From Sedimenticola thiotaurini (lineage in GTDB: Bacteria; Pseudomonadota; Gammaproteobacteria; Chromatiales; Chromatiaceae): a DNA stretch of 64,000 bases. The translations under genes were made by a program, and so were the position numbers. Within the stretch, counting starts at the first letter, position 1. Every line of letters starts with the position of its first letter. Of the stretch, positions 1-64,000 are shown in pieces. The notes under the pieces are model-generated. The model saw only the letters and a program-made list of their open reading frames with translations, ran no database searches and was not told where the DNA came from. The stretch is from the NCBI GenBank assembly GCA_007713595.1, contig VMRY01000003.1:186001-250000 (forward strand). The letters run 5' to 3'.

Positions 1-576
1 CACAAACATGTAGGAGGTATCCTTCACCATGAAGATGAAGTCCGTCATAGAGGGCGAGTAGACCGCGCCGCCGGCACAGGGACCCATGATCATGGAGATC
101 TGCGGTACCACGCCGGAGGCCAGCACATTGCGTTGGAACACATCCGCATAGCCGGCCAGTGATTCAACACCCTCCTGTATACGGGCGCCACCGGAATCAT
201 TCAGGCCAATTACCGGCGCGCCAACCTTCATGGCATGATCCATTACCTTGCAGATCTTCTGCGCATGGGCACCGGAGAGTGAACCACCGAACACCGTGAA
301 GTCCTGGCTGAATACAAACACCAGTCGACCGCTGACCGTACCATAGCCGGTCACGACACCATCACCAGGAATCTTCTGCTTATCCATGCCGAACTCTGTA
401 CATCCGTGTTCAACGAACATATCCCACTCTTCAAACGAGCCAGGATCCAGGAACAATTCGATGCGCTCACGCGCGGTCAGTTTGCCCTTCGCATGCTGGC
501 TTTCGATGCGCCTTTCTCCACCCCCATTAACTGCGGCAGCACGCTTCTCATCGAGCCGGCTAATCATATCTTGCAT
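1..576 (-). CDS. Acyl-CoA (propionyl-CoA) carboxylase beta subunit, carboxyltransferase, partial
   Basis: The first 192 codons of a biotin-dependent carboxyltransferase; the rest lies beyond the left edge. The protein begins [15 protein letters not shown], with an AGGAG-type ribosome site just before the ATG at 576. It carries the acyl-CoA-binding carboxyltransferase-N signatures [19 protein letters not shown] and [16 protein letters not shown] that characterise propionyl-CoA carboxylase beta (PccB/AccD-like) chains. It would transfer CO2 from biotin to propionyl-CoA, giving methylmalonyl-CoA in the cytosol. It is third in a minus-strand row prpE, methylmalonyl-CoA mutase, carboxylase, so propionyl-CoA is the likeliest substrate; acetyl-CoA or methylcrotonyl-CoA cannot be excluded from the N-terminal third alone. 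Confidence 0.9.
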
Positions 577-620
577 GAATCTCTCCTCAAGCTTGAACGG
601 TGGCCTGCGCCACCTGACAC

Positions 621-643
621 CTCCCCCACCAGATCAGGGGGAG
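621..643 (-). other. Intercistronic stem-loop, mutase to carboxylase
   Basis: CTCCCCC and GGGGGAG form a 7-bp all-G/C stem round a 9-base loop between the mutase stop and the carboxylase start. On the minus strand no T-run follows, so it looks like an mRNA processing or stability element, or a weak attenuator, rather than a full terminator. Confidence 0.45.
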
Positions 644-662
644 GGGTTTATTCTTGTTTCAG

Positions 663-2813
663 TCAGATACCTTGACGCCGGCGAATCAGGGCCAGCATCT
701 CGGCCGCTGAAGACGGGATATTGGTACCCGGACCATAGACCGCCGCCACACCCATATTCAGTAGCGTAGAGTAATCCTGAGGTGGTATTACGCCACCACA
801 TACGACCAGAATATCTTCAGCACCCTCTTCTTTCAGCGCATTAATCAGTGCCGGCACCAGCGTCTTGTGACCTGCCGCCAGGGAAGAGACGCCCACTACA
901 TGGACATCATTCTCTGCGGCCTGGCGTGCCGCCTCTTCCGGCGTCTGGAACATGGGACCGATATCCACATCAAAGCCCAGATCAGCGTAGGCGGTGGCAA
1001 TCACCTTGGCGCCACGATCATGCCCGTCCTGGCCCATCTTGACCACCAGCATGCGTGGACGCCGTCCCTGCTCATCAGCGAAGGCGGCAATCTCTTGTTT
1101 GATCTGGTTGAATCCTTCATCCCCATCATAGGCGGAACCGTAGACGCCTGAGACCGAACGGGTGATGGCCTTATGACGATTGTAGACAGTCTCCAGTGCA
1201 TCTGAGATCTCGCCAACCGTAGCACGGGCACGAGCCGCATTGACAGCCAGCGCCAGTAGATTGCCAGTGCCATCTTTGGCCGCCTGCATCAATGCCTCAA
1301 GTGCTGCTTTATGCGCCACCTCATCACGATTGGCACGAATATGCTGCAGACGAGCGACCTGCGACAGACGCACAGCCGTGTTATCAATATCCAGTACATC
1401 AATCTCAGGCTCTTCAGCCAGCTGGTATTTATTAACACCAACAATCACCTCTTCGCCACGATCGATACGAGCCTGGCGCAGGGCCGCCGCCTCTTCAATC
1501 CTGAGTTTGGGCATGCCGGACTCGACCGCCTTGGTCATGCCGCCCAGCGCCTCAACCTCATCGATCAGTTTGCGCGCCTCTTCCACCATGGAATTGGTCA
1601 GGCTCTCGACATAGAAAGAGCCAGCCAATGGATCAACCACCTTGGTAATGCCGGTCTCCTCCTGGATCACCAACTGGGTATTTCTGGCAATGCGGGCCGA
1701 GTTATCGGTGGGCAGGGCCAGCGCCTCATCAAAGGCGTTGGTGTGCAGTGACTGGGTGCCACCCAGTACAGCCGCCATCGCCTCAATGGTGGTACGCATC
1801 ACGTTGTTGTAGGGATCTTTGGCGGTCAGACTGACGCCGGATGTCTGGCAATGGGTGCGCAACATCTTGGAGCGCTCATCTTTTGGCTGAAAGTGTTTCT
1901 CCATCAGCTCGGCCCAGAGCAGACGCGCAGCACGCAGCTTGGATGCCTCCATGAAGAAGTTCATACCAATGGCAAAGAAGAATGAGAGACGCGGGGCAAA
2001 CTGATCCACATCCAGGCCTTTGGCCAGGGCCGCCCGGACATACTCCAAACCGTCCGCAATGGTAAACGCCAGCTCTTGCACCAGAGTCGAACCCGCCTCC
2101 TGCATATGGTAGCCAGAGATCGATATCGAGTTGAACTTGGGCATGAACTCGGCAGTATAGGCGATAATATCCGCCACGATGCGCATGGAGGGCTCAGGTG
2201 GATAAATATAGGTATTGCGCACCATGAACTCTTTCAGGATGTCATTCTGCAGCGTACCAGCCAGCTGCTCCGGCGCCACCCCTTGCTCTTCGGCTGCCAC
2301 GATATAACTGGCCATCACGGGCAAAACCGCCCCGTTCATGGTCATTGAGACCGACACCTTATCCAGCGGGATACTATCGAAGAGTATTTTCATATCTTCG
2401 ACTGAATCAATTGCCACGCCTGCCTTGCCGACATCGCCAAGGACACGCGGATGATCCGAGTCATAACCCCGGTGGGTCGCCAGATCGAACGCCACCGACA
2501 GACCCTGCTGGCCTGCCGCAAGGTTTCGCTTGTAGAACGCATTGGACTCTTCAGCCGTAGAAAAGCCGGCATATTGACGCACGGTCCAGGGACGACCCGC
2601 ATACATTGTAGCCCGGGGTCCTCTCATGTAAGGAGAGAATCCAGGCAGGCTGTCGCTGTTTTCCAAACCCGCTATATCTGCCGCGGTATACAGTGGCTTG
2701 ATCGTGATACCTTCTGGGGTGTTCCAGTTCAACGCCTCTAACGGGCGTCCACGAAGCTCCTTTTCAGCCTGTTTTTTCCACTCTTCCAGGGTTGGTTTTG
2801 GCTTATTGGCCAT
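663..2813 (-). CDS. scpA: Methylmalonyl-CoA mutase, B12-dependent, single chain
   Basis: A 716-residue mutase of the single-polypeptide type (E. coli ScpA is 714 residues). The N-terminal two thirds form the TIM-barrel catalytic domain, with the family stretch [20 protein letters not shown] near residue 65. The C-terminal B12-binding domain carries the D-x-H-x-x-G cobalt-ligand motif as D596-G-H598-D-R-G601. It interconverts (R)-methylmalonyl-CoA and succinyl-CoA, feeding propionyl-CoA carbon into the TCA cycle or running in reverse to make propionyl-CoA. It sits between prpE and the carboxylase on the same strand. No epimerase or MeaB-type chaperone gene is visible in the window. Confidence 0.97.
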
Positions 2814-2830
2814 GACAAAAAACTCCTGAA

Positions 2831-2884
2831 CAGAGGCGTATAGCGCCTCTGTATCATCATCGACCGGCAGGCAACACCTGCCGG
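2831..2884 (-). other. Two perfect stem-loops in the prpE-mutase gap
   Basis: CAGAGGCG/CGCCTCTG (2831-2851, 5-base loop) and CCGGCAGG/CCTGCCGG (2864-2884, 5-base loop) are perfect 8-bp stems 12 bases apart in a 94-base gap. Neither has a T-run after it on the minus strand. They probably set differential mRNA stability or processing between prpE and the mutase; partial termination is the alternative. Confidence 0.5.
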
Positions 2885-2907
2885 AGCCTCTCTACTCGGA
2901 TGCTAAA

Positions 2908-4803
2908 TCAGTGCTTCTGTGCGTAGCCGATGCGAATCAATGCCTCGGTAATCTCATCCAAGATAACAGGATCATCGATGGTGGCCGGCATTTTGTACTC
3001 TTGGCCATCGGCAATCTTTTTCATGGTTCCGCGCAGAATCTTGCCCGAACGCGTCTTGGGCAGGCGCTCTACCACGACTACTTTCTTGAATGCTGCAACC
3101 GGGCCGATCTTCTGACGTACCAGGGCAACCAGCTCGCTAACAATATCCTCATCGGGACGATCAACACCGGCCTTCAGAACAACCAGACCGACGGGCAATT
3201 CACCCTTCAGCTGATCGGCCGCACCGATAACACCACACTCCGCCACATCGGGATGGGAGGCCAGTACCTCTTCCATACCACCGGTGGAGAGACGATGCCC
3301 GGCCACATTGATAATGTCGTCGATGCGGCTCATGATCCAGAGATAGCCGTCGGCGTCCTTGTAGCCGGCATCACCGGTCAGATAGTAGCCGTCATTGGCA
3401 CTCAGGTAGGAATCAACAAAGCGTTCATCATTCTGCCACAGCGTGGGCAGACAACCGGGAGGCATCGGCAACTTGATCATGATGCGGCCAATCTCACCGG
3501 CCGCCTCTTCATTACCATTCTCATCCAGGATGCGGACATCATAGCCAGGTACACAGACAGTGGGGGATCCAGGCTTGATCGGCAGCTCTTCTATACCAAG
3601 ACAGTTGGCAGCGATACCCCAACCGGTTTCGGTCTGCCACCAGTGATCAATCACCGGCACGCCCAGCTGTTTCTGCGCCCACTCCAGGGTGTCTGGATCA
3701 CAACGTTCACCTGCCAGGAAAAGCGCCTCAAATCCTGACATATCATATTTCTTGAGATAATCAGCCTCCGGATCTTCACGACGGATTGCCCGGAAGGCGG
3801 TAGGTGCAGTAAACAGGGTCTTCACCTTGTGCTCGGAGATCAATCGCCAGAAGGCACCTGGATCAGGTGTTCCAATCGGTTTTCCCTCGTACAGAATGGT
3901 GGTCGCACCCTGTAACAGTGGTGCGTAAACGATATAGGAGTGACCCACTACCCAGCCCACATCCGAAGCGGCCCAGAACACATCACCCGGATCGACATTG
4001 TAGATGTTTTTCATGCTCCACTTCATAGCCACCGCATGGCCGCCATTATCGCGCACCACACCCTTGGGGATACCCGTCGTACCCGAGGTGTAGAGGATAT
4101 AAAGCGGATCAGTAGCTGCAACAGAGACGCATTCAGCCGGGGTGGCTGCAGCCGCAGCTGAAGCCCAGTCGATGTCTCGACCTTCCTGCATCGCCGCCGT
4201 CGCCTGTGGGCGCTGATAGATGACGGTGTGGTTCGGCTTATGTGTGGAGAGATCAATCGCCTCATCCAACAGAGGTTTGTATTCGATCACCCGACTGCCT
4301 TCAATACCGCAGGAGGCTGAGACCATCACCTTTGGCTTGGCATCATCAATTCGGGTTGCCAGCTCTTTGGAAGCAAAGCCGCCAAACACTACAGAGTGAA
4401 TCGCGCCGATACGTGCACAGGCCAACATGGCAATAGCCGCCTCAGGGATCATCGGCATATAGACAATAACCCGATCGCCCTTGACCACACCCTGATCACG
4501 CAACACACCAGCAAACTGGGCAACCGCGTCACGCAACTCACGATAGCTATAGGTCTTCTGGGTCCCGGTAACCGGACTGTCGTAGATCAATGCGGCCTGA
4601 TCTGCACGACCATTCTCAACGTGACGATCAAGGGCGTTGTAGCAGGTATTCAGCTCACCACCGGCAAACCAACGATAAAAAGGCTTGTTACTCTCATCAA
4701 GCACCTTTTCAAACGGCTTATACCAGTCAATGGCTGCAGCCTGCTCTCCCCAAAAACCTTCGGGATCCTCCATTGAACGCGCATAGATCTCTTCGTAGCT
4801 CAT
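2908..4803 (-). CDS. prpE: Propionyl-CoA synthetase (propionate-CoA ligase)
   Basis: A 631-residue AMP-forming acyl-CoA synthetase. The adenylate-binding P-loop YTSGTTGIPKG starts at Tyr238, the DHWWQTETGW motif lies mid-protein, and the C-terminal catalytic lysine is K588 in TRSGKILRG. The ending KKIADGQEYKMPATIDDP and the total length match PrpE rather than acetyl-CoA synthetase. It activates propionate with ATP and CoA through propionyl-AMP. It is the first gene of the minus-strand propionate row, 94 bases before the mutase, and a palindromic operator candidate lies about 80 bases upstream of its ATG. Acetate or acrylate may be secondary substrates. Confidence 0.95.
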   Translation of the reverse strand: MSYEEIYARSMEDPEGFWGEQAAAIDWYKPFEKVLDESNKPFYRWFAGGELNTCYNALDRHVENGRADQAALIYDSPVTGTQKTYSYRELRDAVAQFAGVLRDQGVVKGDRVIVYMPMIPEAAIAMLACARIGAIHSVVFGGFASKELATRIDDAKPKVMVSASCGIEGSRVIEYKPLLDEAIDLSTHKPNHTVIYQRPQATAAMQEGRDIDWASAAAAATPAECVSVAATDPLYILYTSGTTGIPKGVVRDNGGHAVAMKWSMKNIYNVDPGDVFWAASDVGWVVGHSYIVYAPLLQGATTILYEGKPIGTPDPGAFWRLISEHKVKTLFTAPTAFRAIRREDPEADYLKKYDMSGFEALFLAGERCDPDTLEWAQKQLGVPVIDHWWQTETGWGIAANCLGIEELPIKPGSPTVCVPGYDVRILDENGNEEAAGEIGRIMIKLPMPPGCLPTLWQNDERFVDSYLSANDGYYLTGDAGYKDADGYLWIMSRIDDIINVAGHRLSTGGMEEVLASHPDVAECGVIGAADQLKGELPVGLVVLKAGVDRPDEDIVSELVALVRQKIGPVAAFKKVVVVERLPKTRSGKILRGTMKKIADGQEYKMPATIDDPVILDEITEALIRIGYAQKH

Positions 4804-5180
4804 AATTCTCTTCCACTGTTGGTGGTAATTACTCAGCCTGAGGCGACCTCAGACCATGCCCAGATGTTAATTGCTTCGCATAGATTACGTTTACGTAAAG
4901 GAAAAATAAACAGCTAAATGCTTATTTACTCGAATTATTTTAAAATAATCCGGATATTTTATGGTAATCCCTAATAACTGCAAATTACTTTGCAATTGGC
5001 TTTTTCGACTGTTAACCGAGAGAAGGCCGGATCAGCACACTATTCCTAAAATTACAGAAAAATAAGTCAGATTTAGTCAATCGCAATATTTTCTTATTGT
5101 GTAAAAATATAGCAAAGATAATCTATCAATGAACCTTTTTCGTCTTTACACCAATCTGCACCCAATTGAGAAAACAAAGC
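4804..5180. other. Divergent intergenic region, prpE / lyase-superfamily gene
   Basis: 377 A+T-rich bases between two divergently transcribed genes; no open reading frame is convincing. It holds the palindrome at 4885-4898 and a perfect 16-bp A/T palindrome, ATTATTTTAAAATAAT, at 4934-4949. Promoters for both directions must be here, but no single -35/-10 pair stands out. Confidence 0.6.
4885..4898. promoter_or_regulatory. Palindromic operator candidate, LiuR/MerR-like
   Basis: TTACGT-TT-ACGTAA is a perfect inverted repeat about 80 bases upstream of the prpE start. From memory it resembles the operators of LiuR-type MerR regulators, which control branched-chain amino-acid and propionyl-CoA breakdown in gammaproteobacteria. 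The palindrome is seen directly; the identity of the regulator is inferred from sequence and context, and no regulator gene is adjacent. Confidence 0.45.
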
Positions 5181-6050
5181 ATGTCAAAAGGCACTTCTGC
5201 TACCGACCGATTACGACACCTGCTGGATCAGCCGGGATTGATCACCATGCCCTGCTGTTTTGATGGCTTAAGTGCCCGGCTTATTGAGCAAGCTGGCTTC
5301 CCGCTCACCTTCATGAGCGGCTTTTCCACCTCGGCCGCCCGTCTCGGCCTACCCGATACCGGCTTAATCTCTTATGGCGAAATGCTCGACCAGGGCAGAA
5401 ATATCTGCGCTGCCGTCAACATACCGGTAATCGGTGATGCGGACACAGGTTATGGAAATGCCCTGAATGTAAGGCGCACTGTCGCCGGTTATGCATCCGC
5501 CGGTTTTGCCTGTGCCATGATTGAAGATCAGGAGAGCCCCAAACGATGCGGCCACACAAGGGGAAAGCGGGTGGTGAATCGCCATGAGGCACTAACCCGC
5601 ATCCGGGCAGCCGTTGACGAACGGGAGGCTGGCAGCGACATCCTGATCATGGCACGCACTGATGCCCGGCATGATCACGGTATGCAGGAGGCCCTCTGGC
5701 GCTGCCAGGCCTTTGCTGATCTGGGCGCTGACATCATCTTTCTGGAGGCACCGCACAACCAAGACGAGATGGCGCAATTCTGCAAAACCGTTCCCGGCTT
5801 CAAAATGGCCAACATGGTGGAGCAGGGTGATACACCGCTGCTCACGCCAAACGAACTTGAATCACTGGGCTACAAGATAGCGGCCTATCCACTTACCCTG
5901 CTCAGCAGCGCTGTACGCGCCATGCAGGAGGTGCTGGCGGCATTAAAGCAGGGTAAAAACGCGGATAATCTGCTGCCTTTTACCGAACTGCGTCAACTGG
6001 TGGGATTTGATGCCTACGATGAACAGCTCAATCAATACCCGGATAACTGA
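5181..6050 (+). CDS. Isocitrate lyase/PEP mutase superfamily enzyme
   Basis: 289 residues when started at the ATG at 5181; an in-frame TTG lies 15 bases earlier, and neither has a strong ribosome site. It shows the superfamily barrel: Mg-binding D86-A-D88-TGYGN, then E-D-Q, then the loop K121-R-C123-G-H125 with the lyase-type catalytic cysteine, and later MARTDAR. The cysteine loop favours a C-C lyase (methylisocitrate, dimethylmalate or similar 2-methyl-malate type) over PEP mutase. It is divergent from prpE, so a role in propionate carbon flow is tempting, but prpC and prpD are not in the window and the substrate is unknown. The oxaloacetate-decarboxylase branch of the family remains possible. 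Confidence 0.85.
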   Translation: MSKGTSATDRLRHLLDQPGLITMPCCFDGLSARLIEQAGFPLTFMSGFSTSAARLGLPDTGLISYGEMLDQGRNICAAVNIPVIGDADTGYGNALNVRRTVAGYASAGFACAMIEDQESPKRCGHTRGKRVVNRHEALTRIRAAVDEREAGSDILIMARTDARHDHGMQEALWRCQAFADLGADIIFLEAPHNQDEMAQFCKTVPGFKMANMVEQGDTPLLTPNELESLGYKIAAYPLTLLSSAVRAMQEVLAALKQGKNADNLLPFTELRQLVGFDAYDEQLNQYPDN

Positions 6051-6116
6051 TCAGAAATACAACAGAGGTGCTATGCTCATCCGCTATATCACTTCGCTCA
6101 GCCACTGGAGATAGAG

Positions 6117-6566
6117 ATGAAACAGCCATTGCATCAGACCCTGTTCGCCGCCTGCCTGACCGCCCTGCTGGCCCTACCCATAGTATCACTACAGGCAGGT
6201 AACTCGGGCGAGTTGCTGGGCACTATCTTCAGTGAGATTGAAAAGCAGGCCATAGAGGATTACTACCACGGCCGCTTTGGCAAGCCGACAACCAAACAGC
6301 AAAAGAGCGGAAAAAAGCCAAAGAAGCAGAAAGGCATGCCACCCGGGCTGGCCAAACGGGATTCACTACCACCTGGACTTGCCAAGCAGCTGGAGCGTAA
6401 TGGCCACTTACCACCGGGCCTTGAAAAGCGGGATCTACCAGAGGGACTGGATAGACTGCTACCGCCCAGAGGACACGGTCAGGAACGAGTGGTGGTGGAT
6501 AACGACGTACTCTTAATTGAGACCGCTACCGGTCTGATTCTGGACATCCTCAGGGACGTCTTCTAG
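6117..6566 (+). CDS. CigR/RcnB-like secreted protein with PPGL repeats
   Basis: 149 residues. The start at 6117 has GGAGATAG before it. An N-terminal signal peptide (hydrophobic core about residues 10-24, ending SLQA) is followed by a short helical piece, a lysine-rich linker and three proline repeats of the form PPGLAKR, PPGLAKQ and PPGLEKR. The end, VLLIETATGLILDILRDVF, matches the C-terminus of the CigR family. CigR of Salmonella is an envelope/effector protein that damps virulence; most relatives are uncharacterised. A periplasmic or membrane-anchored location is likely. It lies 66 bases after the lyase-superfamily gene and convergent with the stator genes, so no function follows from context. 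Confidence 0.7.
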   Translation: MKQPLHQTLFAACLTALLALPIVSLQAGNSGELLGTIFSEIEKQAIEDYYHGRFGKPTTKQQKSGKKPKKQKGMPPGLAKRDSLPPGLAKQLERNGHLPPGLEKRDLPEGLDRLLPPRGHGQERVVVDNDVLLIETATGLILDILRDVF

Positions 6567-6568
6567 CG

Positions 6569-7318
6569 TCAATCACTTCCCGACAGGTGCAGGACCAGAG
6601 AGACCCGCCGATTGCGTGCCCGGCCCTCGTCGGTGTCATTATCAGCCAGTGGCTGGGTATCCGCATAGCCGACAGCCCGCATGCGCTCCGAGGCAATTCC
6701 CTGGCTGAGTAAAAACCGCAATACCCCCGTCGCACGCTGGGCTGAAAGCTCCCAGTTGGAGGGGAATTGTGGGGTAGCAATGGGACTGGAATCGGTATGC
6801 CCCTCAATCGAAAGGGTATGTTCACTGGCGTTTGCCAACAGTGGCACCAGCTTTACCAACACACCCTGACCCTCTTCTGTCAATTCAGCACGCCCCAACT
6901 CAAACAGGATACTCTCCCGAATCTGGATATTGACCTGGTTGGCCGACACAGTCACCTCAATAGAGTCTGCCAGACCCTGACTCTTCAACGCACTGCGAAA
7001 CTGCTCTTCCAGTTGCTGTTCAGCCTCGATCTCCGCGGGTTTGTCGATTGCTGCCTCCTGCTCCTTGAGCTGCAGCACCGGCTCAACTGGCACCGTCACC
7101 TCGCCACGCACGGCAACTGGATTGGAGAGGGTCCGGGTGAGGGTCTGATAATCCTCATCAGAGTAGGTGGAGTAGGCCAGGAGCAGCACAAACAGGCTCA
7201 GCATGAGCGTCATCACATCCAGATAGATGATCAGCCAGCCACCATCGCTGTCATCCGGCAGTGGCTCATCCTCCCACTGCGGAGGGGGAGGAAGGTGGGC
7301 TCTGCGACGCTCTCTCAA
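6569..7318 (-). CDS. MotB/PomB-type stator protein with OmpA domain
   Basis: 249 residues. One transmembrane helix (about residues 28-48) holds the ion-conducting acid as D34 in YLDVMTLMLSLFVLLLAYST, at the site of E. coli MotB D32. A linker rich in Glu/Gln follows, then a C-terminal OmpA/MotB peptidoglycan-binding domain (about 110-245) with GHTDSSPI and ARNRRVSLVL. It anchors a proton- or sodium-driven stator to the cell wall. Its start overlaps the MotA-type gene by 4 bases, so the two are coupled. No flagellar genes lie nearby, so it could power flagella encoded elsewhere or drive another process. Confidence 0.9.
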   Translation of the reverse strand: MRERRRAHLPPPPQWEDEPLPDDSDGGWLIIYLDVMTLMLSLFVLLLAYSTYSDEDYQTLTRTLSNPVAVRGEVTVPVEPVLQLKEQEAAIDKPAEIEAEQQLEEQFRSALKSQGLADSIEVTVSANQVNIQIRESILFELGRAELTEEGQGVLVKLVPLLANASEHTLSIEGHTDSSPIATPQFPSNWELSAQRATGVLRFLLSQGIASERMRAVGYADTQPLADNDTDEGRARNRRVSLVLHLSGSD

Positions 7319-8190
7319 CGCCGCCCCCCCTGCTCTTGTGGCGCTACCCCGTCCGTCTCAGCCTCAACCAGCTGTTCAATCTCCTCAAGTGAAGGCGAGT
7401 GGATCTCATCCTCATATTGGGCGACAAAGGAGTTCAGAGTTTCACGAATAAAACTGGGGTTGCGCTTTTGACCCAGCATACTGATACCCTCCAGCACCAT
7501 GTACATCAGCATCACCCGCTGCTCCGTGCGCCGCTCCAGCTTGATAGCCACTGGTTTGAAGAGCAGGTTGGCCAGAATGATGCCGTAGAGCGTAGTGGTC
7601 AGCGCGATGCCCAGATTAAGGCCGATCACCTTAAAATCGGCCCCATCCATCGCCTGCAGCATGTTAACCAAACCAAGCAGCGTACCCGCCATACCAAAGG
7701 CCGGCGCAAAAGTTGCCATGGAGCGGAATACCTGAGCCTCACCCCACTCCTGCCGACGTAACTTGAAGATACGCCATTTGAGCAAGGCATCAATATCACT
7801 GGTCGGTGTCCGGTCTATCACCAACTGAATCCCGGTTCGCAGAAAGGGGTTGTTAATACGTGCCATTGCATCCTCAATGGCCGCCAACTTGCCGTGACCC
7901 AACAGAATCGAGACCCGCACGATCTCTTCGATCTCACGATCCACCGGAAAATCATGGTGCCGCCAGATCACACGAAAGCTGCGATAGACCTGGCGTAACT
8001 CCTTCATTGGGTAGCTGATGAAGGTGGCGGCGATAGTGCCGCCGATCACAATCAGCAAGCCCGGGAGATTGAGAAAAATCCCCGGCTCCTCTGCTGACAG
8101 CAGCACGGAAACAACGATCAGCACCATCCCTGTCACAATCCCCACGAGTGTGGAACTATTGAGATCCTTTCGCGGTGGTATCAGCGCCAT
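7315..8190 (-). CDS. MotA/PomA-type stator protein
   Basis: 291 residues with four predicted membrane helices: two near the N-terminus (about 16-35 and 42-60), a long cytoplasmic loop, and two later ones (about 165-185 and 195-215) with the family stretch FAPAFGMAGTLLGLVNML. GGGGAAGC-like ribosome site (GGGGAAG) precedes the ATG at 8190. It forms the channel part of the stator with the coupled MotB-type protein. The sequence is closer to the PomA/second-MotA group than to classic E. coli MotA (no typical long N-terminal extension). The C-terminal tail ends in an acidic, glutamine-rich stretch. Confidence 0.9.
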   Translation of the reverse strand: MALIPPRKDLNSSTLVGIVTGMVLIVVSVLLSAEEPGIFLNLPGLLIVIGGTIAATFISYPMKELRQVYRSFRVIWRHHDFPVDREIEEIVRVSILLGHGKLAAIEDAMARINNPFLRTGIQLVIDRTPTSDIDALLKWRIFKLRRQEWGEAQVFRSMATFAPAFGMAGTLLGLVNMLQAMDGADFKVIGLNLGIALTTTLYGIILANLLFKPVAIKLERRTEQRVMLMYMVLEGISMLGQKRNPSFIRETLNSFVAQYEDEIHSPSLEEIEQLVEAETDGVAPQEQGGRR

Positions 8191-8403
8191 ACAGCTTCCC
8201 CTATCAGACCCTGCACGGCCTGATTGATAAATTATTCCATGAATTACAGCACGTTAGGCAACTATAGCGCTAATCACCAGATGAATCCATGACATGCAGA
8301 CATCGCGAAGCCTCTGATTTTCTGTTTTACTTAAGCAGACCCAAAGCGAATTCGCGCAACTTGGGTTATGCGTAAGATGATAAGGCCATAGGAGGATGCA
8401 GTA

Positions 8404-8835
8404 ATGACATTGAATGATGTATTACAAAAGAAATCGGGGGGTGTCATCACCATACCCGCCAGCATGGATCTGCTGGAAGCAATCAACACCATGTGCGAGC
8501 ATAAAGTGGGCGCTCTTTTAGTTAAAGCGGAAGATGGATCACTGCACGGAATAGCCACTGAACGGGACATTCTACGCTTCTGTTCTACCAGTAAAGGCAA
8601 GCTGGAAGGCGCCGTTATTAATGACGCCATGACCCACAAGCTAATTATTGCCAGCCCCTCTACAACCGTTGAGGAAGCAATGACACTGATGACCGAGCAT
8701 CGCTTCAGACATATCCCGGTACTGGACAATGGCACACCCATCGGCATGATCTCCATCGGTGATCTGGTCAAGGCCCGCCTGAAAGACATTACCGTTGAAG
8801 CGACTTACCTCCGAGAATATATCAATTACTCCTGA
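8404..8835 (+). CDS. Stand-alone CBS-pair protein
   Basis: 143 residues made of two CBS motifs (about 10-65 and 75-135), each ending in the usual G-x-x-T/S-x-x-D turn (GIATERDIL, GMISIGDLV). The start is set by AGGAGGATG a few bases before the ATG. Proteins of this size bind adenosine nucleotides and act as small energy or redox sensors; the partner is unknown. It stands alone on the plus strand, 83 bases ahead of the endonuclease gene, and divergent from the stator genes. Confidence 0.85.
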   Translation: MTLNDVLQKKSGGVITIPASMDLLEAINTMCEHKVGALLVKAEDGSLHGIATERDILRFCSTSKGKLEGAVINDAMTHKLIIASPSTTVEEAMTLMTEHRFRHIPVLDNGTPIGMISIGDLVKARLKDITVEATYLREYINYS

Positions 8836-8918
8836 TCCGAACCTTTCCACCTGGGGTGAGTCGTAGTAAATGAAGTACTCACTCTGGGAATCACATTACG
8901 CCTTAACAATCTACCACT

Positions 8919-9581
8919 ATGAAGAGCCTCTACCACCACACAATTCTCTCACTTCTTCTCCTTTTCTCATCCACCTCGATACAGGCAACTGGCCAACAAG
9001 TGTTCAAAGAGTATTTTGCAGCGCTACCGGTATTCTGGGAACGGATCTACCCAAAGGGCGGTGAGACACTTTACTGTGGTGAAAAGTTTGCTGCCTATCA
9101 TGGGCGCAGTATCAATATTGAACATATCTTTCCGATGGGCTGGGCGATGCGGGATCAGGGGTGTCGCAGCAGAAAACTGTGCCGGAAATCCAGCCAGCGC
9201 TTTAATCAGATTGAAGCGGATATGCATAACCTCTACCCATCACTCGCCGATATCAACAAGGTTCGCAGCAGCTTTCCATTTGCCCTGATACCGGGTGAGC
9301 AGCGGAATTTTGGTCGCTGCGATTTTGAGTTCGATCCTCGCCAGCGTGCCGTGGAACCGCGTCCAGCCAGCCGCGGCAACATTGCCAGGGCCATGCTCTA
9401 CATGCATGAGACTTATGGCCTTTCCCTCTTTAAAAGGCAGGGTGAGCTGATGAAAAAATGGAATCGCGAAGACCCACCGGACAGAGAAGAGCGGAGACGC
9501 AATGATCTGATCGCCAAATATCAGGGCACGCGAAACCGCTTTATCGACGACCCAAAAGCAGCCGAGAGCATTCGCTTTTAA
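8919..9581 (+). CDS. Secreted endonuclease I (EndA/Vvn family)
   Basis: 220 residues with a signal peptide (hydrophobic residues about 8-20, cleavage near SIQA/TGQ). The beta-beta-alpha-metal nuclease core shows the general-base histidine in NIEHIFPMGWAM and the metal-binding asparagine in EADMHNLYPSLADIN; ARAMLYMHETYGL is the family C-terminal helix. Such enzymes cut DNA and RNA non-specifically in the periplasm or outside the cell, often for nutrient recovery or to keep incoming DNA out. Several cysteines would be oxidised after export. The 3' end overlaps the convergent DsbA-like gene by 4 bases. Confidence 0.9.
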   Translation: MKSLYHHTILSLLLLFSSTSIQATGQQVFKEYFAALPVFWERIYPKGGETLYCGEKFAAYHGRSINIEHIFPMGWAMRDQGCRSRKLCRKSSQRFNQIEADMHNLYPSLADINKVRSSFPFALIPGEQRNFGRCDFEFDPRQRAVEPRPASRGNIARAMLYMHETYGLSLFKRQGELMKKWNREDPPDREERRRNDLIAKYQGTRNRFIDDPKAAESIRF

Positions 9582-10204
9582 TCACAACCGGTCAGTCTAC
9601 TTAGCTGTGCTAATAGCGGCGCTGGGTCCAGATAACTATAGTGCAGACGGTGGTACTTCCCGTCACATTCAAGAATCAGTGATGGAAAACCCTCAGCACC
9701 AATCGATCGGCCCAACTCGATCTCCCGTTCAAGCTCTCGCTGTGTACCAAGGGCATTCAAGGCGTCTGAAAACTGCCGGGCATCAAGCCCCAGCTCATTG
9801 GCCAGTTTTACCAGGGTCACGTCATCTGAGGGATTCATGGCACGCAGATAATAGGCCTGCTGTATCGCCTTAATCATGGCCGACTCATATTTTATGCCCT
9901 GCTGTCGTGCAGCGATTACCGCCCGGCAGGCCGGATAAGTGGCCCGTCGCGGCCGGCATTGAGTCCAGAAATCAAAATTGAACTCGGTACCTGGCACCCG
10001 CTCCATAATCTTGAGCCAGGTAGCCTGCAGGAAAGAGGACATCGCCTCCGGCATGGGCTCATCGCTGTCCGCAGCAAGCCCACCCAAAAGGGTTGATAAA
10101 GTCACGTTTGCAGGAAGCGCACTGACGATCTGTTCATACACCGGCCTGAAAGCCCAGCACCATGAGCACATCGGATCATGGACATAATAGAGATTACAGC
10201 CCAC
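9578..10204 (-). CDS. Cytosolic DsbA-family thioredoxin-fold protein
   Basis: 208 residues from a GTG at 10204 (GGGTGG ribosome site just upstream; no usable ATG earlier). The thioredoxin fold has a C13-S-W-C16 active site and a cis-proline in GAEGFPSLIL, with a helical insert between. There is no signal peptide, so it is a cytosolic FrnE/DsbA-like oxidoreductase rather than a periplasmic thiol oxidase. The conserved W in CSWC and the DPMCSWCW opening are typical of the subfamily. It follows the large diguanylate cyclase gene with only 32 bases between, so the two may be cotranscribed. Confidence 0.8.
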   Translation of the reverse strand: MGCNLYYVHDPMCSWCWAFRPVYEQIVSALPANVTLSTLLGGLAADSDEPMPEAMSSFLQATWLKIMERVPGTEFNFDFWTQCRPRRATYPACRAVIAARQQGIKYESAMIKAIQQAYYLRAMNPSDDVTLVKLANELGLDARQFSDALNALGTQRELEREIELGRSIGAEGFPSLILECDGKYHRLHYSYLDPAPLLAQLSRLTGCD

Positions 10205-10236
10205 TATCCACCCATTGTGTAAATATAAACTGCAGC

Positions 10237-13224
10237 CTATCCATCAGAGATTTCAACCCGATTTTTTCCGGCTTCTTTGGCTCGATAAAGGGCTGCATCT
10301 ACACGACGAACCAGATCATGCTCCCGCTCACCCTCCAGATAAACGGCCACGCCAAAACTGGCTGTCAGTCGCTCAATCCCGGGAAACGTATGAATCGACA
10401 TCCGTTCCCGCAGTGACTGGGCCAATTGAAAAGCACCCTCTCTATCAGTCTCCGGGCAGATAATGAAGAACTCTTCGCCACCCCACCGGCCCAATGTATC
10501 GGTCACCCGTATTCCAGACTTCAGAACATTCGCCACCTCTACCAGCACCTTATCCCCAGTCGGATGCCCATATTCATCGTTTACCTGCTTAAAACCATCA
10601 ATGTCCAACATAATTACCGAGAAACTCAAACCATACCGCTCGGCACGCCTGATCTCCTGACCAAACACCTCCTCCAGTTTAATCCGGTTGTAAACCTGAG
10701 TAAGCCGGTCTGTTATGGATAGCTCCTCCAGCTCCCTGGTTTTCTCCAGGAGTAGCTGATGTTTTAGTGCCGCCTCTTCATTGGCGGTTCTAATCTCTCT
10801 ATTGAAGCGTGCCAGACGACGATTCTGATAGATAAAGAAACCCAAAACCAGCAACACTGCCAGCAGTATCTTGCCAATCAGCAGATAGTTAATACCCGAA
10901 ACATACTCCACCGAGATCCATTTGGTGTAGATCTTTTGCCGCTCTTCCACCGTAATAGCTCGTACTGCTTTATCTATGACCGAGAAGAGCAGGGGGTCAT
11001 CATTGCGAACCGCCATGCTCAACTCACGCATAAACTCTGTCTTGCCGGCTATCTTTACATCAGGATAGCCGTGTTCACGAATGGCATAACCAATGGCAGG
11101 GGCAGAGCCTACAAAACCATAGATGGCCTTTGAACGCACCGCCTCAAGTCCATCCTCAACACTCTCTACCTCAACGAGTCTGAGTTGAGGGTAGTGCTGG
11201 CGTAGTGCCTGACCAATGGCATAATCCTTTACAACCCCCAGCGTTCGATCTTTCACTTGGCCAATACTTTCAACAAACAGCTCATCAGTCCGTGTGGCAA
11301 TAACGGATGGAAAATTCACATAAGGCGCAGTAAAACGTAGGAAATTTGCACGCTCTGGTGTTTCTGCAGCCAGTGTAATGACATCACAGGCCCGCATTTT
11401 GGCTTGCTCCAGCGTCTCACCCCAGGTTGTTGTTGGCACTAACTCCCAGCGGGTATCCAATCGGGCCTCCAGCAGGGCAACGAAATCAGCCGTCATACCC
11501 ATCACCTGCCCTTGCTTGTTGACCGACTCATAGGGCATCCAATCGGGCGTAATGCACATGCGAACCACCTGGCGCTGCTTCAGATAAGCCCGCTCACGAT
11601 CAGTAAATGAGATATCAGAAAGCTCTCCCCCCTGCAGCTCCAGATTCCATTTCTGCTTAAGCCGGTCAATTTCCTCCTGGGAGAGCTGAGCAAGTGCCCT
11701 ATCCAAGATATCCCGCAGAATGGGCCAATCACTGCGTATGGCAATGGCCTCTTCTGAGCGTTTCAGTGCCGAGTCATCCTTCACCGGCAGGGTTGTTAGA
11801 TCTGAAAGAAAATTTCTCTGAATCAAGTTCCGCATCACAGGATGGGACATAATGGCGGCATCAACCTCTCCAGCAGCCACTGCTTCCAATGCGGCAACAT
11901 GACTTCCATAAGTCACCAACTGCATTTGTGGAAACCGGCTCTTCAGTAGCGCGTCATAGCGATAGCCGCGGACGCTGGCCACCCGCCTGTCTGCTAGTGC
12001 ATTCAAGTCGGTTACATCCCGCATCCCCTTGCGAATCGCGATGCCGGTATAAGTGGAGAGAAACGGTTGGGTAAAGAGCGCATACTCCTTATGCCTATCG
12101 CTTTCTGCCATAGCAACAATCAGCGCCAGTCGGCGATCCGTCAGTTCTTCAATTGCCTGCTCACGACTCTGATCAAGATCGTAATAAATCTCTATGCCAA
12201 TCTTTTCAGCCAACAGATTGACATAATCAACCGCATAGCCCGTAGCCCGCCCCCCTTTCATGTAGAGGAAAGGGCTGTAGTCTTTTTCAACATGGGCGCG
12301 AATAGCCGGATGGTTTTGCAGAAACAGCTGCTCCTCACCAGTCAGCTCAATCGCAGCCTCTGCTTTTCTCTCGCCCCAGCGACGCTGGATAGTTACCAGC
12401 TCATCTTCAGTAATCTGGGCCATGCCTTTTTGCAAGATATCCCTGAGCGTCTGGTTCTCCTTATTGACTGCCAGGTTCATTACACTGGCAAAACGCTCAT
12501 CACGTACCTGCGCTGCAAGCACTAGGTTAGGGATGAAATTTTTCTGTAGCAGGAAATCCAGCACCCCAACCATACCAACCGTGGCATCTGCACGCCCAAA
12601 GGCAACCGCCTCAAGACAAGCCAGACTGTCCTTGACCAGCAGCAGCTTGATGTCCGGATAATGACGCTCCAGCAGCTCCTGCCAGAAAAACCCTTTTGGG
12701 ATCACAACCGTTTTTCCACTCAGGTCCTCAAGTCCTTTAACCACCGCTCCACCTTTACGGGTATAGATACTTGCAGCCGCAACCAAATAGGAGTCTGTAA
12801 ATGCAAGAAACTTACGCCGTGCCTCGGTATTGACTATGTTGAGCATCACATCAATCTGCTTGTCCCGGATCATCTGCATAAACTGATCCCAGCTAGGCCC
12901 ACTAACATACTCCACACGGAACCCGGTCTTCTCCGCCAGCAGATTCATATAATCAATGGAATATCCAGCCGGCCTACCGTTCTCATTGAAATTAAAGGGT
13001 GGCCAATCCATTTCATTATGGACCCGCAGCACCGGATGAGCCTCAATAAAGGCCTGCTCCGCAATAGTGAAATGATTTCGGTCGGCTGGCGACTGTGAGG
13101 GAGATTGAGCAGCAGAGGTTGCGTAGGCCAAGACCGGCAGGATGAGAAGCAGCAGACACAGCAAACTCGCCAACCTTTTTCGTAGGTTGACGTTTATTGC
13201 ATCCTGCAGATCACCACTCAACAT
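10237..13224 (-). CDS. Triple solute-binding-domain sensor diguanylate cyclase
   Basis: 995 residues. After an N-terminal signal/anchor (about 18-36) come three consecutive family-3 solute-binding domains (about 45-270, 285-515 and 530-755), each opening with a form of the RVHNEMDWPPFNFNENG / RMCITPDWMPYE pattern and a GYSIDYMNLLAE-type strand. A transmembrane helix (about 778-798) leads through a coiled coil to a GGDEF domain whose active loop is intact, G915-G-E-E-F919. The periplasmic domains probably bind amino-acid-like ligands and tune cyclic-di-GMP synthesis in the cytosol. The inhibitory RxxD site is not evident. Three tandem binding domains in one chain is an uncommon arrangement; two is more usual. 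Confidence 0.9.
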   Translation of the reverse strand: MLSGDLQDAINVNLRKRLASLLCLLLLILPVLAYATSAAQSPSQSPADRNHFTIAEQAFIEAHPVLRVHNEMDWPPFNFNENGRPAGYSIDYMNLLAEKTGFRVEYVSGPSWDQFMQMIRDKQIDVMLNIVNTEARRKFLAFTDSYLVAAASIYTRKGGAVVKGLEDLSGKTVVIPKGFFWQELLERHYPDIKLLLVKDSLACLEAVAFGRADATVGMVGVLDFLLQKNFIPNLVLAAQVRDERFASVMNLAVNKENQTLRDILQKGMAQITEDELVTIQRRWGERKAEAAIELTGEEQLFLQNHPAIRAHVEKDYSPFLYMKGGRATGYAVDYVNLLAEKIGIEIYYDLDQSREQAIEELTDRRLALIVAMAESDRHKEYALFTQPFLSTYTGIAIRKGMRDVTDLNALADRRVASVRGYRYDALLKSRFPQMQLVTYGSHVAALEAVAAGEVDAAIMSHPVMRNLIQRNFLSDLTTLPVKDDSALKRSEEAIAIRSDWPILRDILDRALAQLSQEEIDRLKQKWNLELQGGELSDISFTDRERAYLKQRQVVRMCITPDWMPYESVNKQGQVMGMTADFVALLEARLDTRWELVPTTTWGETLEQAKMRACDVITLAAETPERANFLRFTAPYVNFPSVIATRTDELFVESIGQVKDRTLGVVKDYAIGQALRQHYPQLRLVEVESVEDGLEAVRSKAIYGFVGSAPAIGYAIREHGYPDVKIAGKTEFMRELSMAVRNDDPLLFSVIDKAVRAITVEERQKIYTKWISVEYVSGINYLLIGKILLAVLLVLGFFIYQNRRLARFNREIRTANEEAALKHQLLLEKTRELEELSITDRLTQVYNRIKLEEVFGQEIRRAERYGLSFSVIMLDIDGFKQVNDEYGHPTGDKVLVEVANVLKSGIRVTDTLGRWGGEEFFIICPETDREGAFQLAQSLRERMSIHTFPGIERLTASFGVAVYLEGEREHDLVRRVDAALYRAKEAGKNRVEISDG

Positions 13225-13334
13225 TGCGCACCCTTAACGTTTGGTAGGGTTAATCAAGCCTAAGGCCGCTAAACCAATCAGCTAGAGTAGCCGTAGTTAA
13301 AGATTATCCAAACCCTTAACTGGTATGGTTTAGT

Positions 13335-14654
13335 TCAGTTGACGCTCACCTCTACTCGCCTTAGAACCTCTATACGTTTTATCTTACTGACGGGTATGTA
13401 GATCGTCATGCTGCCGCCGTGCAACCGTTGCTCAACATCCAGCTGATTATTTTTCATCGCAATTAGCACGCCCTGCTGGGGTTCTTTCCGATCAAAACTA
13501 TAGATCCGTACATCACGTCCCAGATAGCGTGGCAGCTCATTCACGGGGGTAGCCAAATAGCGGACCCTCACCTGTTTAACGGGTGGCGTTCTCTTCTTTT
13601 GTCCTGATTCCAGCGAGCCGGAACCAACAGCCGCTGATTCACCCAACAGGGCGGCCAGATTGCTCGTACCCTCTGGCAGGGTGAAGCTGAGATCGGTTAT
13701 GGGTTGACCATTGATACTGACATCAACTCCCAGTACCCGTAGCAGCTCCTGCGGTCGATAGGCCGTCAGCATGGTTGGATTTACCGGACCGTCGGGAGAG
13801 AGTGCTATACGCAATTCACCCGGCTGAGTCAGCAGATGACGCAGCGTAAAGCGGATACCTTGGCCAGGGACAAAGCCGAGATTTTTTATATAGTACTGAT
13901 CATCGCCGGCAAACAAAGAATTGATAAAGGCTGTCCGATCGAGTCCTGCTTGCTTGGCACAGGTATCGACTGCCCGCTGAGTGTAGCCCTGATCAACCTG
14001 ATAGCCTATCAACATGCGGGCAAGCTGCGGCCTTGCACCACGCATCATGGCGCCGGGCTGCGAAACACCCCGCATACCCATCTCCATCTGCAGAGAGGAG
14101 AGCCCAGCCATGGCGTAATCCATGAACAGGTTGAGTTCACCTGCCTGCGGATCGTATTCATAACGCAGGCCGGCATCCGCAATCAGCTGCTGAAAACCCA
14201 GCTGCTCAACACCCGTTTGCCCCAGAAGTCCGCCAAGACTGCACATTTCGTGTAGCTTTGCGGCGGTCTGGAGTCCAAATGATTCGATGTAATCACTTCC
14301 CATGGGAATGCGGATGTGACTGATCAAGAGATGCAGTCGTTGCGGTGGTTGCTCCATCTTGAAGCCACCGGCCACATCCAGCAAAAACTCAACACCGCGC
14401 CCCTTCAACTCCGCACGGTCGATACCGATCCCTACGGGCGCACCCACCGGGGTCAGCATCATGTCTGTTACCGATATAACTCCCGCCAGACTGGTCTCTA
14501 TACCGCCATACTTAAACGCAGCATAGGGCGCAGAAATGGCCGCCATGCGATCCAGACCCTGTTTTACCTTAAAGTAGAGATAACCCTTTACACCACCATA
14601 GGCCAGCGCCCCAATCACTAGAGGTATTAGCAGGGCGTTTTTCAGTTTCACCAT
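13335..14654 (-). CDS. Uncharacterised membrane-anchored protein with small beta-barrel C-terminus
   Basis: 439 residues, not recognised as a named family. An N-terminal membrane helix (about 6-28) is followed by a long beta-rich region (about 45-330) beginning FKYGGIETSLAGVISVTDMM, in the style of AsmA/DUF945-like envelope proteins, a flexible Ser/Gly/Lys stretch (about 335-355), and a compact C-terminal piece (about 365-435) beginning YLGRDVRIYSFDRKEPQQG that looks like a small Sm/SH3-like barrel. It should face the periplasm. It is 16 bases downstream of tyrA, so the two may be cotranscribed, but no functional link is evident. Confidence 0.6.
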   Translation of the reverse strand: MVKLKNALLIPLVIGALAYGGVKGYLYFKVKQGLDRMAAISAPYAAFKYGGIETSLAGVISVTDMMLTPVGAPVGIGIDRAELKGRGVEFLLDVAGGFKMEQPPQRLHLLISHIRIPMGSDYIESFGLQTAAKLHEMCSLGGLLGQTGVEQLGFQQLIADAGLRYEYDPQAGELNLFMDYAMAGLSSLQMEMGMRGVSQPGAMMRGARPQLARMLIGYQVDQGYTQRAVDTCAKQAGLDRTAFINSLFAGDDQYYIKNLGFVPGQGIRFTLRHLLTQPGELRIALSPDGPVNPTMLTAYRPQELLRVLGVDVSINGQPITDLSFTLPEGTSNLAALLGESAAVGSGSLESGQKKRTPPVKQVRVRYLATPVNELPRYLGRDVRIYSFDRKEPQQGVLIAMKNNQLDVEQRLHGGSMTIYIPVSKIKRIEVLRRVEVSVN

Positions 14655-14670
14655 TCATCTCCTGATGTTT

Positions 14671-15774
14671 TCAGGGCCGGTCTTCAGGCCGCCTGGCCAG
14701 AAAGGCCTTTCCTTGCGCCATCAATTCAACGAAACCTTTTTCATCCCCATCCAGCACACGACCGGCAACCTGTGTAACGGCATTCAAAAGGGTAACAAGG
14801 GCGCGTGGACTATGGGTATTGAGAGACTGAATCTCAAAATAGAGGTACGGATTCTCTTCCGCCACCCGACTGGCGACATCCATCTGGGCATCAAAAGTAC
14901 TGCTGGACAGTTTTGCCAACTCCTCCGCTTCTTCACCACTTTGGGAGAGGGCATTAAAGAAAGCGATGTTGACCGCATGGGAGAGACCCAGCACATAGGC
15001 CATAGCATGGTCATGCCCATCAAGGGACATACTGACCTGCTCTGCCATAGTCGAGCTAAACAGCTCGCGTACCGTGGCAGTGGCCTCGGGTACACCCAGA
15101 TCGACAAACACTACATTGCGGCCTGACAGTAGTTCGGTATCGGGACCAAACATCGGATGGATGGATGTGACAAGACAGCCTGCCGTCACCAGATTCTGCA
15201 GTGATCCAGCCAGCGGCCCCTTGAGAGAACTGATATCAAAAACAACGCCGGTTGGCTTTCGGCTGGTGAGTTGCTCCAGCAAGCTCACGCTCTCTCTGAT
15301 CGGGGTAGCAAGAACAATCAGGTCATGGGCAAGATCAGTATCATCCAGTGTTGCAAAACGGGGATGTCCTGAGGCCGCCGGCTTTGGATCACAGAGTTCG
15401 ATGCTATAGCCTTGGGCATCCAGAAAACGGACAAACCACTGACCCATTTGGCCGGCACCACCCACCACCAGTGCACGCTTGCCACTGCCGGTTCTTTCAG
15501 AGGTGACTTTATCCAGCTCCTGCGCTGCCAGGGATGCCCGGATTAGCAGGCGGAACATCTCCTCACCGATATCCTCATCGACGCCGACTCTTCTCGCCGT
15601 CTGCCGGGCAAGATTGAGTACATCTTTTTCACGCGCATAGTCACGGGTACCACGACCGGCAGAAGATTTAACCCGGCCGATCTCGGCCACGATCTCCTGA
15701 CGACGCGCCACCATCTCCAGCAGCTCAACGTCAAGGCTGGAGAGCTTCTCTCGCAGCGCCTGTAGATCCTTCAT
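14671..15774 (-). CDS. tyrA: Bifunctional chorismate mutase/prephenate dehydrogenase
   Basis: 367 residues in the E. coli TyrA fusion layout: an AroQ-type chorismate mutase helix bundle (about 1-90, opening LREKLSSLDVELLEMVARR) and a prephenate dehydrogenase with the NAD-binding loop G105-G-A-G-Q-M-G111. The family stretch TSIHPMFGPDTELLSGRNVV and the later LSHAVNIAFFNAL are intact. It converts chorismate to prephenate and then 4-hydroxyphenylpyruvate for tyrosine; transamination could be done by the aminotransferase at about 60.2 kb. The length is normal for the fusion, and no truncation is seen. Confidence 0.95.
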   Translation of the reverse strand: MKDLQALREKLSSLDVELLEMVARRQEIVAEIGRVKSSAGRGTRDYAREKDVLNLARQTARRVGVDEDIGEEMFRLLIRASLAAQELDKVTSERTGSGKRALVVGGAGQMGQWFVRFLDAQGYSIELCDPKPAASGHPRFATLDDTDLAHDLIVLATPIRESVSLLEQLTSRKPTGVVFDISSLKGPLAGSLQNLVTAGCLVTSIHPMFGPDTELLSGRNVVFVDLGVPEATATVRELFSSTMAEQVSMSLDGHDHAMAYVLGLSHAVNIAFFNALSQSGEEAEELAKLSSSTFDAQMDVASRVAEENPYLYFEIQSLNTHSPRALVTLLNAVTQVAGRVLDGDEKGFVELMAQGKAFLARRPEDRP

Positions 15775-15860
15775 TTCATGTTCCTGGCATTCATCGCCGA
15801 TTGGGCTATCCCTAACCGGTCTATTACTATTGTAGCGACTCGACTGGGCAAATCTTCAGG

Positions 15861-16475
15861 TTAATCGGGTCGAACCAGGGTGATGACCTCCCCGCCAGCA
15901 AAGTACTCCCGGGCACCCAGTCGTCCAAGTGGATTGAGTCTGTCTGCATGAATCTTGAGCCGGCCTTTAGCATCCGTCTCGGCTACTGCATCGTCCATAT
16001 AGAGATGCGTCAGGCGGCCAAAGATCAGCGCCTGTGGCACTGGGCCCAGCTCTTTTACCTCATATAGCTCGCACGCCATCGCTAGGCGGCAATCGGCTAA
16101 CCGGGGCAGCCTGGAGCCGGGAAACTCAGCGAGCTCAAGCCCCAGCTTACTCACCTCCGAGACCCCTGCCGGCAGGGTGGCGGAGCTCTCATTCACCAGA
16201 TTGATCTGCTCAACTGAGGCCAGATGAATGACAAAAGATGAGCGGGCCTCAATATTGACCCGGGTGTCCTTTGCCGTACCATCCGGTTTCTTGCCCAGCG
16301 AGAGCATGATTAAGGGCGGGTCACTGCAGACTGCATTGAAATAGGAGAAGGGCGCCAGGTTAAAATCTCCCTGCGGATTCTCCGTCAGCACCCAGGCAAT
16401 GGGCCGCGGAATAATCGCCTGCGTCATGGCGAAATAGGTATCTGTGGTACTCAACTCAGAAAGATCTACTATCAT
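15861..16475 (-). CDS. Flavin reductase-like FMN-binding protein
   Basis: 204 residues from the ATG at 16475, which overlaps the upstream stop in an ATGA junction; an in-frame TTG six bases earlier is less likely. The flavin-reductase-like split barrel is shown by QAIIPRPIAWVLTENPQG, FNLAPFSYFNAVCSDPPLIM and TRVNIEARSSFVIHLAS. Such proteins bind FMN and reduce it with NAD(P)H or act as flavoprotein partners; the electron acceptor is unknown. It is the last gene of a three-gene minus-strand operon with the phosphodiesterase and FKBP genes. Confidence 0.85.
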   Translation of the reverse strand: MIVDLSELSTTDTYFAMTQAIIPRPIAWVLTENPQGDFNLAPFSYFNAVCSDPPLIMLSLGKKPDGTAKDTRVNIEARSSFVIHLASVEQINLVNESSATLPAGVSEVSKLGLELAEFPGSRLPRLADCRLAMACELYEVKELGPVPQALIFGRLTHLYMDDAVAETDAKGRLKIHADRLNPLGRLGAREYFAGGEVITLVRPD

Positions 16476-17641
16476 TTGCAAAGGTCCATGCTGATCAGAG
16501 GAACATACATCTCGTGGGACGACAGGCCGCCATGTACACCGATATGAGCGAGCGGACGCTCCCCCGGTAGCTCGCTTGTCATAATGTAATTCTGCTTCAT
16601 CACCAGGGTGTAGTGACCAATTCTGTCGCGCAATCGGGGATGAGGCTCGCCTAAGCCGAAACAGCCTTCCGCTAACAGCTGCTCACTGCGAAACAGGGTA
16701 ACAGCCTTACTCAACTCCTGCTCGATATAGGACTCGAAGATGTGCTGCCGATCTGGATGCACATAGCAGAAGGCCAGGCGCGGTTCGCCACAGAGCGGCA
16801 TCATCAAGGTGTCAGCCAGTACAGGATGGTCGGACAATCTGATGGTATGCTCTGGCGTGGTATCAATAAAACCATGATCTGCCGTCACCAACAGCAACGT
16901 ATCAGTCCCCCTGAGACGCGCTGTCATGGCATCGAAGGCCTGATCAAGCGCCTGCAGATGCACCGCCACTTCAGGACTGGCTACACCATGTTCGTGGGAG
17001 AGGCTGTCAAACTCAGGCCAATAGGCGTAGATAAAATTTCGCCCTCGACCCGAATTAACCGCCCCTTGTATCCCCTTGAACATCCCCTGCAAGCCACCCC
17101 GATAGGGGCGAATGCGGCCACTCCCGGTAAAGGCCCGATTAAATGTCGAACCGGCAATCCAGTCAGGGATGACCAAATGGCTATCAACCGCCAATCGGTC
17201 ATAGAAGGGCACAACACCACTCAGCTCTCTTGGATGCAGTATCCGCTCATCAATCGGCATACGCCCCAACCGCGTGGTATAGGGCAGTATGGTCAATATT
17301 GCACCAACTTCCGCAAAGTAGGTAAACCAGCCAGTCAGACCATGCTGCTGCGGGGGGAGGCCACTCAGAAAGGTAGGAATCGCTGTTGCTGTGGTTGAGG
17401 GACAGACAGAGGTGATAGATCCTATGGTATTCCTAAACAGAACCGAGTCAGGGGCGTGCGTCTTCAGGTGCTGGTAGCCGAGTCCATCCACCACCAGCAT
17501 GACTAGGTTACGCGCCGTACCCAGACGCTCCCTGTCGAGCATGGCAAGCGGTGCGTACCCGGTATCCCAGTCCCCCATAGCTTGCGCAATGGAGGACATG
17601 AGATTGGCGATACTGCCACCGTAATAATCAGGAAAGATCAT
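16472..17641 (-). CDS. Alkaline-phosphatase-superfamily phosphodiesterase/nucleotide pyrophosphatase
   Basis: 389 residues. The type I phosphodiesterase/nucleotide-pyrophosphatase fold is indicated by the metal-binding VVDGLGY (D52), the nucleophile region CPSTTATAIPTFLSG (Thr83/84), and the later metal ligands in VTADHGFIDT (near 255) and HGGLSSHEM near the C-terminus. It is expected to hydrolyse phosphodiester or pyrophosphate bonds; the substrate is unknown. There is no clear signal peptide, which suggests a cytosolic enzyme, unusual for the family. It starts 3 bases after the FKBP stop and overlaps the flavin reductase, a tight operon. Confidence 0.85.
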   Translation of the reverse strand: MIFPDYYGGSIANLMSSIAQAMGDWDTGYAPLAMLDRERLGTARNLVMLVVDGLGYQHLKTHAPDSVLFRNTIGSITSVCPSTTATAIPTFLSGLPPQQHGLTGWFTYFAEVGAILTILPYTTRLGRMPIDERILHPRELSGVVPFYDRLAVDSHLVIPDWIAGSTFNRAFTGSGRIRPYRGGLQGMFKGIQGAVNSGRGRNFIYAYWPEFDSLSHEHGVASPEVAVHLQALDQAFDAMTARLRGTDTLLLVTADHGFIDTTPEHTIRLSDHPVLADTLMMPLCGEPRLAFCYVHPDRQHIFESYIEQELSKAVTLFRSEQLLAEGCFGLGEPHPRLRDRIGHYTLVMKQNYIMTSELPGERPLAHIGVHGGLSSHEMYVPLISMDLCK

Positions 17642-17644
17642 AAA

Positions 17645-18076
17645 TCAGGCTGCAATCTCCACCAGTTCAAGCTCAAAGGTGAGCGCCTTGCCTGCCAGTG
17701 GATGATTGCCATCCAGCGTGGCACTGGTCTCATCCAGCTCAACCACCACCAGGCGAAAAACCTGCCCATCAGGACCCTGCGCCTGTAGCTGCACGCCCAA
17801 TGCCAACTCAATCTCGGCCGGAATCTGCTCACGTTCAACTTTCTGTACCAACTCAGGCTGGTGAGGGCCATAGGCCTGATCAGCGGGAATATTGATCGTC
17901 TTGGTCTCGCCAACCGTCATCTGCTCAAGTGCCTGCTCAAAACCGGGGATCACTTGTCCCTGCCCCAATGTAAACTCCAGCGGCTCGCGCCCTGCTGATG
18001 AATCAAACTGAGTTCCATCTTCTAATGTTCCGGTGTAATGAACTTTAACTGTTTGGCCGAGCTGTGGTGATGACAT
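17645..18076 (-). CDS. FKBP-type peptidyl-prolyl isomerase, SlyD/SlpA-like
   Basis: 143 residues. The FKBP core VKVHYTGTLEDGTQFDSS and PLEFTLGQGQVIPGFEQAL near the N-terminus is split by an insert-in-flap chaperone domain (about 70-125), the plan of SlyD and SlpA (FkpB). It lacks the histidine-rich nickel-binding tail of SlyD, so it is nearer SlpA. It catalyses proline isomerisation in the cytosol. The start has AGGAGACGG upstream. It is the first gene of the operon that continues into the phosphodiesterase and flavin reductase. Confidence 0.9.
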   Translation of the reverse strand: MSSPQLGQTVKVHYTGTLEDGTQFDSSAGREPLEFTLGQGQVIPGFEQALEQMTVGETKTINIPADQAYGPHQPELVQKVEREQIPAEIELALGVQLQAQGPDGQVFRLVVVELDETSATLDGNHPLAGKALTFELELVEIAA

Positions 18077-18259
18077 AACCGTCTCCTAGGTGATTTGGCA
18101 TAGTAAATTTAAGCGCGCAGAACAGTCATGATCACTATTCAGCGCAAACGATTGCAACCACGCACAAGTACACGGCCAACAACCTGAGTCCCTGCAAGAT
18201 GGGACAAAGCTCTTTTATCATGGCATGATTTCGCCTCCATTTCCGCACCCAATACCGCC

Positions 18260-18862
18260 ATGCCGTTAAGAGAATCAAAAAAAGCCTCCCGCAATCAAGC
18301 CGTTCTACGCTATAAAAAACAGCGTCAGAGAAACCTCCTGGCCAAGCCTGGTCCACATCAATTCGTAATCGTGATGGATCACCTGAAAGCGGGCTTTAAT
18401 GTCCCGAAAATATTCCGCAGCGCCGAGGCATTTGGTGCCCAGGAGGTTCACTTGATCGATATTGGGATGTTTGACCCAGCACCAGGAAAAGGCTCATTCA
18501 GGAAAGTACCCGCCCGTTTTTTGAGCAGTTTTTCTGAGAGTTATGCGAACCTGATTCAGCGTGGCTATAGCCTGTTTACGCTGGAGGCGGATCAGGGAGA
18601 GTCTATCTATGATACAGAATTACCAGAAAAATGTGCCTTTGTATTTGGCCATGAAGAGCGGGGTATCAGCTTTGATCCGCAGGATTATCCAGGCATACGC
18701 CGACTCTCCATACCCCAATTCGGTCAGGTAGAGAGCCTCAATGTCAGTATAGCCGCTTCCATTGTAATGTATGAATATGTGCGTCAGCAGGGCAACCAAG
18801 CGGCGGCGGTCAAGCCGCCGCACAGCGAGCATAAGATCCGTAGAAAAGGTGAAACTGAATAG
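18260..18862 (+). CDS. SpoU/TrmH-family RNA ribose methyltransferase
   Basis: 200 residues. The three SPOUT-knot motifs are present: NVPKIFRSAEAFGAQEVHL with the catalytic-site Asn and Arg, FGHEERGIS, and IPQFGQVESLNVSIAASI. A basic N-terminus precedes the knot and a basic tail follows it. It methylates a ribose 2'-OH in tRNA or rRNA with S-adenosylmethionine; the target cannot be told from sequence. It lacks the N-terminal L30-like substrate-binding domain of RlmB, so it is closer to single-domain TrmL/TrmH-like enzymes. It ends 3 bases from the convergent sensor gene. Confidence 0.85.
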   Translation: MPLRESKKASRNQAVLRYKKQRQRNLLAKPGPHQFVIVMDHLKAGFNVPKIFRSAEAFGAQEVHLIDIGMFDPAPGKGSFRKVPARFLSSFSESYANLIQRGYSLFTLEADQGESIYDTELPEKCAFVFGHEERGISFDPQDYPGIRRLSIPQFGQVESLNVSIAASIVMYEYVRQQGNQAAAVKPPHSEHKIRRKGETE

Positions 18863-18865
18863 TAT

Positions 18866-20521
18866 TTAGGCGACTATTCGCTGCTTACGGAAGATCAATA
18901 CTGCACCAGGCAGTTCACCATTAGCAATTGGATAGACCGAAAGCTCTACAGTGAGTGCTTCACCATCGGCATGCCAGAATAGTCCTATTTCATCTCCACG
19001 CTGGCCGTTGCGATAGGCCGCATACAGGGCAGACTCTTTTTCGGGGTTGGGTTGATTATCATGCCGTGTATGCTGAATCAGGTCATGGAATTTGTGGCCA
19101 ATCAGTTCTTCACGACTGTACCCCAATATCTCGAGTGCCGCCGGATTGACGAAAGTGCAGCGTCCCATACCATTAATGCCACAAATCCCATCACCCACAG
19201 ACTCCAGCAAGAGCTGCTGTTGGTGGTGCAGGTGGGTCAGCTCACGGGCGGTCTCTTTCTGATCCGTTACATCGAGCCCAATACCACCCACCAAGGTCTC
19301 TTCACCTGGCAAACCGATAATGGGGAATCGGATCATCCGCCAATAGCTCGGACGTTTACCCCATGGGTGAACCTCTGTCGTCTCAACGGGCTTGCCCTCG
19401 ACAAGCACCTTGCGCTCATCCTGCTCCCTCGATTCAAGATCTCGCTCAGGCCAGATCTCTGCCGATTGACGCCCGATAACCTGAGACTCCGGCAGATGAT
19501 TGGTCGTCTCCCACACCGGATTTACAAACAGGTACTGGCCGGTAGCAGACTTCATATAGGCGATACCCGGCAGATTCTGCATGAAAGAGGTAAATCGCCC
19601 ATTCATCTCATGAATCTCGCCTGTCTTCAATCTGACCTGACGGCGCAGCAACAATACGCCCGCTGCCAACATCGCCATCAGCAGCAACAGGAACAGCATC
19701 ACCCAGAGCAGCCATTCCGGGATCTCCACTACGGCCGTATTGCCAAACCATTTCTCCTGAAGCTGATAAAACGCCGAGTCACGATCGCCTTTCATACGTG
19801 TCAGATGATAATCCAGTCGCTGGATCCGTTTGGCATTGGGAATCTGCCCGTTCAAAGGCGACAAGGCAATGCGGATTTCAGCCGGATTGAATATCACCGA
19901 AGACTTGATCAGCGGATACTGCTGAAAGCCACCCAGATCAAATGACCGAGGTATCAGGCCCGCATCCACAGGGCCGTGATCCACCCAGGCCAGCACCGAT
20001 TCGTAGTCACTTACCTCAAGGAAACGGACACGGATATCGAAGCGTTCCGCAAGCTCTTTTAGATCAGCAAAATGGGGATCACTGGAGAGTGCAACGACCG
20101 TCTTACCGGCAAGATCCAGCGGTGATTTAATGGCGTCTTTACCAGCCATGACAATTTGGCCCCAGTTTACGTAGAGGCTCTCACGGTTATAGTCGAGACG
20201 TCGTTGTTTGGCTTCATTAGAGGAGATTGGCGAGAGCATCTCTATCTCGCCCAGTGTCAGCATCTGATTACACTGATCCCAATTACAGGGGACGTATTCG
20301 ATCTCCCAACCCTCCTCTGCAGCTATCAGGTTGAGCACATCAACAATAAATCCCGTTATCTGGCCATTGGCTGCAATCTGGGTCAAGGGTGGCTTATCGT
20401 GAATACCCACACGCAAGGCATCGCCTGCAGAGGCAATAGAGGTCAGTACAGTAGTTATCAGAAACGCCCATACCTTCAAATAATTGCGGTTTTTTATTGA
20501 TCTTTTCACACACCAGCCCAT
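18866..20521 (-). CDS. Solute-binding-domain protein with two PAS domains and no output
   Basis: 551 residues. A signal peptide (about 15-32) is followed by one family-3 solute-binding domain (about 35-260, RVGIHDKPPLTQIAANGQITGF), a transmembrane helix (about 267-292), and two cytosolic PAS domains (about 305-430 and 435-545; TGQYLFVNPVWETT and GRCTFVNPAALEILGYSREE). The chain stops right after the second PAS with no GGDEF, EAL, kinase or methyl-acceptor domain. Relatives usually go on into such an output, so this is either a truncated receptor or one that signals through a partner. It abuts the convergent methylase gene 3 bases away, which leaves no room for a lost tail in place. Confidence 0.85.
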   Translation of the reverse strand: MGWCVKRSIKNRNYLKVWAFLITTVLTSIASAGDALRVGIHDKPPLTQIAANGQITGFIVDVLNLIAAEEGWEIEYVPCNWDQCNQMLTLGEIEMLSPISSNEAKQRRLDYNRESLYVNWGQIVMAGKDAIKSPLDLAGKTVVALSSDPHFADLKELAERFDIRVRFLEVSDYESVLAWVDHGPVDAGLIPRSFDLGGFQQYPLIKSSVIFNPAEIRIALSPLNGQIPNAKRIQRLDYHLTRMKGDRDSAFYQLQEKWFGNTAVVEIPEWLLWVMLFLLLLMAMLAAGVLLLRRQVRLKTGEIHEMNGRFTSFMQNLPGIAYMKSATGQYLFVNPVWETTNHLPESQVIGRQSAEIWPERDLESREQDERKVLVEGKPVETTEVHPWGKRPSYWRMIRFPIIGLPGEETLVGGIGLDVTDQKETARELTHLHHQQQLLLESVGDGICGINGMGRCTFVNPAALEILGYSREELIGHKFHDLIQHTRHDNQPNPEKESALYAAYRNGQRGDEIGLFWHADGEALTVELSVYPIANGELPGAVLIFRKQRIVA

Positions 20522-20716
20522 CAGAAAAGTTTATCCCGTTCTTGGTAAAAATTGCATATCTTCTTATTCCTTATCACTGCCATATTAATGAAAGGCACAC
20601 TTATCCCTCCAACTTATAGACATTCAACCAAGAAAAACACTATGGATTTCCCCTCAGGCCACTCACCCCCCTATAATAGGCGGTTCTCCATGACTGATAT
20701 TATGAGTTAGCTATCC
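20522..20716 (+). promoter_or_regulatory. metH upstream region
   Basis: 195 bases with no convincing cobalamin or SAM riboswitch fold. TATAAT at 20672-20677 could be a -10 box, about 40 bases before the metH ATG, with only a poor -35. A tiny seven-codon reading frame (ATG at 20690) precedes metH and may or may not be translated. Confidence 0.3.
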
Positions 20717-23700
20717 ATGAATCGCCCCGACGAACTTACCACAAGCCTGCTATCCCTATTACAAAAACGCATCCTGATTCTGGATGGGGCTATGGGAACC
20801 ATGATTCAGCGCTATAAGCTGGAAGAGACGGACTATCGGGGCGAGCGCTTTGCCGATTGGCCATCTGACCTGAAAGGCAATAATGACCTGCTCTCACTCA
20901 CGCAGCCAGAGATCATCCGTGGCATACACCAGGCCTACCTGGATGCCGGCGCAGACATCCTGGAGACCAACACCTTTGGTGCCAACCAGATCTCCATGGC
21001 AGATTACCAGATGGAATCTCTCAGCCATGAGATGAACGTGGCATCAGCCCGTCTCGCAAAAGAGGTGGCCGATGCCGCCAGTACAGCAGAGCGTCCACGG
21101 TTTGTTGCCGGCGTATTAGGCCCAACCAACCGTACCTGCTCACTGTCACCGGACGTTAATGATCCCGGCTTTCGCAACATCACCTTTGATGATCTGGTCA
21201 CGGCCTATGCCGAAGCGACCCGGGGCCTGATCGAAGGGGGCAGCGACATCATCCTGATCGAGACAATTTTCGATACCCTGAACGCCAAGGCAGCTATCTT
21301 TGCGGTCGAGCAGGTATTTGAAGAAGATCAGCTTCGCCTGCCTGTGATGATCTCTGGCACCATTACCGATGCCTCCGGCCGCACCCTGTCTGGACAGACC
21401 ACTGAGGCGTTCTATAACGCCCTGCGCCATGTGGCACCCATCTCAATCGGACTTAACTGCGCACTCGGTCCCGACCAGCTTCGCCAGTATGTTGAAGAGA
21501 TGTCCCGCATCTCGGAAACCCATGTCTCGGCCCATCCCAATGCAGGACTACCCAATGAGTTTGGCCAGTATGATCTGGGGCCGGATGAGATGGCGACCCA
21601 GATCAGAGAATGGGCCAGCAGTGGCTTCCTGAATATTGTCGGTGGCTGTTGTGGTACCTCACCGGATCATATCCGCGCCATTGCCAAGGCGGTGGCCGAC
21701 CTGCCGCCACGCCAGCTGCCTGAGATTGATAAGGCGTGCAGACTCTCTGGACTCGAGCCCCAGACCATTACCCCTGAGAGTCTGTTCGTGAATGTGGGCG
21801 AGCGGGCGAATGTCACGGGCTCTATCAAATTCAAACGCCTGATCATGGAAGAGCAGTATGACGAGGCGCTGGATATCTGCCGACAGCAGGTTGAGAACGG
21901 CGCCCAGATCATCGACATCAACATGGACGAAGCAATGCTTGATTCAAAGGCGGCGATGACACGCTTTCTCAACCTGATTGCTTCTGAACCGGATATCTCC
22001 AAAGTGCCTGTTATGGTCGACTCCTCCAAGTGGGAGGTACTGGAGGCCGGGCTTAAATGTATTCAGGGCAAGGGAGTGGTCAACTCCATCTCAATGAAGG
22101 AGGGCGAAGCCAACTTCATCCATCAGGCTAAACTACTCAAGCGCTACGGCGCAGCAGCTGTCATCATGGCCTTTGATGAAGCGGGCCAGGCGGATACCCT
22201 GGAGCGCAAAGTGGCTATCTGCACCCGCGCCTATCGCCTGTTAACCGAGCAGGTCGGTTTCCCCCCGGAAGATATTATCTTTGACCCCAATGTCTTTGCT
22301 ATCGCCACCGGCATTGATGAACACAACAACTACGGCGTCGATTTTATCGAGGCCACGCGGCAGATCACCCGCACCCTGCCGCACGCTCTGATATCCGGTG
22401 GTATATCCAATGTCTCCTTCTCCTTCCGGGGCAACAACCCGGTACGTGAAGCGATACACGCTGTGTTCCTCTATCATGCGATTCAGGCCGGACTCACCAT
22501 GGGCATCGTCAACGCCGGACAGCTGGCGATCTACGACGACCTCCCCGAAGAGCTGCGAGAGCGCGTCGAGGATGTCGTACTGAACAGACGTCCCGACGCT
22601 ACCGAACGTCTGCTGGAGATTGCTGAAAACTATCGGGGCGATGGCAGCACCAGTGACAAAAAAGAGGATTTGAGCTGGCGTAAACTGCCGGTAAAAGAGC
22701 GCCTGGAACATGCCCTGGTTAAAGGCATCACCGAATACATTGAGGAAGATACGGAGGCCGCACGACAGCTGTCAGAACGTGCCCTGGAGGTGATTGAGGG
22801 GCCTTTGATGGACGGCATGAACCGGGTGGGTGATCTGTTCGGTGCCGGCAAGATGTTTCTGCCTCAGGTGGTCAAATCCGCCCGCGTCATGAAGCGTGCT
22901 GTCGCCTATCTGGAGCCTTTCATCCAGCAGGAGAAGAGCAGCGGCAATACGCAAACCAACGGCAAGATTCTGTTGGCGACGGTGAAGGGCGATGTACATG
23001 ATATCGGCAAGAACATCGTCGGTGTGGTACTCCAGTGCAACAGTTACGAGGTCATAGACCTGGGTGTGATGGTGCCTGCCGAGACCATCCTGCAGAAGGC
23101 TATTGAACACAAGGTCGACATTATCGGACTCTCTGGATTGATCACCCCCTCACTGGATGAGATGGTACATATCGCCAGGGAGATGGAGCGCCTGGGCATG
23201 CATGTTCCACTGCTGATCGGGGGGGCCACCACCTCACTGATCCACACAGCCGTCAAGATCCACCCTCGCTACAGTGGCCCATCGGTTTACGTGCCGGATG
23301 CCTCCCGTGCTGTGGGCGTAGCCAGCAACCTACTCTCTGCGGACAGGCGCGATGAGTACATCAGCAACCTGAATACAGATTATGCGGACGCCCGTGATCG
23401 TCGAGCCACACAGCAGGAGAACAGAAACCTGATCTCCCTGAGCGAGGCACAAAGCAATCCAGTCCCCATTGACTGGACAGACTATCTACCGCCAGCCCCC
23501 CTACAGCCCGGGGTGCATCTGCTGAAAGATATTGACCTTGCTGAACTGCTTCCCTACATCGACTGGACCTTCTTCTTCCACGCCTGGGAGCTGAGGGGGA
23601 GCTATCCAAAGATCCTGCAAGATCCGGAAAAGGGGGTTGAGGCACAAAAACTGTTTAACGACGCCCAAAGCATGTTGCAACAGATTATCGATGGAGAGTG

Positions 23701-24412
23701 GCTCAAGGCCAGTGCCGTGGTTGGCATACTGCCAGCCAATAGTGACGGGGATGATGTGGAGGTCTACAAGGATGATGAGCGTCAACAGGTCGTAACCCGC
23801 TTCCATTTCCTGCGCAAGCAGGGTAAGCAACCACAAGGCCGTTACAACGACTGCTTGGCTGATTTTATTGCCCCTAAATCCAGCGCGATTAAAGACTATA
23901 TCGGCGGCTTTGCCTGCACCACCGGCATTGGCATTGACGAAAAAGTAGCGGAATTCGAGGCCAACCACGATGACTACAGCGCCATCATGCTCAAGGCACT
24001 GGCAGACCGTCTGGCTGAAGCCCTGGCAGAGAAACTCCACCTGCAGGTGCGTAAACAGCTCTGGGGCTACGCCTCTGACGAAGTACTGGACAATCACGCC
24101 CTGATTAAAGAGCAGTACCAGGGTATCCGGCCAGCTATCGGTTATCCGGCCTCGCCCGATCATACGGAAAAACGCATCCTCTGGGACTTGCTCGATATCG
24201 AATCGCAGACCGGTATCTGGTTGACCGAATCGATGGCAATGGTCCCCACAGCGGCCGTCAGCGGTCTCTACTTCAGCCATCCGGAAGCGCGCTACTTTGC
24301 CGTAGGCAAGATGACCAAGGATCAGATAGCCGATTATGCCAACCGCAAACAGATGACGCTGGAAGAGACCGAACGCTGGCTCGCGCCAAATCTGGGTTAC
24401 GAACCGAGTTGA
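20717..24412 (+). CDS. metH: Cobalamin-dependent methionine synthase
   Basis: 1,231 residues, full length (E. coli 1,227). Four modules in order: homocysteine-binding barrel (1-about 330) with zinc cysteines near C247 (LNCALGPDQ) and at C310-C311 (GGCCGT); methyltetrahydrofolate-binding barrel (about 355-640, [11 protein letters not shown]); B12 cap and B12-binding domain (about 660-900) with the cobalt-ligand motif DVHDIGKN near residue 758; and the C-terminal reactivation domain with [12 protein letters not shown] near 1137, which binds S-adenosylmethionine. It moves the methyl of methyltetrahydrofolate to homocysteine in the cytosol. Together with the mutase it shows that the cell uses B12. 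Confidence 0.98.
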
Positions 24413-24609
24413 GTTTAATAACCAACATCGCTTCTGAGACAGATTATTCAATCGGCTCAAACGCTTTCGCGCAACACAACCAGGCTGGCTTACCGGTGTG
24501 AGCCAGCCCCTCGGTCATATCACCCACAAACAAGAGGTTGACGCGCCGCCGGAACGGCAATAGATTCACTACTCATAATGAGAGTGATCGACGCACCTGA
24601 GGAGGAGTC
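24413..24609 (+). other. metH-bcp spacer with stem-loop and promoter candidate
   Basis: A perfect 8-bp stem, GGCTGGCT/AGCCAGCC, at 24483-24508 lacks a T-run. TTGACG (24538-24543), a 17-base spacer and TAGATT (24561-24566) make a plausible promoter for bcp. Confidence 0.4.
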
Positions 24610-25074
24610 ATGCTGAAAGTTGGCGATAAGGCGCCAGAGTTTGCGTTGCCAAATGCAGATCTGGAGAAATCAGAACTCAGCGACTACCTGGGCAAAAAGA
24701 ACCTGGTCCTCTACTTCTACCCCAAAGACAATACCCCGGGCTGCACCATAGAAGCACTTGAATTCTCAGATCTGATGGATGAGTTCCTGGCTGCAGAGAC
24801 GGCTATTCTTGGCGTCAGCATGGACAACTGCCTGACCCATGGCGACTTTCGTGACAACAACGGACTCACCATCGGCCTGCTGGCGGATATCGACGGCACA
24901 CTCTGTCAGGATTATCACGTCTGGCAGGAGAAGGAAGCCCACGGCGAGAAGCGCATGGGTATTGTCCGTTCTACCTTCATTATCGATAAACAGGGCACCA
25001 TCCAGCACGCCCTGTATGATGTAAAACCGAAGGGCCACGCACAGAAGATTCTCGAGCTAGTTCAGGCACTCTGA
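24610..25074 (+). CDS. bcp: Thiol peroxidase of the Bcp/PrxQ family
   Basis: 154 residues with the start set by GAGGAGGAG. The peroxidatic cysteine is C45 in FYPKDNTPGCTIEALEF. The resolving cysteine usual five residues later is replaced by leucine (L50), so disulfide formation must use another residue such as C74 (SMDNCLTH) or an outside thiol, or the enzyme works as a 1-Cys peroxidase. It reduces hydroperoxides with thioredoxin or glutaredoxin in the cytosol. Its last 18 bases overlap the convergent pseudouridine synthase gene. Confidence 0.92.
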   Translation: MLKVGDKAPEFALPNADLEKSELSDYLGKKNLVLYFYPKDNTPGCTIEALEFSDLMDEFLAAETAILGVSMDNCLTHGDFRDNNGLTIGLLADIDGTLCQDYHVWQEKEAHGEKRMGIVRSTFIIDKQGTIQHALYDVKPKGHAQKILELVQAL

Positions 25075-25764
25075 ACCCCAGCCAAACCGATCAAACAGTT
25101 GCTCAAGTTCCTCATCAAGACGGGACTGGAGTGATACCTGTACGCCAAGATATGGATGAATAAACCCCAGATCGGTTGCCATCAATAGCAGGCGATAAAT
25201 CCCAAACTGATCCCGGAACAGCTGATTGTGCTTGCCATCCCCATGGGTGGTATCCCCTACAATCGGATGAAAAATATGCTTCATATGCTTGCGTATCTGA
25301 TGCATGCGCCCGGTTTCCGGCAACACTTCCACCAACGAATAGCGGGCGGTGGCGTAGCGCCCCACCGCGAAGGGTAATTCAACCGTTGCCAATCGGCGGT
25401 ATTCTGTCACGGCCTGCTGGGGCAGACGTCCCTCTTCCTCCTGCAGAGGATAATCGATACGCGACCCTTCGCTAATGTAGCCACGCACTACGGCCAGATA
25501 ACGCTTGCTCACCATACGTTTTTCAAACAGGCCCACCAGGCGCCGGGCGGCATCAGAATCGAGACCAAACACCAGTACACCGGAGGTTGGTCGATCCAGA
25601 CGATGCACTGGGTAGACACGCTGGCCAATCTGATCTCGCAACTGCTGCAGCACAAACCGGGTATCTTCCGAGATACGGGTTCGATGCACCAACACTCCTG
25701 CCGGCTTGTCCACAGCGATGTAGTGTTCATCGTGATAAATAATTTTAAGTTCACCCATCAGCAC
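25057..25764 (-). CDS. truC: RluA-family pseudouridine synthase, TruC-like
   Basis: 235 residues from a GTG at 25764 with AGGT seven bases before it; an ATG two codons later is also possible. The catalytic motif HRLDRPTSGVLVFG carries the essential aspartate, followed by KRYLAVVRGY and the RMHQIRKHMKHIFHPIVGD stretch. There is no S4 domain, and the opening IIYHDEHYIAVDKPAGVLVHR fits TruC, which makes pseudouridine 65 in tRNA. Other stand-alone RluA-type enzymes are close in sequence, so the exact target is inferred. Confidence 0.85.
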   Translation of the reverse strand: MLMGELKIIYHDEHYIAVDKPAGVLVHRTRISEDTRFVLQQLRDQIGQRVYPVHRLDRPTSGVLVFGLDSDAARRLVGLFEKRMVSKRYLAVVRGYISEGSRIDYPLQEEEGRLPQQAVTEYRRLATVELPFAVGRYATARYSLVEVLPETGRMHQIRKHMKHIFHPIVGDTTHGDGKHNQLFRDQFGIYRLLLMATDLGFIHPYLGVQVSLQSRLDEELEQLFDRFGWGSECLN

Positions 25765-25849
25765 ATGTTACCTGTTTCCTGGCGGGCTTTGCGGTTAATA
25801 TCTCCTTGGGTTAACGTGCCAGAGAGGCCTATCCAAACATGAAGCGATC

Positions 25850-28171
25850 ATGAAACTACGCACCCAGTTACTGCTGTTCTTCTTTGCCTTGGCACTGACA
25901 CCACTGCTGATTGCCGTGGTGATTAATCTGCCGCTGGTACTGGAGCGTATGGATCTGTTCTATCAGAAGGCCCATCTGCAGAATCTGCGCGCTGATTTCA
26001 GAGATCTTGATCAGCATCTTGCCAGTCGCCATGAGATGGTGAGACTGCTGGCAAAGCTGCCGGAACCCGGTGCTGTACTCGGGCAGCCGGGTGAGGAAGG
26101 CAAGAGCGAAAACATAGATCTGGCACGCACACGGTATATCCAGTGGATCAATCAGATTCTGCGCGAGCAGTTGGACATCGTTCAGATCGTCTTCCTTGAT
26201 CAGCAGGGCGACGAGCAATTCTGGCTGGATCGGGACCAGGACAACCAATCCTGGCATCCCACCATCAAGCGTCCGAACAAGGCCTCTGCTGAACTGATCA
26301 CAGCCGCACTTCAGGTTGATCCGGGTGGTGTTCTGGTCAGTGCGCTAAATATCAATCCTGAGGCCGGCCTTCACGATCCCCGCCACTTCATGAATCTGCG
26401 ACTGGTGACGCCCATCTACGGCCCGGAATCAAAGAAGGCCATTGGCGCCGTCATGCTCACTATTGATGTGGGTGGGATTGCACGCTTTTATCGCAACACA
26501 TTCTGGGTAAATAACGATGGGAGTTTTCTAAAGATCCCTGACCCCAACGCTCCCACCGGCAGTGCCTTCGAGCGCTATCCAGGCCTTCAGTCGCTGTTTG
26601 CTGAAGAGAAGCCGGCCCTCTGGAAAGGGGACAATGCCCAGATCATGTGGGTCCCTATGTTTCGAACGGAACAGTCCGAGTCACTCTGGGTAGGCAGGCC
26701 GGTCGACCCGTCACCCATTGCCGAGTTTCGTTGGGCACTGACACTGCGTGTACTAAGCATTGTCTTTCTTCTCATGCTAGCCACCTGGCTCGCTTCACGC
26801 TGGCTGGCAAAGCGAGCCGAGCGACTCAGCCGTGAACTGATTGATGGCATTCAACAGATTCTGGAAAATGAAGAGCATGTCATCTTCAACTGGAAGGGCC
26901 CGCAAGAGCTGAAGCGGCTGGGAATGAACCTTTCTCTTTTAGCCGAAGAGCATGGCCGCGCCTCAAGGGATCTGCGCGCCCATGCCAGAGAGCTGGAGGA
27001 GTCCAACCGTTACAAGTCTCAGTTCCTGGCGAATATCAGCCATGAGCTGAAAACCCCGCTCAACTCCATCCTGCTACTCTCCAAATTGCTGGCCAATTCA
27101 AAGGCCGGCCTGACAGAAGACCAGATCAAGCAGGCGCGGGTAATCCATGAGGCGGGCAGCGATCTGCAGGCCCTGATCGACAACATTCTGGACCTCTCCA
27201 GAATTGAGGCTCGCCGCACACCACTGAACCCTGAAACGGTCCAGATACCCCCCCTGATCAATAGCCTGATAGAGCTGATCCAACCGCAATTTGATGCGAA
27301 GAAGCTCTCGCTATTACTGCACATCGATGAAAAGGCACCACAGCAGATCGTTACCGATCCTGACAAATTGCGCCAAATCATCAAGAACTTTCTCTCAAAT
27401 GCCGTGAAATTCACAGAGCAGGGGGAAGTGATCATACGTCTTGACCCTGCCGCAGAGGGAACCGGTTATGCCCTGCAGATCTGCGTCACGGACAGTGGCA
27501 TTGGCATATCCGAGGATAAACACGCAGAGATATTTGAGGCCTTCAAGCAGGCCGATGGTTCAACCAATCGCCGCTATGGGGGAACAGGGCTTGGTTTGAC
27601 TATCAGCCGACAACTGGCGGATTTACTTGGCGGTGATATCAACCTGAAGAGCACCCCTGGGAAAGGTAGCGAGTTCTGCTTATTGCTGCCATCAGAACTG
27701 CCATTGACTGAAACCGCTTCAGCACCGGCCGTCGAAGTTATCCGGGCACTTAAAGCACCTGCCGAAGAGCAACAAATTGCCAATCACTACCTTGGCCGCT
27801 TTCCCCTGTTGGTTGTGGATGCCAACCTGCATAACCTGTTGCAACTTACCCCGTTACTGGAAAAAGCCGGCCTCCAGGTAACCGCAGCAGCCGACAACAA
27901 TGAGGCACTTGAAGTGATGACGGAGGAGCAATTTGCCCTGGTCTTGATCGACATTACTCTCCCTTGTGACAACTGCTGTGATACGATCAGATCAATAAAG
28001 CAGGCCCAACAGCTGCCCGTTATCGCCATAATCTCGGATGATAACGCTGAGGCAAAAGCGAAATGCCTGGCCGCAGGAGCGGATGACCTGATCGAGAGAC
28101 CGATCGATTCCGGAAGATTGAATAGCCTGCTAGTCCAATATTTACCTTCAGCAGCAGTCGAAACTGAATGA
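25850..28171 (+). CDS. Hybrid sensor histidine kinase
   Basis: 773 residues. An N-terminal membrane helix (about 7-26), a large periplasmic sensor (about 30-290), a second helix (about 300-318), and a linker and coiled coil lead to a HisKA domain with the phospho-accepting H398 (NISHELKTPLNSI). The ATPase domain shows the N-box FLSNAVKFTEQGEV and G-boxes DSGIGISEDK and GGTGLGLTISRQ. The C-terminal receiver keeps D701 (LVLIDITLP), but the invariant lysine is R750 (IERPID) and the N-terminal acidic pair is reduced to one Asp (VVDANLHN), so phosphotransfer there may be altered. It overlaps the next gene by 4 bases. Confidence 0.93.
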   Translation: MKLRTQLLLFFFALALTPLLIAVVINLPLVLERMDLFYQKAHLQNLRADFRDLDQHLASRHEMVRLLAKLPEPGAVLGQPGEEGKSENIDLARTRYIQWINQILREQLDIVQIVFLDQQGDEQFWLDRDQDNQSWHPTIKRPNKASAELITAALQVDPGGVLVSALNINPEAGLHDPRHFMNLRLVTPIYGPESKKAIGAVMLTIDVGGIARFYRNTFWVNNDGSFLKIPDPNAPTGSAFERYPGLQSLFAEEKPALWKGDNAQIMWVPMFRTEQSESLWVGRPVDPSPIAEFRWALTLRVLSIVFLLMLATWLASRWLAKRAERLSRELIDGIQQILENEEHVIFNWKGPQELKRLGMNLSLLAEEHGRASRDLRAHARELEESNRYKSQFLANISHELKTPLNSILLLSKLLANSKAGLTEDQIKQARVIHEAGSDLQALIDNILDLSRIEARRTPLNPETVQIPPLINSLIELIQPQFDAKKLSLLLHIDEKAPQQIVTDPDKLRQIIKNFLSNAVKFTEQGEVIIRLDPAAEGTGYALQICVTDSGIGISEDKHAEIFEAFKQADGSTNRRYGGTGLGLTISRQLADLLGGDINLKSTPGKGSEFCLLLPSELPLTETASAPAVEVIRALKAPAEEQQIANHYLGRFPLLVVDANLHNLLQLTPLLEKAGLQVTAAADNNEALEVMTEEQFALVLIDITLPCDNCCDTIRSIKQAQQLPVIAIISDDNAEAKAKCLAAGADDLIERPIDSGRLNSLLVQYLPSAAVETE

Positions 28172-29043
28172 TGAATCGTTATAACGGATTTACACTTCTG
28201 GCCGTGGATGACCACGAGCACAATCTCTTCACCCTGCGCACATTGGTGCAGCAGCACATGGACGTGAAGATTCTGGAAGCCACATCTGGTCAACAGGCAC
28301 TGGATATTGCCTTAAGCGGTGAACCGATTGACCTGATCATTCTCGATATACAGATGCCCGAAATGGATGGCTTCCAAACCGCCTCCATGCTGAAGATCCG
28401 CAAGAAAACCCGGGATATCCCGATCATTTTCCTGACTGCCGCATTCAAGACACAGGAGTTCCAACAGAAGGGTTATGAAGTGGGAGCCGTCGATTACCTG
28501 CTAAAACCGATCGATGACAATCAGCTGATCAACAAGATCAGCACCTATTTCCGGCTGATTGAAAAAGAACGTTCACTCAATCTGATCCTTGAACAGAAGG
28601 TCGCCGAGCGTACAGCTGAACTGGCCCATGCCAAGCAACACCTGGAGAACATTATTAACTATATGGGTGAAGCACTGCTGGTGTTGAACCCGGATGGTAA
28701 GATAACGGAAGTGAATCCAGCACTCAGGCAGATGCTCGGCTACAGTGATGAAGAGCTGCTGGGCATGGGTATTGGCGATATCTTTGAGGAAGAGGAGGAT
28801 GAGCAGGCGGGTGCCTTCATGGGGACTTGGCTGGAAGCGCTGATCCGCGTAGGCGCCCTGAACAAAATTGAAGCCCGCTTTATCACCCGTGATGGAAAAC
28901 GTATCCCCATTCTCTTCTCTCGCACAGCGGTCAAACAAGCGGATGGACAGATTAGCGATATATTGTGTATTGCCAAGGATATGACTGGTTATATTCGCCA
29001 GGATGAGGTATCAGCAGCTGAAAACCCGGACAGGGTTGAGTAG
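28168..29043 (+). CDS. Response regulator with PAS domain (REC-PAS)
   Basis: 291 residues. The canonical receiver (1-about 125) has the acidic pair in VDDHEHN, phospho-site D60 (LDIQMPEMDG) and K113 (LLKPID). A coiled-coil linker (about 128-155) leads to a PAS domain (about 155-275; INYMGEALLVLNPDGKITEVN). No DNA-binding or enzymatic output follows. Start and stop overlap show it is translationally coupled to the hybrid kinase, so it is the likely phospho-acceptor, signalling by protein contact or a relay. PAS without a visible ligand residue may bind small molecules or dimerise. Confidence 0.9.
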   Translation: MMNRYNGFTLLAVDDHEHNLFTLRTLVQQHMDVKILEATSGQQALDIALSGEPIDLIILDIQMPEMDGFQTASMLKIRKKTRDIPIIFLTAAFKTQEFQQKGYEVGAVDYLLKPIDDNQLINKISTYFRLIEKERSLNLILEQKVAERTAELAHAKQHLENIINYMGEALLVLNPDGKITEVNPALRQMLGYSDEELLGMGIGDIFEEEEDEQAGAFMGTWLEALIRVGALNKIEARFITRDGKRIPILFSRTAVKQADGQISDILCIAKDMTGYIRQDEVSAAENPDRVE

Positions 29044-29058
29044 TAACAGGAGTTAATC

Positions 29059-29403
29059 ATGACAGATCCAAACGAACCCGAAGTAGGTGACGAGAATACC
29101 ACCCTGACCGCCAACGCCTTGAAGGCGATGGCCCATCCACTGCGTTGGAAAATACTCTGCTCACTCGGGGATGCCGAACTCTCCGTGGGAGAAATTGTGG
29201 AACGCACCGGCACCTCACAAAGCAATATCTCGCAACACCTTGAGCAGCTTCGAAACAAAAATATTGTCGTTTCCCGAAAAGAGGCCAACCGCATCTACTA
29301 CCGAATCCGCAATGGCCAGCTGCTCACGCTTATCGGTACCATGCGCACCGTACTCTGTCCAGCCAATCTGGATGAGCGTTATCCCAAAGAGGACGACGAG
29401 TGA
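29059..29403 (+). CDS. ArsR-family winged-helix regulator
   Basis: 114 residues. The winged helix opens with ALKAMAHPLRWKILCSLGDA and has the recognition helix GTSQSNISQHLEQLRNKN and the wing VVSRKEANRIYYRI. The typical metal-site C-x-C of ArsR/SmtB is absent; single cysteines lie in KILCSL and VLCPAN, so a redox or non-metal input is as likely as metal sensing. An AACAGGAG-type ribosome site precedes the ATG at 29059, 15 bases after the REC-PAS stop, so it may be in the same transcript as the two-component pair. Confidence 0.88.
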   Translation: MTDPNEPEVGDENTTLTANALKAMAHPLRWKILCSLGDAELSVGEIVERTGTSQSNISQHLEQLRNKNIVVSRKEANRIYYRIRNGQLLTLIGTMRTVLCPANLDERYPKEDDE

Positions 29404-29453
29404 GCACTACTTCAGGCTAGGCAATCACAATACGATTCCGGTATTCTTGCGGG

Positions 29454-30557
29454 ATGACACCCGAGCAATATTACCAGCAGCAACTTGAACGATCCGAAGT
29501 GGTTGCCGACCCTGATCAGGCCGCCGCAGTCGCTGAACTTCAGGCACTCTATGAGAGACTGATCAAGCCACAACCCGCTGCCCCCGAGCCAGATCTTTTC
29601 AGCCGCCTGCTGAAAAGAAAAAGTCCCCAGCAAACATCACCCATAAAAGGCGTATATCTGTGGGGTGGTGTTGGCCGCGGCAAAACCTGGCTGGTCGACC
29701 TATTCTTCAATCTGCTCCCTTTTCCCGATAAATTGCGCATTCATTTCCACCATTTCATGCGGGAGACCCATGAAGCAATGGGACGCCATAAAGGAGTGAG
29801 GAATCCATTGGAGAGGGTGGCTGAAGAGTTGGCTTCCCGCACCCGGATACTCTGTCTCGACGAGTTTATTGTGACGGATATCGGCGATGCCATGATTCTA
29901 GCCCAGTTGCTTAAATCACTCTTTGAAAAGGGCGTTACCCTGGTCACTACATCCAATACCGAACCCGACAATCTGTATAAAAACGGCCTGCAGCGGACCA
30001 GCTTTCTGCCCGCCATTGCATTGCTAAACCAACACACCCAGGTCATAAAACTGGATGCGGGAACGGACTATCGTCTACGCTACCTGGAACAGGCAACGGT
30101 CTACCACACACCTCTAGGGGACGCCGTCAATGAACGGCTCAATATTGAATTTCAGCATCTGGCTCCTGAACCCGGTGAGGCAGGCGGCACAGTAACCCTG
30201 TATGGACGCGAAATCCCAGTCAAACGGCGAGCCGATGACCTGATCTGGTTTGATTTCCTCAGCATCTGCGGTCCACCGCGCAGCCAGGCTGACTACCTTG
30301 AACTGGCGCGCTGCTATCATACGGTGATGATCTCGGATATCCCGCTACTCGGAGGTGATCTTGATGATGCGGTCAGGCGATTCGTGTTTTTAGTCGACGA
30401 GTTTTATGATCGTGGGGTTAAACTGATCATCAGTGCGGCAGCCCCGCCACACCAGCTATATCAGGGGGAACGTCTCGCCTTCGAATTCGAGCGTGCCGTG
30501 AGCCGGCTGCAGGAGATGCAGTCCATAGAATACCTGTCGCGGGAGCACAAGGCATGA
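29454..30557 (+). CDS. zapE: Cell-division ATPase ZapE (AFG1-like)
   Basis: 367 residues. The P-loop is G71-G-V-G-R-G-K-T78 (LWGGVGRGKT) and Walker B is CLDEF with D136-E137, the AFG1/ZapE layout. TTSNTEPDNLYKNGLQR is the sensor region. In E. coli ZapE binds FtsZ and shapes the Z-ring under low oxygen or heat stress; mitochondrial AFG1 relatives act in complex IV turnover. It overlaps slyX by 4 bases. The length matches the family, and no defect is seen. Confidence 0.95.
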   Translation: MTPEQYYQQQLERSEVVADPDQAAAVAELQALYERLIKPQPAAPEPDLFSRLLKRKSPQQTSPIKGVYLWGGVGRGKTWLVDLFFNLLPFPDKLRIHFHHFMRETHEAMGRHKGVRNPLERVAEELASRTRILCLDEFIVTDIGDAMILAQLLKSLFEKGVTLVTTSNTEPDNLYKNGLQRTSFLPAIALLNQHTQVIKLDAGTDYRLRYLEQATVYHTPLGDAVNERLNIEFQHLAPEPGEAGGTVTLYGREIPVKRRADDLIWFDFLSICGPPRSQADYLELARCYHTVMISDIPLLGGDLDDAVRRFVFLVDEFYDRGVKLIISAAAPPHQLYQGERLAFEFERAVSRLQEMQSIEYLSREHKA

Positions 30558-30754
30558 ATGACAGACTTATCGATCTTGAGCATCGCATCGCCTTCCAGGA
30601 GGATGCCATACATCAACTCACCCTGACGGTAAGCCAGCAACAGAATCAGATCAATACCCTAAAACTTGCCCTTCAAGAACTGCACAAACAGATGCGAAAC
30701 CTTGAACCGCCAGAAGGCAGTCAGGGCAGCCACGAAATACCTCCTCACTATTAA
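30554..30754 (+). CDS. slyX: SlyX-family small coiled-coil protein
   Basis: 66 residues, nearly all helix, with the SlyX-type heptads LEHRIAFQEDAIHQLTLTVS and a polar tail ending PPHY. The function of the family is unknown. It overlaps zapE by 4 bases and so is coupled to it. Confidence 0.9.
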   Translation: MNDRLIDLEHRIAFQEDAIHQLTLTVSQQQNQINTLKLALQELHKQMRNLEPPEGSQGSHEIPPHY

Positions 30755-30811
30755 TTTAGACCTGAATCCGATAGCAACGTACCAAAAGTACCGGCAATGC
30801 ATCTTTTTGTC

Positions 30812-30841
30812 TTGACTTGTTAATGATAATCATTATCATTA
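30812..30841 (+). promoter_or_regulatory. Fur-controlled promoter with perfect Fur box
   Basis: TTGACT at 30812-30817 and TATCAT at 30834-30839 form a -35/-10 pair with a 16-base spacer. A perfect 10-1-10 inverted repeat at 30821-30841, TAATGATAAT and ATTATCATTA around a central C, matches the Fur operator consensus (GATAATGATAATCATTATC) and covers the -10 box. Iron-loaded Fur would block RNA polymerase here. Confidence 0.9.
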
Positions 30842-30870
30842 GTAGAAAGACGACTAGACGGAGAAAAAAC

Positions 30871-31089
30871 ATGCGATGCGTCATTGATGCCTGGCTGGAA
30901 CGGCGGGACCCCTGCTTGCGCCTGCTTGATGCTGAAGCAGGTCAAGAGATCCTACGTTGTGGCGCTGGTTGGATAATACCGCTGCTGGAGAGCGGCGAAC
31001 TCTCTCTGGATGATATCCAGGACGAGGGCTTGAGCTTTTCCGAGAGACTGGGGCTCTCCCTTGAGAGGCACGCAACATGTGCGATCTGA
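30871..31089 (+). CDS. Small Fur-regulated protein of unknown function
   Basis: 72 residues from the ATG at 30871; an in-frame ATG at 30817 lies inside the promoter and is rejected. GGAGAAAAAAC precedes the start. The sequence is acidic and cysteine-bearing (MRCVIDAWLERRDPCLRLLD, then EILRCGAGW, then an acidic helix LLESGELSLDDIQDEGLSF, and C70 near the end) with no signal peptide and no membrane helix. I do not recognise the family. The Fur box on its promoter implies expression in iron starvation. It overlaps the next small gene by 13 bases. Confidence 0.6.
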   Translation: MRCVIDAWLERRDPCLRLLDAEAGQEILRCGAGWIIPLLESGELSLDDIQDEGLSFSERLGLSLERHATCAI

Positions 31090-31376
31090 CCAAGAAACCT
31101 TTTGTGCCACCCGCACCGAAGCCCGCCTGCCGATTAAAAATCTGGGAGGTGGAGCGAAGCTACCACTGCACAGTTCCGGTCTCTCCAGCTTTGCCCGCGA
31201 ATAGACCCAACTGGCACAACCTGAGAGATCTGCAACCAATGGCTAATGGCAGCGCAGATTTCCATCGTGACAATCTGCAGATAAATCGGGGCCAACTCTG
31301 GCCTTTTTCCAGTGGTCTGATACTCGCCACCGCCGCCGCGGGAGCACTTTTGATGGGCCTCATCCGCCTGGCCTGA
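31077..31376 (+). CDS. Small protein with C-terminal membrane helix, coupled to the Fur-boxed gene
   Basis: 99 residues, starting inside the end of the upstream small gene behind GAGAGG. The first third (MCDLTKKPFVPPAPKPACRL then KIWEVERSYHC) recalls, from memory, the N-terminus of DUF2325-type proteins, but the expected continuation is missing after YHC and a Pro/Asn-rich stretch follows. The last 25 residues, PFSSGLILATAAAGALLMGL onward, are one membrane helix. An internal ATG at 31239 could start a 45-residue peptide by itself. Either a real small membrane protein or the remnant of a longer gene. Confidence 0.45.
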   Translation: MCDLTKKPFVPPAPKPACRLKIWEVERSYHCTVPVSPALPANRPNWHNLRDLQPMANGSADFHRDNLQINRGQLWPFSSGLILATAAAGALLMGLIRLA

Positions 31377-31395
31377 CAGACCACCACTTAATGTG

Positions 31396-31410
31396 ATAAT
31401 GTAACATTAT
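31396..31410. promoter_or_regulatory. 7-1-7 palindrome beside the Zur-type site
   Basis: ATAATGT-A-ACATTAT is a perfect inverted repeat immediately upstream of the Zur-type site, and AACATT-ATAA-AATGTT (31403-31418) bridges the two. It may be a second, weaker dimer site. Confidence 0.4.
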
Positions 31411-31433
31411 AAAATGTTATACTATAACAATTA
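31411..31433 (+). promoter_or_regulatory. Zur operator candidate
   Basis: The core TGTTATA-C-TATAACA (31415-31429) is a perfect 7-1-7 palindrome. The 23-base window agrees at 20 positions with the proteobacterial Zur consensus (core GTTATAnTATAAC flanked by AAAT/ATTT). A TATACT -10-like box (31418-31423) lies inside it. Zur with zinc would repress plus-strand transcription toward the 38-residue peptide gene and the porin. Confidence 0.7.
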
Positions 31434-31574
31434 GAGCCATTAGTAGGGGATAGCCTGAATAAGACCACCATCAGCCTTGCGCTGATCCCACTGAGAGGCT
31501 AAGGCCTGTCCGCCTTTGCCAAAGAGCACTCTGATAGCACGACCAATTAACACGGAAAACGATCGGAAATCATT

Positions 31575-31691
31575 ATGAAAAATGCAGTCAATGACCACTT
31601 TAATTGCCGGTCACCCAGCTATACCTCGGGCCTGATTCTGTCCACACTGATTACAGCCGGCATTCTACTGACCGGGCTGTGTAGCTTCTAA
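31575..31691 (+). CDS. 38-residue membrane peptide downstream of the Zur-type site
   Basis: MKNAVNDHFNCRSPSY followed by a hydrophobic segment, TSGLILSTLITAGILLTGL, and CSF at the end: one membrane helix and a short polar N-terminus with two cysteines overall. The ribosome site (CGGAAATC) is weak, so expression is uncertain. The membrane segment resembles the C-terminus of the 99-residue protein 200 bases upstream (SGLIL-T-AG-LL-GL pattern). It lies between the Zur-type operator and the porin with no terminator between. Confidence 0.4.
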   Translation: MKNAVNDHFNCRSPSYTSGLILSTLITAGILLTGLCSF

Positions 31692-31797
31692 TCCGCAAAA
31701 TAACCCCTCCATCAATGAGAACAATTGTCCAATGATAGCGGCGATTCTGCGACTTATTCTTTAACCATTATTTACAACATACACACAAGGGGAACAC

Positions 31798-32889
31798 GTG
31801 AAAAAGCGCACGCTAGCACTCTCACTACTGACCATTTTGGCTCCACCCATAGCCAGTGCGGACAACCTTTCAGACGCCTTCAAGAATGGCACCGTGAGTG
31901 GTGACCTGAATCTTTTCTATAAAGAGATCGATAACCAGACCACTGCCGACAGCGGTTATGGCACCGGATACCTTGGCCTGAAATACGAAACGGCGCCCCT
32001 GAACGGCCTTCAGCTCGGCCTCGCCTTCCGTCACGGCAGTGAGATTGATGAGGATAATTCGGGTGATTCGGATGAGGGTGTGGGCACCCTCGTGACGGAG
32101 GCCTATATCAGTTATCAAGGTGATCAGTTTGGTGCCAAATTGGGTCGTCAGGAGATCGATCAGGAATGGATCGGCGATTTCCATGAGGCGATCACCTTTA
32201 CTACCAGTGCCCTGCCCAATACCGAGCTGAGCGGTGGTTACAGCCGCAGTAAGGCGGCAGCGGATGAAGACGACCTACAGCACAGTTTCAGCGACATCAG
32301 CGATGATGGCGCCTACTTTCTGGATGCCAAGATAATCCCGATGGAGGGGCTGACACTCAATCCGTACTACATCCATGAGGATGAAATATACAGCGGTCTT
32401 GGCCTTAAGGTTGACCTGGAGCAAGCCAACGGTCTGGGCCTAACCGCCCATTACGCGGCCTCCGATGTGGACGTGACCGGTGAGAGTGATGGTGACATCC
32501 TGCACCTGGAAGTGCGCGGCACCCTGGGTGCGGTTGCACTGAAAGGCGGCTACATAACCACCGACAAGCAGGGTGGCGTAGGCCATTTCGATGACCTGGG
32601 TGACAATATTAAACCGTTCGAGGAAGGTAACCAGGTGTATGCCGCTGACGCTGACACCTGGTACCTGGGTGCGGAGGCAGAGTGGGGACCAGTAACTCTG
32701 GGGCTGCTATTAGGTGAAACGGACTACGCCGGTAATGCGGATGAGCAGGAGTTGAATTTGACCCTGAACTGGGATCTCTCCTCTGTCGCTGACAACCTGA
32801 GTCTGGGTATGGTGTACGCCGACATCGAAGCTAATGCGAGCAGCGATGACTACGAAAAGTTCACCCTGATGCTCAATTACGGATTCTGA
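31798..32889 (+). CDS. Outer-membrane porin
   Basis: 363 residues from a GTG at 31798 behind AAGGGGA. A signal peptide (about 1-21, ending IASA) is followed by alternating amphipathic strands, many Asp/Glu-rich loops, and a C-terminal phenylalanine (LMLNYGF) needed for beta-barrel insertion. The overall look is of the Opr/MOMP-like 16-strand porins, not a TonB receptor. The very acidic loops would suit cation passage. The upstream region carries a Zur-type operator, so a role in zinc or divalent-cation entry in zinc starvation is inferred. A terminator follows. Confidence 0.85.
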   Translation: MKKRTLALSLLTILAPPIASADNLSDAFKNGTVSGDLNLFYKEIDNQTTADSGYGTGYLGLKYETAPLNGLQLGLAFRHGSEIDEDNSGDSDEGVGTLVTEAYISYQGDQFGAKLGRQEIDQEWIGDFHEAITFTTSALPNTELSGGYSRSKAAADEDDLQHSFSDISDDGAYFLDAKIIPMEGLTLNPYYIHEDEIYSGLGLKVDLEQANGLGLTAHYAASDVDVTGESDGDILHLEVRGTLGAVALKGGYITTDKQGGVGHFDDLGDNIKPFEEGNQVYAADADTWYLGAEAEWGPVTLGLLLGETDYAGNADEQELNLTLNWDLSSVADNLSLGMVYADIEANASSDDYEKFTLMLNYGF

Positions 32890-32891
32890 CC

Positions 32892-32934
32892 GAGCAAAAA
32901 ACCCAGCTACGTGTCGTAGCTGTGTTTTTTGCTC
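32892..32934. terminator. Bidirectional terminator, porin/hemE
   Basis: GAGCAAAAAAC and GTTTTTTGCTC flank an inner stem CAGCTACG/CGTAGCTG, giving a long hairpin with A- and T-runs on both sides between the convergent porin and hemE genes. Confidence 0.85.
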
Positions 32935-32953
32935 ATTCATCTAGCACTTACAT

Positions 32954-34051
32954 TCAGTCACTACCCCAGCTTTTCCCCTTCATCCCGGGGCTGTGATAGG
33001 CCTCGCTCAACTCATGCACCGCATCCACCAGGACGCCAGCATGTTCCGGATTCACGTCCGGATGAATACCATGACCCAGATTGAAGACATGCCCGGGTCC
33101 ATGGCCATAGCTGGCCAGCACCCGACCCACCTCTTCACGGATACGCTCCGGCGCAGCATAGAGGATACTGGGATCCACATTACCCTGCAGCGCAACCCGG
33201 TCTTTCACCCGCACACGGGCATCAGCCAGATCGGTAGTCCAGTCCACACCCAGGGCATCACAGCCCGTTGCGGACATCGACTCCAACCATTGACCACCGC
33301 CCTTGGTAAACAGAATCACCGGTACCTTGCGGCCCTCACTCTCCCGTACCAGTCCTTTCACAATTCGATCCATATAGGCTAATGAAAACAGTTGGTAGTC
33401 CCGTGGACTTAAAACACCGCCCCATGTATCAAATACCATTACCGCCTGTGCACCAGCCGCGATCTGTGCGTTCAGATAGCTAATTACTGATTCAGCCACT
33501 TTTCCCAGAAGGGTGTGCATCAGGTCCGGACGATCAAACATCATCTCCTTCACCTTAGCGAAGTTCTTGGTACTACTACCCTCAACCATGTAGGTAGCCA
33601 GCGTCCAAGGGCTGCCAGAAAAACCGATCAGGGGAACACGGCCATCCAGTTCACGGCGAATCGTGCGTACCGCATTCATCACATAGCCCAAATCATCTTC
33701 CGGGTCAGGCACGCCCAAGGCGTTTACCGCGGCTTCATCCTGTACCGGATGCTTAAATTTCGGTCCTTCTCCCTCGGTAAAATAGAGCCCAAGCCCCATC
33801 GCGTCGGGGATTGTCAGGATATCGGAGAACAGAATCGCTGCATCCAGGGGGAAACGCTCCAAGGGCTGTAGCGTCACTTCGCAGGCCAGTTCCGGATTCG
33901 TGCAGAGATCCATAAAGCTACCCGCCTTGGTGCGCGTTGCCTTATATTCTGGCAGATAGCGACCGGCCTGGCGCATCATCCAGACGGGGGTCTTATCTAC
34001 GGGTTCACGAAGCAGGGCACGGAGAAATCGATCATTTTTCAAGCTGGACAC
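32954..34051 (-). CDS. hemE: Uroporphyrinogen III decarboxylase
   Basis: 365 residues from a GTG at 34051 with AAGGAAA seven bases upstream; the frame is open 24 bases further but without a better start. [11 protein letters not shown], the [12 protein letters not shown] strand and [16 protein letters not shown] are the family's substrate-pocket motifs. It decarboxylates the four acetate side chains of uroporphyrinogen III to coproporphyrinogen III in the cytosol. It follows the iron-uptake genes on the same strand but is separated by a hairpin, so coordinated expression with iron is possible but not shown. Confidence 0.96.
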
Positions 34052-34140
34052 AGCACGTTTCCTTTTTAGACACAATGAGACACGCCGGCCTGTGTTGCCG
34101 GTGAGAGGGCGAGTTTACACCGAAATGGCAAATGAAACAC

Positions 34141-34165
34141 GGCGCCGTTGATATTCAACGGCGCC
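34141..34165 (-). terminator. Hairpin after the P19 gene
   Basis: GGCGCCGTTGA/TCAACGGCGCC is a perfect 11-bp stem with a 3-base loop between the P19-type gene and hemE; the minus-strand sequence after it is only moderately T-rich. Confidence 0.65.
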
Positions 34166-34203
34166 GTTCCGACTTGCAACTCACTGATTCGCTGGATTAC
34201 AGC

Positions 34204-34728
34204 TTAATAATCACCCTTCTTACCAACACCCACAAAGGCAAAATCCCACTCCAGATTAAACGGTGCCCACCAAGCGCCCACACCCGTCTCCTTATCGGTA
34301 TGGCGGTAGAATCCACTGTAGGCTGGTGGCTTGATGTGGTATTTGAGATGGTATTTACCCGGACCATTCAGTTTGATGTTATCCGCATAGTGGGGACCAT
34401 CGGAGGCTACCATTGGCATAAAATGACCCGTGGTAGACCAGCCGTCACTTTGTTTGGTGATGGTGTAACTGATATCCAGGTAGGGCATCCATTCTCCCTC
34501 ACCAAAACCATTCTGGTTGCCCTTAATAGCATGAATATCGGCCTCCAGGTGGATATCGGCGTTACCCATGCCAGGTAGCATCGGTTCCATCATCGTAGGC
34601 TGCAGATAGACCGCCGCAACCGCCATGCCGTTTAATTCAACCGGATCACCTATCGGCTGTTCTCCCGCCAATGCAGTGCCACTCCCCAACAATCCGGCCA
34701 AGGACAGATTCAGCATTTTACGTTTCAT
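34204..34728 (-). CDS. Periplasmic P19/Tp34-type iron-transport protein
   Basis: 174 residues. A signal peptide (about 1-21, ending TALA) precedes an immunoglobulin-like domain with the metal-site pattern of the Tp34/P19/FetP family: methionines and histidines in MLPGMGNADIHLEADIHA and later HFMPMVASDGPHYADNIKL. These proteins bind iron and copper and hand iron to FTR1 permeases. It lies downstream of the FTR1 and polyferredoxin genes on the same strand but behind its own spacer and a terminator-like hairpin, so it may have its own promoter. Confidence 0.9.
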   Translation of the reverse strand: MKRKMLNLSLAGLLGSGTALAGEQPIGDPVELNGMAVAAVYLQPTMMEPMLPGMGNADIHLEADIHAIKGNQNGFGEGEWMPYLDISYTITKQSDGWSTTGHFMPMVASDGPHYADNIKLNGPGKYHLKYHIKPPAYSGFYRHTDKETGVGAWWAPFNLEWDFAFVGVGKKGDY

Positions 34729-34749
34729 TTATGACTCCACTTATATATA

Positions 34750-34772
34750 GTAATGCGACTTATTCGCGTTAT
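34750..34772. promoter_or_regulatory. Near-palindrome upstream of the P19 gene
   Basis: AAtGCGActtatTCGCgTT (about 34752-34770) is a near-perfect inverted repeat with flanking TTATATA-type A/T, in the only space where a P19 promoter could sit. No match to Fur is evident. Confidence 0.3.
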
Positions 34773-34777
34773 ATAAC

Positions 34778-34811
34778 AAAAAAAACACCCGCGGCGCACA
34801 CCCGCAGCGGG
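34778..34811 (-). terminator. Terminator after the polyferredoxin gene
   Basis: On the minus strand CCCGC and GCGGG pair around a G/C-rich loop and are followed by eight T residues, right after the polyferredoxin stop. Confidence 0.55.
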
Positions 34812-34815
34812 CTAC

Positions 34816-36276
34816 TTACAATCCGAAGAGAGCCGGCCACCAGGCAAAGCCGACGGCAAAACTACCCAGCACTCCCGGCAACAGCGGTAACCAGAGTAAC
34901 TTTTTTGCTACGCCTTGATTGATCAGTATTCGCGCACCCAGGTAGAGACTCCAAAACAGTCCGAGCAAAAACACGCCTACCTTCAGATAGCCCACCATTT
35001 CCACCGACAGGCCCAACCGGGTCAGTGGAGCAAACAGCTCACCCCCCAGACCCAGAATCAGCGACACCATGGCAACGGGTGCATACTGATAGCCAAGCTC
35101 TACAAATCGGCCTGAAAGCTTCAAGTCCCCACCCACACGCCCGGCAAGCCAGGCTGACAACCCTGTGGTAATGGCCAACAACAGGGACAGCAACAGCATC
35201 ACCCCCAGCATAAAACCGACAATCATGCTGAAATCGAGCCAGTTGAACACTTCACGGCGTTCAGGATGGACACTCATCAGCCACCAAGGGCCGGACTCAC
35301 CGATCCAGTACCACTCCCGTTCAATAAACCAGCTTCCGACAGACTGCCTGATCTGCTGATAAACCGGTAACACCAGCCAGAGAAATCCACCCAAGGCAAT
35401 CCCGGTGCCAAAAAACAGGAAGAGCACCTCATAGGGATTAGGATGGTGCTGCCGAATCTGTTCAATCTCTTCACCAGCATGACGCAGACGTAGATAAAGC
35501 CCACCCTTCGACTGCGGATTAACGCAACGAAAACACTCTATGCAGTGCCGCGACTCCTCTTTCCGAGGGATATCAATCATGGTTGGGCAGACACCCTTCT
35601 CGGTGAATCGATCACCTCCCGGTTTCTTTCGCTTGGCTGCAAACTGCACGGCGCCAATCCTTGAGAAGACCCCAAGCAGCAGACCAATAGGGCACATATG
35701 CCGGCACCAGGCCCGCTTATTTCTCCCATAGAAGAAGCCAAGAATAATGGCCAATAGCAAGGTCCCACCAAATACCTCGGCGACTGCTTCCGGGTGATCA
35801 CGTACGCCCACGGTTTGACCCAGCACTGTGATTAAAAGGAAGCTGATAATCGGTGTTCCCTCCCAGCGTACCCAGGCCGGGATCGGTCGTTGCAGCCCCT
35901 TTTTATTCGCCCATTCTGAAGCTGCACCCATTGGGCAGAGAATGCCGCACCAACTGCGCCCGGTCAGAATGACCGAGAGAAACACCAGGGGAAACCAGAG
36001 CCCCCACATGGCATAGTTGGCAAAGCGGGTGAAATCAGTGAGCGGTGTGGAATTTTCTGCTGCGTCTGGAAGAAACAGGGGCAAAAATATCAGCGCCAGG
36101 AAAAAGAGAAACATCCCTGCGTGCACCCAGACCAGCTGCCCTCGATGGCGAACAAAGAACGCCTCTATTGGCCTTGCAAGTCTGGCATCCATCGTCCCGG
36201 CGACCTGAATCGGTATAGCCGATAGCTGAGCAGACGCTTGAGCATTATTCAATTCGAGATCTGCGGCTGTATTCAC
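34816..36276 (-). CDS. Membrane polyferredoxin of the iron-uptake operon (FtrD-like)
   Basis: 486 residues with about eight or more membrane helices. Three cysteine groups are seen: WCGILCPMGAASE, WCRHMCPIGLLL and CIECFRCVNP, as in NapH/FtrD-type proteins that hold 4Fe-4S clusters on the cytosolic face. FtrD-like proteins are thought to pass electrons for iron oxidation-state changes during FTR1-mediated uptake. It overlaps the FTR1 gene by 4 bases, so the two are coupled. Other NapH-like electron-transfer roles are possible by sequence alone. Confidence 0.88.
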   Translation of the reverse strand: MNTAADLELNNAQASAQLSAIPIQVAGTMDARLARPIEAFFVRHRGQLVWVHAGMFLFFLALIFLPLFLPDAAENSTPLTDFTRFANYAMWGLWFPLVFLSVILTGRSWCGILCPMGAASEWANKKGLQRPIPAWVRWEGTPIISFLLITVLGQTVGVRDHPEAVAEVFGGTLLLAIILGFFYGRNKRAWCRHMCPIGLLLGVFSRIGAVQFAAKRKKPGGDRFTEKGVCPTMIDIPRKEESRHCIECFRCVNPQSKGGLYLRLRHAGEEIEQIRQHHPNPYEVLFLFFGTGIALGGFLWLVLPVYQQIRQSVGSWFIEREWYWIGESGPWWLMSVHPERREVFNWLDFSMIVGFMLGVMLLLSLLLAITTGLSAWLAGRVGGDLKLSGRFVELGYQYAPVAMVSLILGLGGELFAPLTRLGLSVEMVGYLKVGVFLLGLFWSLYLGARILINQGVAKKLLWLPLLPGVLGSFAVGFAWWPALFGL

Positions 36277-37469
36277 GCCCTTTCTCCAGCGAGGGCACGG
36301 CGCCGTTTACTCCACCACCAGAAGATCACCAGCGGGAGCGGAATAACCAGTAACAGCTGAGCCCCCAGACTCTCCAGGGTCGGATAGATGCCCAACCAAC
36401 TGATGCGCCCTATACCCTCAATGGGTGTTGTCCCAACCCAGCCTGCCCCTTGCAACTCCAGGATGCCGTTCCCGGCAAAGGTGATTGAAAGATAGTAGAG
36501 CAATCCGGCGGTAATACTAAAAAACAGACCGATAGGCATTCTAAACGAGGCCGCTTGCATCAACCGAAACAGCAGAATCAACCCACCAAGGGCAAGACCG
36601 AATCCAGCCAGTAATGGCCACCACTGGTCATTTGCCTGACCGCTCAGGGCCTGGTAGAAGAGCACAGTCTCCGCGCCTTCCCGATAAACGGCGAGGAATG
36701 CAGCCAGGCCGAGTGCAAATGCGCTTCCCTTGGATAGTGCACTGTTAATCTGCCCATGTATGAAGGCTTGCCAGCGAGCCGCTTCGCTTTTTGATATCAA
36801 CCAGTAGCTGACATAAAACAGCACCCCGGCCGCAATCAGCATGGTTACACCCTCCAATGCCTCCCGACCAGCACCGGATATCTCCAGTACAACTGAAAAA
36901 AACCAAGCTGTTAGCAGGCTCGCCAATAACGCCCACACTGTGCCGTGATAGATTACCCGAACCTGCTCAGTTGCACCCTGACGACGCAAATAGGCCACAA
37001 GAGCCGTGATCACCAGCATCGCCTCGAAACCTTCGCGCAATAGAATCAGGAAGGCCTGGATCATCAGTCCTAAAAAACCGACCTCCGACGGCTGCTGTTG
37101 ATCGGCAACCTGCACCAATTGATCCCGCAGCTGCTGCCAGGCAGTCTCCACATCCGCAACGGAGCGTTGGCGAGCGGCCAACCCGATCAACTTGCTAAAC
37201 CGGGACTCCAGTTCACTTTTCAGGGCGGGGTTCTTTATGCCAATGGCGACCTCCATGCCGCTCTCTTCAAAAATATCAAAATAGAGTCCGGAGAAGGCAT
37301 CGGCTGATTCAGCCCCATTGTCAGGATGATAGTCCCCAACGAGCTGATCACCCTGGCGTGACAGCTCTGTCACAATGCGCTGAAAATCCGGCGTGGACGG
37401 CTGCTCTTTCATCGCCCCATAACAGACCAGCGGAAAAAGCAGTATCAGCAGTAGCCAGCGGCAGCTCAT
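36273..37469 (-). CDS. FTR1-family high-affinity iron permease with periplasmic N-terminal domain
   Basis: 398 residues. A signal peptide (about 1-18) and a periplasmic helical domain (about 20-125) come before seven membrane helices with the two iron-path motifs LLREGFEAMLV (near 143) and YREGAETVLF (near 259). The REGxE glutamates bind ferric iron in the channel. It takes in iron with P19-type protein and polyferredoxin (FetMP/FtrABCD type). It overlaps the 135-residue protein gene by 4 bases at its start and the polyferredoxin by 4 at its end, a tight operon under a Fur box. Confidence 0.93.
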   Translation of the reverse strand: MSCRWLLLILLFPLVCYGAMKEQPSTPDFQRIVTELSRQGDQLVGDYHPDNGAESADAFSGLYFDIFEESGMEVAIGIKNPALKSELESRFSKLIGLAARQRSVADVETAWQQLRDQLVQVADQQQPSEVGFLGLMIQAFLILLREGFEAMLVITALVAYLRRQGATEQVRVIYHGTVWALLASLLTAWFFSVVLEISGAGREALEGVTMLIAAGVLFYVSYWLISKSEAARWQAFIHGQINSALSKGSAFALGLAAFLAVYREGAETVLFYQALSGQANDQWWPLLAGFGLALGGLILLFRLMQAASFRMPIGLFFSITAGLLYYLSITFAGNGILELQGAGWVGTTPIEGIGRISWLGIYPTLESLGAQLLLVIPLPLVIFWWWSKRRRALAGERA

Positions 37470-37873
37470 TGGTTCACCTGAAACACAGCCATTGGAATCC
37501 CGGCTTTATCCAGTGCCGCTCCATCCCTGCGCATAGCGATTCGTATGGATTCGGCAATCCCACTTACTTCTGCACTGGCCTGACTCTTCTGAACCGCCTT
37601 TCTCAAATCACCAAAGAGTCGCTCCACCTGATACGTATGTTTTGCGCCCAGTTCAGTGCGCATCGCAGCCTCCATCTTGCGATCTTCAAAAACTCCAAAG
37701 TAAGCACTTACTACGGCTTTCTTTGCCTCAATAGGTCTATTCTTCAGATAGGCTACCTCCACCTCATCGATATGCTTGATTACATCTTCGGCAACTGAGT
37801 GCCAATTTGTCGAGTCTGCAAAACTTGTCGATAGAAGCCCGAGCCAAACAATCAATAATATCGCTTTGTTCAT
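37466..37873 (-). CDS. Periplasmic helical protein resembling the FTR1 N-terminal domain
   Basis: 135 residues from the ATG at 37873 (GGGAAA before it; an upstream in-frame ATG at 37885 has no ribosome site). A signal peptide (about 1-19) is followed by a helical domain whose segment AVVSAYFGVFEDRKMEAAM matches, in pattern, the FTR1 stretch SGLYFDIFEESGMEVAI, and LGAKHTYQVERLFGDLRKAV matches KSELESRFSKLIGLAA. It looks like a stand-alone copy of the permease's own periplasmic domain. First gene of the iron operon and nearest to the Fur box. Confidence 0.75.
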   Translation of the reverse strand: MNKAILLIVWLGLLSTSFADSTNWHSVAEDVIKHIDEVEVAYLKNRPIEAKKAVVSAYFGVFEDRKMEAAMRTELGAKHTYQVERLFGDLRKAVQKSQASAEVSGIAESIRIAMRRDGAALDKAGIPMAVFQVNQ

Positions 37874-37947
37874 TTTCCCAACCATTCGTTAACATCTTGC
37901 CTACTGATCCATTATTTCTAAATAAGACCAAACAATTAATAGTACGA

Positions 37948-37966
37948 ATGATAACGATTCTTATTT
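37948..37966 (-). promoter_or_regulatory. Fur box upstream of the FTR1 operon
   Basis: On the minus strand this reads AATAAGAATCGTTATCATT, a good match to the Fur operator with the 7-1-7 arrangement, 75-93 bases upstream of the first gene of the iron operon. Confidence 0.8.
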
Positions 37967-38103
37967 GGTAAATCAAATGCTTTTGAATGATTGAGGGAGA
38001 ACTGCATACAGCGAGCTATTCAGGGTAGATATGCGGAGGAGGTGAATGGAAAATTCAGAGCAAACCTGAAGAAGCCTGTTTAGAACATAAAACCTCTGGA
38101 CAC

Positions 38104-38138
38104 AAAAAAAGGATGGCCTCTCCTGGCCATCCTTTTTT
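38104..38138 (-). terminator. gltD terminator
   Basis: GGATGGCC/GGCCATCC with a 6-base loop, flanked by A7 and T6, just downstream of gltD on the minus strand; works in both directions. Confidence 0.92.
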
Positions 38139-38159
38139 ACCAACCAACCCGACGCAAAC

Positions 38160-39611
38160 TTAGCGTGGCAATTCAGAACTACCCATTAGATATTCATCAA
38201 CTGCACGGGCACACTGGCGTCCTTCACGAATGGCCCAAACCACCAGCGACTGGCCGCGGCGCATATCGCCTGCCGCAAAAACACCGCCAATGGAGGTGCG
38301 ATAGGCCTCGGTTCCTTCCGTTTCACCCTGCACATTGCCACGGCTATCCAGCGCCACACCCAACTCAACCAGCATGCCCTCATGAACGGGATGTACAAAA
38401 CCCATGGCCAGCGTGACCAGTTCGGCTTTTAGCTCAAACTCAGAGCCCTCCACTTCACTCATCTGCCAGTTGCCCTTTTCATCCTGCTGCCATTCAACCT
38501 TGACACACTGGACGGCTTTTACATTGCCTTTGCCATCATCAATAAAGCCTTTAGTAGCCACACTCCATTGGCGATCGCAACCCTCTTCCTGTGAGGTGGA
38601 TGTGCGCATCTTATTCGGCCAATAGGGCCAAACCGTCAACTTATCCTCCTGGGCTGGTGGTTGGGGCAGGATCTCAATCTGGGTTACAGACTCCGCACCC
38701 TGGCGGTTGGAGGTGCCAATACAGTCGGAACCTGTATCACCGCCGCCAATGACAACCACATGCTTACCTTCAGCAGAGATGAAATTCTCAGGAGTGCCAT
38801 CTCCCTGCACCTTATGGCTATTCATGCGCAGGAAATCCATAGCAAAATGGACGCCTTTCAGCTCGCGCCCTGGAACAGGAAGATCCCTTGGCTGCTCAGA
38901 ACCACCGGTCAGGACGACGGCATCAAACTTATCAACCAAAGCCTTGGCAGGGATATCAACGCCAATGTGAGTATTCCCACGGAATTTGACGCCCTCAGCC
39001 TTCATCTGGCTCATGCGACGATCAATTACTTTCTTGTCCAGTTTGAAATCAGGAATCCCGTAGCGCAGAAGACCGCCAATCCGATTCTCTTTTTCAAATA
39101 CTGTGATGGAGTGACCGACACGAGCCAACTGCTGGGCACACGCCAACCCTGCTGGCCCCGAACCCACAATGGCCACCTTTTTGCCGCTCTTGTGGCGTGG
39201 TGTTTGGGGCTGAATCCAGCCCTCTTCCCAGGCCTTTTCCACAATGGCCAGTTCGATACTTTTGATGGTGACCGGCTCATTGGTCAGGTTCAGCGTACAA
39301 GCCTCCTGGCACGGCGCCGGACAGATACGGCCGGTAAACTCAGGGAAGTTATTCGTTGAATGCAGCGCATCCATGGCTGACTTCCAATCCTTGTGATAGA
39401 CCAGATCATTCCAGTCGGGGATCAGATTATCAACCGGGCAGCCCTTGTGACAGAAGGGAATCCCGCAATCCATACAGCGTGCGCCCTGGATGCTCAGCTC
39501 GTCACTGCTTAATCCAATAGAGAACTCTGAGAAATGCGTAATACGATCACCCACTGGCGCATTACTGCGGTCCTTACGTGGATATTCCATAAAACCTGTT
39601 GGCTTACCCAT
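38160..39611 (-). CDS. gltD: Glutamate synthase (NADPH), small subunit
   Basis: 483 residues. N-terminal iron-sulfur cysteines in [17 protein letters not shown] and [11 protein letters not shown], then FAD-binding [15 protein letters not shown] (about 150) and NADPH-binding GGGDTGSDC (about 290). It passes electrons from NADPH through FAD and 4Fe-4S clusters to the large subunit. It begins 2 bases after the gltB stop, the usual gltB-gltD order. A strong terminator follows. Confidence 0.97.
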
Positions 39612-39613
39612 GA

Positions 39614-42600
39614 TTAATGGCTCCCCTTTGCAACTTCACTGCCTTTCGCCTGCTCAACCTGCATCTCTTCAAGAGCTCGGCGATAATCAACTGGCATTAC
39701 TTTGACGAATTTAGGCAGATAGTCTGTCCAGTTATCTAGAATCTTCTGCGCCACACTGCTATTGGTGTAGTGTAAATGGCTCTGGATCAACTGCTTCAAT
39801 CGAATCGAGTCAAAGCGTGTCATGTCGTGACTGACATCAACGCGCCCTTTCGTTTCCAGATCTCCGCCCTGGTGATCAAGCGCCTCTAGAGCATCGTCCT
39901 CATCACGAATCGGCTCGAGCTCTACCATGGAAAGATTGCAGCGCTGTTCAAAAGTGCCCTCTTCGTCGAGCACATAGGCGATACCACCCGACATACCCGC
40001 CGCGAAGTTTCTACCCGTTGAGCCAAGACAGACCACCACGCCACCGGTCATGTATTCACAACCGTGATCGCCAACACCTTCAATTACAGCTGTGGCACCG
40101 GAGTTTCTCACCGCAAACCGCTCACCGCCCACACCACGGAAGTAACACTCCCCGCTGATGGCGCCGTAAAGCACCGTGTTGCCCACGATGATATTCTCTT
40201 CAGCCTTGCCAATTCCAGATTCCGCAGGCGGATACACTACGATCCTTCCACCCGAGAGACCCTTACCAACATAGTCATTACCTTCACCCGCCAGCTCAAT
40301 GGTTACACCCTTGGTCAACCAGGCGCCCAGCGACTGGCCAGCGGTGCCTTTAGCCTTGATATAGATGGTGTCATCCGGCAGACCTGCATGGCCATATTTC
40401 TCTGCCACGCGGCCAGAAAGCATGGTCCCGAAGGTACGATTGTAGTTATGGACTGGAATATCAATCTTCACAGATTGCCCATTGTCCAGCGCTGGCCTGG
40501 CCAACTCAATCAACTGATGGTCGACTGCCTTCTCCAGGCCGTGATCCTGACTTTCTGTATTATGGATAGAGACGCCCTCGCCTGCCTTTGGCTTCGCCAA
40601 AATGCGCGAGAAGTCGAGACCATTCGCCTTCCAGTGTGAAACCGCCTTGCGCGTGTCCAGCCGGTCAGTCTGACCAATCATCTCGTTAAAGCTGCGATAG
40701 CCCAGTTTTGCCATCAACTGACGCACCTCTTCAGCAACGAAGAAGAAGTAGTTGATCACATGCTCGGGCTTGCCGGTAAAGCGCTTGCGCAATTCTGGAT
40801 CCTGGGTCGCAACGCCGACAGGACAGGTATTCAGATGACATTTACGCATCATGATACAGCCTTCGACAATCAGTGGTGCGGTCGCAAAACCGAACTCATC
40901 GGCACCGAGGAGGGCACCCACAACCACATCGCGACCGGTCCGGAGTCCACCATCTACCTGAACAGCTATACGTCCCCGCAGCTGATTCAATACCAGTGTC
41001 TGGTGCGTCTCTGCCAAGCCAATCTCCCAGGATGAACCAGCATGCTTGATTGAAGTCAGAGGAGAGGCGCCAGTACCGCCATCGTAGCCAGAGATCGTGA
41101 CATGATCTGCATGTGCCTTGGATACACCAGCTGCCACCGTTCCCACACCGACCTCTGAAACCAGTTTCACTGATATACGCGATTTTGGTTGCACATTCTT
41201 CAGATCGTGAATTAGCTGGGCCAGATCCTCAATCGAGTAGATGTCATGATGCGGAGGTGGTGATATCAGGCCCACGCCCGGCGTTGAGTGTCGTACACGA
41301 GCGATCTGTGCATTGACCTTGTGCCCCGGCAGTTGGCCACCCTCACCTGGCTTTGCGCCCTGAGCCATCTTGATCTGGATGTCATCGGAATTGACCAAGT
41401 ATTCGGTGGTCACGCCAAAGCGACCGGAAGCCACCTGCTTGATAGCAGAACGCTGGGGATTGGTCGAACCATCTTCCAGTGGATTAAAGCGGCTTGACTC
41501 CTCACCACCCTCACCCGTGTTGGACTTACCACCAATGGCATTCATGGCTATGGCAAGGGTGGAGTGCGCCTCATGTGAAATCGAACCAAATGACATCGCG
41601 CCTGTTGCAAAGCGCTTTACGATCTCTTTCGCCGGCTCAACCTCATCCAATGGAACGGGTTCATCAGCCCAATTGAAATCAAACAGGCCACGGAAGGCCA
41701 GTAACCTCTCGTCTTGTTCATTTATCAGCTTAGAGAATTCGGCATAGCTCTTTGCATCATTTGCCCTGGAGGCGTGTTGGACCTTGGCAATGCTATCGGG
41801 TGTCCAGGCATGTGCTTCACCACGCTGGCGATAGGCGTAATCACCACCCACATCAAGGTGCTTGCTGTAGATGGGGTTATTGCCATAGGCATTGGCATGC
41901 AGGCGCACGGCCTCTTGTGCAATTTCATCCAGCCCAGCACCTTCAATCATGGTTGATGTGCCGGTGAAATACTGATCTACAAAGACCGTCGACAAACCTA
42001 CTGCATCGAAAATCTGAGCACCGCAGTAAGACTGATAGGTGGAGATACCCATCTTCGACATGACCTTTTTCAGGCCTTTACCAATCGCCTTGATATAGCG
42101 TTTTTGGGCATCCTTGAACGCCAGTGGCTCGGACAATGAGGGTAGTAAGGTCTGAATAGTATCAAATGCCACATAGGGATTAATCGCTTCAGCGCCATAA
42201 CCTGCCAGCGTTGCAAAATGATGCACTTCAAGTGCAGCACCCGTCTCAACCACCAGTCCAGATTCAGTACGCAGACCTTTGCGTATCAAGTGGTGATGAA
42301 CGGCAGAAACAGCCAGTAGTGCGGGAATGGCAATATGGTCTGCATCAACGCGACGATCAGACAGAATGAGGATGTTATATCCTTCCAGTACGGCCTTCTC
42401 TGCCGTGTGTCCGAGTGCATCCAAGGCGAGTTTCAAGCCTGGAACGCCCTGATCAGCATTGAAGCAGATACTTAAGGTACGGGTACGGAAAGCACCGCCG
42501 GTATTATCTTCAATATCCCGGATACGCTCCAAGTCGGTATTGGTCAATATGGGTTGATTGACCTCCAGTCGCATATTCGGCTTGCTGTGGCCAATTCCCA

Positions 42601-44254
42601 GCAGATTGGGCCTGGGACCAATCAGTGAAACCAGCGACATAACGATCTCTTCACGTATCGGATCGATAGGTGGATTGGTTACCTGGGCAAAATTCTGCTT
42701 GAAATAGGTCGACAGGTGTTTGGGCCTGTTGGACAGAACCGATGGTGGGTTATCTGCCCCCATGGAACCTGTCGCTTCCTGGCCAGTAAGAACCATTGGT
42801 GTCAGCAGGAACTTGATATCTTCCTGTGTGTAACCAAAAGCCTGCTGACTATCCAGTAGGGTCATGGGATCCGGCGACATCGCACCGACCACTTTAGGCA
42901 GCTGATCCAGATGGATCTGGGTCTGATCCAGCCACTCCTGATACGGGTGGTCAGAGGAGAGCTGCTGCTTTATCTCTGCATCGTCAATAATCCGTCCCTG
43001 CTCCAGATCGATCAGAAACATCTTGCCAGGTTGCAGGCGCCATTTCTTGATAATCCGTTCTTCCGGAATATCCAGAACACCCATTTCGGATGCCATCATC
43101 ACCATGTCATCATCGGTGATCAGATAGCGCGCAGGACGCAGACCATTTCGATCCAGCGTGGCACCAATCTGTCGGCCATCAGTAAAGGCTACTGCGGCAG
43201 GGCCATCCCACGGCTCCATCAAAGCTGCATGGTACTCATAAAAGGCCCGGCGCTTCTCATCCATCAGGGGATTGCCTGACCAGGCCTCCGGGATCAGCAT
43301 CATCATCGCATGGGCCAGTGAATAGCCACCCTGAACCAGCAGTTCAAGTGCATTATCAAATGAAGCTGAATCAGACTGCCCTTCAGGAATCAGCGGCCAG
43401 ACCTTGGAGAGATCATCACCCAGAATCTCAGAGGCCATTGAGTGCTTGCGCGCGGCCATCCAATTGACATTACCGCGCAGCGTGTTGATCTCACCATTGT
43501 GCGCAATCATGCGGAACGGGTGCGCCAAGTCCCATGTAGGGAAGGTATTGGTAGAGAAACGCTGATGCACCAGGGCAAGTGCTGAATCCATCCGCTCATC
43601 TTTCAGGTCAGGGTAGAACTCACCCACCTGATCCGACAACAACATACCCTTATAGGTGATTGTCCTGGAAGAGAGAGATGTAAAGTAGAAAGAGTCACCC
43701 CTTTCCAGACCTGCCTCGCGAATAATCTTCTCAATCTGTTTACGAATGACGAAAAGCTTGCGCTCAAATACAACCTGATCAGCGCAGTTCTCACCGCGAC
43801 CAATGAAAACTTGCTTAATTTCAGGCTCGGTTGGCTTAACGCTGTAGCCCAGGCCATCATTTTCGGTTGGCACATCACGCCATCCAATGATCACTTGGCC
43901 TTCGTCTTCGACAAAACGGTTAACGGTTGCCTCCGCTCGCGCCCTGGATGCCTCATCCCGCGGCAAGAAAACCATGCCCACAGCATAGCTGCCCAGCTCA
44001 GGAAGTTCGAAATCCACCACAGCGCGGAAAAAAACATCTGGGATCTGGATAAGGATGCCAGCCCCATCGCCTGCGCGCGGGTCGGCGCCGACGGCACCGC
44101 GATGAGTCAAGCGTTCCAGGATCTCTAATCCCTGCTCAACTATCTTGCGGCTCTTGCGGCCCTTGATATTAGCGACAAAACCGACGCCACAAGCATCATG
44201 TTCGTTACGGGGATCATACAGTCCCTGCTTCGTTGGCAAAGCGCCTTGGCCCAT
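39614..44254 (-). CDS. gltB: Glutamate synthase (NADPH), large subunit
   Basis: 1,546 residues. The ATG at 44254 is preferred because GAGG lies six bases before it; another in-frame ATG is 12 bases upstream. C22 in the sequence [10 protein letters not shown] is the catalytic amidotransferase cysteine, exposed by removal of the short N-terminal leader. The synthase barrel shows [15 protein letters not shown], the 3Fe-4S cysteines in [16 protein letters not shown], and the C-terminal beta-helix rich in glycine. It makes two glutamates from glutamine and 2-oxoglutarate, the main ammonium-assimilation route with glutamine synthetase. Confidence 0.97.
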
Positions 44255-44503
44255 CGTAAACCTCATCTTATCGGGGTAGAAACTGGCAACAACTGCTCTC
44301 TACCCGTTGTAAACGCGGACGTAATACCCGGGAAACCGATCCCCGAGGCTCGTCCAAAATGGCTGGGAAAACCTTGCATAAGGATTTCCGGCCGAACAGA
44401 ACCCTGCAGGATAATAGAAAATCTCTCCGCAGGCTAGCAGGAGTTTTTACAAACGAATTTTAATACGATGAAAGGAACAAAATAGGGGATTAAATACCTG
44501 ACT
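44255..44503. other. gltB / damX spacer
   Basis: 249 bases between the damX stop and the gltB start; probably the gltB promoter and leader. No recognisable operator, terminator or small gene was seen. Confidence 0.4.
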
Positions 44504-46255
44504 TTACTTCATGGCCGCCTGAACAGAGGCAAACGTACGGGGCCATGCATCACTTTTCTGCAGAGCTGGCGGCAGCGTACCACGTGCCTTTACTGCTGTT
44601 TCTCTATCAGGAAAACTCCCATAAAGCACTGAAAACCAGGCCTGGCCACCACGAATCGACTTAAAATAGGCAATATCCCCTTTCAGGCGGTACTGCTCTA
44701 TAAACCGTTTAACCGCCATTTCATCTTTCGCGCCAATCAGCTGAAGCGTGTACGCTCCGGGCGCTTGAGTCGATAGCCACGCCTCTCGGCGAATCCCGTC
44801 TTTGGGCTTTTCTACGGAAGCTATCTCACTCGGCTTTTGTTGCGATAAAGGTTTTTCCTCGGCCGGGATTGGCACTGCAATAACATCCCTAATCGCATTT
44901 TCTGTCCCAGAATCAAAGGGTCTGGCCACTTCACCCACTATAGCCGGTCGCTCCGCTGGGGTCTCTAATGTAGCTGCCGATGTACTCTTCTGAGAATCAA
45001 CCTTAGAGGAGATCGTTTGGGAGAAGTCCAGCAAGGTTTCCTTTGCCTGCACATCAGGGGGCGAAGGCTCATTTGGTTGCTGCTCACTCTCAGGTTCAGG
45101 CAATGAGGTTACCTCATCCTCGGACGCCTCCTGCATTTGCAAACTGGGCAAATCAACGCCGGGCTGTTTTGACAACTCATCATTTCTAATTGGCTCAGCC
45201 TTGTCGATTCCCGCCTCTTTCGCTATCTGAGGCTTTACGGCAATAGACGGCGAGGGTAGCTGGAGTGGCCGGGTAGAGCCATTATCCATTGTCAGCTCTC
45301 GCTCTCCACTTGCCATTTTGGAAGAATCATCAAACAACCGATTGATTTCCTCCTGAAACAGGAGTGTCAGCAGCAGCAAAATCGCCAACAGTGCTGCCCC
45401 AATAAGCGCTGGCTTGGGCAAATCAGAGAACAGGCCTTTACTGATAGCTATCGGCTTGCCTGGCCCGTCTGACGGCAGCTTTGCAGAACTCTTCGGTGTC
45501 TCAACAAAAAGACGCTGGAGCTGGTGTTCTATTTTTCCAGGCACCCCCGCAGAATCCCTGATCAGGCGATTAATACTCCCTCCAGCCAACTTTAGCTGTC
45601 TTGATTCATTCCCCAGGTCAATTAAAAACTGCACAAAGGAGCGAGCCTGATCTTCATCCAGAAGGGGCATTTCAAGGGACTGGACGGATTGTAAATTCAT
45701 GGCCTGAAGCTGTGGCGTCTGAAACTGCTTGACGATATCAGGAGTGGCCAATAGAACGACCCTTATTAAGGCCCGATTTCCAGGACGACGCTCAAAAAGC
45801 CGGAAAATTGCGATAATTGTCGCCACAGGCAGAAGGTGTGCATCATCAATGATGATAACAGGCAGTCTGCCTGCGGCTGCGAGCAGCTCAAACCGCTTTA
45901 TTAGCTGCTCTATAGATAAACTCGCCTCATCCGTCAGGCCAAACCTGCGGTAGAGCTGGGAGAATAATTGATCTGGATGAAGGGTATGATTGGCGTCGAT
46001 ACAGCAGAGATCCCACTCTTCACGCGCCTGCTTTCTAAACTGCTGCAGCAAGGTCGACTTGCCCACCCCCTCGACACCTTTAACAAGAAGAATCTTCTCA
46101 CTGTTATCCGTTAAATGGCGCAGCAGGTCTAAACGCTGCCTTAGCTCGGGCGTCGAAAAAAAAGGTTCACCCTCCCCCCATTTCTTATCCCTGAACTGGT
46201 GGAGATACGGTACAGCGTTCTCTACAGATTCAGCTGGCCGCTCGTCCATACTCAT
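44504..46255 (-). CDS. damX: DamX-like AAA ATPase with SPOR domain
   Basis: 583 residues. An N-terminal AAA/ExeA-type ATPase (P-loop G60-VEGVGKST, Walker [11 protein letters not shown] near 138), one membrane helix (about 283-300), a long Pro/Glu/Ser-rich periplasmic linker (about 305-490) and a C-terminal SPOR domain (about 500-575). SPOR binds denuded peptidoglycan at the septum, so a cell-division role like DamX is expected. It follows aroK and aroB as in E. coli, and its start overlaps aroB by 26 bases. The start at 46255 has AAGGGAA eight bases upstream. Confidence 0.9.
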
Positions 46256-47330
46256 TTAAGGTTCCCTTTAGGGCCTCAGGATCAAAATCATCGGTTACAA
46301 CTGAGAAGCCAAGCTGGTTCATAAGAACGAGGCGGATCCTGCTTGCCAGTACTTTTTTATCTACCGACATCAACTCCAATAATCTGTCTGAATTTAACGC
46401 AGCCGGAGGATGCATGGGCAATCCTGCACGCTTGATCAATTGTTCAATACGCTGCTGACATTCTGCATTCAACCACCCAAGACGGCGTGACAGGTCTGCT
46501 GCCATGCAGATACCTGTACCAACGGCCTCACCATGCAGCCACTCGCCATAACCAACACCTGTCTCAATGGCATGGCCGAATGTATGACCCAGATTTAATA
46601 AGGCCCGATTACCCGCTTCACGTTCATCTGCAGCTACCACCGCAGCCTTATCATTACAGGATCGCTCGATGGCATAGGAGAGCAGGGACTGATCGCGCCC
46701 CATCAGCCCTTCCATATTATTTTCAAGCCATTGAAAAAAATCAGGGTCTCCTATCAACCCATATTTAATCACCTCAGCCAGTCCTGCGGAGAGTTGGCGA
46801 TCCTCTAATGTACCCAAGGTATCAATGTCTGCAATCACACATTGTGGCTGATAAAAGGCCCCAATCATATTTTTACCCAGGGGGTGATTAACACCTGTTT
46901 TACCCCCCACTGAGGAATCTACCTGTGCTAAAAGTGTTGTCGGTATCTGGATAAAGTATACACCCCGCTGATAACAAGCGGCTGCAAAGCCGGCCATATC
47001 GCCGATGACACCGCCGCCCAAGCCAATCACGGTACAGCGCCGATCAAAACGGTTCTCAAGCAGTGAATCAATAATCGTTTGCCACACGGACAACGTCTTA
47101 TATTGTTCACCATCAGGAAGGATGACCGTTTCGACCTGATATCCATCCAGGGCTGACTTCACTGCAGCCAGATAAAGAGGTGCCACTGTCGTGTTGGTCA
47201 CTATCAGTATCTGCTGACCATGAATATGAGGCCGATATATTGTGCTATCCGCTAGCAGGTTTGATCCGATATAGATCGGATAAGAGCGCTCAGCAAGATC
47301 CACTTTCAGAGTGCAAACATGTTTGGTCAT
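46230..47330 (-). CDS. aroB: 3-Dehydroquinate synthase
   Basis: 366 residues with the NAD/zinc-site signature [21 protein letters not shown] and the later [13 protein letters not shown] histidines. It turns 3-deoxy-D-arabino-heptulosonate 7-phosphate into 3-dehydroquinate, step two of the shikimate route. Next to aroK on the same strand (78-base gap) and overlapping damX, the standard gamma order. Confidence 0.97.
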
Positions 47331-47408
47331 CGATTTGTATTTACCTGAACGAATAACTTCTCAATAAGAAAAATCGGCAAACTTACAAAGCTGGTTTGCT
47401 GGAGTTTG

Positions 47409-47927
47409 TTACTCGGCCCTGAGTTTCCTAACAATCTCATTGGCGACGGCCGTAGCGCTACGCTTCTCAGAGGTGACAATGATATCCGCTGTTTCACGAT
47501 AAAGTGGATCGCGCTCTGTCATCAGAGCCTGTAGAGTCCCCAGAGGGTCTGCAGTCTGCAATAATGGGCGATTCCTATCCCTCAGTGTACGCTCATACTG
47601 CTGTTCAGGACTGCAGTAAAGATATACCACGAAGCCTCGGCTGCTCAGGTTTCGGCGATTATCAGCATCTAGAATCGAGCCACCACCCGTTGCCAGAACC
47701 AGCCCTCCACGTTGCGTCAGCTCATCAACAACTGCAGATTCACGCTTCCTAAAACCTTCTTCACCTTCAAAATCGAAAATCGTTGGGATATCGACCCCTG
47801 TTCGCCGCTGAATTTCATGATCAGTATCATCAAAATCCAGACCAAGAAGGGAAGCGACCTGACGACCTATTGTGCTTTTACCTGCACCCATCGGCCCGAT
47901 AAGAAATATATTACTAGGAAGATTCAT
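47409..47927 (-). CDS. aroK: Shikimate kinase
   Basis: 172 residues. P-loop G11-PMGAGKS18 and the substrate motif FDDTDHEIQRRTG, then ATGGGSILD. Phosphorylates shikimate at O3. It is 180 bases downstream of pilQ and before aroB, the usual pilQ-aroK-aroB order. Confidence 0.96.
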   Translation of the reverse strand: MNLPSNIFLIGPMGAGKSTIGRQVASLLGLDFDDTDHEIQRRTGVDIPTIFDFEGEEGFRKRESAVVDELTQRGGLVLATGGGSILDADNRRNLSSRGFVVYLYCSPEQQYERTLRDRNRPLLQTADPLGTLQALMTERDPLYRETADIIVTSEKRSATAVANEIVRKLRAE

Positions 47928-48057
47928 ATTGTACTGCGCGCACCATGCCTTAAATTCACACCAATCTATTTATATGATAACCCTGAATAGTAATCTTCAT
48001 AGATATAGAGAGCAATCTTCCATGAGATTCTGACTCGATTGAGACTGCTAAAAACAA

Positions 48058-48085
48058 GAGGGGCCTATCACAGGATAGACCCCTC
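48058..48085 (-). terminator. Terminator after pilQ
   Basis: GAGGGG-c-CTATC and GATAG-a-CCCCTC form an 11-bp stem with one mismatch and a 4-base loop; a T-rich run follows on the minus strand. Ends the pilMNOPQ transcript, leaving aroK with its own promoter. Confidence 0.85.
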
Positions 48086-48107
48086 GATGCACTGAACAGC
48101 TGGCATT

Positions 48108-50225
48108 TTAGCGCGCTGAGAGCGTATCCTTGAGGATCTTGGGTGTAACAAAGATCAGCAACTCTTTGTTCTCATCCTTGCGGAGTTCCTGTTTGAACAT
48201 GAATCCCACGTAAGGCAAGTCACCAAAGAAAGGCACCCGCTCCTTGCTTCGTGTCTCGGTCCGCTCGAACACACCACCAAGCACAACCGTCTCGCCATTT
48301 TCCACAATAACTGAGGTTTCAATCGCGCGGGTATCGACTGGAGGAACACCCAACACAGAGCGAGAGAAATCCGGGTTGTCTTTGGTGATATTCAGATCCA
48401 TGATGACCCGATCATCTGGTGTAATGTGCGGGGTCACTTCCAACTTTAGCACCGCCTCCTTGAATGAAACGGTTGTCGAACCACTGGAACTGGCCTCTTG
48501 ATAAGGCACCTCAACACCCTGCTTAATCACTGCTGTCTTCTGATCAGAGGTGACTACCCTGGGGCTGGAAACAATCTCACCCTTGCCTTCCTGCTGCATT
48601 GCAGACAGCTCCAACTGAAGCAGATAAGAGCCCACTTTCCCAGCAATAAAGTTTAAAGCACCACCACGCGAAGCACTGAGGGTTTGTGGAAGATTAACCA
48701 ACAAACCATCCTGTCCAGAGCCAGCCGGTGATTCAATGGTACCTTCGTGTAGACCAGCGGTATTACCGATATACCCATCTTGGGTACCACCAATATCCAG
48801 GAAGTTCCCATCCGCCTTCAGATGAGTACTCATACCAAAGCGGACACCTATATCCTTGGCAAAATCATCATTAGCTATAACCACTCGCGACTCGATCAAG
48901 ACCTGCCGGACTGGTATATCCAACCGGCCGATAAGGCGGCGAATATCATCCAGTTTAGCCGCTGTATCACGCACCAGGAGCGTATTGGTGCGTTCATCAA
49001 AGCTGACATTACCACGTTCTGGCGTTAAGAGTTGATTGCCTTCACTCTTCAGTAATTTCTGAATATCGGTCGCCTTGGCATAATTCAGTTGAATATATTC
49101 AGAGAAGAGCGGTGCCAGCTCTTCAATCTGCCGTTGCGACTCCAACTCCAGTTTCTCACGCGCCGCTATCTCCTCCGTGGGAGCAATTAACATTACATTC
49201 CCGTTCTGGCGCATGGATAAACCCCGGGTCTTCAGGATAATACTGAGTGCCTGATCCCACGGGACATTCTTTAATCGCAAGGTGATGTTGCCGCTCACCG
49301 TGTCAGACGTGACCAGATTCAAGCCGGTAAAATCGGCCAATAACTGAAGCACCGCACGGACTTCTATATCCTGGAAGTTCAGAGAGAGTCGCTCACCAGA
49401 GAAGGTCTCTTTACGCCGCTGAATTTCCGCTTTCTCCTCTTTGGTCAACGCACGGAATTCAATCGTAAACAGATCGTTGGCCTGGTATGCCAGGTGCTCA
49501 TATTCACCCGTTGCACTAATTTCAATGTGAACATTATTACCTTGACTGGTAACTTCAAACTCTTTCACTGGAGTCGCAAAATCGCCCACATCAAACTTAC
49601 GCATCAGGCGATCGGGGAGTGCTGTATCCAAAATATCCAGCACGACGCGCCCGGCCTCTTCCCGCATATCAACCGATACCGCAGGATTACCCAGTTCCAG
49701 TATGACTTGTCCTTCTCCAGAATCGCCGCGGCGAAAATCTACATTACGCAAGCCATCAGATTGCTCTGAACTACTAGCTGCAGATGAGCGCGTCGGGGTC
49801 GAAGCTGCCGTATGAGTGATAGCACTTGCGGCTACTTTTGCGCCACCTTTGATAGTAATACTTAACTCATTTCCATCGATCTTGACTGCATGGCCAGTAG
49901 CCTCGACAAGATTTACAACCAGACGGGTTCTATCCCCGGCCTCAATGGCAGTTACACTTCGAGCCATGCCAATCCCGATACTCTGGGTTTTATTCGCAAG
50001 GCCATTACTGAGCCCGTAAAAATCCAGGGCAATCCTTGCAGGGTTGTCTGTAGTAAACACCTTCGGTTCAGTAAAGCCACTCTCTGCACGCAGAGTTATG
50101 ACCACATCGTCGCCCGGCAACGCAGAAAAGTTGAGCTCTTTGAGGACATTATCTGCCGCCAATGCCGGCGTGATTACCATTGCAAATAAAAGGACTGCGG
50201 CGATAAATAGCTGGCGCGCATTCAT
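48108..50225 (-). CDS. pilQ: Type IV pilus secretin PilQ
   Basis: 705 residues from the ATG at 50225, chosen because AGGA lies five bases upstream and a signal peptide (NARQLFIAAVLLFAMVITPALA) follows directly. Two AMIN domains (about 25-230) bind peptidoglycan, then STN/N1 domains and a C-terminal secretin with ENGETVVLGGVFERT. It forms the outer-membrane pore through which the pilus emerges. It is last in the pilMNOPQ row; an ATG 57 bases upstream, in the pilP spacer, is a weaker alternative start. Confidence 0.96.
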   Translation of the reverse strand: MNARQLFIAAVLLFAMVITPALAADNVLKELNFSALPGDDVVITLRAESGFTEPKVFTTDNPARIALDFYGLSNGLANKTQSIGIGMARSVTAIEAGDRTRLVVNLVEATGHAVKIDGNELSITIKGGAKVAASAITHTAASTPTRSSAASSSEQSDGLRNVDFRRGDSGEGQVILELGNPAVSVDMREEAGRVVLDILDTALPDRLMRKFDVGDFATPVKEFEVTSQGNNVHIEISATGEYEHLAYQANDLFTIEFRALTKEEKAEIQRRKETFSGERLSLNFQDIEVRAVLQLLADFTGLNLVTSDTVSGNITLRLKNVPWDQALSIILKTRGLSMRQNGNVMLIAPTEEIAAREKLELESQRQIEELAPLFSEYIQLNYAKATDIQKLLKSEGNQLLTPERGNVSFDERTNTLLVRDTAAKLDDIRRLIGRLDIPVRQVLIESRVVIANDDFAKDIGVRFGMSTHLKADGNFLDIGGTQDGYIGNTAGLHEGTIESPAGSGQDGLLVNLPQTLSASRGGALNFIAGKVGSYLLQLELSAMQQEGKGEIVSSPRVVTSDQKTAVIKQGVEVPYQEASSSGSTTVSFKEAVLKLEVTPHITPDDRVIMDLNITKDNPDFSRSVLGVPPVDTRAIETSVIVENGETVVLGGVFERTETRSKERVPFFGDLPYVGFMFKQELRKDENKELLIFVTPKILKDTLSAR

Positions 50226-50289
50226 AATAATCCTAGCCTCGTTCCACTGCTTCAAATCAAGTGGTTTATTTTTCATTAACATAGCCCTG

Positions 50290-50826
50290 TTACTCTCCTG
50301 CCAAAGCCAAGGAGGCTTGTCTTTCACGGTAGCCGCCCTGGCCGTCCGGAATAATCTCCGTCAACTCAATCTGGGTTTCACTGATCTGGGTAATCTGCCC
50401 ATGATTTGTTCCGAGGTAGTTCCCCGTCCTTACCCTGTGAATTGTCCGCTCCTGCGTTTGAACCAGCGCCCAGGTAACACCTAGCTGCTCAAGTAGTCCG
50501 ACCATTCTAAGCGAATCCAAGGGATAGCTCTCCAGCTCCTCTTTTCGACGATTAAAGTCCGGACTCAAACCAACACCTTCCGCCTGGCCACCTGACTCTT
50601 CATTTTGATCTTGTGCTACAAACGGACTACGCCGACCATCACTGATATAAGCAAACGTCTCAATGGGTTTGATTTCAGGCAAAGGTTCAATATGTCCCGC
50701 CTTTCTCGATTTCACTTCATCCACATAACCCTTCAGATCATGCATTCCCCTATCTGCACATCCAGTCAGCAGATAGACCGCCATCAAGCAAACGGCGAAA
50801 AGCTTTATTTTCTGATACAACCGCAT
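50290..50826 (-). CDS. pilP: Type IV pilus lipoprotein PilP
   Basis: 178 residues from the ATG at 50826, which overlaps the PilO stop by one base (TGATG); a TTG one codon earlier is less likely. Lipobox LLTGC with C23, then a disordered linker and a C-terminal beta domain ending QGGYRERQASLALAGE. It links the inner-membrane PilNO complex to PilQ. Confidence 0.92.
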   Translation of the reverse strand: MRLYQKIKLFAVCLMAVYLLTGCADRGMHDLKGYVDEVKSRKAGHIEPLPEIKPIETFAYISDGRRSPFVAQDQNEESGGQAEGVGLSPDFNRRKEELESYPLDSLRMVGLLEQLGVTWALVQTQERTIHRVRTGNYLGTNHGQITQISETQIELTEIIPDGQGGYRERQASLALAGE

Positions 50827-51413
50827 CAATTCGCCCCCTCTTCTTCCAGATAGCGATAGGTCTTGGCTGTTGCCGACATCACTAACATACCGTCCTTGCG
50901 AGGCTCCATCATGACATCATGAATCGTGACGATGCGCGGCAATGCCGCCAAGCCACTGATGAATTCACCCAGCTCATGATAACCGCCAAAGACGCGTATC
51001 TTGATCGGCAGCTCAGCATAAAACTCCCGGGGTACTTCATCTTGTGGATCAAACAACTCAAACTCCAGGCCAGATGCCAGGCCGGTTTGTGAAACATCAA
51101 CCAGAAGATCAGCCACTTCTGTCTTATTCGGAAGCTGCCGAAGCATGGCACCAAAAGATTGCTTCATCTCCTCCAACTGCTTCTTATACTTCTCCAGGTT
51201 AACTGCCTTGGCCTGCTTTCTTTCAAACTCTACCCGAAGAGTCTGCTCCTTCTTCTCCACTGTATCGAGATTCAGTAGCTGCTCTTCTGTATTAAAGTAG
51301 TACCAACCCACGCCCATTCCGATGCACACCAGAACGATAATGAATGCCTTGATTGGCGTAGGCCAGTTTCCGATATTATTAAAATCGAGTTCGTTCAGTT
51401 CCTGAAGGTTCAC
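50826..51413 (-). CDS. pilO: Type IV pilus assembly protein PilO
   Basis: 195 residues from a GTG overlapping the pilN stop (GTGA). One membrane helix (about 21-42), a coiled coil (about 48-85), and a ferredoxin-like periplasmic domain. Forms a heterodimer with PilN that holds PilM and PilP. Confidence 0.93.
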   Translation of the reverse strand: MNLQELNELDFNNIGNWPTPIKAFIIVLVCIGMGVGWYYFNTEEQLLNLDTVEKKEQTLRVEFERKQAKAVNLEKYKKQLEEMKQSFGAMLRQLPNKTEVADLLVDVSQTGLASGLEFELFDPQDEVPREFYAELPIKIRVFGGYHELGEFISGLAALPRIVTIHDVMMEPRKDGMLVMSATAKTYRYLEEEGAN

Positions 51414-51967
51414 TGCTGACCTCCTTCACTATTATTCCGGCTAATCTGTTTGGATTTCAGAATAAACGTGCCCTTCGATTTATCCGTACTGGTGATAACT
51501 TGCAGGGAAGGATTTCCTAGCCATTTGGATAACTCAATATTGCGCATGTAGCTGGAGACACGGGCATTTGACTCGGCAACCCCATCCATTGTGACCAGAT
51601 CACCGCTCTGGATAACCTTGGTCAGAAAGGTTCCATCGGGAATGGTCGAAACCAGTTCATCAAACAGATGAACAATCTGGGGTCGACTCCCCTGCAGTGA
51701 CTGAATGACATTCATTCGAGCAATTAACTGCGCCTTCTGTTTTTCAAGATCCTTGATCTCTTTTATTTTTTTATCAACTATCGCAATCTCTTGTCCAAGG
51801 TAGCTATTGCGCTCTTCCTGATAGCTGATCATGTCCTCTATATAGAAATGCACGCCCCCACAGGCAGCACCTGTCAGGATCAGTGCCAGCACAACCGACA
51901 TGCCGAAATCTTTTTGGCGTTTTTTGCGAAGATTCTCGCGCCAGGGAAGTAGGTTGATGTGAGCCAT
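51410..51967 (-). CDS. pilN: Type IV pilus assembly protein PilN
   Basis: 185 residues. The N-terminus HINLLPWREN is the conserved cytosolic PilM-binding peptide, followed by a membrane helix (about 22-42), coiled coil, and a periplasmic domain. Starts 1 base after the pilM stop. Confidence 0.95.
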   Translation of the reverse strand: MAHINLLPWRENLRKKRQKDFGMSVVLALILTGAACGGVHFYIEDMISYQEERNSYLGQEIAIVDKKIKEIKDLEKQKAQLIARMNVIQSLQGSRPQIVHLFDELVSTIPDGTFLTKVIQSGDLVTMDGVAESNARVSSYMRNIELSKWLGNPSLQVITSTDKSKGTFILKSKQISRNNSEGGQQ

Positions 51968-51968
51968 G

Positions 51969-53251
<1,283 letters not shown>

Positions 53252-55648
53252 ATGAAGTGGTTAAAGAAACTGACTCGACTCTTTATATGGCTCGCCTTAA
53301 TCGGTGGTTTAACTGCTGCTGTCAGTATTGCCTCCCTCTATTATTACCTTGAACCCACACTTCCATCCACGGATAGTCTTAAAAATGTACAGTTCCAGGT
53401 TCCGCTTCGCGTCTTCTCAAAAGAGAATAAGCTGATTGCCGAGTTTGGTGAAATGCGCCGCATACCGCTTGCATATCAGCAGATTCCAGAACAGATGGTA
53501 CAGGCCTTTCTCGCCGCAGAAGATGATCGGTTTTTCGTCCACCCCGGGGTAGACTACAAAGGCCTGGTACGTGCCGCCTATCAGTTGCTACTTACAGGAG
53601 AACGTCGGCAAGGTGGCAGCACCATCACCATGCAAGTAGCGAGAAATTTTTTCCTGTCCAGTGAAAAGACGTTTACCCGAAAGTTTAGCGAAATATTTCT
53701 TTCTTTGCGTATCGAGCATGACCTGACCAAGCAGGAGATCCTCGAGCTCTATCTTAATAAGATATACATGGGCAATCGAGCCTACGGGGTCGGTGCCGCC
53801 GCTATGGTCTACTATGGGAAAGCGGTTAATGAGCTTTCACTGCCGCAGATTGCCATGATCGCAGGCCTCCCTAAAGCGCCATCCCGCTACAATCCTCTCG
53901 CAGATCCAGAAAGATCAATCCAACGCAGGGACTATGTACTTGGGCGTATGAACAAGCTCGGATTTATAACCGACGCAGAGGAGCAAGACGCCAGATCGAC
54001 ACCCATCACTGCATCTATGCACATCGCCAAGGCAGAGGCTGATGCACCCTATATTGCTGAAATGGTAAGGGCTGAGATGTTTAATCGTTATGGCAACGAG
54101 GCCTATACAACCGGCTTCAACGTCTATACGACCATCGAAAGCGCACTGCAAACCACCGCCAACAAGGCGTTACGGGATAATCTTCAGGCCTACGATCAGC
54201 GGCATGGTTATCGCGGTGCCGAGCAGCACCTGAATATTACGGGTAAGGAAGATGACCTGACACTTGATGCGCTTCTCAAAGACCACCGGATTGTCGGTGA
54301 GCTGCAACCCGCCATTGTCACGCAAGTCCAGGAAAAAAGTGCCACTGTCTACCTCGGAGAAGGGCGCCATGAAGAACTGAGCTGGAGCGGGCTAGAGTGG
54401 GCTAGACCCTACAAAAATGATAACCGCGTTGGCGGTAAGCCCCAGAGTGCCGGCGAGATTATCGTCGCTGGAGATTTGATCCGCATCCTCGAAAAGCAGA
54501 CCGAAGCGGGTAAAGAGCTACGCCTGGCGCAGATCCCATCTGCTGAAAGCGCTTTCGTAGCCGTAAACCCTGATAACGGTGCGATCAAGGCACTGGCAGG
54601 GGGTTACGACTTTTATCACAGTAAATTCAATCGGGTAACGCAAGCATTGCGGCAACCCGGATCGGGCTTCAAACCCGTCATTTACTCTGCCGCACTGGAT
54701 GCTGGATTCACTCCTGCAAGCCTTATCAATGATGCCCCGGTCGTATTTGATGACCCAAGCCTCGAAGGTGCCTGGCGACCTGAAAACTACAGCGGTAAAT
54801 TTTTTGGCCCGACCCGATTACGCTATGCCTTAACCAAATCACGCAATCTGGTCTCTATTCGCCTGCTCCGATCCATTGGAATAAAACGGGCCCTGGAACA
54901 AGCGGAAAAATTTGGCTTCAATCCAGACGACTTGCCACACAATCTCTCCCTGGCGTTGGGTAGCGCCTCTGTCACACCCCTGCAGATGGCCTCCGCCTAC
55001 TCCATTCTGGCCAATGGTGGATTTAAGGTAGAGCCTTACTTTATTGATAGGATTGAGCGCGATACCGGCGAGTTGATAGAAAAGAGTCTGCCTGTCACCG
55101 TTTGCGAAGAGTGCACGCCAGAAACGGCCGGAGATTTACCTATCGCGCCCCGCGTCATCTCGCCGCAAAATTACTATCTCATGAACTCAATGATGCGGGA
55201 TGTCATAACCCAAGGCACGGCCATCAAAGCCCGAAGCCTGGGACGACGAGATCTCGCAGGCAAGACTGGCACCACTAATGATCAGCGTGATGCCTGGTTC
55301 AACGGCTTCAATCGCACACTTGTGGCAATCGCCTGGGTGGGCTTTGATACATCCAAACCACTGGGAAGAGGTGAAGTTGGAGGCCGTGCCGCATTACCGG
55401 CCTGGATCGAGTTCATGCGATTTGCCCTTAAAGACGTTCCCGAGCAGCCATTGAAGCTGCCCCCCGGCATGGTCACGGTGCGGATCGATCCAAAGACAGG
55501 CAAGCGTGCTAGTGTAGATCAGGAAGATGCAATTTTTGAGGTATTTCGTACTGAAAATGCCCCTGAGGCACTGGATACCAGTTCCAACTCCAGCAAACAG
55601 CCTGGAAATAACAGCAAGGGCGGAGCCGGTGAGCAACAGATATTCTAG
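53252..55648 (+). CDS. mrcA: Penicillin-binding protein 1A
   Basis: 798 residues, a bifunctional peptidoglycan synthase. N-terminal membrane anchor (about 10-32), then a GT51 glycosyltransferase with catalytic E90 (AAEDDRFFVHPG) and GGSTITMQVARNFFLS, an OB-like insert, and a transpeptidase with the active-site S471-GF-K474, SRN (TKSRNLVSIRLL) and KTGTTNDQRDAW motifs. It polymerises and cross-links the cell wall. Next to and divergent from pilM, as in many gammaproteobacteria. Confidence 0.96.
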   Translation: MKWLKKLTRLFIWLALIGGLTAAVSIASLYYYLEPTLPSTDSLKNVQFQVPLRVFSKENKLIAEFGEMRRIPLAYQQIPEQMVQAFLAAEDDRFFVHPGVDYKGLVRAAYQLLLTGERRQGGSTITMQVARNFFLSSEKTFTRKFSEIFLSLRIEHDLTKQEILELYLNKIYMGNRAYGVGAAAMVYYGKAVNELSLPQIAMIAGLPKAPSRYNPLADPERSIQRRDYVLGRMNKLGFITDAEEQDARSTPITASMHIAKAEADAPYIAEMVRAEMFNRYGNEAYTTGFNVYTTIESALQTTANKALRDNLQAYDQRHGYRGAEQHLNITGKEDDLTLDALLKDHRIVGELQPAIVTQVQEKSATVYLGEGRHEELSWSGLEWARPYKNDNRVGGKPQSAGEIIVAGDLIRILEKQTEAGKELRLAQIPSAESAFVAVNPDNGAIKALAGGYDFYHSKFNRVTQALRQPGSGFKPVIYSAALDAGFTPASLINDAPVVFDDPSLEGAWRPENYSGKFFGPTRLRYALTKSRNLVSIRLLRSIGIKRALEQAEKFGFNPDDLPHNLSLALGSASVTPLQMASAYSILANGGFKVEPYFIDRIERDTGELIEKSLPVTVCEECTPETAGDLPIAPRVISPQNYYLMNSMMRDVITQGTAIKARSLGRRDLAGKTGTTNDQRDAWFNGFNRTLVAIAWVGFDTSKPLGRGEVGGRAALPAWIEFMRFALKDVPEQPLKLPPGMVTVRIDPKTGKRASVDQEDAIFEVFRTENAPEALDTSSNSSKQPGNNSKGGAGEQQIF

Positions 55649-55684
55649 TCCTGGCCTTAACCCGCCATACCAACCAAGCCGAAC

Positions 55685-56275
55685 ATGTCACGCGAACTTC
55701 GACAACGCATAGCGGTAAGCGCCGCACAACTGATTGCAGAGTCAGGGGACCTCTCATATAGCAAGGCGCGAGAGAAGGCCGCCAAACATCTCGGCTGTAA
55801 TGATCGCCGCCAACTCCCGGAAAATAGTGAGATAGAAGCGGCACTGCATGAACATCTTCAGCTTTTCAAATCGCCTGAACGAATCTCTTATCTCAATGAT
55901 CTGAGAAATAATGCGCTCAGTGCAATGCGCTCATTCGATCAGTTTCAGCCGCATTTAATTGGCCCGATTCTCACGGGAACAGCCAGCCTCAATACACCAA
56001 TCAGCTTGATACTTTTTGCCGATACAGTTGAAGCCGTTGTTATGGAATTGATGGAGCGGAAAATACCTTGGCGGCAGAAAGATATAAGCGTGGATTATTC
56101 CAAGCAAAAACGGGTGCGACGATCACTGCTCACTTTCTTTGCAGGTGATATTCAAGTCGAATTACTGATCCTTCCTTTGACCGACCAACACAATCTACCT
56201 CTGGACCCCATACAGGGACGCCCCCAGAAGGGGGCGTCGATTAGCAAAGTTCAGGCAATGATGGAGCCTGATTAA
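55685..56275 (+). CDS. Conserved unknown protein, possible nucleotidyltransferase fold
   Basis: 196 residues. I recall related unnamed proteobacterial proteins opening with a form of [18 protein letters not shown]. An N-terminal helical part (about 1-75) precedes an alpha/beta domain whose [21 protein letters not shown] stretch recalls the G-S/T-x-x-x-x-x-x-x-x-D-h-D region of minimal nucleotidyltransferases; the second acidic residue is not evident, so catalysis is unproven. It is 37 bases after ponA with a weak ribosome site, and its end overlaps the convergent citrate synthase gene by 4 bases. Confidence 0.6.
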
Positions 56276-57567
56276 CGCTTACCCACCGGCACATAGTCAC
56301 GCTTTGGAGCACCCGTGTAGAGCTGACGGGGACGACCAATTCTAAACTCTGGATCGTCCATCATCTCCATCCAGTGAGCAACCCAGCCAACCGTTCTGGC
56401 GACTGCAAACATCACGGTAAACATGCTGGTTGGAATACCCAATGCCTGGTAAATGATACCTGAGTAGAAATCAACATTCGGGTAGAGTTTACGCTCAACA
56501 AAATACTCATCTTCAAGTGCAACCTGCTCAAGACGCAGTGCTAGCTCAAACAATGGATTATTGTTATCCGCCATGTTCTCCAATACTTCATGACACACTT
56601 CCCTGATCAGGGTCGCACGTGGGTCAAAGTTTTTGTAGACACGATGGCCAAAGCCCATCAGACGGAACGGGTCATCTTTGTCCTTCGCCTTGGCGATATA
56701 CTTATCAATCTGGGAGACATCACCAATCTCATTCAGCATATCGAGCACGGCCTCGTTGGCACCACCATGCGATGGTCCCCACAGAGAGGCGATACCAGCT
56801 GCAATACAGGCAAACGGATTAGCCTGCGAGCTACCAGAGAGACGAACGGTGGAGGTACTGGCGTTCTGCTCGTGATCCGCATGCAGAATGAAGAGTGTAT
56901 TGATAGCCTTCACCGCAACAGGATCAGGCGTGTACTCCTCGCAGGGATTGCTGAACATCATATGTAGGAAGTTTTCGCAATAATCCAGGTCGTTCTGTGG
57001 ATATACGAAGGGCTCGCCCACATTGTGCTTATAACTCGCCGCCGCGATGGTTGGCATCTTGGCAATCAGGCGATGTGCGGAAATTTCACGGTGGCGTGGA
57101 TTATTAATATCCAGAGAATCATGATAAAAGGCGGAGAGCGATCCTACCACACCGACCATGATGCCCATCGGGTGAGCGTCATACTGGAAACCATCAAAGA
57201 AGCTCTTCAAGGTCTCCTTAATCATGGTGTGATGGCGAATAGTACTATCAAATGTCTTCAGCTCAGTAGCGGAAGGTAGATCACCGTACATCAGCAGGTA
57301 GGCCACCTCCAGAAAGCTTGCTTCTGTGGCTAACTGCTCAATGGGATAACCGCGATAGCGCAGAATACCCTTGTCACCGTCAATGTAGGTGATGGCACTG
57401 CGGCAACTTGCGGTTGCAACAAATCCGGGGTCGTAGGTGAACATCCCAGTGTTCTTGTAAAGGGCTGAGATATCCGCGACGTCAGGTCCTTCAGTGCCTG
57501 AATAAACAGGCAGATCTACAGAGGTTCCATCCACTTCATTGGTTAAGGTTACTTTTTTATCAGACAT
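56272..57567 (-). CDS. gltA: Citrate synthase, type II hexameric
   Basis: 431 residues from the ATG at 57567; AGGAGA lies about 10 bases before it, while an ATG 21 bases upstream has no ribosome site. Catalytic motifs [13 protein letters not shown] and [14 protein letters not shown] are intact, and an N-terminal beta domain (about 1-60) is the mark of the NADH-sensitive gram-negative type. Condenses acetyl-CoA and oxaloacetate to citrate in the cytosol. Monocistronic on the minus strand. Confidence 0.97.
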
Positions 57568-58015
57568 AAGTTCACTTTCTCCTGCCATAAACTGGCTAAC
57601 TGGCCTTTTATATAACAGTCGGCCGATCAGGACAACCCCTTACGTGAATAATAGGACAATCATCCAAGTATAATTTGCTCTTTTTTTCACGGAAATACCG
57701 CCCTATAGAGGTGGTAAATTGGCATAATTGGTCGTAAGAGGACGATATTGCATGCACTTTACAATCAAGCAGACAAACAATAGGTATTATTTGGACGCAA
57801 TGACCGCAATTTTTAAATACAACGTATTGAAATAATGAATACTCCCAGCATTCCTAAGCAATGCTGGAAATTACTACCCTAAATTCTACTGACGAGGCAC
57901 TGAGCATAGACCATATCAAGCGCATTGGCCGAATCAGCTCAATCTTTCATATATAAAAAAAAGGCAAAACAAAAGGCACCTAAGTGCCTTTTGTTAATCT
58001 CTGCAACGCACTGCG
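57568..58015. other. gltA / rpmE intergenic region
   Basis: 448 A+T-rich bases. It holds the rpmE terminator at 57968-57995 and a separate perfect 8-bp hairpin, CCAGCATT/AATGCTGG, at 57845-57867 with no T-run. No protein of useful length is encoded; the gltA promoter must lie in the 57570-57750 part. Confidence 0.5.
57968..57995 (-). terminator. rpmE terminator
   Basis: AACAAAAGGCAC and GTGCCTTTTGTT pair perfectly (12 bp, loop CTAA) with a T-rich run after it on the minus strand. Confidence 0.92.
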
Positions 58016-58219
58016 TTAACCGCGGGAATAGCGCTTGCGGAATTTATCTACACGGCCAGCGGTATCCATAATCTTCTGCTTACCGGTGAAGAAAGGATGA
58101 CAGGCAGAGCAGACTTCCACGTGCAAATCCTCGCACAGCGATGAACGGGTCATAAACTCGTTACCACAGCTGCAAGCCACTTTAATATCTTGATAATTAG
58201 GGTGGATATCTGCTTTCAT
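58016..58219 (-). CDS. rpmE: Ribosomal protein L31
   Basis: 67 residues from the ATG at 58219 (GAGGCTGTC upstream). [12 protein letters not shown] is the family start; the longer open frame above is not L31-like. Zinc-type cysteines C16-x-C18 (ACSCGNEF) and C37-x-x-C40 (CSACHPF) are all present, so this is the zinc-binding (C+) form. A zinc-free L31 paralogue is not in the window. Part of the 50S central protuberance. Confidence 0.97.
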
Positions 58220-58322
58220 GACAGCCTCTGAATAAACACAAACTACCCGCAAATTGGAGCGGGGTGAACGCGCCATTATAGTAGAGCAAGGCTGACTTGG
58301 CAACTCCACAGACAACTCTGGT

Positions 58323-58676
58323 TTATTCTCGTGCACCGGGGTTAAACGGTATAATATCGGCTCGCCTTAGCGTTCGCCCTGACGGCTTTGCCAAGCGCCT
58401 GTCTAGCTCGCCCAAACGCTCAATCAGACCACCATAGCCCAACATCTGGTCCCACATCATGCGTGAGATCCGGATACAAGCACCCATTGGGCTATCAGAA
58501 AGATGGCGCTCCTGGTCGATACGCCATTGCAACCGCCGCAAGCGCTCCTGCTGTGATTCAGGCGCCTGCTCAATTACTTCTTCAATTGCGGCTTGACGCA
58601 ACGCCTCAAAGGCAGGCCGATCATTCGCTAGTTCAAGCCAGCGATCAAAGTCCAGTTTCTTTACTATTCGCTCCAT
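58323..58676 (-). CDS. DUF3135-type small protein
   Basis: 117 residues from the ATG at 58676 (the frame is open further but the first 18 residues are unlike the family). [19 protein letters not shown] then [13 protein letters not shown] resembles the DUF3135 proteins of gammaproteobacteria, whose function is unknown; mostly helical, soluble. Lies between rpmE and hemW on the minus strand. Confidence 0.7.
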
Positions 58677-58864
58677 GGATAGCCTCACTCTTCTGGTGGC
58701 AAGACAGCAAAATGTAGACAGCCAACCCATTCACCTATGTACTAGATTAGCACAACCATTACATCTCTGTCTTTTTCAAAAAGCGTGTTGAAAATTCTTA
58801 AACCCATGTTTATAAAGTAAAATTATCAATTTTGGCCCTAACCACCCGCCACCGCGACTGTTTT

Positions 58865-60034
58865 TTACTTGAGAAAAATTGCTACGGCGTCATCAAGAAA
58901 TTGCCAGCCCAAGTCCGTTGACGTTATTAATCCGCCTGACTCACACAGCAGACCCCGCCCAATAGCTTCTTGCATACGCTGCCAAAGCAGTGATTCAGGC
59001 AAGCCCGTTCTCGCGCAAAAGAGTTCCGATCTGAAGCCTTTTTTCAAGCGTAGGGCATTCAACATAAACTCCATCACCAAGTCATCCTGACCCAGCTTGC
59101 TCACGCCTGATATAGCCGACACAGAGCCCGCCATCTGCAGGTACATCTCTGGCCCCCGCACACGCCTCCGCCTCGTTACAAGCCATGGCTCTGATACCGT
59201 GATCTTTGAGTGAGCGCCTGCCCCTATGCCGATATAATCGCCAAACTGCCAATAATTGATATTGTGACGACAAAAACGACCGTCTCTGGCATAGGCGGAG
59301 ACCTCATATTGGGCAAAACCAGCCTTTTCAAGCAATGCACGCCCCTGTGTCTGAAGATCAAAAGCATCATCGTCATCAGGAAGTTGCGGAGGAGGGTGCT
59401 GATAAAACGGGGTGTTTGGCTCCAGTGTGAGCTGGTAATAGGAGATATGGTCAGGGACCGAGTCAATGGCCATTTGTACATCGGCAAGCGCCATCGCCAG
59501 TGTCTGGCCTGGCAAACCACACATCAGGTCCAGGTTCAACCGATCAAAACCAGCCGTCTTTGCAGATTCAATTGCGGCTAGCGCTTCATCTGCACTATGA
59601 ATCCTGCCAATTCGTTGCAACGCTTCCTGGTTAAAGCTCTGCACGCCGATCGACAACCTGTTCACACCTGCATCTACATAACCGGCAAAACGTCCAAATT
59701 CAACTGTTCCGGGATTCGCTTCCAGAGTCACTTCAAGGCTATCACAACATTTCAGCCTATCCTTTATCCCGCCTAGCAGAGTGGATATCGAATGGGGCGA
59801 AAAGAGACTCGGCGTACCGCCCCCTATAAAAACAGTAGCTACTGTTCGATCGGCCAGGCCCGGTTGGGTGAATAACTCAAAATCAAGATCTGCAAGTAGG
59901 GCGCTAGTATAGCCTGCCTCATTCAGTTGATCAGGCATCTTGTGTGAATTAAAATCACAGTAAGGGCACTTTCGCACACACCATGGAATATGCACATAGA
60001 GACCTAGTGGCGGTAACAGTGATGACTCAGGCAA
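58865..60034 (-). CDS. hemW: Haem chaperone HemW (radical SAM)
   Basis: 389 residues. Radical-SAM cluster C19-VRK-C23-PY-C26 with the HemW-type fourth cysteine side DFNSH, GGGTPSLFSPH, and later HNINYWQFGDYIGIGAGAHS. Unlike oxygen-independent coproporphyrinogen dehydrogenase HemN it lacks the N-terminal long arm, so a haem-inserting chaperone for respiratory enzymes is the best call; earlier annotations as HemN are common. Confidence 0.93.
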   Translation of the reverse strand: MPESSLLPPLGLYVHIPWCVRKCPYCDFNSHKMPDQLNEAGYTSALLADLDFELFTQPGLADRTVATVFIGGGTPSLFSPHSISTLLGGIKDRLKCCDSLEVTLEANPGTVEFGRFAGYVDAGVNRLSIGVQSFNQEALQRIGRIHSADEALAAIESAKTAGFDRLNLDLMCGLPGQTLAMALADVQMAIDSVPDHISYYQLTLEPNTPFYQHPPPQLPDDDDAFDLQTQGRALLEKAGFAQYEVSAYARDGRFCRHNINYWQFGDYIGIGAGAHSKITVSEPWLVTRRRRVRGPEMYLQMAGSVSAISGVSKLGQDDLVMEFMLNALRLKKGFRSELFCARTGLPESLLWQRMQEAIGRGLLCESGGLITSTDLGWQFLDDAVAIFLK

Positions 60035-60178
60035 TTCAGATCTCCAGGGGATATTTTCTATGCCTGATAGCCATCAATTCAGGTTTGCCGGCTATCAGCA
60101 TTAACTACTTTGCAACACCCCGCTCAGGGAGTAGCATATTGCCCCATTTGTCAATAAATTACTCGCATGAGGGTGAAA

Positions 60179-61369
60179 ATGTTCGAACAACTCAGCGCCG
60201 CTCCGGCCGATCCTATCCTTGGTTTAACGGAAGCCTTTAAAAAGGATACTCGTACCGGCAAGATTAATCTCGGTGTCGGCATCTATAAAGATGAGGCAGG
60301 CACCACACCTATTCTCTCATGTGTAAAAAAGGCTGAAGAGACACTTCTTGGCCAGGAAACAAGTAAAAGTTATCTGAGCATAGAAGGGACGGCAGAATAC
60401 GGCCAGGGCGTACAGCGACTGCTGTTTGGCAAGGAGAGCGAGATCATCAGTTCGGGACGCGCCCGCTCTGCACATGCACCCGGTGGTACCGGCGCACTCC
60501 GTATCTGTGCCGAGTTCATCGCGCAACACATGTCCAGCAAACGGATCTGGGTGAGCAATCCAACCTGGGCCAACCATGGCAATATCTTCAAGGCGGCTGG
60601 CCTTGAAGTGGTTAACTACGATTACTACGACGCTGACGCCAAAGACAAGGATTTCAGCGCCATGAAGCAGTCACTTATGCAGGCAGCTGCAGGTGATACC
60701 GTGCTGTTCCATGGATGTTGCCATAATCCAACGGGTATTGATCCAACCGCTTCAGAGTGGGAAGAGTTGGCAAAACTCGCCGCTGAACGCGGCTGGCTAC
60801 CCCTGTTCGACTTTGCCTATCAGGGATTTGGTAGCGGAATAGAAGAGGATGCAGCAGGCCTGCGTCTATTCACTGAACATAATCCTGAACTGCTCATCGC
60901 AAGCTCATTCTCGAAAAATTTTGGCCTCTACAATGAACGTGTCGGTGGAATTACCCTGGTAGCCAATGACGCTACTCAGGCTGATAACGCCTTTAGTCAG
61001 GTAAAATCGATTATTCGCGCCAACTACTCCAACCCACCCTTCCATGGTAGCGGTATCGTCACCACCATTCTCAACAATGCATCACTCTATGCTGAGTGGG
61101 AGAAGGAGGTCGCTGAGATGCGTGATCGCATCCAGGCCATGCGTGATCTGTTTGTACAGACGCTAAAAGAGAAGGGCGTGGATCAGGACTTCAGCTTCAT
61201 CAGCCGTCAATGTGGCATGTTCTCTTTCTCAGGCTTGAACCCGGATCAGGTTAAACGGCTTAAAGATGAGTTCGCCATCTATATCGTCGGATCAGGAAGA
61301 ATCAGCGTCGCGGGTATGACCCGCAATAACATGGATGCACTCTGCAGCGGCATAGCCCAGGTACTGTAA
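60179..61369 (+). CDS. Aspartate/aromatic amino-acid aminotransferase
   Basis: 396 residues from the ATG at 60179 behind GAGGGTGAAA; an in-frame ATG 12 bases earlier is rejected. Pyridoxal-phosphate lysine K246 in [16 protein letters not shown], at the same position as in E. coli AspC, and [12 protein letters not shown]. Family I aminotransferase (AspC/TyrB). Which one cannot be settled by sequence alone; it could serve aspartate formation and the last step after TyrA. Divergent from hemW, convergent with mdh. Confidence 0.9.
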
Positions 61370-61395
61370 AGTCATTCGTGTAAGCGCGCTCGCTG

Positions 61396-61428
61396 AAAAG
61401 GGGTGACCGTCTGATTGCCACCCCTTTT
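61396..61428 (+). terminator. Terminator after the aminotransferase gene
   Basis: AAAAGGGGTG and CACCCCTTTT pair across a 13-base loop, with the T-run formed by the stem itself. Confidence 0.7.
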
Positions 61429-61437
61429 AGCAACGAC

Positions 61438-61470
61438 AAAAAAGCCCGGTATAAAAACCGGGCTTTTTTT
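61438..61470. terminator. Bidirectional terminator, aminotransferase/mdh
   Basis: GCCCGGT/ACCGGGC stem with a 6-base loop, A6 before and T7 after; serves both convergent genes. Confidence 0.92.
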
Positions 61471-61489
61471 AGGTCATATTAAAAATCGT

Positions 61490-62422
61490 TTAGCTATTGG
61501 CGAACTCGACGCCTTTTGCAATGTTGCTCTCCAGTGTAGGCAACATCTCATCAAACAGTTTCTGCTCATAAGCACTCAAGGCACCTGCAGGCAGGATCTC
61601 CTCAACACCGTTCTTGCCCAGACGAACAGGCAGTGAGAGGAAACGGGTAGGCTGATTCTCGACCTCAACATAGGTGCAGGCCACTGACTCTTCACCACTC
61701 AGCGCCTTCAGAAGGGTCAATGCAAAGCGTGCGCCCGCATCCGCCATGGAGAGAGTGGCAGAACCGCCACCCGCCTTGGCCTCAACCACCTCGGTACCCG
61801 CATTCTGAATACGTGGGGTAAGCGCTTCGATCTCTTCCTGGGTGAACTCAATACCAATCTGTGAGAGAAGAGGCAAGATGGTGTTACCACTGTGGCCACC
61901 GATCACTGGGATATTCAACTCAGTTGGATCCAAGCCCTTCAGCTCAGCTACAAAGGTATTGGAACGAATAATATCCAGGGTTGTAATACCGAATAGCTTA
62001 CGCTTGTCATAAACGCCCGCATTCTTCAGAACTTCAGCAGCAATGGCCACAGTGGAGTTCACAGGATTGGTGATAATTCCGTAGCAGGCATTTGGACAAA
62101 CCTTGGCACCTGTCTCAACCAGGGTTTTCACAATACCGGCATTAACATTGAACAGATCGTCACGGGACATACCGGGCTTACGTGGCACACCTGCAGGGAT
62201 GATTACGATATCGCAATCCTTCATGGCCGCTTCCAGCTGATCAGCACCATGTCCGGTAACCTTTACGGGCGTGGGGATATGGCTGAGATCGGCAGCAACA
62301 CCAGGCACCATAGGATTAACGTCGTACAGCGCCAGCTCTGAACCAGCGGGCATAGCGTTTTTGAGTAAGAGGGCCAGTGGTTGGCCAATGCCGCCGGCGG
62401 CGCCAAGTACGGATACCTTCAT
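61490..62422 (-). CDS. mdh: Malate dehydrogenase, NAD-dependent
   Basis: 310 residues in the E. coli Mdh style. N-terminal nucleotide fold [14 protein letters not shown], the substrate arginines in [15 protein letters not shown], and the catalytic histidine in [14 protein letters not shown]. Interconverts malate and oxaloacetate. It is divergent from maeB, so the two sides of malate metabolism share the 294-base spacer. Confidence 0.97.
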
Positions 62423-62716
62423 GAGATTAATCCTCTGCAGTAGTGTTAAGTAATAACTTAGAATAGCTGAAAATCGGACGAAATCTTACGGCATTTTCTC
62501 CAAAGAATCCATTCTGACCTAAAAAAACCTCTCAATTAATGGGACAATCGTACTATTCATGACTAAAATTCCAGTAATATCATAAAAATATAGCCAAGGC
62601 CCGCAAAAATCGGGTTACTATCTACCAATATTGGTATAATCTATTCAATAATTCTATATTCAGTATTTGTTTTTTAAATTACGTTTTTTATAACCCGTAT
62701 ATATAAGGAATAAAGC
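62423..62716. other. Divergent mdh/maeB promoter region
   Basis: 294 A+T-rich bases, T-rich and with many short TATA-like runs, between divergent genes; no operator could be identified. Confidence 0.4.
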
Positions 62717-64000
62717 ATGTCAGACGACTTGCGCGAGGCAGCACTTGATTACCATCGTTTTCCAAAACCAGGAAAAATGGAAATCGTCGCAACAAAAAAG
62801 ATGGTCAACCAACGCGATCTTGCTCTTGCTTACTCACCCGGCGTCGCGGCAGCCTGTGAAGAGATCGTCCGTGATCCAAATGAAGCGGCCAACCTCACCT
62901 CACGGGGCAATCTTGTTGGCGTTATTACCAACGGTACAGCTGTCCTTGGCCTGGGCGCTATAGGACCGCTTGCTGCAAAACCGGTAATGGAAGGTAAGGC
63001 AGTACTTTTCAAGAAGTTTGCCGGCGTCGATGTCTTTGATCTTGAATTGGATCTAACCGATCCGGAAAAGATAATTGAGACTGTCGCTGCACTCGAACCC
63101 ACCTTTGGTGGCATCAATCTTGAAGATATCAAATCACCCGAGTGTTTTGAGATTGAGCGGCGCTTACGCGAGCGCATGAACATCCCCGTTTTCCATGACG
63201 ATCAGCACGGCACAGCAATTGTTGTAGCCGCAGCCGTCCGAAACGGCTTGCGGGTCGCCGGAAAAAATATCGAGGATGTGAAACTGGTCTGCACCGGCGC
63301 GGGTGCTGCAGCACTGGCCTGTTTGAACTTGCTCGTCAGTATGGGCCTCCAGAAGGAAAACATACGGGTTGTCGACCGGGATGGCGTTGTCTATCAAGGC
63401 CGTAAGGCAGACATGGATCCCTATAAGGCCGTCTATGCAGTTGATACAGATGAGCGCACCCTGGACGACGTGATTGTAGGTGCGGATATCTTCATGGGGC
63501 TATCCGGGCCGGGTGTAATCAAGAAACACCAGATCGCCAAGATGAACAATCCGCCCTTTGTGCTGGCACTCGCCAATCCGACACCGGAGATCACACCAGA
63601 AGAGGTTTTGGAAGTTGCGCCCGATGCCATCATTGCTACCGGACGTTCCGACTATCCTAACCAAGTGAACAATGTACTCTGTTTTCCCTTTCTGTTCAGG
63701 GGCGCTCTCGATGTAGGAGCCACCACCATTAATGAACAGATGAAGATTGCCTGCGTTGAGGCACTCTCTGACCTGGCGATGAAAGAGGCCTCAGATCAGG
63801 TGCAGGCAGCGTATGGCGGCCAGGCATTGCAATTCGGTCGGGAGTATCTGATCCCAAAACCGTTTGATCCCCGACTGATGACCGATCTTCCTCCTAAGAT
63901 TGCACAGGCTGCGATGGATTCAGGTGTAGCCACCCGGCCCATCAAAGACTTCCACGAGTACAGACGTACACTGCGTGAGTTTGTGTTCCGCTCTGGCCTT
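62717..64000 (+). CDS. maeB: NADP-type malic enzyme MaeB, partial
   Basis: 428 codons up to the right edge, with the stop not reached. AAGGAATAAAGC precedes the ATG at 62717. Motifs of Mae[13 protein letters not shown] near the N-terminus, [29 protein letters not shown], and the dinucleotide fold around [10 protein letters not shown]. Oxidatively decarboxylates malate to pyruvate. MaeB proteins (about 750 residues) carry a C-terminal phosphotransacetylase-like domain, which would begin about where the window ends. Confidence 0.95.

Follow-up and report, generated by a model that had tools for sequence, protein, structure and literature searches.

A porin operon of Sedimenticola thiotaurini with a Fur-type promoter and a predicted, lineage-specific Zur-controlled promoter

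The window analysed here is a stretch of 64,000 nucleotides from Sedimenticola thiotaurini and belongs to a genome of 3.86 Mb in 162 contigs (G000). It carries a short operon which ends in a porin gene and contains the remains of another gene. The features of this locus are the following, in window coordinates.

30812-30843, plus strand: Fur-type promoter TTGACT-16-TATCAT with the Fur box GTTAATGATAATCATTATC at 30819-30837; a second register at 30825-30843 overlaps.
30871-31089, plus strand: PA4570-like protein of 72 aa, first gene of the operon (NF050178, E 4e-11, 43 bits, below the cut-off of 100).
31077-31169, plus strand: start of a DUF2325 gene, whose first 31 codons are all that is left of the gene's start; a ~400-aa homologue (PF10087) occupies the same place in relatives.
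31172-31246, plus strand: DUF2325 tail remnant 1, SSGLSSFARE, stop, then TQLAQPERSATNG, by comparison with the relatives' ends IPLRSSGLSAFAKE.
31239-31376, plus strand: small membrane peptide 1, 45 aa, ending in SSGLILATAAAGALLMGLIRLA, with a core resembling the relatives' small peptides.
31373-31400, plus strand: promoter-like CTGACA-16-GATAAT with an extended -10 TG, overlapping Zur operator A; 10 of 12 positions match, and function is not implied by the match alone.
31388-31410, no strand assigned: predicted Zur operator A, core TGTGATAATGTAACA at 31392-31406 with 2 mismatches, profile score 26.0.
31411-31433, no strand assigned: predicted Zur operator B, the site originally noted, core TGTTATACTATAACA at 31415-31429, full site AAAATGTTATACTATAACAATTA, profile score 31.7.
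31446-31484, plus strand: what may remain of the start of a lost gene for a secreted protein, GGGGATAGCCTG followed by N K T T I S L A L (a weak assignment).
31485-31550, plus strand: DUF2325 tail remnant 2, IPLRG, stop, GLSAFAKEHSDSTTN, stop, by comparison with the relatives' DUF2325 ends.
31575-31691, plus strand: small membrane peptide 2, 38 aa, with a homologue in the corresponding position in every one of the eight relatives.
31798-32889, plus strand: Opr-family porin, 363 aa, GTG start (NF033922 274.1 bits, cut-off 100; NF033923 219, cut-off 150; PF13609 56 bits).
32904-32922, plus strand: terminator-like stem 3′ of the porin, from a stem scan.

An earlier, sequence-only reading of this DNA had started from operator B and omitted the Fur box at 30819-30837, the DUF2325 remnants and small membrane peptide 1. 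It had described a 38-residue membrane peptide and an acidic porin behind the operator, and both are in place. The porin contains 62 D+E versus 15 K+R over 336 residues. Relatives without a Zur site are likewise acidic, so the acidity is no sign of zinc selectivity, and no zinc-binding motif was noticed on reading the sequence. In Pfam, the porin matches only Porin_4 and, below its cut-off, HP_OMP_2; neither the ZnuD-type plug nor the TonB barrel domain was found. A PDB sequence search with a porin profile returned nothing at E up to 1. An AlphaFold2 model from a four-sequence alignment draws 18 strands at an untrustworthy mean pLDDT of 36.9. Judging from dN/dS values of 0.04-0.17 where dS was estimable, the porin is under purifying selection. 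Small membrane peptide 2 has no Pfam or NCBIfam match; its fixed place between DUF2325 and the porin suggests that it may serve the porin operon as an envelope helper. Among 210 genomes of the order, 26 have a match to the Opr-porin family, and the nine above the cut-off all lie in the genus. At the 19 weaker loci (L129-L147), neither a Zur core at 2 mismatches nor a Fur box at 4 was found.

For comparison we used the Zur consensus GAAATGTTATANTATAACATTTC. Operator B, a palindrome of 23 bases, agrees with it at 20 of 23 positions and has an exact core, as had been claimed before; the case is stronger than stated, as operator A, absent from the earlier reading, sits 23 bp upstream as a second operator. 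Operator B holds the genome's sole exact core match. When as many as 2 mismatches are allowed, nine core matches appear versus seven for a reversed control pattern, so loose core matches by themselves carry no meaning. The count of exact cores in 369 gammaproteobacterial genomes is 31 (the window's included) versus 8 for the reversed control.

A symmetrised Zur profile was derived from 25 sites other than these two: 19 exact cores that stand before genes judged Zur-type in other genomes, and six genus entries, which are znuA and zrg operators and include three from the window's own genome. Both window operators reach the level of these training sites, whose leave-one-out scores span 19.7-34.4; the best unrelated stretch in the 64-kb window scores 5.7. 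Since most training sites were picked by their exact core, the comparison favours exact cores. Operator A has no such core to help, yet it outscores, as does operator B, the same genome's zrg-like site (19.7) and znuA half-sites (22.7). The distance from the Zur site is ~140 bp to the 38-aa peptide and ~365 bp to the porin. A plus-strand scan found no terminator-like stem between operator B and the porin, so a transcript starting at the operator should extend to the porin.

The zur gene on which such control depends is present. The genome has four FUR-family genes, and one of them, L014:4138-4605, is the last gene of a znuA-znuC-znuB-zur operon (znuACB-zur). It scores 155.2 bits against PRK11639, slightly under the cut-off of 167 and far above its own Fur and PerR scores. 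Among PDB entries, its product best matches 7dh7, annotated as a Fur-family regulator, and E. coli Zur (4mtd, 1.9e-34); the protein carries two CxxC pairs. L021:3739-4185 encodes an ordinary Fur (198.5 bits, cut-off 146). Another FUR-family regulator, L016:7289-7846, is nearest to the Irr/PerR models (IrrA 112 bits, cut-off 150), here in a gammaproteobacterial host.

The znuA gene is preceded by an overlapping double Zur operator, and a zrg-like operon has a 2-mismatch Zur site. Overlapping pairs of core matches of the znuA type occur in 9 of 9 genus genomes (the place before znuA was read in G000 and G005), and counterparts of the zrg-like operon with a site were read in G002, G006 and G008. 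The ZrgA of this operon scores 133 bits, clearly below the cut-off of 185; by reading, further genes encode an ABC ATPase, a permease and a DUF3299-like protein. The operon presumably also includes a DUF2946-like protein.

Outside the window's genome, exact-core loci were read in gammaproteobacteria at one locus per other genome with a match (n=23). According to translations that were read and partly checked with Pfam, 18 of them adjoin znu, zur, zrg, CobW, DUF1826 or ZnuD-type genes, 15 clearly and three less surely (L110, L113, L114); the remaining five (L099, L106, L107, L108, L115) do not fit Zur-type genes. By this comparison the exact core appears to be a good mark of Zur targets. Exact Zur cores precede TonB receptors in L104, L116 and L117.

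One of the less sure loci deserves description. L110 (G494) has two exact Zur cores 22 bp apart (1501, 1523), before a minus-strand gene at 327-1478. Its product is a barrel-like, His/Asp-rich protein of 383 aa with no Pfam or NCBIfam match, and on the opposite side of the sites lie ABC-transporter ATPase and permease genes which read as znuC/znuB-like. This protein is a further candidate for an outer-membrane protein under Zur control outside the TonB-receptor class. A wider kind of such proteins did not emerge, as distant relatives occur in four other genomes among the 369 and none has a Zur site (up to 3 mismatches, within 1.5 kb).

The earlier proposal of a route without a TonB receptor fits the genome. 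None of the five TonB-receptor genes found shares a contig with a Zur core, even when 2 mismatches are allowed; a weaker Zur site on one of their contigs is possible. Their best NCBIfam matches, all below cut-off, are to B12 (two), siderophore, TOL_0244-type and haemoglobin/transferrin models, and one of the five has a weak ZnuD match (35 bits, cut-off 950). A 15-base palindrome, TTCTATAGTATAGAA at L151:732-746, stands just before a TonB-receptor gene with TOL_0244 as its best match (below cut-off) and differs from the Zur core at four positions.

The operon can be compared with eight relatives from the same genus. The porin is present in all eight, with 67-81% identity over the stretch present; the named records with it all belong to Sedimenticola (S. 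selenatireducens BK-1 and two MAGs). The order is conserved in 8 of 8: Fur box, PA4570-like gene (72-97% identical proteins), DUF2325 (~400 aa), a peptide of 38-54 aa with one hydrophobic segment, and porin. The Fur box has 1 mismatch in 19 positions in the window and 2-5 at the same place in the relatives. DUF2325 is intact in seven of the eight, and ~172 codons are left in BK-1 (G002). On the opposite strand beyond the porin, the window encodes hemE, a P19-type iron transport protein, a NapH-like ferredoxin-type membrane protein and FTR1. Among the fetched stretches of the relatives, hemE is found in six (in G005 and G008 the contig stops within the porin), P19 in five (it is absent in G004 although the stretch reaches far enough) and FTR1 in two, with several stretches ending before reaching it. 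The Fur boxes, the conserved operon and the iron-gene neighbours make the ancestral operon look like an iron-starvation operon, and the relatives seem to switch the porin gene on in iron shortage. Before the P19/FTR1 operon, at 37880-38010, the window contains CGAATGATAACGATTCTTATT, which is like the relatives' Fur boxes and has more than 6 mismatches to the 19-base consensus.

DUF2325 proteins also stand behind Fur boxes elsewhere, both in genus relatives (L051-L057) and outside the genus (L065-L071). Of 22 outside-genus DUF2325 loci that were read, six have a clear Fur-like match upstream and three further ones (L079, L080, L085) a weaker match near the start; L073 has a 3-mismatch Zur-like match near the gene start. 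Some DUF2325 neighbours read as ferritin- or bacterioferritin-like genes. A role of DUF2325 in iron starvation is possible.

The Zur site is confined to one of the nine genus genomes. In none of the eight relatives does a Zur core of up to 3 mismatches precede the porin, and the sole match at these loci lies inside the porin coding region of L031. Allowing up to 4 mismatches in seven relatives (all except G002) gave three scattered matches, two in L051 and one in L057. The site is therefore not conserved before orthologues and is lineage-specific. Judged in this way, the window's porin resembles an iron-starvation porin that has come under Zur as well in this lineage.

The DNA around the operators carries traces of how this addition could have happened. 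The window keeps all parts of the genus operon except an intact DUF2325, and BK-1 lacks an intact copy likewise; no other DUF2325 protein of this type was found in the window's genome at E up to 1e-15. That both the DUF2325 tail and the small peptide occur twice points to an earlier tandem duplication of the DUF2325-peptide unit, possibly with a porin, followed by deletions. The DUF2325 start is in frame with small peptide 1, so that 31077-31376 forms an open frame of 99 aa, whose product could be a short protein with a membrane segment at its end. The stretch after the operators (GAATAAGACC..ATCAGCC) is present in BK-1 and the operators are absent there, which implies that the rearrangement predates the split of the two or has been transferred between them; the Zur part was apparently lost in BK-1. 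A DNA search of 210 order genomes for a donor of the inserted piece (31175-31470) found none: it gave eight short matches outside the own genome (20-47 bases), two of which (G044, G031) are Zur operators, before zrgA-like and DUF1826-like genes by reading.

Divergence is uneven along the porin. From DUF2325 tail 2 into the first part of the porin, window and BK-1 are 86-95% identical in DNA, with one 100-base stretch at 75%; over the remainder the identity is 60-79%, and BK-1 and G005 share 82-97% there. This mosaic look suggests recombination, not decisively, as dS is high or saturated and dN between two relatives is also higher C-terminally.

As we read it, an iron-starvation porin most likely acquired a further promoter under Zur repression by local duplication and deletion, and a shortage of either metal should raise the porin. 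We give a probability of roughly 0.6 to a metal-starvation porin operon with two promoters, an ancestral Fur-repressed one upstream and a second one covered by two Zur dimer sites before peptide and porin. The features from which this model is drawn can be read directly in the DNA: the predicted operators, zur, the znu and zrg-like operons with sites of their own, the Fur box, the relatives' operon and the marks of rearrangement. Promoter activity and repression we infer from them, and zinc passage through the porin from analogy with the mycobacterial porin MspD. The first promoter (P1) would be under Fur, ~950 bp before the porin, and the second (P2), the promoter-like CTGACA-16-GATAAT, under the two Zur sites ~390 bp before it. 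With zinc plentiful, zinc-loaded Zur would cover the -10 and start region of P2 and block it. In zinc shortage Zur would release P2, and peptide and porin would be made. Iron shortage would free P1, and the porin made from it would serve the iron importers whose genes are adjacent. The porin would raise the passive entry of small ions, and ZnuABC, Zrg or FTR1 would take them further. The strong double Zur landing site probably means that zinc shortage also induces the window's porin.

The earlier claim of a Zur-controlled zinc-entry route holds in its first part: zur, two operators and a conserved local regulon leave Zur control of the porin operon well supported in silico. Its second part, a putative zinc entry, has to be set against a Fur box without a Zur site in 8 of 8 relatives and the iron-gene neighbours. 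Several observations speak against the two-promoter model as a whole: the Zur site is confined to one of nine genus genomes and lies amid gene debris, the porin has iron genes and no zinc genes as neighbours, its acidity recurs in relatives lacking the Zur site, no zinc-binding motif was noticed in it, and zur and zrgA score under their NCBIfam cut-offs.

Zur control could be real while the porin serves mainly iron or small solutes in general, zinc shortage raising outer-membrane permeability as part of a joint metal response. The Fur box in the window and all eight relatives, together with hemE, P19 and FTR1 nearby, agrees with such a role, as do the Fur-box porins predicted in Geobacter and Desulfuromonas (PMC545781). 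Against it, a second, independent Zur promoter would be odd if zinc gained nothing, and PMC13098993 presents MspD as a porin that can matter for zinc when ZnuABC is missing. We regard this explanation as possible, with the odds somewhat against it.

The operators might also be a leftover from a gene, possibly another copy of the porin, that was deleted from between small peptide 1 and DUF2325 tail 2; the porin would then be run by Fur or by a promoter of its own and zinc would have little effect. The DUF2325 tails and small peptides flanking the Zur site would fit this, as would the lack of a Zur site in all eight relatives. The start-like stretch after operator B (31446-31484), whose like occurs without operators in BK-1, aligns in register with the porin ribosome site and start in 8 of 8 comparisons, which comprised seven relatives (G006 left out) and the window's own porin. 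Each alignment is weak, its score being reached by 12 to 70 of 500 shuffles in seven comparisons and by 300 in the remaining one; a lost porin at this place is hence conjectural. Both operators are moreover intact rather than decayed and outscore the znuA and zrg-like sites of the same genome, and with no stem on the plus strand a transcript should reach the surviving porin. We consider a leftover unlikely.

A chimeric assembly which joined a Zur promoter to the porin would account for an arrangement unique among nine genomes and for the mosaic look of the porin, but the locus lies inside a 577-kb contig of a genome that is 99.98% complete and 0.72% contaminated, and the independent presence of the post-operator stretch in BK-1 makes such an error very improbable. 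Binding of the palindrome by another regulator, or chance in an A+T-rich region where 2-mismatch matches hardly exceed the control (9 vs 7), is scarcely credible for an exact core with an adjacent second site and profile scores of 26-32 versus 5.7, the more so as exact cores mark Zur-type genes in other genomes.

The two-promoter model has partial precedents. In Mycobacterium smegmatis, the porin MspD is induced by zinc starvation and by zur deletion, and its loss raised the zinc need clearly only when znuABC was also missing (PMC7174638, PMC13098993). Like the window's porin, MspD is an outer-membrane porin and not a TonB receptor, and it is thought to feed ZnuABC (PMC7174638, PMC13098993). 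It differs in family and envelope (an Msp octamer), and the portions consulted mention no Fur control; the window's case is known from sequence alone. For Geobacter and Desulfuromonas, porins with Fur boxes were predicted (psp, and an OprB-type porin before feoAB; PMC545781). These too are predicted to take up metal under the control of a metal repressor, and one lies beside iron transport genes; they belong to other porin families and are placed under Fur only, with no Zur site described in the part of PMC545781 available.

Zur regulons with outer-membrane targets are themselves established: in many species these targets are TonB receptors, and ZnuD-type receptors and Zrg resemble the window's case in this respect (PMC6103462). 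The gene behind the window's operator, in contrast to the ZnuD-type receptors, is a passive porin. In Pseudomonas, expression of OprD is zinc-responsive as well, through CzcR in zinc excess and not Zur in shortage (PMC10393844). Zur-induced porins (MspD) and predicted Fur-box porins (Geobacter) are hence already known. In the accessible parts of the open-licence literature, neither a Zur-controlled gammaproteobacterial Opr porin nor a single porin operon under Fur and Zur made by rearrangement in one lineage came to light.

A bolder version of the two-promoter model sees rewiring in progress. The porin operon would have been duplicated in tandem, one copy would have acquired a Zur promoter, and loss of the genes in between would have set this promoter before the surviving porin, leaving one passive pore under both Fur and Zur. 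We offer this version only tentatively. The locus suggests that a metal regulon may gain a member by duplication and deletion, not by point mutation. If the rewiring is true, the operon would represent a Gram-negative, Zur-induced zinc entry route that works without TonB and also serves iron. How zinc crosses the outer membrane when no TonB receptor for zinc is evident has been little studied, and sister species, which carry this operon either with the zinc switch or lacking it, provide a natural comparison.
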